Origin: a virus
Length of the DNA: 27,246 nucleotides
Reading direction: 5' to 3' (one strand)
Virus record (IMG/VR): IMGVR_UViG_3300048590_000200
Location: 1-27,246 of that record
Part shown: one piece after another, positions 1-27,246 of the stretch
Layout: every line of letters begins with the position of its first letter
Numbering within the stretch: position 1 is the first letter of the stretch
The notes under the pieces: model-generated
Seen by the model: the letters and a program-made list of their open reading frames with translations, nothing else
The model's database searches: none
Told to the model about the DNA's origin: nothing
Made by a program: the position numbers and the translations under genes

Positions 1-675
1 ATCAGTCAGGCCGGGCGCGCCGGATAAGGTAAACACCGCTTCCCATGTTGCGAACTGTTTCAGGCTGGCATCGCCACCGTCTACGGTGCTGATGACCGTG
101 ACCGTTGACGTTCCGGCCAGGCCGGAGATGGCACTGGTAAGGTCGGCACTGAACCCGCCGATAATCTCTCCCGCCGTGCCCGCCGCATATGAGCCGGGTA
201 GTTCGGTAATCCACGGGTCGCCCGCAGCGCCCGCCGCGTCCAGAAGCAGGTCAAGCCGCCCGCCGTCTGTCCAGTCGCCTTGCAGTTCATTTGTGTCTGC
301 CAGAATGTCATCGACAATCCCGTCAACCGTTGCCAACGCCGTGGCGATGCCGTCAGCCACGCCGTCTGTCGTGTCAAACGTCTGCGCCGCTGTGTAGACG
401 CTGAACTCCTGATATATCCATTCGTCACCGGAAGCATCTACACAGCGAACGTTGAACACATCGCAGTCCGTTTCGCTGGTACTAAGCACGATGGGCACAA
501 GGCCGTTTGCCACAGTCGGCGTGGTTGCGAGATTGGCGAATGCGCCCCCGTCTTTGCTAATTTTAATGTCACCTGCAACGATAGTGGGCGACGATACCGA
601 ATCGCCAGCAGAATCAATCATGCCCGCGTATATCGTAAACGCCGCCCCCCTAACGCAAGGGTTCATGCTCGCCAT
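1..675 (-). CDS. Partial tail/fibre-associated protein, cut by the left edge
   Basis: An open frame of 225 codons runs off the left edge without a stop. The start ATG at 675 follows an AAGGAG ribosome binding site with 8-base spacing. The first ~110 residues are beta-rich and resemble a small tail or baseplate-adaptor domain. The middle has a run of the type DGIVDDILADTNELQGDW, a heptad-like helical segment that I recognise from phage tail-fibre and virion-associated proteins. A Gly/Ala/Thr-rich part follows (GTAGEIIGG, GTSTVTVIST). It sits distal to the fibre and membrane-protein genes, so a surface or virion accessory role is inferred. No enzyme motif is visible. The total length and C-terminus are unknown. 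Confidence 0.75.
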   Translation of the reverse strand, partial: MASMNPCVRGAAFTIYAGMIDSAGDSVSSPTIVAGDIKISKDGGAFANLATTPTVANGLVPIVLSTSETDCDVFNVRCVDASGDEWIYQEFSVYTAAQTFDTTDGVADGIATALATVDGIVDDILADTNELQGDWTDGGRLDLLLDAAGAAGDPWITELPGSYAAGTAGEIIGGFSADLTSAISGLAGTSTVTVISTVDGGDASLKQFATWEAVFTLSGAPGLTD

Positions 676-686
676 CTTCTAGCTCC

Positions 687-998
687 TTATTGCGCCCATG
701 TCGCGGCTTCCAGCAAATCCCGCAAGAGTACGAACGGATCAGTGTCGCTCAACCACTGCGGCGGGTTGCCCTCGTAGGCTTGGAGAAACGCATCGATGCG
801 GTCACTGAGCGCCTGCGCCTGCGCGTCGGTGCTCACGCCGAAGTTAGCCGCCAGTGTCGCCGCGCTTGTGCCGATGCTGTTAGCCCGCAGGCCGTCCAGC
901 TTTTGCAGCGCGTAGATGCCAGAGGCTATCTGGTTGAGCGCCGCCATGACCGCCGCGCCGTTCTGGTTTGCCGTGCTGATGTATACAATGTCTGCCAT
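687..998 (-). CDS. Small helical phage protein of unknown function
   Basis: 103 residues. The ATG at 998 has a strong AAGGAG site 9 bases upstream. The sequence is predicted mostly helical (VMAALNQIASGIYALQKLDG, then an Ala-rich stretch), with no membrane segment, Cys cluster or catalytic motif. It ends 11 bases before the start of the incomplete gene at 675, so the two are probably co-translated. It lies just downstream of the plus-strand HNH endonuclease gene, which separates it from the LamG-like gene. I do not recognise a family. A virion-associated or chaperone-like accessory role is only a guess from position. Confidence 0.7.
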   Translation of the reverse strand: MADIVYISTANQNGAAVMAALNQIASGIYALQKLDGLRANSIGTSAATLAANFGVSTDAQAQALSDRIDAFLQAYEGNPPQWLSDTDPFVLLRDLLEAATWAQ

Positions 999-1048
999 AA
1001 TCCTGTCTCCTTATAATGCGGCCATACATGGCCTTGTTAAGCTACTTA

Positions 1049-1057
1049 TGGTATAAT
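1049..1057 (+). promoter_or_regulatory. Extended -10 promoter for the HNH endonuclease gene
   Basis: TGGTATAAT matches the sigma-70 extended -10 consensus TGnTATAAT exactly. There is no good -35 hexamer at normal spacing, as is usual for extended -10 promoters. A start near 1064 would give a leader of about 64 bases before the ATG at 1128, which has an AAGGAG site at 1115-1120. The same promoter type precedes the other plus-strand endonuclease gene, and both share the core TATAATTC. Confidence 0.65.
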
Positions 1058-1127
1058 TCTGGAAACACAAATGCCGATCGCGCTGCGTCAACAGCCATCG
1101 GCCCTCTGACTGAAAAGGAGTCAAAGC

Positions 1128-1925
1128 ATGTCTAAGAATACCCCAAACTCTCCCAAGGTTCCATTTGGTTATTGCGAATGCGGATGCGGTAGAAAAACTA
1201 CTATTTCTGACGAAACTTATGAACCGCATGGGCACGTTAAGGGCCAGCCAAAGCGCTTTGTTCGCGGGCACGCCACCAAGGGAAAGATACGAAACAACAT
1301 TACCAACAAGCGCTTTGGAAGATGGTACGTCGTTGACTTTTCTCACAAAGGGAAGGATAGAACTAATTACTGGCTGTGTTGCTGTGATTGCGGCACGGAA
1401 AGAGTTGTGCGCGGAAGCCATTTGATAAGTGGCAAATCGGTATCTTGCGGTTGTTACGCAAACGAAGTCAACGCGGCCCGCCAAACAATTCACGGTATGC
1501 ACAATCACCCGCTGTATAGCACCTGGACTGGAATGAAGGCGAGGTGTAACAATTTCAATCATAACGAATACCACAACTATGGCGGAAGGGGCATAACTGT
1601 ATGTGATAGATGGCAAGATTCCTTCAAAAGTTTTTATGACGATATGGGAGACCGCCCCCAAGGAAAGACACTGGATCGCATAGATAACGATGGGCCGTAC
1701 TCCCCCGAAAATTGCCGATGGGCAACCGCCGCACAGCAACATAAAAATTCCAGGAAGGCGCATCTTATATCGTTCAACGGAGAAACCAGAACACTGGATG
1801 AATGGGCCTCCAAAGTTGGCATGAGTGCAACTACACTCAGCGGGCGTATTAATACCTATAAGTGGTCGGTTGAACGCGCGCTTGTGGAACCTGTCAAGAA
1901 AAGATGTCATCGTAAATCAAAGTAG
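1128..1925 (+). CDS. Free-standing HNH homing-type endonuclease with zinc fingers and NUMOD-like tail
   Basis: 265 residues, ATG at 1128 with AAGGAG 7 bases upstream. Visible parts in order: an N-terminal Cys/His cluster (YCECGCG, with RFVRGH at 43-48); a second Cys-rich segment typical of phage HNH proteins (LCCCDCG at 83-89 and SCGC at 106-109); the HNH-type core at about 125-210, with LYSTWTGMKARC, YGGRGI, LDRIDNDGPYSPENCRWA and a final N-x-R; and a C-terminal NUMOD/HTH-like segment (TLDEWASKVGMSATTLSGRI). Such enzymes nick or cut DNA and spread by homing. It is one of only two plus-strand genes, is AT-richer than most neighbours, and its last 9 bases overlap the end of the LamG-like gene. 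It appears to be a parasitic insertion between two late genes, with its own promoter. Confidence 0.93.
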   Translation: MSKNTPNSPKVPFGYCECGCGRKTTISDETYEPHGHVKGQPKRFVRGHATKGKIRNNITNKRFGRWYVVDFSHKGKDRTNYWLCCCDCGTERVVRGSHLISGKSVSCGCYANEVNAARQTIHGMHNHPLYSTWTGMKARCNNFNHNEYHNYGGRGITVCDRWQDSFKSFYDDMGDRPQGKTLDRIDNDGPYSPENCRWATAAQQHKNSRKAHLISFNGETRTLDEWASKVGMSATTLSGRINTYKWSVERALVEPVKKRCHRKSK

Positions 1926-2618
1926 ACTCATTGCCGCGCTGACTGCGGCGACTGTGGCCGCGTCTAGTGTGTTGTCGTAAATCGCGACGGCTAAAATATT
2001 GCCGGAAAATTTCGCAGCCGTGTCGCCACGACTACCGATTTTTGTAGTGGCATTATTTGACGCACCTGTTCCAGCTAAATTTATTACACTAGCACCGTCA
2101 ATGTATCCTGCGTCCTTTGTCACCGCAAGCACACCGTTTGATGTGCCAGCAGACCCATCTCCTGCGGTATAAGCTGAGCCTGTTGAGTGTACGAACCGCT
2201 GCGCTCCGCTAGTGGCCGCAGCACTGTAAATAAAATTTCCCACACCGGTATTACCAATTGGGCTAATTGTTGAGTATTTCCCAATCGCAGCATTAGAAAT
2301 TCTAACAACTAGCGTCATGTTTGCAGCCATAACTCCGGTATCAAAGCCCACCCCCTGTGTACTGTTAAATGTCCAGCCCGTCGATGCATCAAACGTTGGC
2401 GGCGTAGCAATATCTGCTAAATCATACGTCCCAGGATTGACAAGGTTGCTGTAAGACGCAGCCAGCGATGCCGCGCCCTTCGGCTGGTACGCCGCAACGC
2501 AGCCAGTCGCCCCGCCCGCCTCCCACCAGTTAGACGCGCTGCTCGGCCACATGCCGCCGTGTGCCTGCACGCCCGCGCCGATGATGTGATGGCGGTTGTC
2601 GATACGATAGTTAATCAT
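1917..2618 (-). CDS. LamG/concanavalin-like surface-binding protein
   Basis: 233 residues. The start is taken as the ATG at 2618, which overlaps the stop of the preceding gene by 8 bases. The C-terminal two thirds looks like a LamG/concanavalin A-like jelly roll: FDTGVMAANMTLVVRI, a strand ending YIDGASV, IGSRGD, then FSGNILAVAIYDNTLDAATV, the usual closing motif of these domains in phage proteins. The family commonly binds glycans and decorates virions or fibres. The 3' half is AT-rich (about 40% GC in 2041-2100), unlike most of the window, which suggests recent exchange, as is common for host-recognition modules. The last codons are shared with the 3' end of the opposing HNH gene. Confidence 0.8.
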   Translation of the reverse strand: MINYRIDNRHHIIGAGVQAHGGMWPSSASNWWEAGGATGCVAAYQPKGAASLAASYSNLVNPGTYDLADIATPPTFDASTGWTFNSTQGVGFDTGVMAANMTLVVRISNAAIGKYSTISPIGNTGVGNFIYSAAATSGAQRFVHSTGSAYTAGDGSAGTSNGVLAVTKDAGYIDGASVINLAGTGASNNATTKIGSRGDTAAKFSGNILAVAIYDNTLDAATVAAVSAAMSLL

Positions 2619-3225
2619 GCTGATCTGGCTCCGGCTCCGGCTCCGGCTGCACAATCGTCAGATACAAATTGTCCCCCCACTCGACCGCGATCACAGGCAG
2701 ACACGGCCAATCAACCGCCTCTGCCTCCGCCGTCGTGACCTGCTGCAAAGTCAGCATCCGCCCGCGAATGAAACCCGTCCACTCACGCTGTGGCAAATCA
2801 GGCTCCGGTTCGGGCGGGTCTGGCAAGGGCTGCTCATCCAACGTCACATTCCTGAACTCGGTCACGCCGCTGCCCGTCCACGCCCGTAAATCGACACGCC
2901 ACGAACCTGCATTGGCCGGAACCTCGAAGGCAATCTCGAACGGCATAAACTCCGCAGACGGAGTAGTAAGCTCCTCTCCTTTAATACTGCTCAAATAAGT
3001 CTTGCCGTCCGGTCGCCAAAAAACGATGACCGGCAGCGCGGCCGCGCCTGAGGAAACCCGATAGCTGCCACGCACGACATGTTCAGCGCCCGGCGAATCA
3101 GGCATATTCTGACTTATCCACCGTGCCCTCTCGCCCGGCCGATAAGCAATCGACATGATCCCGTCAACCTCTGACAGCACCGGATTGCCCGCATCCTTGT
3201 AACCCTTGAATATCAGTTTTGACAT
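2611..3225 (-). CDS. Putative carbohydrate-binding/tail accessory protein
   Basis: 204 residues, ATG at 3225 with a GAGGTG site just upstream. Residues ~25-130 look like a beta-sandwich of the carbohydrate-binding type (a strand with VVRGSYRVSSG, then AFEVPANAGSWRVDLRAW, and a GVTEFRNVTLDEQ-type ending as in CBM4/9-like jelly rolls). A Pro/Glu/Asp-rich linker follows (PDPPEPEPDLP), then a short C-terminal domain, ending in an EPEPEPD repeat encoded by tandem CCGGCT units. It lies between the membrane-protein cluster and the LamG-like gene. A role in cell-surface or virion binding is inferred from fold impression and position only. Confidence 0.6.
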   Translation of the reverse strand: MSKLIFKGYKDAGNPVLSEVDGIMSIAYRPGERARWISQNMPDSPGAEHVVRGSYRVSSGAAALPVIVFWRPDGKTYLSSIKGEELTTPSAEFMPFEIAFEVPANAGSWRVDLRAWTGSGVTEFRNVTLDEQPLPDPPEPEPDLPQREWTGFIRGRMLTLQQVTTAEAEAVDWPCLPVIAVEWGDNLYLTIVQPEPEPEPDQHD

Positions 3226-3362
3226 ATCACCTCGCTTTGGTGGAAACGGCGTGCTGCAACCTCGTGACGTTGCTGCTCTAGGCGCATTCTCTCAAGTACT
3301 CAATGGTAGTCTCACAACCCATGCTCATGACATAGCAAGCTCAGATTGATAATACATGCCAC

Positions 3363-3385
3363 GAATTACCAGCACGCCGTAATTC
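3363..3385 (-). other. Stem-loop just after a membrane-protein gene
   Basis: A perfect 7-base inverted repeat, GAATTAC/GTAATTC, with a 9-base loop starts directly after the stop codon at 3387. There is no U-run after it, so it is not a convincing intrinsic terminator and may instead protect or process RNA. The rest of the 161-base gap (3226-3386) shows only a weak TATTAT -10-like element (minus strand, 3349-3354) and no gene. Confidence 0.35.
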
Positions 3386-3386
3386 C

Positions 3387-3698
3387 CTATTGTTGGGCCT
3401 GCCCCGGTCGGTTCTTCCAAACGTCATAACCGAACGTTGCGCCGAGCGCAGCGGCCAGCCCTTGCAATCCCGCCTGCGCAATCAGCTGCGGCAAGCCAAG
3501 CGCGTCCAGAATGAACGCGCCGAGGTAGGCGTACCCCATGCCGAAAATCAGCGCGGCAATGTTGTTCGACCAATCGTGCAGCTGCTCATCCTGCACCCAC
3601 TTGTCGATAAGCGGCTTCGCCCACGCCTCGACCGACAGCGCCACAAACAGCGACATCAATGCCGTTGCTGCTACTGCTCCAAGAAACAAGTTTTCCAT
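3387..3698 (-). CDS. Small membrane protein, holin candidate
   Basis: 103 residues. I chose the ATG at 3698 because a GGGAGAG site lies directly upstream. Two hydrophobic segments are visible: residues ~4-24 (FLGAVAATALMSLFVALSV) and ~48-68 (NIAALIFGMGYAYLGAFIL), followed by a weakly hydrophobic Ala/Leu/Gly-rich stretch and a polar C-terminus. The size, topology and neighbourhood of two other small membrane proteins fit a holin or holin regulator. No endolysin is visible nearby, so the lysis role is inferred from position. Confidence 0.6.
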   Translation of the reverse strand: MENLFLGAVAATALMSLFVALSVEAWAKPLIDKWVQDEQLHDWSNNIAALIFGMGYAYLGAFILDALGLPQLIAQAGLQGLAAALGATFGYDVWKNRPGQAQQ

Positions 3699-3699
3699 A

Positions 3700-4056
3700 T
3701 CACTCTCCCTCAAATCCCTTGAACAATTCGTCGATGGCCTCTTGTGGCAAATCAGGCTTTATCTTCGCCCTCTGCAATTGCCGGATAGACCGCCGCAGGT
3801 ATTCCTCGACCACGAGCAGCCGCTTGCGTAAACCGCTTGCCTCATCCTCAACCGCGTCAAGCCGTTCTCGCAGCGCGTCCACGATGCTGTACACATTGCC
3901 CATCTCGGTACGCAGCGCCCGCACCTCGGCGTTCAGTTCCTTGATCGTCGCCGCCATTTCCTTGTATGTATCCGCGCTGGTCTTCTGTCGCCCGGCATAG
4001 ACCGCATAAGCTGACCCGGCCGCCGCGATGAATGCTACAATGATTGCCGTATCCAT
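3700..4056 (-). CDS. Membrane-anchored coiled-coil protein (spanin- or holin-associated type)
   Basis: 118 residues. The ATG at 4056 overlaps the preceding stop by one base (TAATG). Residues ~4-21 form one N-terminal transmembrane helix (IIVAFIAAAGSAYAVYAG). Residues ~28-100 are a long amphipathic coiled coil (MAATIKELNAEVRALRTEMG, DALRERLDAVEDEASGLRKR). One membrane anchor plus a coiled coil resembles inner-membrane spanins or the XhlA/hemolysin-type proteins next to holins. Either reading puts it at the cytoplasmic membrane. I cannot decide between them. Confidence 0.6.
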   Translation of the reverse strand: MDTAIIVAFIAAAGSAYAVYAGRQKTSADTYKEMAATIKELNAEVRALRTEMGNVYSIVDALRERLDAVEDEASGLRKRLLVVEEYLRRSIRQLQRAKIKPDLPQEAIDELFKGFEGE

Positions 4057-4364
4057 TAATGTTCACGCCCGTTCCAGCTAACCGATAACAAGATAGAACC
4101 CAAAATCCCAAACAAGAAAACGCGGCTGATCCGGCTCAAGGCGACATACTCGGCCAGCGTCCGCTCCGTCAGCGAGGCATCCAGATAAAACACCGCCGCC
4201 GGAATCACCACCAGGCCGATGCCCAGCAGATACCAGCGCGACAGGATATACACCTCGCGCTGCCGGAACGCATGCACCGCCGTGGCAAACACCAGCATCG
4301 CCTGCAGCAGCACAAACCACTGCGGCAACAGCCTGATCACCGTGTCAGCCCAGTCCGTGCTCAC
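4056..4364 (-). CDS. Three-span membrane protein, holin candidate
   Basis: 102 residues, using a GTG start at 4364 inside a GTGA overlap with the preceding stop. Three hydrophobic segments are visible at about 10-31, 41-61 and 78-96, separated by short charged loops (FRQREVYILSR; DASLTERTLAEYVALSRISR). It has the topology of a class I holin, and it is followed by a coiled-coil membrane protein and a further holin-like gene. The sequence matches no holin family I can name. A phage-encoded membrane protein with another role remains possible. Confidence 0.55.
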   Translation of the reverse strand: MSTDWADTVIRLLPQWFVLLQAMLVFATAVHAFRQREVYILSRWYLLGIGLVVIPAAVFYLDASLTERTLAEYVALSRISRVFLFGILGSILLSVSWNGREH

Positions 4365-4540
4365 TCCTCGTCCGGCTCCTGTTCCTGTTCCGGTTCCGGC
4401 GGCGTGGGCGGGTAAACCGTCATCTGCTGCACCGCATGGCGCAGCCGCTCCGACCCCGCCAGCAGCACGCCGATGCTCGTCGGCGCTGTTACCTCAACCT
4501 CGCCCGTGTCATAGACCACTGCCACAATTTGCTTATTCAT
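4361..4540 (-). CDS. Small acidic-tailed protein of unknown function
   Basis: 59 residues. The ATG at 4540 has an AGGGAG site 6 bases upstream; the ATG at 4546 directly abuts that site and is less likely. The N-terminus has a short hydrophobic beta-like stretch (QIVAVVYDTGEVEVTAPTSI), a helix (LAGSERLRHAVQQM), then a Pro/Glu tail (PPTPPEPEQEQEPDEE). It lies between the large fibre gene and the membrane-protein cluster. Acidic proline-rich tails recur in several proteins of this phage, but the function is unknown. Confidence 0.6.
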   Translation of the reverse strand: MNKQIVAVVYDTGEVEVTAPTSIGVLLAGSERLRHAVQQMTVYPPTPPEPEQEQEPDEE

Positions 4541-4550
4541 TGACATCTCC

Positions 4551-7500
4551 CTAGATTGCCGTCTTGTCCAGTCGGTACACATTGCCCGACGCAGTCTTGA
4601 AGTACATATTGTCCCCATACTCAAACAGTTTCACTGTGCCCGACGGCGGGTTCGCAACCTTGTCTGAACCCGTCCCGCCTGTGCTGGGGAAGGTGATTAA
4701 CCCATACTCCGGCGTGGCCGTGACGCTGCCGAGGGTGAGTCCATTTTTTGCTCGCAGGGTGCCAGTAATATCCACCTTGGGTCCACTCGAAGATGATGAG
4801 ATATAGACATTGGCTAAATTGCTGGCACTACCCACATAAGCAATCAAAGATATCGTGCTCGATTTGTTAGAAGGAGCCTTGACATCCATCTCGTAAAACG
4901 AATTCTGTCCACTCTCAGATTGGACATATGTCCGCATATAATTTGTGGTTGACTCGCGCGAAAACGAGATTTTACCCAGATGGGTCGATGGTGAAGATTC
5001 ATAAAACCAGTTAATACCGCTGGCATAATAATCATCTGTATTCGCCAAGATGTTTAGGCCATCGCTGTTTAAATACGTCCTGTCCGCAACAATCTTTCCG
5101 TTAGTGCCAATCGTCATCTCGCCGCCGAAATAGCTTGACCCATCATCATCAAACGAAATCAGCGGGTCATTCGTGTTACCGTTCCTGAATTGCAATGAAT
5201 CGCCATCATAGACCATACGCGGCAGGCCACTGGTCGAAGTCCCGCCGATGCGCAGTTTGTAGGCTCCATAGGCCAGCCCAACCCAGAAGCCGTCACCTCC
5301 GCCGTCCGGCGCATTTGGCAACGAAGCCCCTACCGCAATGCTTGGCACGCTTGGGTCGAGTTTGATCTTGCTTACCCCGTCATCCTCGATTACAAACGGG
5401 ATATTGTTAATCAGTGCGGTCGAGCCGCTGATAATCACATGCGGGTCGTCATTGGCCGTCCCATCGCCCGCAAACAGCCCGTACTCTTCAGTTCCTGTTG
5501 CCGCTTTCAGATTGCCAATCAGCGCGTGCAGCGTCCGGTTCGTGGGCGTGTACGGGTTAGTCGCCCACGTCATGATGCGCATGTTCGGTGAGTTCGGGTC
5601 GCTCTCATGGTCAGCCGCCGTCAGGCTCATATAGCCGTCGCCGCTGGCCCCAAAGCCGAGCACCGGATCGCCGCGCTTTAGCACCTTGCTCCGTGCCACG
5701 GAACTGTCAGCCCCCGTCTCCACGAACTCTCCCCGCCGCAGAGTGAACGTGTAAGACTGCTCGCTGCTGTTGCTCAGATTGACGTAGCCGCTCACCTGCC
5801 CCCACACGTTGTACAGCTCAAAATGCCCGTCTGTGTCGTGTCTGAAATAGCGGAGCATGACATAGCTGTTCGTAGGGAATACCTGTACACCCGGCGCACC
5901 GGGAATGTCCTCCACATACATCGTCGCTGTGCCGCCGATGCTCGCCGGAGTCGTGAAGTCGCGGGTCAACTTGCTCGCGCCCGGCGTAATCCACAAGCTA
6001 CGCCCTGTCGCCACGGCATGCTCAAATGTAAACATCGTTACGTGCAATTCGTCCGCTGTCACCGTCCTGAATTCCGCATTCCCGGCCCCGTCAATGCGCC
6101 ACCCGTTGCCAAGGAAGCCTGCCGAAAAGCCGTTATTCTGCAAGCGCACCGTGTCCCCCACCAGAACGTCATCACCAACCGGATCAAGAATCAGGTCAGC
6201 CGCGGGAAGCAGCGAGATATTGCCTGCCGTGCTGCTGACAGTCGCGGCTTGGTTGAACGTCATGCGCGGCGCAAACAGGTTCACATCACCGCCCTGCGGC
6301 TGCAAGATAACGTCACCTGCCGGTTTAAGCTCGAGATCAGCACCCGGCATCACCCACAGCTTCGACGCCGCCAGCGTACCGATGGTCTGCTCCCCATCGA
6401 ACTTGAGATCACCCGTCAGCCACAGATGCCCGTCCGTGTCCGGCACGGCCGTTCCCAACCCCATCTTCTTCAGCCGCGCCCCACCCTGCGCGTCCGTCGC
6501 CAGCACCTTGCTCCCCGATTCTGCATTGGCATAAGCCCGGAAGCTCAGCGCCTGTCCACTCAGCGTCAGCGCCCCCGCCGGGTCACTCGTGGCAATCGTC
6601 ACCAGCGTGTTCGCCGGGTTTTGTCCTGACGGCGCCGTTCGGTAGCCCACGGCCGCCGAACTTGACCCGCGAATCGTCCCCGCGCTGCTGCGCACCATCT
6701 CCAGCAGCAATGCCGGTCCCTTAATCCGCGGCACCAGCACTTCACACAACACCAGCCCGTAACGATACACCCCGTCGTCGCCGACCTGCGCGTTCGTCTC
6801 CACCACATACAAGCCCGACTTGTCCAGCGTCAGCTTGTCATCCGACCACACAAAATTAATCGTCTGCCCAACCTGAATATCACGATGGCAAACGGCCGTA
6901 ATGTTATAGAACCTGAACGCCTCATTCCGCGCCAGCAGATATTCCTTCGCCGCGTCCAGCAGCTGGATCGCCGTCTGCTCCCGCGCCGCCTCGCTGATAC
7001 CCTCCGGGCTGATATTCGGGAAACTCACATTCTCCGATCGCACCACCGGCGCCAGCGCCGCCACCGTCGCGTTATAAGCCAGCGCCGCCACGCCGCTTAC
7101 ATAATCCCGCGTCAGCGTCCAGCCCGCGCCCACATCATATCCATCCGGCAAATCCAGTAAGCTAATCGCATCCCCGCCGGACCCGCCGCCCGTGGCATAA
7201 ATCTTGCCGACACGATTATCGTCATACTCCCGCGTGAAACTCTCGATAATCCCGTAGTCGTCATCCGTGAAGCGGGTTAGGGCGTTCACTTGTGACGGCA
7301 TCACCAGCGTGATCCCGCTGTTGTCGCTGGTCTGCCGCCACTCAATCTCCCGCAGCGGCCCGTCTGTCCCGCTGGCCGGCAGCTTCGGCCGCCACCACTC
7401 GCCCGTAATATCCGACATCGAATTCAGCAAATCGAACACCGTCATCATTGCCGCCGGATGGCTCGTGCCCGGCTGCGTCCCCGCCCCGCCGCCCTGCACT

Positions 7501-8249
7501 GTCAACTCCCACCCCGCATAATCAATCACATCGTCAACATCTGAGGTCGTCGGCGTGCGATAGTCTGTCGAAATGAGATAATAATCGTAGCCCAGGCCCC
7601 CGAACGGGATAGGCGGATCAACGCTGATTTTGTCCCATGTTCCGGCGTAAAAATTGACCTCCGGATCACCCACCTGCACCCCGCGCCATAAAACCGACTG
7701 CGCCGAGATGCCCAGCTTGGCCGCGCCCGTGTCAGTCGGCCGGATCATCAAATCATCGCCGTCTTCAAAGTTCGTGCTGTCATCAATCAGCAGATATTCA
7801 GACGCAACCCCGAAGTTAATGCCGATTTCCTGAATGCCATATTCAGCATCACCAACCGACCGCGGGAAAATGCACCGCGCCAATTCATCTTCCAGACCCG
7901 GCCCCGAAATCTCCAACATCGGCACCTTGTCTTCCACCACAATGCGCACCGTCTTAATCGTGAACGCGCCAATGCGCCGCGTCGTCGCGCTCGCCCACGG
8001 ATCGACCTGGTGCATTACCGCAATATTGCCCACCTGAATCAACGGATAGTTGGCGTCAACCTCGGCCGGCGGCACGCGAAACGATCCCCACCCGATACGC
8101 TTGAACGGCTGCCGGAAGCGCCCTGAAAGCGCCTCAATCTGCCCGTCATTGCCTAGCTCCGTCGTGGTCAGCGTCCCGCCCGGCGTCACGAACACCCGCG
8201 CCAGCGACGCATTATAGAACCAGACCAGCACCGCGCCGTAATTACTCAT
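4551..8249 (-). CDS. Tail hub/fibre protein, large distal receptor-binding candidate
   Basis: 1232 residues. The ATG at 8249 forms an ATGA overlap with the preceding stop. The N-terminal ~500 residues resemble Gp37-like hub/baseplate proteins of actinobacterial siphophages: beta-rich, with RIGAFTIKTVRIVVED and a region of the type FYNITAVCHRDIQVGQTINF. The middle carries short beta repeats (LILDPVGDDVLVGDTV, VILQPQGGDVNLFAP) like those of trimeric fibre shafts. The final ~300 residues are Ser/Gly/Asn-rich and end with LFEYGDNMYFKTASGNVYRL, a common fibre-tip closing motif. Position after the tape measure and one small gene fits a distal tail protein. GC falls to about 40-43% over roughly 4800-4980, in the likely receptor-binding tip. 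Confidence 0.85.
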   Translation of the reverse strand: MSNYGAVLVWFYNASLARVFVTPGGTLTTTELGNDGQIEALSGRFRQPFKRIGWGSFRVPPAEVDANYPLIQVGNIAVMHQVDPWASATTRRIGAFTIKTVRIVVEDKVPMLEISGPGLEDELARCIFPRSVGDAEYGIQEIGINFGVASEYLLIDDSTNFEDGDDLMIRPTDTGAAKLGISAQSVLWRGVQVGDPEVNFYAGTWDKISVDPPIPFGGLGYDYYLISTDYRTPTTSDVDDVIDYAGWELTVQGGGAGTQPGTSHPAAMMTVFDLLNSMSDITGEWWRPKLPASGTDGPLREIEWRQTSDNSGITLVMPSQVNALTRFTDDDYGIIESFTREYDDNRVGKIYATGGGSGGDAISLLDLPDGYDVGAGWTLTRDYVSGVAALAYNATVAALAPVVRSENVSFPNISPEGISEAAREQTAIQLLDAAKEYLLARNEAFRFYNITAVCHRDIQVGQTINFVWSDDKLTLDKSGLYVVETNAQVGDDGVYRYGLVLCEVLVPRIKGPALLLEMVRSSAGTIRGSSSAAVGYRTAPSGQNPANTLVTIATSDPAGALTLSGQALSFRAYANAESGSKVLATDAQGGARLKKMGLGTAVPDTDGHLWLTGDLKFDGEQTIGTLAASKLWVMPGADLELKPAGDVILQPQGGDVNLFAPRMTFNQAATVSSTAGNISLLPAADLILDPVGDDVLVGDTVRLQNNGFSAGFLGNGWRIDGAGNAEFRTVTADELHVTMFTFEHAVATGRSLWITPGASKLTRDFTTPASIGGTATMYVEDIPGAPGVQVFPTNSYVMLRYFRHDTDGHFELYNVWGQVSGYVNLSNSSEQSYTFTLRRGEFVETGADSSVARSKVLKRGDPVLGFGASGDGYMSLTAADHESDPNSPNMRIMTWATNPYTPTNRTLHALIGNLKAATGTEEYGLFAGDGTANDDPHVIISGSTALINNIPFVIEDDGVSKIKLDPSVPSIAVGASLPNAPDGGGDGFWVGLAYGAYKLRIGGTSTSGLPRMVYDGDSLQFRNGNTNDPLISFDDDGSSYFGGEMTIGTNGKIVADRTYLNSDGLNILANTDDYYASGINWFYESSPSTHLGKISFSRESTTNYMRTYVQSESGQNSFYEMDVKAPSNKSSTISLIAYVGSASNLANVYISSSSSGPKVDITGTLRAKNGLTLGSVTATPEYGLITFPSTGGTGSDKVANPPSGTVKLFEYGDNMYFKTASGNVYRLDKTAI

Positions 8250-8662
8250 GCCCAACTGCTCCAGTCGCCAAGCAGACGAAACTCAATAACCGCCTCAATA
8301 AAGCCCTGCACCGGCTTGGACGATTCCAGCGGAGACACCGACAGGCACAAGCCGCTGGCCGTGGAGGTGTTGCCGTTGGAAACCCGCTTGCGCGTGATCG
8401 TGCCCAACAGCCCCTGCTTCGCCGCCAGCGCGTCATACAGCGTCACGGCCGTCGCCCCGCTAATCACAATATGCTGCCGCGCCACCCCCGGCACCAGCAC
8501 CGGGTCCGCGCTCCCGTCATAATTCATCAACGTCCCGTTCGGCAGCTCAACAATCCGGTTCAACACCACACTCGTCGGCGGCAGCAGCGAACGGTGCTTC
8601 ATCGTCGTCCCGTTCACAATCGTCGCCCCGTCGAACGATGAGATATACGCCAGAGCACTCAT
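8246..8662 (-). CDS. Minor tail protein between tape measure and hub
   Basis: 138 residues, ATG at 8662 just after the tape-measure stop. It contains beta-rich segments (VVLNRIVELPNGTLMNYDGS, QHIVISGATAVTLYDALAA) and ends FIEAVIEFRLLGDWSSWA. In siphophages, the gene between tape measure and hub usually encodes a distal tail (Dit-like) component. The sequence is shorter than typical Dit proteins and I do not recognise the family. The C-terminal part reads like a fragment that checks data against a tail-assembly fold, but that is an impression only. A structural role at the tail tip is inferred from gene order. Confidence 0.65.
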   Translation of the reverse strand: MSALAYISSFDGATIVNGTTMKHRSLLPPTSVVLNRIVELPNGTLMNYDGSADPVLVPGVARQHIVISGATAVTLYDALAAKQGLLGTITRKRVSNGNTSTASGLCLSVSPLESSKPVQGFIEAVIEFRLLGDWSSWA

Positions 8663-8664
8663 CT

Positions 8665-10722
8665 CTATCCACCCACCGCGTTAATCGCATTCTGCACGCT
8701 GTCATCCACCGTCGCCGTAAACACCGTGTTCACCTTGCGCGGCACCCGGCTAATCGTGCTGATCAACGCTTCCACATTTGCCAGCGCCGCGCTCACATCC
8801 GCCTCAATCGTCGTCGTGTATGGCGTGCTGATAAGCGGCTCCAGCGTCCCGGACACAAACGTATTGACCGTTGTGACCGCCCCCGCCGCGTCCGCTTCAA
8901 TCATGAACTGCCGCTGCTCCAACGGCACCGCCTCAATCATGCCCGTAGCCTCGTTAATCGCCACGTTCACGCTCTCCTGCGCCAGCGCCGCCTCCACCGG
9001 CAGCGTCATGTTCGATGCGCCCTCGCCGCCGCCTATCATATCGGCCACAGTCCGGCTGAAGCCCTGATTGATCATGTCGTCCGTGACTTCCCAATGCACC
9101 TCAGGCGTAATGGTGAATTCCGGCGAGATGTTGCCCGCTCCCTCCTCCAGCGCCGTCTGGAAATCCATCAGCATCGTCACCGCGTCATCAGCTGACAGGC
9201 CGCCGCTTACCATCGCTTCGCCCAACTGCTCGGCATAATCGATCATCGCCGCCTGTTGCAGCACCGCGCGCGCCTGTTCCTCTGTCAGCTCTCCCGTGGC
9301 AATCTTCAAGGCGGCCAATGCCCCGGCGCTCGCCCCCGCCGCGTCCGCGCTGTCATACAGCACCTGGTTAAAATCAATCGCCGTCTCCGGGTCCATGAAA
9401 TCAGCAAAGGCCGTGCTGAACGCGTCACCCGTCTCAGCCCTACGCGCCATTTGCGCCGCTATCTGCTCCTCAAGCGCCTGCGCATACGCCTCGGCCTGCT
9501 CCGCCGCAAGGTCGGCCGCCGCCTGATTTGCTTCTATCTGTTGTGACGCAATCCCCATCGTGTACGGGTTGCCGCCCGTCTGAATGCCTTCGAGGAACCC
9601 AACCGTGAACCATTCCCCCGTCGCCGCTCCGGCCTCCTCAGCCGCCGTCGCTGCATAGTTGGAATTGTCGCCGCCCCGGAACATCTGCTCCTGCGCTTTA
9701 GCCCACAAGTCAGCCTTGTTGGCTTCTTCGGCCAATTGTTTCGCAACCTCTTCGACAACCTTGCGCGCCCATTCCTGCATCTCTGGGCTGCCATATGTCC
9801 CGGCAGAATACAATTGAGCATAGAAGTCTTCCGAAATCTTGCCGGATTCCAGCCCCATATCTAGCTGCTGGACAAAGTTGTATTGGTCAGTCACCTTCTT
9901 CAGGTACTCGGCAATCTTCTCCGCCATGTCCACGGCCATCGGCATCGCCCCGGCCACCAGCTCACCAATGGCCGTTCCCAACCGCTCCGCATTCTCTGCC
10001 GCGTCGCCCAGCCCGGTCGCCAGCTCATCACCGCTGATACTGTCCGCAAAGCCCTCGGCCGCGCCCTGGATGAACGCGTTCTGCATGTTCTCCACGGCCG
10101 TTTTCACCATCTTCAACTTGCCGGCCGCCGTGTCCGCCGCTGAACCCAGCAGCGCGATTTTCTCTTCACCCGCCGCCAGCACTGCCATGTCGAACGCCTT
10201 GTCCATGTCGTAGCCGGCTTCAATGAACTTCTGCGTCTTCGCGTCCACATCCTCAATGCTCAGGCCCAGCGCGTCCAAACGCATCTTGCTGTTATTCGCC
10301 AGCGTGAGGATGGTCTGGTTCATATCCCAGCCCAACTCGCCCACCACCGTCGCCAGCCGCACCACCTCATCTTCCGTTCCGGCTAACCCCAGTGACATGA
10401 TCTGCCCCGCCTGCGCGATCAAATCCGCATCGGACATCATGCCCTTCGTGGCGTCCTTCAGCCGCCCCAGCAGCGCATCGGCCGTGCTGTCAATGCTCTC
10501 CGCCAGATTCTCAAACTGGCTTTGGGCGCGGCTCATCTCCGCGCCCTGCTCGAACGCATCAAAAACCGCGCCCACCCCGGCCTCAACCTTGTTCAGCAGC
10601 TCAAACGTCTGGTTCAGCGGCGTCGCCATGTCTTTCCACGCCGAACCGACCTTCTGCCCGAAAGACTTCGCCTTTTCGCTGCCCTTGTCGATTGTGTTGA
10701 TGATCACATCAACGCTAGCCAT
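8665..10722 (-). CDS. Tape measure protein
   Basis: 685 residues, ATG at 10722, overlapping the end of the T-frame by 8 bases. It is almost entirely helical and Ala/Glu-rich. It starts with MASVDVIINTIDKGSEKAKS, a typical TMP N-terminus, and continues through long helices (DALLGRLKDATKGMMSDADL, KLKMVKTAVENMQNAFIQGA) as in lambda-like and phiC31-like tape measures. A less regular C-terminal part holds beta-like VNTFVSG and ATVDDSVQNAINAV stretches. It follows the G/G-T frameshift pair, which is the canonical position. At about 0.15 nm per residue the expected tail length is near 100 nm. There is no lysozyme or peptidase domain that I can see. Confidence 0.93.
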   Translation of the reverse strand: MASVDVIINTIDKGSEKAKSFGQKVGSAWKDMATPLNQTFELLNKVEAGVGAVFDAFEQGAEMSRAQSQFENLAESIDSTADALLGRLKDATKGMMSDADLIAQAGQIMSLGLAGTEDEVVRLATVVGELGWDMNQTILTLANNSKMRLDALGLSIEDVDAKTQKFIEAGYDMDKAFDMAVLAAGEEKIALLGSAADTAAGKLKMVKTAVENMQNAFIQGAAEGFADSISGDELATGLGDAAENAERLGTAIGELVAGAMPMAVDMAEKIAEYLKKVTDQYNFVQQLDMGLESGKISEDFYAQLYSAGTYGSPEMQEWARKVVEEVAKQLAEEANKADLWAKAQEQMFRGGDNSNYAATAAEEAGAATGEWFTVGFLEGIQTGGNPYTMGIASQQIEANQAAADLAAEQAEAYAQALEEQIAAQMARRAETGDAFSTAFADFMDPETAIDFNQVLYDSADAAGASAGALAALKIATGELTEEQARAVLQQAAMIDYAEQLGEAMVSGGLSADDAVTMLMDFQTALEEGAGNISPEFTITPEVHWEVTDDMINQGFSRTVADMIGGGEGASNMTLPVEAALAQESVNVAINEATGMIEAVPLEQRQFMIEADAAGAVTTVNTFVSGTLEPLISTPYTTTIEADVSAALANVEALISTISRVPRKVNTVFTATVDDSVQNAINAVGG

Positions 10723-10999
10723 TCAGCCCGCCTTGGTAGACCCCCGCCTCTCTCAGCGCCTCAATAATTCGTGCCGTGCCCGCGTCCAGCCCGTGGATAT
10801 CTTTACCCTTCAAATTGCGCACGCGCTCCACCGCGCTGTAAGCATTTGAGAACATCAGCATCCGCGATACGAGCGCCGCGTCTTCGTCCATCATTTGTGA
10901 CGGCGTGCAATGAAATGTTGTACATAGCGACATCAGCCATACTTCCGGCTCCGGCGATGGCCGGCCGTCAACCGCGGCCTGCACCACCGCCGCTAACCG
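10715..10999 (-). CDS. T-frame of the tail assembly chaperone G-T fusion
   Basis: This is the -1 frame reached by slippage at the heptamer in 10999-11005. It adds 94 residues after gpG residue 99, giving a fusion of about 193 residues. There is a GTG codon at 10987 but no good ribosome binding site before it, so independent translation is unlikely. The segment is helical (EDAALVSRMLMFSNAYSAVE, GTARIIEALREAGVYQG) and includes a CTTFHCTPSQM motif of the kind seen in phage T-frames. The G-T product is known in lambda-like phages to coat the tape measure during tail assembly. Its stop overlaps the tape measure start. Confidence 0.85.
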   Translation of the reverse strand, partial: RLAAVVQAAVDGRPSPEPEVWLMSLCTTFHCTPSQMMDEDAALVSRMLMFSNAYSAVERVRNLKGKDIHGLDAGTARIIEALREAGVYQGGLNG

Positions 11000-11295
11000 T
11001 TTTTTGGGACAGCACCCAGGCTGGTGATATGTCCCGCCGTCTCAATCCCCACGTACTGCACAATGTCGGCAATGCGTGGGTCAGTTGCCTCGTCGAGGTC
11101 CAGTTCCTTCGGGTCCGGGATAAGCTCGCATTCCCATGCCTGCACCAGCTCTTTCGCCCCTTCCCAGAAGCGGATGAAATTGTCGCTGCCCTTGCGCCCC
11201 CACACGCCGCCGCGAAACAGCAGCTGGCTGCGCACCGGGATAGCGTCGGGAATGCTGAACTTAACGCCCAGCGTTTCACTCTCAAACTCAGCCAT
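10993..11295 (-). CDS. Tail assembly chaperone G-type
   Basis: 100 residues, ATG at 11295 with GAGGGGGC upstream. It is a compact alpha/beta protein beginning MAEFESETLGVKFSIPDAIP. It contains FIRFWEGAKELVQAWECEL and an acidic segment (LIPDPKELDLDEATD). Its place between the tail tube and tape measure genes, and its ending on a slippery heptamer that leads into the T-frame, identify it as the gpG analogue. In siphophages gpG and gpGT occur at a fixed ratio and help fold or recruit the tape measure. Confidence 0.85.
   Translation of the reverse strand: MAEFESETLGVKFSIPDAIPVRSQLLFRGGVWGRKGSDNFIRFWEGAKELVQAWECELIPDPKELDLDEATDPRIADIVQYVGIETAGHITSLGAVPKNG
10999..11005 (-). other. -1 programmed frameshift site A_AAA_AAC
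   Basis: On the minus strand the gpG frame reads CCA AAA AAC GGT TAG. The heptamer A AAA AAC is in the correct phase for tandem -1 slippage, two codons before the gpG stop. After slippage the frame continues CGG TTA GCG into the open T-frame, which runs to 10715. A GC-rich segment follows and could form a stimulating stem, although I did not fold it. Confidence 0.88.
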
Positions 11296-11313
11296 CGTTG
11301 CCCCCTCTCTCTA

Positions 11314-11733
11314 TCATGTGCCCAGCACGCTGGTCTGCGTCAGCCCCGCCACGGCCGTTACGGTGCAGCTCCACGTATTCAACGAGCCGACACTCTTGCC
11401 CATCGTCACATTGGAAACAACCGCCTCGCCCTTGTAATAGACGCCTGTCGCTTCCTTGATCGAAATAGTCTTCGTCGGCGCGCCGGTATCCTTGTGCACC
11501 AGCGGCGCAAAAATCGTTCGCGTCGTGCTGTTCACCCAGCCGTTCACGTCATAAGTGGAGGCCATGCCCAACCCCGGCACGCGGCTGTGAATCGAATCGC
11601 CCAGCCCGGTATCATCCAACTCCTCAAACCCGCGCTGCGCCGTCACGCTGTTCACGCTGCCGGAAATATCCGTCAACGCGCCCGTGCTGTTGTCAATGGC
11701 AAAGCCGGTTACCTTACTTGTCTCGTGTGCCAT
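11314..11733 (-). CDS. Major tail (tube) protein
   Basis: 139 residues. Of two adjacent ATGs I chose 11733, which has GAGG 6 bases upstream. The sequence is rich in short beta strands and Thr/Ser/Val, with GFAIDNSTGALTDISGSVNS near the N-terminus, an acidic loop, then GVYYKGEAVVSNVTMGKSVG and a C-terminal strand SLNTWSCTVTAVAGL. This is the usual layout of siphophage tube proteins, in which the later strands build the inner barrel. It lies just before the chaperone pair, as expected. The gene overlaps the end of the small gene before it by about 20 bases. Confidence 0.85.
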   Translation of the reverse strand: MAHETSKVTGFAIDNSTGALTDISGSVNSVTAQRGFEELDDTGLGDSIHSRVPGLGMASTYDVNGWVNSTTRTIFAPLVHKDTGAPTKTISIKEATGVYYKGEAVVSNVTMGKSVGSLNTWSCTVTAVAGLTQTSVLGT

Positions 11734-11887
11734 CATTCACCTCTTCTTTTTCTTCGACCCCCGCCAGGTCACGCTCCAACTGCGCAATCTCATCATCCCA
11801 GTACGTCTCGGAGATGCCGCGCTTTTGCCATGTCGCCAGCGTCCGCTTCAACTCAGCCAGGCGCGCCGCCTTCGCCTCATTCTGCAT
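11714..11887 (-). CDS. Small helical protein between tail terminator and tube
   Basis: 57 residues from the ATG at 11887; a TTG at 11917 is an alternative in the same frame. It is highly charged and helical (NEAKAARLAELKRTLATWQK, DDEIAQLERDLAGVEEKEEV), so it is probably a coiled coil. It overlaps both neighbours (11 bases with the gene before, about 20 with the tube gene), which supports tight translational coupling in the tail operon. The family is not recognised. A chaperone or accessory structural role is possible. Confidence 0.6.
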   Translation of the reverse strand: MQNEAKAARLAELKRTLATWQKRGISETYWDDEIAQLERDLAGVEEKEEVNDGTRDK

Positions 11888-12311
11888 AGCTGACGCTGTG
11901 CTCTTCTTGCCAGTCAACGTACACCTCCCATACAGCCCACACCGAGCCGTTGGCTAACTCACGCTCCACCATCTCGCCGCCGCCCGTCACCATGCTGTCC
12001 AGCACCGCGCCGTTCAACGTCGGGTAGCTCTCAATCTGCGCCACAACCCGCTCCACATCATCCTGCAGCGTAATCGGCCGCGTATCGTCCGCATAACGCC
12101 GCCAGCACTCCACCACCGTGCGCCACGCCCGCACATTGCCGGAAACCGCGAGCTGCTCATTCCCCCACTTGCCCGGCCGCAGGATCGCAAAATGCTGCGC
12201 CTTGCCGCGTGACAACGGCCGCCAATCGGCCCGCGTGGCGTTCTCGCCGTCATATCCGTCCAGCGCCCTCACCAGGGCCAGAACGGCCGCCTCGCCCGTG
12301 GAGTAACTCAT
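11877..12311 (-). CDS. Tail terminator/completion-type protein
   Basis: 144 residues, ATG at 12311 with an ATGA overlap on the preceding stop. It has an alpha/beta pattern with a central helix (NVRAWRTVVECWRRYADDTR), then LQDDVERVVAQIESYPTL and a closing strand ANGSVWAVWEVYVDWQEEH, reminiscent of tail terminator folds such as lambda gpU and its relatives. It sits between the head-tail adaptor and the tube gene, where the terminator normally lies. It would cap the tube and join it to the head. The assignment rests mostly on position and general fold impression. Confidence 0.65.
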   Translation of the reverse strand: MSYSTGEAAVLALVRALDGYDGENATRADWRPLSRGKAQHFAILRPGKWGNEQLAVSGNVRAWRTVVECWRRYADDTRPITLQDDVERVVAQIESYPTLNGAVLDSMVTGGGEMVERELANGSVWAVWEVYVDWQEEHSVSYAE

Positions 12312-12805
12312 GCGTCGAAAAGCCCCCGGCGGAACTTCGGCTGTTCCAGCGTCTTGTTGCCGGGGTCGCTGCGCTGACTGTGCGTCAGCAGCCCCGTAAA
12401 GCTCAAGCCCTGCGCCGACGATTCGCTCACCGTCTCGCCCAAAGCCTTGAACGCCGTCTTGTTCGCCGCTGCAAAATATCCCGCCTGCATAAACAGATCG
12501 CTCTCAGGAGTAGCCTCTTCGCCGCCCACGCCCAGATGCGGATAAGCCCAGCGCAGCTCGCGCACCGTGTGCCGCACCACAAACTGCGCGCACGCCAGCA
12601 CGGCCGTTTCACTCGTCAGCGGCACGCCGAACCCCTCCGCCGCCAGCGCCGTGTTCAACACCCCCGACACGCGATCCATGATGCTCTCCACATCCGCGCT
12701 CGTCGGCGTCGTCGTCTCGCTGTACCCGGCCTCGCCGTCCAGCAAATGCCGCGTCAACGCCGCCACATCGCTCAACGCGCCGTAGCTGTTCCCGTCCAGC
12801 GCCAT
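12308..12805 (-). CDS. Head-tail connector/adaptor (gp6-like)
   Basis: 165 residues, ATG at 12805. The N-terminal half is helical with the pattern of gp6/gp15-like adaptor proteins: SDVAALTRHLLDG, then a helix from DVESIMDRVSGVLNTALAAE, then AVLACAQFVVRHTVRELRWA. The C-terminal half is extended and polar. Adaptor proteins of this type form a ring under the portal. The gene follows a small acidic/basic-tailed protein and precedes the terminator-type gene, consistent with a neck function. Confidence 0.7.
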   Translation of the reverse strand: MALDGNSYGALSDVAALTRHLLDGEAGYSETTTPTSADVESIMDRVSGVLNTALAAEGFGVPLTSETAVLACAQFVVRHTVRELRWAYPHLGVGGEEATPESDLFMQAGYFAAANKTAFKALGETVSESSAQGLSFTGLLTHSQRSDPGNKTLEQPKFRRGLFDA

Positions 12806-12807
12806 CG

Positions 12808-13041
12808 CTACTTACTGCCCCTCTTGGCCGCCTTCGGTGCAGGCTTCTCCTCAACCTTCTCCTCAGGCTCAGGCTTCTCCTCAACCTTCTCCGGCACCAA
12901 CTTCACCGCCTTTGTCAGCAGCATCTGCATACTCGCCATATCATCCGGGTTGAAATCGTCCGTCACATCCGCGCCCGCCGGCAGCTCCCGTCCAAAGAAC
13001 TTACCCGCTCGCGCCGTCTTCACCTTCAGTACGTTTGACAT
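12808..13041 (-). CDS. Small phage protein with EKVEEKP repeat tail
   Basis: 77 residues from the ATG at 13041, which has an AGGAAG site just upstream. The N-terminal ~45 residues are compact (VLKVKTARAGKFFGRELPAG, then DDMASMQMLLTKAVKLV). The C-terminus is a low-complexity Lys/Glu/Pro repeat ending in a basic KAAKRGSK. The layout resembles small head-tail joining or decoration proteins encoded in connector regions. The repeat is encoded by a 22-base exact direct repeat. Function unknown. Confidence 0.6.
   Translation of the reverse strand: MSNVLKVKTARAGKFFGRELPAGADVTDDFNPDDMASMQMLLTKAVKLVPEKVEEKPEPEEKVEEKPAPKAAKRGSK
12841..12892. repeat. 22-base direct repeat with 30-base period
   Basis: The 22-base unit starting AGGCTTCTCCTCAACC occurs exactly at 12841-12862 and 12871-12892. 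It lies inside the preceding small gene and encodes the repeated EEKVEEKP segment, so it is likely a coding repeat that can expand or contract rather than a regulatory site. Confidence 0.8.
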
Positions 13042-13285
13042 GCTCTTCCTTTTTCCTTGCGAACGCATCAACGCGCTCGGCATAAGTGGCGTTCAGCCGC
13101 TCCACCAACGGATGCTTGCCGCCCGCGCTCGGTGGAGGCCCGCCCCACGTCACGCGCACCATCTGCGGCTTCCTGCGCATCACCCCGCCGCATTCATCAC
13201 AATGGATCAGCGGGTCCAGCGCCGCGCCATGCACATAATCCGCCAGGTGCCCGCAATCGACGCACCTATACAAATAACTCGGCAT
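13001..13285 (-). CDS. FmdB-type zinc ribbon protein
   Basis: 94 residues from the ATG at 13285; this start gives the family's usual beginning MPSYLYRCVDCG. It has two CxxC pairs, VDCG-like at ~8-11 and CDECGG at ~30-35, then the family-typical RxxPQMVRVTWGGPPPS. This kind of zinc ribbon occurs in bacterial regulators and is common as a small protein in phage head-tail regions. Its phage role is not known. The C-terminus is basic and helical (AFARKKEEHVKRTEGE). It overlaps the end of the glycosyltransferase by 20 bases and the next gene's start by about 40 bases. Confidence 0.75.
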   Translation of the reverse strand: MPSYLYRCVDCGHLADYVHGAALDPLIHCDECGGVMRRKPQMVRVTWGGPPPSAGGKHPLVERLNATYAERVDAFARKKEEHVKRTEGEDGASG

Positions 13286-14117
13286 CCAACAACATCTCCA
13301 TCGCCGCCAAATGGCTCGCGCACCAGTCGTCAATCGTGTACTGGCCCATCACCACCTCGCGCAGCAAGCCGGACGGCGGCCGGTCATCCAACGCCAGGCG
13401 CAGCGCCCGCACCATATCGCCGCTGTCGCCCCGCTTGTAATGGCGTATCCCTTCCATCTCCGGCAGTTGGTCACAAATACCCACGCCGTCCGGGACAACC
13501 ACCGGCGTATCGCACGCCAGCGCCTCCAGCACCGGCTCCGGCACGCCCTCCTCCAGCGACGTGCACAAATACACATCCAGCATGTTGTAAAAAGTCGGCA
13601 TCAAATAATCAGCGATAAACGTGTGCGGGAACGGCCAGTTAGCGCCAACCACGCGCAGGTCAACCCGCACGCCGCTGTAAAACAAATCAACCAGCAGGCG
13701 CGGCCCCTTGCGTGGCTGGCCTATCCCGGCCGTGCCCACCAGCGGCGCATCGCTCCGTTCATGGTGCACCGTAAACGGCCGGAACAAATCCGTGTCCACG
13801 CCCGGCGCAATGCTCTGCGCCCGGTCCAGCATCGTGTAATACATCGGCGCCGTCACCAGCGGCATGTCAATAAAGCACGCCGCGTCCTGCCACTTCTCAA
13901 CCTTCCACCTGGTGCCGCTCTCGAAATGGGTAAACCATGCCGCCGTCGCCGTGGGAGGGTTCTCTTTTAGCGTCCACCACAGATACGGCATGAAGTAATT
14001 CACATCCGCGCGCGGGTCCACGGCCTCGCCCATCGTCCAGCCGTGCTCATCAACCAGCCACTGCCCCATGCGCGGGACAACGTGATTGTCCAGGCGGGTA
14101 ACGATGTGCACCTTCAC
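13266..14117 (-). CDS. GT4-type (GT-B fold) glycosyltransferase
   Basis: 283 residues, GTG start at 14117 in a GTGA overlap with the preceding GT-A gene, and GAGG upstream. The C-terminal half has the GT-B signature: APLVGTAGIGQPRKGPRLL, then VDLRVVGAN, and LCTSLEEGVPEPVLEALACD with the E190-x7-E198 motif that contacts the nucleotide sugar. The N-terminal half is a shorter Rossmann-like domain starting MKVHIVTRL. It would transfer a sugar from a nucleotide donor. The substrate is unknown; capsid, tail, host surface glycan and modified DNA are all possible. It is paired with a GT-A enzyme immediately upstream. Confidence 0.88.
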   Translation of the reverse strand: MKVHIVTRLDNHVVPRMGQWLVDEHGWTMGEAVDPRADVNYFMPYLWWTLKENPPTATAAWFTHFESGTRWKVEKWQDAACFIDMPLVTAPMYYTMLDRAQSIAPGVDTDLFRPFTVHHERSDAPLVGTAGIGQPRKGPRLLVDLFYSGVRVDLRVVGANWPFPHTFIADYLMPTFYNMLDVYLCTSLEEGVPEPVLEALACDTPVVVPDGVGICDQLPEMEGIRHYKRGDSGDMVRALRLALDDRPPSGLLREVVMGQYTIDDWCASHLAAMEMLLDAELFV

Positions 14118-14911
14118 GCGCCCACCTCGCTCAACACCCTCTGCACCTTTTCCCGGTGCTCGGCAATCACGGCCTTGTGGTTCGCCTTCAGCTGCGCATT
14201 GTGTGCCAGCGTCTGCCCGCTGAAATCATCCGGCGACAGTGGATAACCCAGGATGTGCTTCGGCCGCACGTCCGGGTCGCCGTGCAAGGTCCAGCCCGCC
14301 GCCTTGGCATAAAACGGATAGCGGATGTCGCTGCCGACAATCTGATCCTTGATGCCGCGCAACGGCCGTAACTGCTCCTCACCACGCAGCACCGCCGCCA
14401 GATCGTAAGGCCACACATCCATGTCATCCTCGATCACATCCAACTCGCCCTTCAGCACGCCGCGCGTCTCCTCAATCACTTGCCGGTGAATCAGCACGCA
14501 GCCCCAACCGCTCGCGCCCAACGCGTGCAGCCTGCCGCGCTCCGGCTCGTCCAGAAACGGCTCCATCGGCCACTGACCATCAAACGGCCGGTACCACACC
14601 GAATACATCGGCGCATACTGCCGCCGCAGGTAATACCCGCTCACATACGGCGCACCATGACTGCGCAGCCGTTCCAGCGTGTCCGGGTCGAAAATCATGT
14701 CATGGTCAAGCAGCAGCATAAACGCGTGCTCGCTCTTCATGAACTTGTTAAAGTGCTCTTGCCGGGCGACATACCCTTTCGTGGCCGTGATAAAATGCGG
14801 GCCGCTGTCACCATCTCGCGTATCAATACTGACAATGCTCGTCGCCGCCAGGGTGGGGATCATGTCCGATCCAACCACGCCGATGTAACAACTGCCGTCA
14901 AACTCTTGCAT
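14114..14911 (-). CDS. GT-A fold glycosyltransferase
   Basis: 265 residues, ATG at 14911 with an AGGGGG site upstream. The GT-A signature is visible: FMLLLDHDMIFDPDTLERL around residues 64-79, with D69-H70-D71 as the metal-binding DxD. A YVSGYYLRRQ segment follows, then the acceptor/later loop LGASGWGCVLIHRQVIE and GSDIRYPFYAKAAGWTLHGD. The end is helical and basic. It precedes and overlaps the GT4 gene, so the two probably act in one pathway. Its ribosome binding site is part of the inverted repeats at 14916-14977. Expression could thus be tuned separately from the adjacent capsid gene. Confidence 0.85.
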   Translation of the reverse strand: MQEFDGSCYIGVVGSDMIPTLAATSIVSIDTRDGDSGPHFITATKGYVARQEHFNKFMKSEHAFMLLLDHDMIFDPDTLERLRSHGAPYVSGYYLRRQYAPMYSVWYRPFDGQWPMEPFLDEPERGRLHALGASGWGCVLIHRQVIEETRGVLKGELDVIEDDMDVWPYDLAAVLRGEEQLRPLRGIKDQIVGSDIRYPFYAKAAGWTLHGDPDVRPKHILGYPLSPDDFSGQTLAHNAQLKANHKAVIAEHREKVQRVLSEVGA

Positions 14912-14915
14912 TCAT

Positions 14916-14977
14916 TGACCCCCTAGCGAGACAGGCAAGGCAGGGCGGCGGGGGGTCATTACCGCACCGCCTTGCCT
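14916..14977 (-). promoter_or_regulatory. Interleaved inverted repeats (possible pseudoknot) over the GT-A ribosome binding site
   Basis: In transcript order four arms are present: A = AGGCAAGGC (14977-14969), B = TGACCCCC (14958-14951), C = GCCTTGCCT (14941-14933) and D = GGGGGTCA (14923-14916). A pairs with C over 9 bases and B with D over 8. The order A-B-C-D with A:C and B:D pairing is that of an H-type pseudoknot, or of two competing hairpins. Arm D overlaps the Shine-Dalgarno sequence of the GT-A gene. The connecting loops are about 9-10 bases each. Neither stem is followed by a U-run, so this is not an ordinary terminator. Confidence 0.6.
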
Positions 14978-14997
14978 CACCTGGCACGCTATCCGTC

Positions 14998-15939
14998 TTA
15001 AACGATGTCAGTCCACAGGTAGCCCAGGTCAGAAGCGACAACCTTCTGATCCCACTGCTCCTTGTGCTTGACAATCGTGCTGTCAACCGTGTCGTCGCGA
15101 TACATCGACTGCGCGCCTGCGCCGCCGCCCGGGTTCCAGACAAACGTCTTGCCGGCCGTGGCCGTCAGAGCGTTCGCCGACGCAGCCGAGTAAATCAACA
15201 ACGCGTCGTCGTCGATAATGGCCGCCATGGAAGCCGTCTGCCCTTCGTTGGCGCTGTTGTAGCTGCCGCGGGAAACGAGGATCTCATCAATGCCAAGCAC
15301 CGCGGCCAGAATGCCCTCTACCGTGGCCATGGTCATTTGCGTGCTGTACTGCAACCGTCCGGCGATCTGCGCATTCACGAGCAGCGCATCATAGACAATC
15401 TCGCCCATGAGCAGCTTGTTCGGGCTGTACCCGGTAGCCGCGCTGATGGTACGAGCCGCCGTGCGCACATCCGTCACCGGCACGCCGGAACCATCATCCC
15501 AGTCCGTCGCGCTCGTGTTGGTCGTGCCCCAAACACCAGTGACCATGAAATCAGCCGCAAACGCGCGCTCCTTGCGAATGAAGGATTGCTGCGCCAGCCA
15601 CTCCACCCCGGCGCGAGCCAGGTCATAATCAAACTGCGCATTGGCGTTCACTTCATCCGGAACCGGGAACTCGCGTGCCCACTGCGCCGTCTTGAACGTC
15701 GCCGTGCTCACACCGAACCCGCCGCGCGCAAAGGCAGAACCAGGCGCGCGCTCTTGCAGACCGTCCTGGAACCAGTACTTCTTGTCGAACAGGTAATACG
15801 TGCCGCTGTCCTTGTCCACGGGCATCGCCGGGAACGCGCGCAGCGCCACAAAGCGGGTTTCCGCCTGCGCATATGCCACCAGCATATTCTGCAGAACAGG
15901 ATCAACCGCTTGAACATCATTCACTGTAGGTAGTGCCAT
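14998..15939 (-). CDS. Major capsid protein
   Basis: 313 residues, ATG at 15939 with GAGGAG 7 bases upstream, one of the best ribosome binding sites in the window. It begins MALPTVNDVQAVDPVLQNML and contains ETRFVALRAFPAMPVDKDSG near the N-terminus. NKLLMGEIVYDALLVN and ATVEGILAAVLGIDEILVSR follow in the middle, typical of the HK97-fold capsid proteins of Mu T/lambda E-type phages. The C-terminal part (AGKTFVWNPGGGAGAQSM, then QWDQKVVASDLGYLWTDIV) matches the usual P-domain ending. It follows the protease/scaffold and decoration genes in Mu-like order. Confidence 0.9.
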   Translation of the reverse strand: MALPTVNDVQAVDPVLQNMLVAYAQAETRFVALRAFPAMPVDKDSGTYYLFDKKYWFQDGLQERAPGSAFARGGFGVSTATFKTAQWAREFPVPDEVNANAQFDYDLARAGVEWLAQQSFIRKERAFAADFMVTGVWGTTNTSATDWDDGSGVPVTDVRTAARTISAATGYSPNKLLMGEIVYDALLVNAQIAGRLQYSTQMTMATVEGILAAVLGIDEILVSRGSYNSANEGQTASMAAIIDDDALLIYSAASANALTATAGKTFVWNPGGGAGAQSMYRDDTVDSTIVKHKEQWDQKVVASDLGYLWTDIV

Positions 15940-15959
15940 CTCTTACTCCTCAACCCCCG

Positions 15960-16322
15960 CTAAAAGACCAGCACCTGAACGGTGATGATGTCGCCAACCG
16001 CGCCGGATGCTTCCAGAGCGATGCCGAACTTCTGCACAGACGTGTTGATCAATCCGGTGCTGTTCGGAGCAACATAGTTGCCCTGCGCAATCGTGGACGT
16101 TGCCGCAATCGCCGGAACAATACTGCCCGCACCGGCAATCTCGGCCGCCTCGCCGTCTGCTGGATCATTCAGCAAAATGCCAATATTCGCGCCGCCAACG
16201 GCTGACGCCGCGATCACTTCACCGGCCGTGCTGGCAAACTTGACCGCCTTGTACTGCTGGGCAGTCAGGGCAGCGCCCGCTACCAGACCGGGAATATGGA
16301 TAACTTGCCCCATATTTGCCAT
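15960..16322 (-). CDS. Head decoration-type protein (DUF2190-like)
   Basis: 120 residues, ATG at 16322 with GGAG upstream. It is a small beta-rich Ala/Gly/Val protein: a strand with VAGAALTAQQYKAVKFASTA, then GVLLNDPADGEAAEIAGAG-type loops (seen here as NIGILLNDPADGEAAEIAGA), and a closing strand GDIITVQVLVF. The pattern of short repeats around an LxNxPxxGE core is typical of DUF2190 and similar capsid decoration proteins. It lies directly between the protease and the capsid gene. It probably stabilises the capsid. Confidence 0.7.
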   Translation of the reverse strand: MANMGQVIHIPGLVAGAALTAQQYKAVKFASTAGEVIAASAVGGANIGILLNDPADGEAAEIAGAGSIVPAIAATSTIAQGNYVAPNSTGLINTSVQKFGIALEASGAVGDIITVQVLVF

Positions 16323-16326
16323 CTCT

Positions 16327-17310
16327 CTACTCCTTCAAAATGTCCGGCTGTTCAGCCAGAACCTTGCGCACGGCCGTCATGCGGTCCATGCCCTTCTCAA
16401 CCTCTGCATCCACCGCAGCGTTGAATCTGTCAGCAGGCGTCCCCGGCACATCAACCCCGGCATCGCCCACATCCTCGGTCAACCCGGAAGCATCTGCCTG
16501 TGCCGCAAGCGCCTTGAATCTGGCCGTCAACAGTGCCGCCGTTTCTTCCGGCAGATCCGCCAACGTCTCGCACAGTTCCGCGTCATCCAGCGTCGCCAGC
16601 TCTGCCGCGAGGTGCGCAATGCGCTCGCCGCGCGCCTGTGCTTGCTGCACCTCAGCCAATCGCGCCGTCAACTGCTCAACCTGCGCTTGTGCCGCCTGGT
16701 ACTCGGCCGCAAACGTTTCTACCGGTTCAGGCGGCTCAATCGTCTGCGTCATCACTTGCGGCTCCGGCTCCTGCTCATATTGCGGAGCCGCAAAGAAATC
16801 GCGTAGCCGCTCCAGCAGGGAAACCGAAACCATGTCATCATGTGTGGTCATAGCTTCGTCTCCTATATCCACTCTGTAGAGCGCCGCCGCCTCGCCCAAG
16901 TGCGGCGTGTGCAGCAGCGCATCGCCAATAATCAACGGCCCCTCAATCGGATCGCCCGTTGTCGGGTCTTCCAGCCACCCCTCCCAGATAATCTCCGGGC
17001 TGTGATAGCGGTAATCGCCGCGCTCCATGGCGGCGCGTCCTTCGTCTGTGAATTCGGGAATGGCGTACAGGCCGTCCTCACGCACCTCAAGGCCCACAAT
17101 GTGACCTCCGGCACGCGTCTCGTCTTTGTGGCTCCCCAGCTTGATCGGTGGGCGGAAATGGGGCAGTTTGAACATGGCCGCAAGCTCGCGTGTTATCTCG
17201 CGCACCTTGCCGTCTTTGACCAGCTGCCCAAACGGAAACAGCCGGAATGGTTCTCCGGCCTGCGTGAAGACATAGCTGTCAAGTAAGTAAGTTGATTCAC
17301 CCATAGCCAT
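16327..17310 (-). CDS. Mu I-like prohead protease with scaffolding domain
   Basis: 327 residues; the start is the ATG at 17310, with an ATG two codons later also possible. The N-terminal ~160 residues match the Mu I-type protease: LGSHKDETRAGGHIVGLEV, DGLYAIPEFTDEGRAAMERG, and DYRYHSPEI, where the His in LGSH and the Ser in RYHSPEI are candidate catalytic residues. Residues ~200-290 form a helical, coiled-coil-rich scaffold (AEYQAAQAQVEQLTARLAEV), and the end is helical. Protease and scaffold fusions of this kind mature the procapsid. An intrinsic terminator lies directly upstream, so its transcription may be regulated or started separately. Confidence 0.82.
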   Translation of the reverse strand: MAMGESTYLLDSYVFTQAGEPFRLFPFGQLVKDGKVREITRELAAMFKLPHFRPPIKLGSHKDETRAGGHIVGLEVREDGLYAIPEFTDEGRAAMERGDYRYHSPEIIWEGWLEDPTTGDPIEGPLIIGDALLHTPHLGEAAALYRVDIGDEAMTTHDDMVSVSLLERLRDFFAAPQYEQEPEPQVMTQTIEPPEPVETFAAEYQAAQAQVEQLTARLAEVQQAQARGERIAHLAAELATLDDAELCETLADLPEETAALLTARFKALAAQADASGLTEDVGDAGVDVPGTPADRFNAAVDAEVEKGMDRMTAVRKVLAEQPDILKE

Positions 17311-17318
17311 ACCCCAAC

Positions 17319-17347
17319 AAAAAGAGCCAGGGAATTGCCCCGGCTCT
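17319..17347 (-). terminator. Intrinsic terminator or attenuator before the capsid genes
   Basis: On the minus strand: AGAGCC, then G, GGG, loop CAATT, CCC, T, GGCTCT, followed by TTTTT (17323-17319). This gives a GC-rich stem of about 10 pairs (one wobble) with a U-run. It is read in the direction of the operon, between the HTH gene (ends 17418) and the protease gene (starts 17310). The ~70 bases before it (17348-17417) hold no gene and no clear promoter. Read-through would be needed unless a promoter lies between, so it may be an attenuator. Confidence 0.85.
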
Positions 17348-17417
17348 GCTCACTGCCAACCGAGGATTCCCCCACGGTTACAGGATACGGTATAGGTGAC
17401 AACGTGCCGTTTACATG

Positions 17418-17630
17418 TTATGAACTGTCGAACCTGCGCCACACGCCGCTGGAATCCGGCGTGATCGGCACCACGCGGCTGACCGTGCACAGCAGGCGAT
17501 AAGCTCCCTGCCGCGTGATGCACATGTCATCCGCAACGTCGCGCACCGTCACCCCGTCCCCATGCGCCAGCCGCCAGACAACACTCGCCGCCTTCTCCTG
17601 CGGTGTGTAATCGCTCTCGCTCTCGCTCAT
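17418..17630 (-). CDS. Small helix-turn-helix protein
   Basis: 70 residues, ATG at 17630, 3 bases after the preceding stop. Residues ~27-60 (GVTVRDVADDMCITRQGAYR and following LLCTVSRVVPI) form a plausible winged or simple HTH of the MarR/Lrp-like kind used by small DNA-binding proteins. It sits between the gpG-like and protease genes, a place where Mu-like operons do not usually carry a regulator, and just before the intrinsic terminator. It could regulate transcription of the capsid genes or act in anti-termination. Both are inferences. Confidence 0.7.
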   Translation of the reverse strand: MSESESDYTPQEKAASVVWRLAHGDGVTVRDVADDMCITRQGAYRLLCTVSRVVPITPDSSGVWRRFDSS

Positions 17631-17633
17631 TCG

Positions 17634-18077
17634 TCACCCATCCAGCCAGCTCGCCAACTTCTCGGCCATGTTCTCGAAGATGCGCACAATACCCTCTTGC
17701 GCCTTCTCCGCCACATCCTTCATCGTCCACCACGGCGCGGATTGCAGCACCTTGCGCGCCTGCGTGCCCTCGCCGATGACATACTGCGCATAATAGACGC
17801 GCGTGCCGATGCGCCCCTCATAGTTGCCCGGCCCGATGCGCTTAACTGTGTACACCTCGGCCTTGCCGCCGTCCGTGCCAATAGAGCGGCCGAGCGTGCC
17901 GGTGCGCGCGTAGCTGCTCATCGGATTCTGTGACGGATACTCCGGCACGCTTCCCTGCATGTGCAGCATCGCCTTGTCCATCGCCGTCTGCAATTCATCA
18001 TCCAGCCGCTGCGGATATCGCTCAAACCGCTGGAACAAATCCGGCGGGTTCGTCTTAATCGTCATGCTAACCCGCAT
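17634..18077 (-). CDS. gpG/HK97 gp10-like virion morphogenesis protein
   Basis: 147 residues from the ATG at 18077, preceded by GGGGGA; an in-frame ATG at 18065 is an alternative. The sequence is helical near the N-terminus (DLFQRFERYPQRLDDELQTA) and has the family's central beta part: RTGTLGRSIGTDGGKAEVYT, then a YEGRIGTRVYYAQYVIGEGT segment. The YAxYxxxGT motif is typical of HK97 gp10-like neck proteins. Mu gpG occupies the same position between gpF and the protease. It overlaps the end of the MuF gene by 11 bases. Confidence 0.8.
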   Translation of the reverse strand: MRVSMTIKTNPPDLFQRFERYPQRLDDELQTAMDKAMLHMQGSVPEYPSQNPMSSYARTGTLGRSIGTDGGKAEVYTVKRIGPGNYEGRIGTRVYYAQYVIGEGTQARKVLQSAPWWTMKDVAEKAQEGIVRIFENMAEKLASWLDG

Positions 18078-19758
18078 TGTTCCCCCACTTCTGCCGCTCC
18101 AACTCGGCCGGGTCATACGCCTCAAAAATGACCGGCTGAAGCCAGCACCGGCAATTATGTGTTATAATTCCGTTGACGAAATATAACTCGTGGGGGGCCA
18201 CATGGAGATTGTAAACATGGTCGCTAAAATCAAACTTTCGAACCTTGACGATCTGGTAATTCGCTATCAATCCGGGGAAGCCATCTCCGATCTCGCCAAC
18301 GATTGGGGGGTAAGCCCCCAAACCATCGACCGCAACTTGCGCGCCTTGGGTGTTCATGTCAGCAGGATCGGACATCAGGCAAAAACAATCCCTGACATGG
18401 AGTCGTTTGTTGAGCGCTATCTGTCCGGCGAATCTATCAACGCTCTCGCCGATGAAGCCGGTGTTGGCAGATACGCATTCGCCAGCAACTTGCGCAAACA
18501 TGGCGTGGCTGTTCGCGGCCAGTCTGAGGCCGAGGCTGCTAAATGGGAGCGCATGACGCCGAGCCAACGGCGGCGGCAAGTGAGGGCCGCACACGAGGCC
18601 ACCAAGGGGCGTTCCATTCCTCTTAAGTCCAAGGTGCGCCGTGCTAAAACTCTTGAGCGCACCCTCGTTCATTCCACGCCCGAAGAGTTGTGGTTCGCCG
18701 ACGTACTCCGCGACAAGGGCCTCCTTATCACGCCGCAGAAGGCCGTCCGTGAATACAATGTCGATATCGCCACTCATGTTCCGCCCGTCGCCGTGGAAAT
18801 CTTCGGGGGCAACTGGCACAGACTCAGAGACGCCGAAACGTTCAACGAGCGTTGCATAAAGCTCTTCAATCTTGGTTGGCACGTGCTGATCATCTGGACT
18901 AACAAGGCCCGCTATCCGATGAACACTGTCGCTGCCGACTACGTGGCCGCCTTCTGTCAATTCGCCGGCAGCGAGCCAGCCAGCAGGCGTGAGTATCGGG
19001 TGATTCTCGGTAACGGTGAAGCTGCGCCCACCAGTAAGACTTATCTCAACGACCGTGCCACTGTAGAAGGCTTTGGTGGCCGCTTTGATTCTTCCGGGAG
19101 CCATTACTTCATTACCGGGTAGCACACAGCCCACATGCGCAGGCGGCCGTCTTATCGACTGCGGATTACGCAGCGCGCGCTCCAGCTCCGGATTCTGCGC
19201 CAGCATCTCCGGTGTAAACGTCCAGCCGCCGGAGATGTCCACAATCGTGCCGTTCAGCGCGCCGCAGATAGGACACACCCGCTCATCCTTCGCCGTCATC
19301 CAGCGAAGGCCGTTAACGATGCCGCTGGCCTTCCACGCCATGTGGTTGCCCTCAGAGTACACCCGCGTCACCTCAGTGACGGCAATCCTCTTGGCGCGTT
19401 CCTTGCCGTAGATAGGCGCGAGCCGCTCTTGCAGCACCGGCAGCGCCTGCCCCTCGCGCATCCAGAACTCAATCTCCTCCACCGTCTGCCGCCGCGAAAC
19501 CTCGTTCACCTGATTCAGCGTGTACATCTGGCCGTCACCCATGCCCGGCAGCGGATCAACCGCCAGATAGCGCCTCATCCATTCCAGCGCCTCCCGGTTG
19601 AACACATCCCAATCCACCAGCACATCAAGCCCCGGCGGCATGAGATTCGCGCCCTGGGCGCCGCCCATCAGCAGCACCTCCATCACCGGCTCCGTCATCT
19701 CCTGCGCAAACAACTGCCGCTGCAAACGCCACCAGGCCATGTCAGACCATCTAGGCAT
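18067..19758 (-). CDS. MuF/SPP1 gp7-like head morphogenesis protein, interrupted by an intein
   Basis: 563 residues, ATG at 19758 overlapping the portal stop by 8 bases. The host protein is residues 1-210 plus 536-563, so the spliced product is 238 residues. It carries the minor head protein signature WMTAKDERVCPICGALNGTI (153-172), then PPAHVG joined to CRCWLQPV, which rebuilds the conserved H-x-x-C-R-C motif. An intein fills residues 211-535. Helical elements precede (ERLAPIYGKERAKRIAVTEV, with VYSEGNHMAW). MuF-type proteins are present in a few copies in the procapsid and are often ejected with DNA. Splicing is needed to give the normal protein. The frame is open throughout, so the intein should be translated with the host. 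Confidence 0.9.
   Translation of the reverse strand: MPRWSDMAWWRLQRQLFAQEMTEPVMEVLLMGGAQGANLMPPGLDVLVDWDVFNREALEWMRRYLAVDPLPGMGDGQMYTLNQVNEVSRRQTVEEIEFWMREGQALPVLQERLAPIYGKERAKRIAVTEVTRVYSEGNHMAWKASGIVNGLRWMTAKDERVCPICGALNGTIVDISGGWTFTPEMLAQNPELERALRNPQSIRRPPAHVGCVLPGNEVMAPGRIKAATKAFYSGTVVEISLTGGRSFTVTENHPILTPAGWLAAGELTEGGHVVGSDSVHRIAGLVSPDDQHVPTKIEELYATLVERFGVSESVPVAPEDFHGDGRNMSGDIDIVFTDGLLRRDKEALVAEYVGEPQLFGRGMNEGALKSFSTAHLGLKRNGTPLGGLVCGPHLPPPLARRHALPFSSLGLRLAANSHAMFAQVAGECVSANTGFIGESVDRFAGQIALNKRLHVRDCFCLMSDPADMNTQGAQVAVDGLGAYPPIVGEIGDGFPGLIANYQIVKVRKFDFSDHVYNLHVAPHELYFVNGIITHNCRCWLQPVIFEAYDPAELERQKWGNNAG
18160..18168 (+). promoter_or_regulatory. Extended -10 promoter of the antisense endonuclease, inside intein block G
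   Basis: TGTTATAAT is an exact extended -10 (TGnTATAAT). On the opposite strand the same nine bases are codons 531-533 (Ile-Ile-Thr) of the intein splice block. A start near 18175 would give a short leader before ATG 18202, which follows GGGGGG, or ATG 18217, which follows GGAG at 9-base spacing. No good -35 element is seen. Confidence 0.6.
18202..19122 (+). CDS. Vsr-like/EDxHD homing endonuclease encoded antisense within the intein
   Basis: 306 residues from ATG 18202; GTG 18190 and ATG 18217 are alternatives. The N-terminus has two helix-turn-helix repeats, about 13-56 (NLDDLVIRYQSGEAISDLAN) and 65-106 (ESFVERYLSGESINALADEA), followed by a basic linker (RRRQVRAAHE). The catalytic part, about 157-255, has the Vsr/DUF559 layout: TPEELWFADVL, Gln in ITPQKAV, EYNVDIA, VAVEIFGGNWH, ERCIKLFNLGWHVLIIW. 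The acidic residues and the W-x-H/GNWH region fit the PD-(D/E)XK-like EDxHD family, which includes I-Bth0305I-type homing enzymes. The stop at 19120-19122 is 3 bases from the first intein codon. All HEN codons align in phase with intein codons. It probably cuts intein-free alleles. Confidence 0.9.
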   Translation: MEIVNMVAKIKLSNLDDLVIRYQSGEAISDLANDWGVSPQTIDRNLRALGVHVSRIGHQAKTIPDMESFVERYLSGESINALADEAGVGRYAFASNLRKHGVAVRGQSEAEAAKWERMTPSQRRRQVRAAHEATKGRSIPLKSKVRRAKTLERTLVHSTPEELWFADVLRDKGLLITPQKAVREYNVDIATHVPPVAVEIFGGNWHRLRDAETFNERCIKLFNLGWHVLIIWTNKARYPMNTVAADYVAAFCQFAGSEPASRREYRVILGNGEAAPTSKTYLNDRATVEGFGGRFDSSGSHYFITG

Positions 19759-21181
19759 CGTCCAAATCCCCCAGCAATTCCTGCTGTTGCCGCTGGAAGA
19801 ACGCCGCAGCCGCGCGCGCCCACTTGCGCTCTATCCGCTGCAGCTCATCGTCTTGCGGATGCCTGTCTGCCACAAAGTGCGCCGTGTTTGCCTCCACGGC
19901 CGGGCGCTGTTGCAGCGCCTCCTGCAATGCGCGCACGCGCTCCGCCTTGCGCTCAGCCTCCACCTCGCGCAACCCCTCCAGTTCCGCGGCGTCCTTCTCC
20001 GGCAACCGCGCCAGACCGCGCAGCCACGCCTCATCATCCGCCGTCCATGTGATGAACGCCCCCGCGCCCTGGAGGAACTGCGCCATGGCCTCAATGCCGA
20101 TGCTGCCCGCCGGGGAATGCATCAGCCGCACGCCGTCCGGGTCCATGCCGTTCAGCCGCAGCAGCCGCGTCACCGCGTACTTGCTGAACGTGTCCGCAAT
20201 ATTGTCGGCGATGCTGTTCACCGCCATCGTGAAGAAATCGTTCGCTCCCGCAAACGTCGCCAGCGCGCCCACGTTGTCCTGTCCCAGCATGAGGAACTGC
20301 GCCAACGCTGACATCAGGATGCGCTTCTCGTAGCGGCTGATCACCGTGTCCGTGTCCGTGACCTGCCCCTGGGCGGCTGGAGAGAGCAATTCCAGCCGCC
20401 AGCGCAGATGGTCGCCCTCGCCCTTCGGCGCAGGCATCACCACGCCCGCCTGCTCATCTCGCCGGATATTGCGTATCATCCTTTCCGCGCGCGTCTTGTC
20501 GTCGCTGCCGTCGCTCATGTCCGCGCCCATCGGCGGATAGATGACCGGCATCCCCGCCAGATTGCGCTCGATGCCGATAGCCTCTACCTGCTGAATGTTC
20601 TTCAGGTAATACCACGGCTGCCACGCCGGGCGCAGGATGCTCTCGCCCTCCGGGTTGTTGCGCGTCTTGCGAAAACGATACAGCACCATGCGCTCAATCG
20701 GGATTGGCGCGGGCCACAGATGCGGCCACTGCTGCACCCCCTCCAGCCCGCCGTCGTCTGCGATGAGCCAGCGCTGCACCGTGTCATGGCCCAACATTTT
20801 GAACTTACGCCACAACATGCGCCCGCCCACTCGCTCATAGGTGATCGTGAACATCGACCAGCCGTAGAACGTCATCAGCAGCGCCTCCACCAGATGGTCC
20901 GGCCATGAGTGCGTCATGTTCGCCCAGGCATCGTTGAGCAGCTGCACGCGCGGATCCTCATCCCCCTCGTCGCTCACAAAATACCAGTCAATGTCGCGGA
21001 TGGGCATCTCAATCGCCAGCCGCAGCGCGCCGACCACCGGCGAGTTGCGCAGCATCTCGTCAATATTGCGCACCTTCTCGCGGCCGCGCCATTCCCGCAA
21101 AAAGTCATCCTGCACCTGGCCCCACGTCTCGCCGAGGCCGGTGCTGCCAATGTCGTTCGTCAGGCTTCGTCTGTTTCCCAT
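19751..21181 (-). CDS. Portal protein (Mu gp29/DUF935-like)
   Basis: 476 residues, ATG at 21181 with GAGGGTGAA directly upstream. It has the DUF935 pattern: RGREKVRNIDEMLRNSPVVG, DWYFVSDEGDE, HLVEALLMTFYGWSMFTITY, then IERMVLYRFRKTRNNPEGES and a PAWQPWYYLKNIQQVEAIGI stem helix. ILMSALAQFLMLGQ and AGANDFFTMAVNSIADNIAD follow. The C-terminus is a long charged helix (LREVEAERKAERVRALQEAL). It forms the dodecameric vertex for DNA packaging. It lies between the large terminase and the MuF gene, the standard Mu-like order, and overlaps the MuF start by 8 bases. Confidence 0.92.
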   Translation of the reverse strand: MGNRRSLTNDIGSTGLGETWGQVQDDFLREWRGREKVRNIDEMLRNSPVVGALRLAIEMPIRDIDWYFVSDEGDEDPRVQLLNDAWANMTHSWPDHLVEALLMTFYGWSMFTITYERVGGRMLWRKFKMLGHDTVQRWLIADDGGLEGVQQWPHLWPAPIPIERMVLYRFRKTRNNPEGESILRPAWQPWYYLKNIQQVEAIGIERNLAGMPVIYPPMGADMSDGSDDKTRAERMIRNIRRDEQAGVVMPAPKGEGDHLRWRLELLSPAAQGQVTDTDTVISRYEKRILMSALAQFLMLGQDNVGALATFAGANDFFTMAVNSIADNIADTFSKYAVTRLLRLNGMDPDGVRLMHSPAGSIGIEAMAQFLQGAGAFITWTADDEAWLRGLARLPEKDAAELEGLREVEAERKAERVRALQEALQQRPAVEANTAHFVADRHPQDDELQRIERKWARAAAAFFQRQQQELLGDLDDA

Positions 21182-21215
21182 TTCACCCTCAATACACTGT
21201 AATCGCGATCAACCA

Positions 21216-22562
21216 TCAATAGCGCCTCCACCTTCCCGCGCGCGGCGCATCGTCACCCACCGCCCAGCGCGATTCCTGCTCCGGCTGCCACGCCAGGAGG
21301 CTTGGCGGCGTCGTTTGCACCGCGCTCCACGCCAGTGCCAGCGCCATCACCGTATCGTCGTGCATGCCCTCAGGCGCGCCGTATTTCCAATAGCCGCTGC
21401 GCTGCTCTCCCTCATACGCCATCAGCTCACTTGTCAGAACTGCGTCGTCAATGATCTTGATTTCGCGGTGTTCAAACGCCGCCTGCAGCGATTGGATCAC
21501 GGCCGTTTTCGTCGCGTTCGTCGTCGTGAACGGCTGCACAATCATGCCGCGCTGCCGCAAGTGATCAATCACCGGCTGCCCGATGCTGTTGCTCTCCACC
21601 ACCAGCGCCGCCATGTCAAAACGCGCATACAACGCCGCCAGGCGCTCCTCCAGCACGTTGTAATCCACGCGGTTGAACCGGTCGAGATGCACCAACTCTT
21701 TCGTCTTGGCGTCCATCACCGCCACGACCGTGTAATCCACCAGCGCCGCCACATCCACCCCGGCCACATACTGCCGCCCGGCCAGCGGCTTATCGATCGC
21801 CACGGCCGTTGCCGCCTCCAGCACATGCCGAAACACCCCCGCGCCATCCTCCAGGAACACCGCCAGAATCTCTTGCCGAAACGCATCCTCCGCCATCGTC
21901 TCCCTGGCCGCCGCAACCTCGGCCGGATCGATAAACGGATTGGCGCTCGTGGGCATCTGCCACGAAGCCCAATCCTCCGCGTGTGGATCGCTGCCAAGCT
22001 GGTGCAGGCGCCAGAACCCGTTGCGCCCCTTCGGCGTGCCCAAAAACCACGCATCACCCGCCATATCCATCAGCGTGGCCCGGATCGTATTGTTCCAAAT
22101 CGCCAGCAGCGCCGCGATCAGCCCCGCCTCATCCACAATCACCCGCGCATACTTGCGCCCGCGCCCGGCGTCCGGATTCTCCAGACTCCAGAACTCGATG
22201 ACCCCGCCTTGCCGCAACTCAATGCGCCGCTCCTGCGTACTCTTGCGCACAATATCCGCCGCAAACAGGCGCAGCACATCGCGCCACACCTCAAGCATGT
22301 CCTTGTACGTCGGCGAATACCACGCCTGCGGCTGATCCAACTTCTCTTTCAGCAGATACTCGCCCAAAATCGTCTTGCCGAACCGTCGCCCGCACGCCAC
22401 AACGTTATACCGCCTGCGCTCCTGATAAATGCGCCGCTGCGCCGCGTGCAGCCGGATCACATCCGGCCGGCGCACGTAGGCATACGCCAAAATATGCCGC
22501 GCAGCCCTAACCTGTTCGAGCGTCGGCAATGATGCGCTCTGCCTCGGCAACAACGCTGGCAT
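21216..22562 (-). CDS. Terminase large subunit
   Basis: 448 residues from ATG 22562; in-frame ATGs at 22568 and 22574 and a TTG further in are possible, so the start is uncertain, and the gene overlaps the small subunit by about 56 bases. The ATPase has Walker A ACGRRFGKT (about 56-64) and Walker B ARVIVDEAG (about 139-147). WFLGTPKGRNGFW is the coupling-type motif. The nuclease domain starts at VAGVDVAALVDYTVVAVMD, with its first acidic residue, and continues to GMHDDTVMALALAWS, with the last acidic pair. The family cuts and packages phage DNA into the procapsid. The next gene is the portal. Confidence 0.92.
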   Translation of the reverse strand: MPALLPRQSASLPTLEQVRAARHILAYAYVRRPDVIRLHAAQRRIYQERRRYNVVACGRRFGKTILGEYLLKEKLDQPQAWYSPTYKDMLEVWRDVLRLFAADIVRKSTQERRIELRQGGVIEFWSLENPDAGRGRKYARVIVDEAGLIAALLAIWNNTIRATLMDMAGDAWFLGTPKGRNGFWRLHQLGSDPHAEDWASWQMPTSANPFIDPAEVAAARETMAEDAFRQEILAVFLEDGAGVFRHVLEAATAVAIDKPLAGRQYVAGVDVAALVDYTVVAVMDAKTKELVHLDRFNRVDYNVLEERLAALYARFDMAALVVESNSIGQPVIDHLRQRGMIVQPFTTTNATKTAVIQSLQAAFEHREIKIIDDAVLTSELMAYEGEQRSGYWKYGAPEGMHDDTVMALALAWSAVQTTPPSLLAWQPEQESRWAVGDDAPRAGRWRRY

Positions 22563-22887
22563 AATCATCTGCATCCAAATCGTCCAATACCCGGCTAATG
22601 CTCTCGTGTCGCGACGTGGCCTCGCCCTGCAGCAGCAGCCACTTGTCCAGAAGAATCCCAACCGCAATGGCCCAGTCATTACCGTCCATATTCTCCGGGA
22701 TCACAGAAAGGAGCCGCTCTAAGGCTCGCTCCAACAGATCGGCAACTCCTTTTTTTGGCGCACTCTTGTCCCAGCGGCGCAGCGTCTTAACCGACACGCC
22801 GGTCTGCTCAGCCGTTAAGTCATAGTCGTAACGATTAACCGCCAGGCGGACAAGCGCCTCAGCTACCTCCCCGTCACTATAAGCCAT
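22507..22887 (-). CDS. Terminase small subunit
   Basis: 126 residues from ATG 22887, with GAGGGG upstream. Residues ~24-42 form an HTH (DLTAEQTGVSVKTLRRWDKS) of the kind found in small terminases. A helical oligomerisation region follows (DLLERALERLLSVIPENMDG, GILLDKWLLLQGEATSRHES), then an acidic C-terminus (DDLDADDYASVVAEAERI). It lies directly upstream of and overlaps the large subunit. It would recognise packaging DNA and regulate the ATPase. Confidence 0.82.
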   Translation of the reverse strand: MAYSDGEVAEALVRLAVNRYDYDLTAEQTGVSVKTLRRWDKSAPKKGVADLLERALERLLSVIPENMDGNDWAIAVGILLDKWLLLQGEATSRHESISRVLDDLDADDYASVVAEAERIIADARTG

Positions 22888-23149
22888 AGCTGCGCCCCTC
22901 ACGCTCGGCCGTCACCACCACACGCAGCACCATCCCGCGCATCGCCAGCAGCTTCACCGCCTCCCCCATGTCGGACTCAGGCACGTCGAACTGCACCCGC
23001 ATGCCGTCACCGCCCGTCTTAATACCGGACATGATCGGCGGGATACTCGCCCTAAATGTTGCTGTCAGCTGCTCGGAATCGCTCAAATCCTGATCACCCT
23101 CGCCCCCCGGCCCCTGCATTGTAACATGAAACGTTTCACTTTGGAACAT
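22877..23149 (-). CDS. Small protein of unknown function before the terminase
   Basis: 90 residues from ATG 23149, with GGTGA upstream. It starts MFQSETFHVTMQGPG and has an acidic N-terminal half and a C-terminal beta-alpha-beta stretch: MRVQFDVPESDMGEAVKLLA, then RGMVLRVVVTAEREGRSYG. The pattern resembles small phage proteins that follow DNA-metabolism genes. No catalytic motif is apparent. The start overlaps nothing, and the stop overlaps the small terminase start by 11 bases. Function unknown. Confidence 0.65.
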   Translation of the reverse strand: MFQSETFHVTMQGPGGEGDQDLSDSEQLTATFRASIPPIMSGIKTGGDGMRVQFDVPESDMGEAVKLLAMRGMVLRVVVTAEREGRSYGL

Positions 23150-23153
23150 CTGT

Positions 23154-23372
23154 TCACCGTCGGCGCTTCTTCTTCGCCGCGCGCCGGGCAAGCTCCTTTT
23201 CCACCCGCTTGGCAATCTTCACATTTACGCCGCGGATGTACTCCAGCTTGCCCAGCTGCTCGGCCGTGATCCCGACGTACAACATCGCCTTGTCGCACGT
23301 CTCGATATCAGCGCGCGCCGCCTTCAACTGAGCCTGCAATTCACCATCTGACAATGCCTTCAAGTTATTCAT
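23154..23372 (-). CDS. Small basic coiled-coil protein
   Basis: 72 residues, ATG at 23372 with a GGGACGGAT-type site. It is entirely helical: NLKALSDGELQAQLKAARAD, then an amphipathic segment with VKIAKRVEKELARRAA, ending in a very basic KKKRRR tail. It could bind nucleic acid or another protein, but the family is not recognised. It is followed five bases later by the next gene start, in the same transcription unit. Confidence 0.6.
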   Translation of the reverse strand: MNNLKALSDGELQAQLKAARADIETCDKAMLYVGITAEQLGKLEYIRGVNVKIAKRVEKELARRAAKKKRRR

Positions 23373-23384
23373 ATCCGTCCCGTC

Positions 23385-23606
23385 TTAATGTGGCAATCCT
23401 GTAGGCCACCGCAATACAACCAGGGAAAATACCAGCAACACCGCGGCCGTTAGCCACAAGATGGCGCGGGCAATAGCGTGGGTGCTGTTGCGCAGGCCAC
23501 AAACCAAACACAGCCACGCCATAACCAAAGTAATGGGCAGTAATAATTCCAATAGCTGCCTGACCGCAATACCTTCGACGAAGCTTGCCAGATAGATATA
23601 GATCAT
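23385..23606 (-). CDS. Small two-span membrane protein
   Basis: 73 residues, ATG at 23606 in an ATGA overlap with the preceding gene. Two hydrophobic segments at about 18-38 (LLELLLPITLVMAWLCLVCG) and 47-66 (AILWLTAAVLLVFSLVVLRW) are separated by a short polar loop with Arg and His. It is therefore probably an inner-membrane protein. Its distance from the lysis-like genes at 3387-4364 makes a holin role less likely here, and superinfection exclusion is one possibility. No motif decides this. Confidence 0.6.
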   Translation of the reverse strand: MIYIYLASFVEGIAVRQLLELLLPITLVMAWLCLVCGLRNSTHAIARAILWLTAAVLLVFSLVVLRWPTGLPH

Positions 23607-24136
23607 TTTGCCACCTCTTGCATTTGCGCGATCTGCGCTTTCAGATCGGCAACAACATCGGCCGGTTTGGCCTTGGTCATGTCGTCGTGCCTTTTGGCGC
23701 GTGCCTCGACCTCTTGCAACTCGGCAATCAGGCGGGCAATGGCGTGTAACCGCCCGTCGTCCGTGCCGTTGGCAATAAGCCGCAGCCGCGCAATCTCGGC
23801 GGCTTGCGCATCGATTTGCTCTCGCAGCCGCGCAACCTCCGCGTCATGCACGGCCGTCTGGACATACGCAATGTCATGCTCATGCACCGGCTCGTCACAC
23901 CACGTCCTGTCGTCCGGGTGATTGGCCACGAGCGGCGGTGTGGCGCTGACTATCTCTATTTCGTCATCGTCGTCGTAACTCACTTGATACTCTTGATACC
24001 ATTGCAGCCAGATTCTTTCGGGCGGCGTGTCGTTTTCAAAGCCATTTTCGTACATCGCTTTCAGCGCGCCCCCCACCGTTTCAAACACCTCAAACTCGCC
24101 GCGCTCCCACTCACCGTCTGCCGTGTACTTGTCCAT
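23603..24136 (-). CDS. Acidic protein with C-terminal coiled coil, unknown function
   Basis: 177 residues; of two adjacent ATGs, 24136 has the better spacing to GAAGGAAC. The N-terminal ~85 residues are acidic and mixed, with GEFEVFETVGGALKAMYENG and a Trp-rich RIWLQWYQEY, plus the DDDDEIEIV run. The C-terminal half is a clear coiled coil (HDAEVARLREQIDAQAAEIA, then ARLIAELQEVEARAKRHDDM). Phage early regions often have such accessory proteins. An 18-base palindrome lies just upstream of its ribosome binding site. The family is not recognised. Confidence 0.65.
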   Translation of the reverse strand: MDKYTADGEWERGEFEVFETVGGALKAMYENGFENDTPPERIWLQWYQEYQVSYDDDDEIEIVSATPPLVANHPDDRTWCDEPVHEHDIAYVQTAVHDAEVARLREQIDAQAAEIARLRLIANGTDDGRLHAIARLIAELQEVEARAKRHDDMTKAKPADVVADLKAQIAQMQEVAK

Positions 24137-24154
24137 CATCGTTCCTTCTCCAAT

Positions 24155-24172
24155 CCCGTCGAATTCGACGGG
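24155..24172. promoter_or_regulatory. 18-base perfect palindrome before an accessory gene
   Basis: CCCGTCGAATTCGACGGG is a perfect 18-base palindrome, starting right after the stop of the preceding gene and 15 bases before the GAAGGAAC/ATG of the next. As RNA it is a 7-pair stem with an AAUU loop; as DNA it could be an operator for a dimeric protein. No U-run follows on the minus strand, so it is not a terminator. Confidence 0.55.
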
Positions 24173-24442
24173 TTAGCACATCCCTACTACTACGGCAACG
24201 GCCAGGACAAGGCCCAGCGCAGCCAGCCACTTGGCAAGCGCCATGCCAATGCCTCGCGGGTACTGGTCTCCGTGTGTGTGATACGCCGTCATGACGTTGC
24301 CATCCCGCTGGTCAACCGCCTTGAAGTGCGAGCCGTTGCACTCTCGAATGTCACAACGGGCGCTGGCGCGGGCGATAAACTCACGGTCATCCTTGACCGG
24401 CGCAATGCCGTTGCGCCCGTCTGGCTTACGGTTCCTGCCCAT
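24173..24442 (-). CDS. Small Cys-containing, C-terminally anchored protein
   Basis: 89 residues from ATG 24442, with GGAGGA upstream; it overlaps the preceding gene by 17 bases. The N-terminal half is soluble and carries a Cys/His segment (ARCDIRECNGSHFKAV, with CDIREC as a CxxxC pair, and later AYHTHGD). The C-terminal ~20 residues are a single membrane helix (WLAALGLVLAVAVVVGMC). The arrangement is unusual and I do not recognise the family. A tail-anchored metal-binding protein is inferred. Confidence 0.55.
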   Translation of the reverse strand: MGRNRKPDGRNGIAPVKDDREFIARASARCDIRECNGSHFKAVDQRDGNVMTAYHTHGDQYPRGIGMALAKWLAALGLVLAVAVVVGMC

Positions 24443-24758
24443 CGCCGTCCTCCCACTCTTCTGCCATGCACAGCGGGCACAGCCAGTAATATCCAACGTC
24501 GTCATCATCGCCCTTGCTCCACCCCCACCCGCTTCCCTTTGTGCCGGCTGGTTCAATTGGCGCAGTCGTTTCGCAGTATTCGCACGTCCACAACCCCGCA
24601 GCCTCCCTGGGCGCATCATCGGTCACATAAACGCGCCCGATGATCTCATCAATGCCGTAGAAGGTAGTAGGGACTAACATCTCCGCTTGCGATTTCAGCA
24701 GTGCGGTATCAGCGCCTTCCGGCACGGCAATCATCACCTCAATGTGTATGTAGTCCAT
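24426..24758 (-). CDS. Small zinc-ribbon-type protein
   Basis: 110 residues from ATG 24758, with AAGGAG upstream; a TTG two codons earlier is less likely. The N-terminal part is alpha/beta (DYIHIEVMIAVPEGADTALL, then EIIGRVYVTDDAPRE). The C-terminal part has two CxxC knuckles, CEYC and CPLC (TCEYCETTAPI; WLCPLCMAEEW), separated by an acidic Gly/Asp loop, as in a zinc ribbon. It sits in a run of small accessory genes. Function unknown. Confidence 0.65.
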   Translation of the reverse strand: MDYIHIEVMIAVPEGADTALLKSQAEMLVPTTFYGIDEIIGRVYVTDDAPREAAGLWTCEYCETTAPIEPAGTKGSGWGWSKGDDDDVGYYWLCPLCMAEEWEDGDGQEP

Positions 24759-24769
24759 CGTCAATCTCC

Positions 24770-24934
24770 TTATGAGCCTAAGTAGTCGCCGTCGCCGTCT
24801 TCATACGCGGCCACGATCTTGTCCATCAGTTCGTCCGACACCGCCGCCGTCTTGCACGGGGCGAAGACGAACACGAGAAAGCCCAGCGCGGCGAGGGCGC
24901 ACACGGCGGGGATAAGGGGCAAGAGCTTATCCAT
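24770..24934 (-). CDS. Small single-span membrane protein
   Basis: 54 residues from ATG 24934, with GAGG upstream; it overlaps the preceding stop by 8 bases. One long hydrophobic segment (LLPLIPAVCALAALGFLVFV) at residues ~4-27 is followed by a short acidic tail (VAAYEDGDGDYL). It could be a membrane-anchored accessory peptide; the Cys in the segment is not in a clear lipobox. Function unknown. Confidence 0.55.
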   Translation of the reverse strand: MDKLLPLIPAVCALAALGFLVFVFAPCKTAAVSDELMDKIVAAYEDGDGDYLGS

Positions 24935-25199
24935 TGTCGGCCTCATGCGCTTCCAGTGCCGATTCAATTTCCCAATCATCTCTGTGTTCTTCTTCCCACG
25001 ATGCCCGACTTGCGGCATCTTTAAAGTCATCGGCAAGGGTTGGAAAATCAATCGTCACCCAAGACGAGTTGGCCGCCGATGCCAAAATGTCCATGATGCG
25101 GGATGCCTCTAGTTCGTTCAACTGTTCTGTCTGTGTGCCCCAAGCGAGCCGCGCAATTTTGCGGAGCGCCGTCACCTGTGCGGATAAGCTATCTTCCAT
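24927..25199 (-). CDS. Small acidic helical protein, unknown function
   Basis: 90 residues from ATG 25199, with AAGGGA upstream; the TTG seven codons earlier would be a weaker start. It is mostly helical (SLSAQVTALRKIARLAWGTQ, ASRIMDILASAANSSW), then an acidic C-terminus (SRASWEEEHRDDWEIESALE). No motif. It is embedded in the accessory-gene run, and its stop overlaps the next gene start. Confidence 0.6.
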   Translation of the reverse strand: MEDSLSAQVTALRKIARLAWGTQTEQLNELEASRIMDILASAANSSWVTIDFPTLADDFKDAASRASWEEEHRDDWEIESALEAHEADNG

Positions 25200-25209
25200 G
25201 TCATCCCTT

Positions 25210-25230
25210 GCCGGATACAAAGCCTCCGGC
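25210..25230 (-). other. Hairpin beside the ribosome binding site of a small gene
   Basis: GCCGGA and TCCGGC form a 6-base inverted repeat with a 9-base loop. The hairpin ends just before the AAGGGA site of the gene starting at 25199. It could lower translation of that gene; no U-run makes it a terminator. The short gap around it holds no gene. Confidence 0.35.
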
Positions 25231-25245
25231 GGGGCTGCTAACTTA

Positions 25246-25521
25246 CTAATACCGCATCACAAACAAGCCACACTGGAAAGCATCTGATAGATGCCCTGGC
25301 GGGGTATCCATCGCCTCAGACACCGTAAACACAATGTCACGAATAGCGGCGTGCGACGCGGATGAAGAGACAAGCTCGTCAAAGTCTGCCCATTGAGTGC
25401 CATCTTCCAGGGCGGTGAATTCTGGCAGAACGGCCAGCGCGGCGTATATGCGGTCTGCCACATGGATGACCAACGCCTCGCTTTGCATGACAAGCCCGTA
25501 ATCTGGTGAGCAATTGATCAT
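25246..25521 (-). CDS. Small phage protein, unknown function
   Basis: 91 residues from ATG 25521, which overlaps nothing essential and lies beside the stop of the ATPase gene (25523); an earlier ATG at 25545 is in frame. The sequence is alpha/beta (GLVMQSEALVIHVADRIYAA, ALAVLPEFTALEDGTQWADF), then a helix with DIVFTVSEAMDTPPGHLSDA. No membrane segment or Cys cluster. It is likely co-transcribed with the ATPase. Family not recognised. Confidence 0.6.
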   Translation of the reverse strand: MINCSPDYGLVMQSEALVIHVADRIYAALAVLPEFTALEDGTQWADFDELVSSSASHAAIRDIVFTVSEAMDTPPGHLSDAFQCGLFVMRY

Positions 25522-25522
25522 C

Positions 25523-26590
25523 TCACTCAACCCCAAGCGTGTCATCTTCGGCGGTCGCGGGCTGGTCGGGCTGCGCGTCCAATCCGTTCATGATTTCCCA
25601 GTACGTCTCCCACGGCCAGGCTTTAGAACTGTCAACGCCCAACCCGGCATTGATGTCGGTGCAGACGCTTTCCCACTTGTCATCACCGTGCGCGGCCTTA
25701 CCTTTGATGTGGAGTTCTTTCAGCATCGGGATGGTGACGCGCTTGGTCGGGTTGTCCTTCTTGCCGTTGCCGTTGGGTTGAGGCGCGGGCGCGGGTTCCG
25801 GTTCTGCTGCCATCGCCTCGCGCGCGGCTTTTATTATCGGGTTAGAAACACTATCACTCTCGTTTGCTGGCTTTGGATCACGCGGCAACGGCTTTTCGCC
25901 ACCAAGCCATGACTTCAAAATATCCACCACCTCAGCGCCAGGCCTGGCAAACACCCGCGCCGTCAACTCAGGGCAGCGCGTCTTTTGCACAATCCCGTTG
26001 TTGTCGATGTCCATTTCCATCCATACGTCAAATTCATATTCAACGCCGTCGCGGCTAATGGGAGCCATACCAACTTTTTTGGGGACGGTCTTGCCGCGCT
26101 CATTTGTTTCCAGCACGTACTCCGTTTTACTGCGCATGGTGACAATGACATGCAAATCAGCACTAACGATGGTGTCAATCATGCCGCGATAAATGGGGGT
26201 AACGTCGCCCCACGCCATATAGGAGTTCCCCTTGAATCGCTTAGACGCCTCATCAACCAGCTCTAGCGCGCCGCCGGTTCCTGCCCATGCGTGCGTCAAA
26301 CTATCAATTACCAGCACGTCATACCCGGCATCATGCGCAGCCTGTACGCCCTTCGCAAAGCGCGTGGGGTGATATGGCGGCTGCATTGACATTGTGTCAA
26401 AGCTGTACAGGTCGGCGTACTTGCTTGCCGACCCGTGCTCCGTGTCTATTACGGCGATCCGGCCATTTGCCCCAGCAAGTTCAGTTGCAAACGCCAGCGC
26501 CGTGTACGTTTTCCCCGCCCCCGACGGCCCGGAAATGGCCATTAATAACTTGCTCTCTGTTTTGATTGCTTTTTGAAATGCGTTTGTCAT
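25523..26590 (-). CDS. P-loop ATPase of the RecA/Sak4 type
   Basis: 355 residues, ATG at 26590 with AAGGAA upstream. Walker A is GPSGAGKT (21-28), followed by FATELAGANGRIAVIDTEHG. Walker B is YDVLVIDSLTHAW (about 90-102). A later segment has VTMRSKTEYVLETNERGKTV and FDVWMEMDIDN, as in phage AAA_24/Sak4-like single-strand annealing or recombination ATPases. The C-terminus (about 245-300) is a proline-rich linker (EPEPAPAPQPNGNGKK), then a small helical domain (WPWETYWEIMNGL). It probably works in phage DNA recombination or replication. A packaging role is less likely because the terminase lies farther on. Confidence 0.85.
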   Translation of the reverse strand: MTNAFQKAIKTESKLLMAISGPSGAGKTYTALAFATELAGANGRIAVIDTEHGSASKYADLYSFDTMSMQPPYHPTRFAKGVQAAHDAGYDVLVIDSLTHAWAGTGGALELVDEASKRFKGNSYMAWGDVTPIYRGMIDTIVSADLHVIVTMRSKTEYVLETNERGKTVPKKVGMAPISRDGVEYEFDVWMEMDIDNNGIVQKTRCPELTARVFARPGAEVVDILKSWLGGEKPLPRDPKPANESDSVSNPIIKAAREAMAAEPEPAPAPQPNGNGKKDNPTKRVTIPMLKELHIKGKAAHGDDKWESVCTDINAGLGVDSSKAWPWETYWEIMNGLDAQPDQPATAEDDTLGVE

Positions 26591-26819
26591 CGTTCTGTTC
26601 CTTTACCGTTTCCGGCTTCACTTCGTTACCGTTCGCGTCTACCAGTTTCACCGGCACCCGCTTCTGCCCACACATCATGTATGTGCCCTGCGCGTCGGCG
26701 TGTATCGTGCCGTTCAGCTTTATCCCAGCCAATTCGCACCTCGCTTTGGCGCGGACATGCGCCTGTTGTCTGGCATTTTGTACCGCTGCTGCGGGTGCTG
26801 CCGGGCCGCTGAAATCCAA
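26481..26819 (-). CDS. Doubtful overlapping frame before the ATPase
   Basis: This frame reads protein-like over about 26600-26810 (ARQQAHVRAKARCELAGIKL, then MMCGQKRVPVKLVDANGNEV), but its only candidate start is a TTG at 26819 with no ribosome binding site. It overlaps the LysM-like gene by 100 bases and the ATPase start by about 110 bases. Two explanations are possible: an overlapping gene, or the true continuation of the LysM-like gene after a one-base shift near 26830. Sequence error cannot be excluded. Confidence 0.3.
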   Translation of the reverse strand: MDFSGPAAPAAAVQNARQQAHVRAKARCELAGIKLNGTIHADAQGTYMMCGQKRVPVKLVDANGNEVKPETVKEQNDDKRISKSNQNREQVINGHFRAVGGGENVHGAGVCN

Positions 26820-26974
26820 CCCAAGGCGATAGGTTCCAACGATGTCAGCCCGCCTTGCGGGATTTTGTCGCCGGGCGCAATGCCCAGCGCGTCGTGCAGC
26901 GGCCGCCACATGTGGGCGTACCGGTACGGGTCTGCGCAGATGCGTGCGCACAATTGCCATGTCATGTCGCTCAT
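26720..26974 (-). CDS. Small LysM-like protein, possibly frameshifted
   Basis: 84 residues from ATG 26974, which overlaps the stop of the tiny peptide before it (ATGA). The N-terminal ~45 residues read YRYAHMWRPLHDALGIAPGD and KIPQGGLTSL, which weakly resembles a LysM/peptidoglycan-binding unit (a Trp, then P-G-D and a closing LxxG-like loop). The second half (QHPQQRYKMPDNRRMSAPK) is less protein-like. The alternative frame below it looks more natural from about 26830 on. The start is well supported by the overlap; the C-terminus is not. Confidence 0.5.
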   Translation of the reverse strand: MSDMTWQLCARICADPYRYAHMWRPLHDALGIAPGDKIPQGGLTSLEPIALGWISAARQHPQQRYKMPDNRRMSAPKRGANWLG

Positions 26975-27057
26975 CGTCTTGCCCACCTGTCAACTACAAA
27001 TAACGCCACGGCCACGATTAGGGCCACACTCGCAATTACCATGCCTACAATGCTCAT
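26971..27057 (-). CDS. Tiny membrane peptide (28 residues)
   Basis: This gene is only 28 residues. ATG 27057 overlaps the previous stop (ATGA), and its own stop overlaps the next ATG at 26974. The sequence MSIVGMVIASVALIVAVALF with a short basic end (VVDRWARR) is one transmembrane helix. It has an ATGA junction on each side, a strong sign that it is translated. Function unknown. Confidence 0.6.
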   Translation of the reverse strand: MSIVGMVIASVALIVAVALFVVDRWARR

Positions 27058-27137
27058 TCGCCATCCTCCTGAAGTGACGCCCATGCTAACAAAACCAACA
27101 ATATGCCAAAGACTATGACGATCGGGTTCTCATTCAT
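27054..27137 (-). CDS. Tiny membrane peptide (27 residues)
   Basis: 27 residues from ATG 27137, which starts 2 bases after the stop of the incomplete gene. The sequence MNENPIVIVFGILLVLLAWA with an acidic end (SLQEDGE) is one transmembrane helix. The stop overlaps the next start (ATGA), and AGGAGG lies near the end of this gene, ready for the next one. Function unknown; it may pair with the following peptide. Confidence 0.6.
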   Translation of the reverse strand: MNENPIVIVFGILLVLLAWASLQEDGE

Positions 27138-27139
27138 GG

Positions 27140-27246
27140 CTAGTACGGCGGCGCGTTCAGGGCGATGTCATCGCGCATGTTCACATCGTCATAATGCCCG
27201 CGTAACGCTTCAAACGATGCCCAGGCCACCTCGGCGCGGGTGTTCT
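27140..27246 (-). CDS. C-terminal end of an unknown gene, cut by the right edge
   Basis: The visible frame ends at 27140 and gives ASFEALRGHYDDVNMRDDIA and LNAPPY at the C-terminus. The codons are regular for this phage and the stop is 2 bases before the next start, so this is probably a real gene. No domain can be named from 35 residues. Confidence 0.55.
   Translation of the reverse strand, partial: NTRAEVAWASFEALRGHYDDVNMRDDIALNAPPY

Follow-up and report, generated by a model that had tools for sequence, protein, structure and literature searches.

Mobile inteins are usually described as single polypeptides in which splicing is tied to homing. The locus considered here raises the question of whether each function can have a gene of its own, one on either strand of a single stretch of DNA. 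In the window, which is the whole 27,246-nucleotide stretch of virus record IMGVR_UViG_3300048590_000200 that was analysed, a MuF-type minor head protein gene is interrupted by an intein, and an open reading frame runs along the other strand of the intein DNA. From sequence and structure models, we consider it highly probable that the element is a mobile class 1 intein and that its homing endonuclease comes from a gene of its own, which runs antisense and fills nearly all of the intein DNA in coinciding codon register.

A class 1 intein in a MuF-type gene

The host gene, the intein and its linker lie as follows.

18067..19758, minus strand: gene for a MuF-type minor head protein, into which the intein is inserted; 563 aa including the intein; Pfam Phage_Mu_F and TIGR01641 both above cut-offs; PHROG 15127 at 2.1e-26
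18154..19128, minus strand: intein of 325 aa, flanked by ...PPAHVG and CRCW...; blocks seen in sequence, profiles, AF2, Foldseek and empty sites; predicted HINT fold with unstructured linker
18316..18741, minus strand: intein linker, residues ~130-271, where codon constraint follows the plus strand

Cys1, the block B motif TENH, the block G string GIITHN and Cys+1 can be read from the window sequence, and the sequence features of a class 1 intein are thus found: Cys1, a block B TxxH, and a terminal Asn with a nucleophilic +1 residue. Cys1 is invariant across 33 aligned inteins, partly by choice, as rows were picked with readable borders beginning with Cys (in 44 loci the borders were set by hand-chosen N-terminal strings). 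In alignment A6, T40 of the TxxH motif is kept in at least 90% and H43 is invariant; the window intein ends in HN|C, and N325 is kept in the same alignment, whose borders were set by that feature. Intein_splicing scores 3.6e-8 on the window intein, just under the Pfam cut-off, while intein_Cterm is above its cut-off and intein_Nterm below. The HINT parts at both ends are confidently folded by AF2, and Foldseek matches the model to the RecA mini-intein 5i0a (prob 1.00, E 1.3e-3). Linker residues 130-271 have no confident fold in AF2, and sense constraint is not visible there in the codon-position comparison. MuF and intein form one continuous ORF, 18067-19758 (minus strand), and not the two genes of a split intein. 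The complete minus-strand intein with blocks and Cys+1 that a preliminary description had proposed is borne out by sequence, profiles, AF2 and empty sites; it is class 1 by sequence and predicted fold, and splicing is predicted.

The predicted antisense endonuclease gene

Two features on the plus strand carry the second half of the argument.

18217..19122, plus strand: antisense homing-endonuclease gene (predicted), 301 aa and TAG; two HTH units, helical linker, Vsr/EDxHD-like nuclease, low-confidence C-terminal tail
18736..18804, plus strand: nuclease core QKAVREYNVDIA...VAVE (Y180, N181, D183, A192, E194), from column counts; the opposite strand is the intein motif EDFHGDG...DIDIV

The reading frame lies wholly within the intein DNA, and its stop TAG (19120-19122) stands three bases before the first intein codon (19126-19128). 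The codon triplets of both strands coincide, so that residue m, counted from GTG 18190, is opposite MuF residue 524-m; the coordinates agree with the preliminary description on both points. Its enzyme of 306 aa, said to start 46 bases inside the intein end, is obtained from the alternative start ATG 18202; ATG 18217, 63 bases inside, is the best-supported start because a Shine-Dalgarno sequence and a start codon recur there in relatives.

Pfam places HTH_7 (7.8e-8) and HTH_58 above their cut-offs on the plus-strand protein, and MTES_1575 and DUF559 below theirs. The AF2 model (pLDDT 87.5) has no Foldseek match at E <= 0.001; its matches to 1vsr, 3r3p (I-Bth0305I) and 3hrl each have prob 1.00 at E 0.012-0.067. 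With hmmsearch, a 75-row enzyme alignment reaches 3hrl at 4.7e-6 and 3r3p at 5.6e-6, and a 63-row alignment reaches them at 2.9e-5 and 1.8e-4. The full EDxHD catalytic motif includes a His and a last Asp; column counts, with no column assigned to the last Asp, are 59/63 for E157, 63/63 for both N181 and D183, 62/63 for E194 and 48/63 for H201. The enzyme is encoded opposite the intein strand and is not the same-frame fusion of in-frame endonuclease inteins. It is probably a Vsr/I-Bth0305I-like nuclease with two HTH units and a predicted homing enzyme, and the nested Vsr-like gene with two HTH repeats foreseen in the preliminary description proves to belong to a widespread family.

Constraint on both strands

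Purifying selection on the two strands, a check that had been recommended, was assessed by codon position in 20 disjoint pairs. In the linker, enzyme third positions change more than first positions in 19 pairs, with the reverse in 1. On the block F side no pair has third above first, 14 have the reverse, four are equal and two are without data. For blocks A/B the per-pair sign test does not reach significance (5 pairs against 12, with three equal; p 0.14), and neither do several segments in the closest identity band. Substitutions appear to track enzyme codons in the linker and intein codons at both ends, and there are signs of purifying selection in both frames, each in its own segments.

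The overlap seems to go beyond a dispensable linker. Enzyme residues ~177-250, the nuclease core, face intein residues ~55-128 on the other strand, and these intein residues seem to be constrained as well. Summed over pairs, enzyme third positions changed in 521 of 1896 codons at residues 193-288, versus 795 of 1891 in the linker (residues 73-168). The conserved sense motif EDFHGDG is kept in the enzyme-less intein L158, where its codon would delete the catalytic Glu from an antisense reading. The motif was therefore dropped as a mere shadow of the nuclease core and is taken as doubly constrained, partly on the evidence of this one intein.

An enzyme codon TTA, CTA or TCA would be a stop in the intein. 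In 132 enzyme genes (two of 134 distinct genes were omitted for having too few reference codons), 14 such codons were observed versus ~590 expected, with reference codon use taken from long ORFs without overlap in each stretch and not from curated genes. Twelve of the 14 sit in a free-standing Acinetobacter P1068 copy (L032; 11.4 expected), and these are all of the forbidden codons in the 19 loci with <50% GC, where 185 are expected; the other two are in L138, with 0.0 expected. The avoidance noticed earlier in the window holds, with none among the 42 Leu and Ser codons of the matched region.

Putative start signals in the splicing blocks

Candidate start signals for the enzyme gene fall within blocks F and G.

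18163..18168, plus strand: putative -10 hexamer TATAAT (extended, TG at 18160-18161), inside block G codons; synonymous-shuffle rank 0.02 in the window, with a family-wide test
18204..18207, plus strand: Shine-Dalgarno sequence GGAG, 9 nt upstream of ATG 18217; block F codons on the other strand
18217..18219, plus strand: start codon ATG, complement of the block F His codon CAT (D-H-V-Y-N-L)

In family-wide synonymous shuffles, start codon, Shine-Dalgarno and -10 hexamer exceed codon-choice expectation. The tests covered the 102 of 153 loci with a block F pattern built on His or Arg at the key place, so that His constancy is not a result, while codon choice given His is. The other 51 comprise 25 block-F-like loci with mixed residues (one His, a few doubtful) and 26 without a block F match. 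The His is absent in about 24 of about 127 loci with readable block F, and their starts lie elsewhere. The -10 excess, scored with an approximate promoter matrix, is absent from nine control segments, two intragenic ones deviating weakly in the same way (KS p 0.03-0.04) and extein controls oppositely. A generic sigma-70 scan did not list the antisense promoter. The shuffles support the earlier guess of an antisense promoter, and the enzyme start signals appear to be written into codons of the splicing blocks.

Distribution and mobility

The plus-strand protein matched 130 phage records by tblastn, several Gordonia phages among the carriers. Vivi2, a phage of Gordonia terrae, and the Kagunaviruses Snoke and fEg-Eco06 also have the element. 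Related phages were a suggested check. Among 154 distinct homologous regions, 151 keep both strands free of stops in this register across the matched part; contig ends truncate some loci. The enzyme gene is entirely inside intein DNA in 42 of the 44 loci with set borders. In all 44, each of which was chosen with a readable block F His, its start is 60 or 63 nt away from the intein end. The arrangement is thus found again in phages from several groups of bacteria. Close relatives L001 and L002 have an exact empty site, with MuF contiguous across the insertion point; SETP13 has an intact, intein-free gene of 1044 nt; and at least 80% of the long gene is present in 58 of 348 Jerseyvirus-type records. 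Across 43 loci, the correlation of enzyme distance with extein distance (r 0.44) is no weaker than that with intein distance (r 0.34), so that deep spread looks lineage-bound.

Two loci separate the partners. In Acinetobacter P1068 the free-standing enzyme copy stands beside an uninterrupted MuF gene. L158 is a 161-aa intein without the enzyme, with Gln where the start His stands; a related intein lacking the antisense frame had been named as evidence against the nested gene, and this is the single case. L158 also lacks the linker, and it therefore fits loss of the enzyme and not refutation. Beyond L158, the hunt for enzyme-less inteins gave no further clear family member: L197 belongs to the L158 contig, L198 and L199 match the intein weakly (17 bits) and the enzyme not at all, and L192, L194 and L196 carry both intein and enzyme. 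A further search gave no record covering 80% of the query. A nuclease-core pattern scan of viral contigs gave at least 120 matches, loci found by this motif being biased to intact nuclease cores; among 29 genome stretches the same pattern found 8 with enzyme and intein, 2 with a weak or partial enzyme match only and 19 with neither. Of 24 annotated records, two of them plasmids with incomplete gene tables, just two list the antisense gene: Salmonella phage PK2 and the Acinetobacter record with the free-standing copy.

Proposed mechanism and alternatives

Sense transcription would yield a MuF precursor from which the intein is predicted to splice itself out. An antisense promoter and ribosome-binding site in block G and F codons, which codon choice supports, would give a separate enzyme mRNA. 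The two-HTH EDxHD/Vsr-like enzyme would then cleave MuF genes that lack the intein, at their conserved HPxC|RC motif, and repair of the break would copy the element in; the enzyme family, the empty sites and the patchy distribution all point to cutting and copying. The linker would for the most part be what the enzyme gene spells on its other strand, and avoidance of TTA, CTA and TCA in the enzyme would keep it free of stops. The nuclease core and tail would cover stretches that the intein requires too, which would constrain both proteins there. More broadly, it is reasonably likely that this is a distinct mobile intein class, spread among prophages and tailed phages from several phyla of bacteria, with splicing protein and homing enzyme as separate opposite-strand genes, nuclease and intein cores double-coded, and promoter, ribosome-binding site and start codon written into conserved blocks F and G; the family's common block F His would thus be kept as a start codon and not as a splicing residue.

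Either frame might be an artefact of the other. GC-rich genes in this register are often antisense-open, many long plus-strand ORFs lie opposite other genes in the window, and sense conservation, such as that of EDFHGDG even in an intein lacking the enzyme, can mimic antisense conservation. We give almost no credence to the antisense frame being a mere mirror of the intein, as the plus-strand protein has independent HTH and nuclease homology and a free-standing homologue, its wobble positions are most variable in the linker, stop avoidance holds in AT-rich loci too and start signals exceed codon-choice expectation; codon position, stop avoidance, start-signal codons and structure led to its rejection. 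Conversely, only the endonuclease might be functional and the sense frame simply stop-free, as in hidden out-of-frame insertions without splicing. The linker fits this, with neither confident fold nor visible sense constraint at 130-271, and there the reading is accepted. It is rejected for the splicing blocks and is very improbable for the element: Cys1, TxxH and HN|C are maintained across the aligned inteins, the HINT fold is confident at both ends, where sense wobble positions are most variable, and L158 retains a compact intein without the enzyme.

If both proteins are real, the antisense one might no longer serve homing and might affect gene expression or exclude related phages through its HTH units and nuclease. 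Long conservation with extein-tracking and the two HTH units would suit such a role, but the nuclease residues are retained, and exact intein-free alleles in close relatives with patchy Jerseyvirus-type presence look like an active homing element; we regard the domesticated role as unlikely. An intein with a mobile antisense enzyme may also have been described already, for instance in a 2025 preprint on actinobacteriophage inteins with a 'non-canonical architecture', which the available part of PMC11855218 cites for overlapping frames in actinobacteriophages; the Gordonia carriers would fit. Prior description is a real prospect, if on balance a doubtful one, as no antisense endonuclease gene in an intein appears in literature titles and abstract openings among the matches listed.

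Significance

The antisense layout would uncouple the expression of splicing and homing yet tie their sequences base by base. The family supplies many natural examples of extended and ancient double coding on opposite strands. It also brings its own contrasts, an enzyme that stands free, an intein without the enzyme and alleles without the intein, so that the origin and cost of overlapping genes become testable. The antisense gene is mostly missing from the 24 annotated records, which concerns annotation, and the family suggests that conservation of an intein residue may have a cause outside the intein.

Comparison with known systems

The window element shares parts with several known systems. 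In the fractured genes that Dassa reportedly described in 2009, an intein is said to be split into two genes with a free-standing Vsr-like endonuclease gene between them; there, too, an intein would be partnered with an unfused endonuclease gene, whereas here one unbroken intein and host frame passes along the other strand of the endonuclease gene. Mobile class 1 inteins whose endonuclease domain is fused in frame, such as PI-SceI and TliVMA, likewise have, as presented in the available text, a HINT domain, an endonuclease nested between its halves and insertion in a conserved host motif (PMC8966425). In those inteins one polypeptide from one strand contains the endonuclease as a domain, whereas the window element has it in a gene of its own, which runs antisense and also reads through splicing blocks. 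I-Bth0305I (3r3p) resembles the window enzyme in nuclease fold, catalytic-region sequence and separate DNA-binding modules; the pertinent portion of a review lists it with phage-derived group I intron enzymes and does not place it, like the window enzyme, in an intein or antisense (PMC3943268). In the ShiLan insertion, a homing gene is likewise concealed in another frame of an in-frame phage insertion, but its HNH enzyme lies in the third frame and not antisense, and its authors, in the excerpt at hand, detected no intein or splicing and no RBS (PMC11855218). Nuclear group I introns of Didymium have antisense endonuclease genes for which, in the sections available, an own promoter is proposed, and so likewise place a homing enzyme antisense to the host gene inside a splicing element (PMC9548176). 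There the element is an RNA intron with the enzyme gene in a peripheral paired segment, and the opposite strand need not encode protein, whereas in the window the opposite strand encodes the intein.

An enzyme gene antisense within an intein

The MuF-type head gene of the window is interrupted by an intein, and the opposite strand of the intein DNA encodes a Vsr/I-Bth0305I-like enzyme whose codons coincide with those of the intein.

18067-19758, minus strand: MuF-type head protein gene, interrupted by the intein
18154-19128, minus strand: intein of 325 aa, with Cys1, TENH, block F DHVYNL, GIITHN and Cys+1
ATG 18217 to stop 19120-19122, plus strand: enzyme gene, with start and stop both within the intein DNA
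18160-18168, plus strand: putative -10 region, TGTTATAAT

The ATG at 18217 is the start backed by relatives and gives an enzyme of 301 aa. In Pfam, HTH_7 (7.8e-8) and HTH_58 are above the cut-off, with MTES_1575 (1.6e-5) and DUF559 below it. A profile of 75 homologues matches the HTH protein 2lvs best, followed by 3hrl (4.7e-6) and I-Bth0305I (3r3p; 5.6e-6), and a 63-row profile matches 3hrl at 2.9e-5 and 3r3p at 1.8e-4. The AlphaFold2 model from the 63 rows (pLDDT 87.5, below 50 at residues 279-301) combines an alpha/beta nuclease with two helical HTH regions and a linker that is also helical. Foldseek pairs this model with 1vsr, 3r3p and 3hrl at probability 1.00, with E of 0.012 to 0.067 and zero matches at E <= 0.001. 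The nuclease residues are kept across the alignment columns (N181 and D183 in 63/63, E194 in 62/63, E157 in 59/63). We infer that the intein splices, that the enzyme gene is transcribed antisense, and that the enzyme cleaves and supports homing.

Distribution of the two-strand element

The arrangement is widespread. By tblastn, the enzyme is matched in 130 phage records (Salmonella, Gordonia, Pseudomonas, Klebsiella, Escherichia, Vibrio, Acinetobacter and others) and in two plasmid records, one of them from Ca. Promineifilum breve (43.5% identity). Next to the element, that record (NZ_LN890657.1, "plasmid III") has genes for terminase, major capsid, protease and head proteins arranged as in phages, and it looks like a phage or phage-plasmid. 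Scanning IMG/VR with a 29-base motif yielded at least 120 stretches. The motif scan of one genome per species yielded 29, eight of which hold both enzyme and intein, including records labelled Acidobacteria, Gammaproteobacteria, Firmicutes, Peregrinibacteria, Gordonia and Microbacterium, some being MAGs. Across 196 loci, profiles match the enzyme in 166, the intein in 165 and both in 164, most of these loci having been retrieved for their enzyme.

Over the matched part, the antisense strand is open and in register in 151 of 154 distinct enzyme regions. The three exceptions are a free-standing enzyme in Acinetobacter phage P1068 (L032), a partial enzyme match where the intein is absent (L170), and a weak match (67 bits) that runs antisense to a MuF gene with an intein, in another register (L128). 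This last homologue (L128:9633-12407), with its different codon register, may reflect an independent invasion. Where intein borders could be set, the enzyme gene lies entirely within the intein DNA in 42 of 44 loci, and the distance between its start and the intein end is 60 or 63 nt in all 44. In a further locus (L126:690-1860), the enzyme gene is apparently split into two overlapping frames, possibly a decayed copy.

The host gene and insertion site also vary. The host is a dCMP deaminase gene in L007 and a head maturation protease gene in L048. L047 and L114 carry the intein at an earlier point than the window does, within the MuF domain and ahead of profile position ~68. The L007 gene (L007:616-1968, Virus Rctr197k), with its dCMP deaminase extein and the same intein and antisense enzyme, is annotated as a head morphogenesis protein, a label that may derive from the intein part. 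The "head protein" family PHROG 15127 matches the intein portion in unrelated hosts (dCMP deaminase, protease) and thus seems to have been built partly on inteins.

Selection on the two strands

Each TTA, CTA or TCA codon of the enzyme is a stop in the intein. Judged by codon use in the remaining long ORFs of the stretches concerned, 132 enzyme genes would be expected to contain 590 such codons, and 14 are observed. P1068 accounts for 12 of these (expected 11.4) and L138 for two (expected 0.0). In P1068 the enzyme gene (L032:2507-3400) is the convergent neighbor of an uninterrupted MuF gene, with a 7-nt overlap between them. Thus, the forbidden codons are present where the overlap with an intein is missing. 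The same protein is found in two more Acinetobacter records.

In the coinciding register, the third codon position of the enzyme is the first of the intein, and vice versa. Changes were counted over 20 disjoint pairs whose nt identity is 60-97%, with residues numbered from GTG 18190.

Changes at enzyme codon positions 1, 2 and 3, and per-pair tallies
Residues 121-144 (linker): 129, 85, 204, enzyme-like; pairs for the linker, enzyme-like versus intein-like, 19 to 1
Residues 1-24 (block F): 93, 35, 50, intein-like; pairs on the block F side 0 to 14, with four ties and two lacking data
Residues 289-312 (block A): 94, 40, 49, intein-like; pairs for blocks A/B 5 to 12 with three ties, not significant
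Residues 241-288: even across positions

Selection acts at the codon level on both strands, and the directions are the same in three identity bands, the closest being weakly supported. Intein residues about 55-128 face the nuclease core on the other strand, and both proteins seem constrained there; enzyme third-position changes per codon, summed over the 20 pairs, are 0.275 at residues 193-288 versus 0.42 in the linker (residues 73-168). In the AlphaFold2 model of the intein (33 rows), the HINT parts span intein residues 1 to ~128 and ~285-325; residues 130-271 score below 50, the same region where the enzyme alone is constrained.

Putative start signals within the splicing blocks

A block F with its His could be read in 102 of 153 loci, and these gave 87 distinct start contexts. 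CAT, which reads ATG antisense, encodes this His in 73 contexts and CAC (GTG) in 14, compared to 515 CAT and 790 CAC elsewhere in those genes (Fisher 2e-16). The block F Leu codon, the source of the Shine-Dalgarno GAG, is CTC in 70/81, a codon that accounts for 30% of the Leu in those genes, and a 6-nt Shine-Dalgarno match precedes 39/87 starts versus 0.8% of all ATG/GTG. When synonymous codons are shuffled with the protein fixed, the antisense -10 score before the start has a median rank of 0.022 and falls below 0.05 in 64% of 91 loci, versus 0-7% (medians 0.41-0.73) in nine control segments from the C-extein, linker and N-extein (60-91 loci each). Two control segments within the gene deviate weakly in the same direction (KS p 0.03-0.04), and extein segments in the opposite one. 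These results hold in 79 representatives at <=60% aa identity (CAT versus CAC 66 to 13, CTC 68/74, median -10 rank 0.025). Codon choice in the splicing blocks favors the embedded start signals. A generic sigma-70 scan of the window, which also requires a -35, did not list the -10 at 18160-18168.

L158 is an enzyme-less relative. Its 161-aa intein precedes the same CRC motif, and the antisense strand is broken by five stops. Its block F reads GQVYNL versus GHVYNL, with EDFHGDG retained; this one case matches expectation if the block F His serves the start codon.

Empty sites and mobility

Two IMG/VR contigs (L001 and L002) carry MuF without the intein, the bases on either side of it being contiguous there. 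L001 matches the window at 97.5% over 2162 nt on one side of the site, and on the other at 99.3% over 5197 nt, then 88.8% over 446 nt, with the last 62 nt at 96.8%; L002 is 85-87% identical. Per 100 nt, identity to L001 is 0.73-0.96 in 17550-18149, versus 0.94-1.0 before it and 0.93-1.0 on the other side of the site. This higher divergence beside the insertion, in phages that are nearly identical elsewhere, at most hints at a conversion tract. The MuF gene of Salmonella phage PK2, a carrier, is matched in 348 phage records, 58 of which cover at least 80% of the gene; among the 60 listed, most of the remainder cover nothing but the two exteins (about 52-57%). In SETP13 the gene is intact at 1044 nt, compared to 1860 in PK2. 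In 43 loci, enzyme distance correlates with intein distance (r 0.34) and with extein distance as well (r 0.44), so long-range moves are probably infrequent.

Comparison with known systems

An antisense homing gene within an intein was not found among the titles and abstract openings covered by our literature search. Related elements that have been described include the EDxHD enzymes (PMC3943268), an HNH gene hidden out of frame in a phage insertion that has no intein (PMC11855218), and antisense homing genes in nuclear group I introns (PMC9548176).
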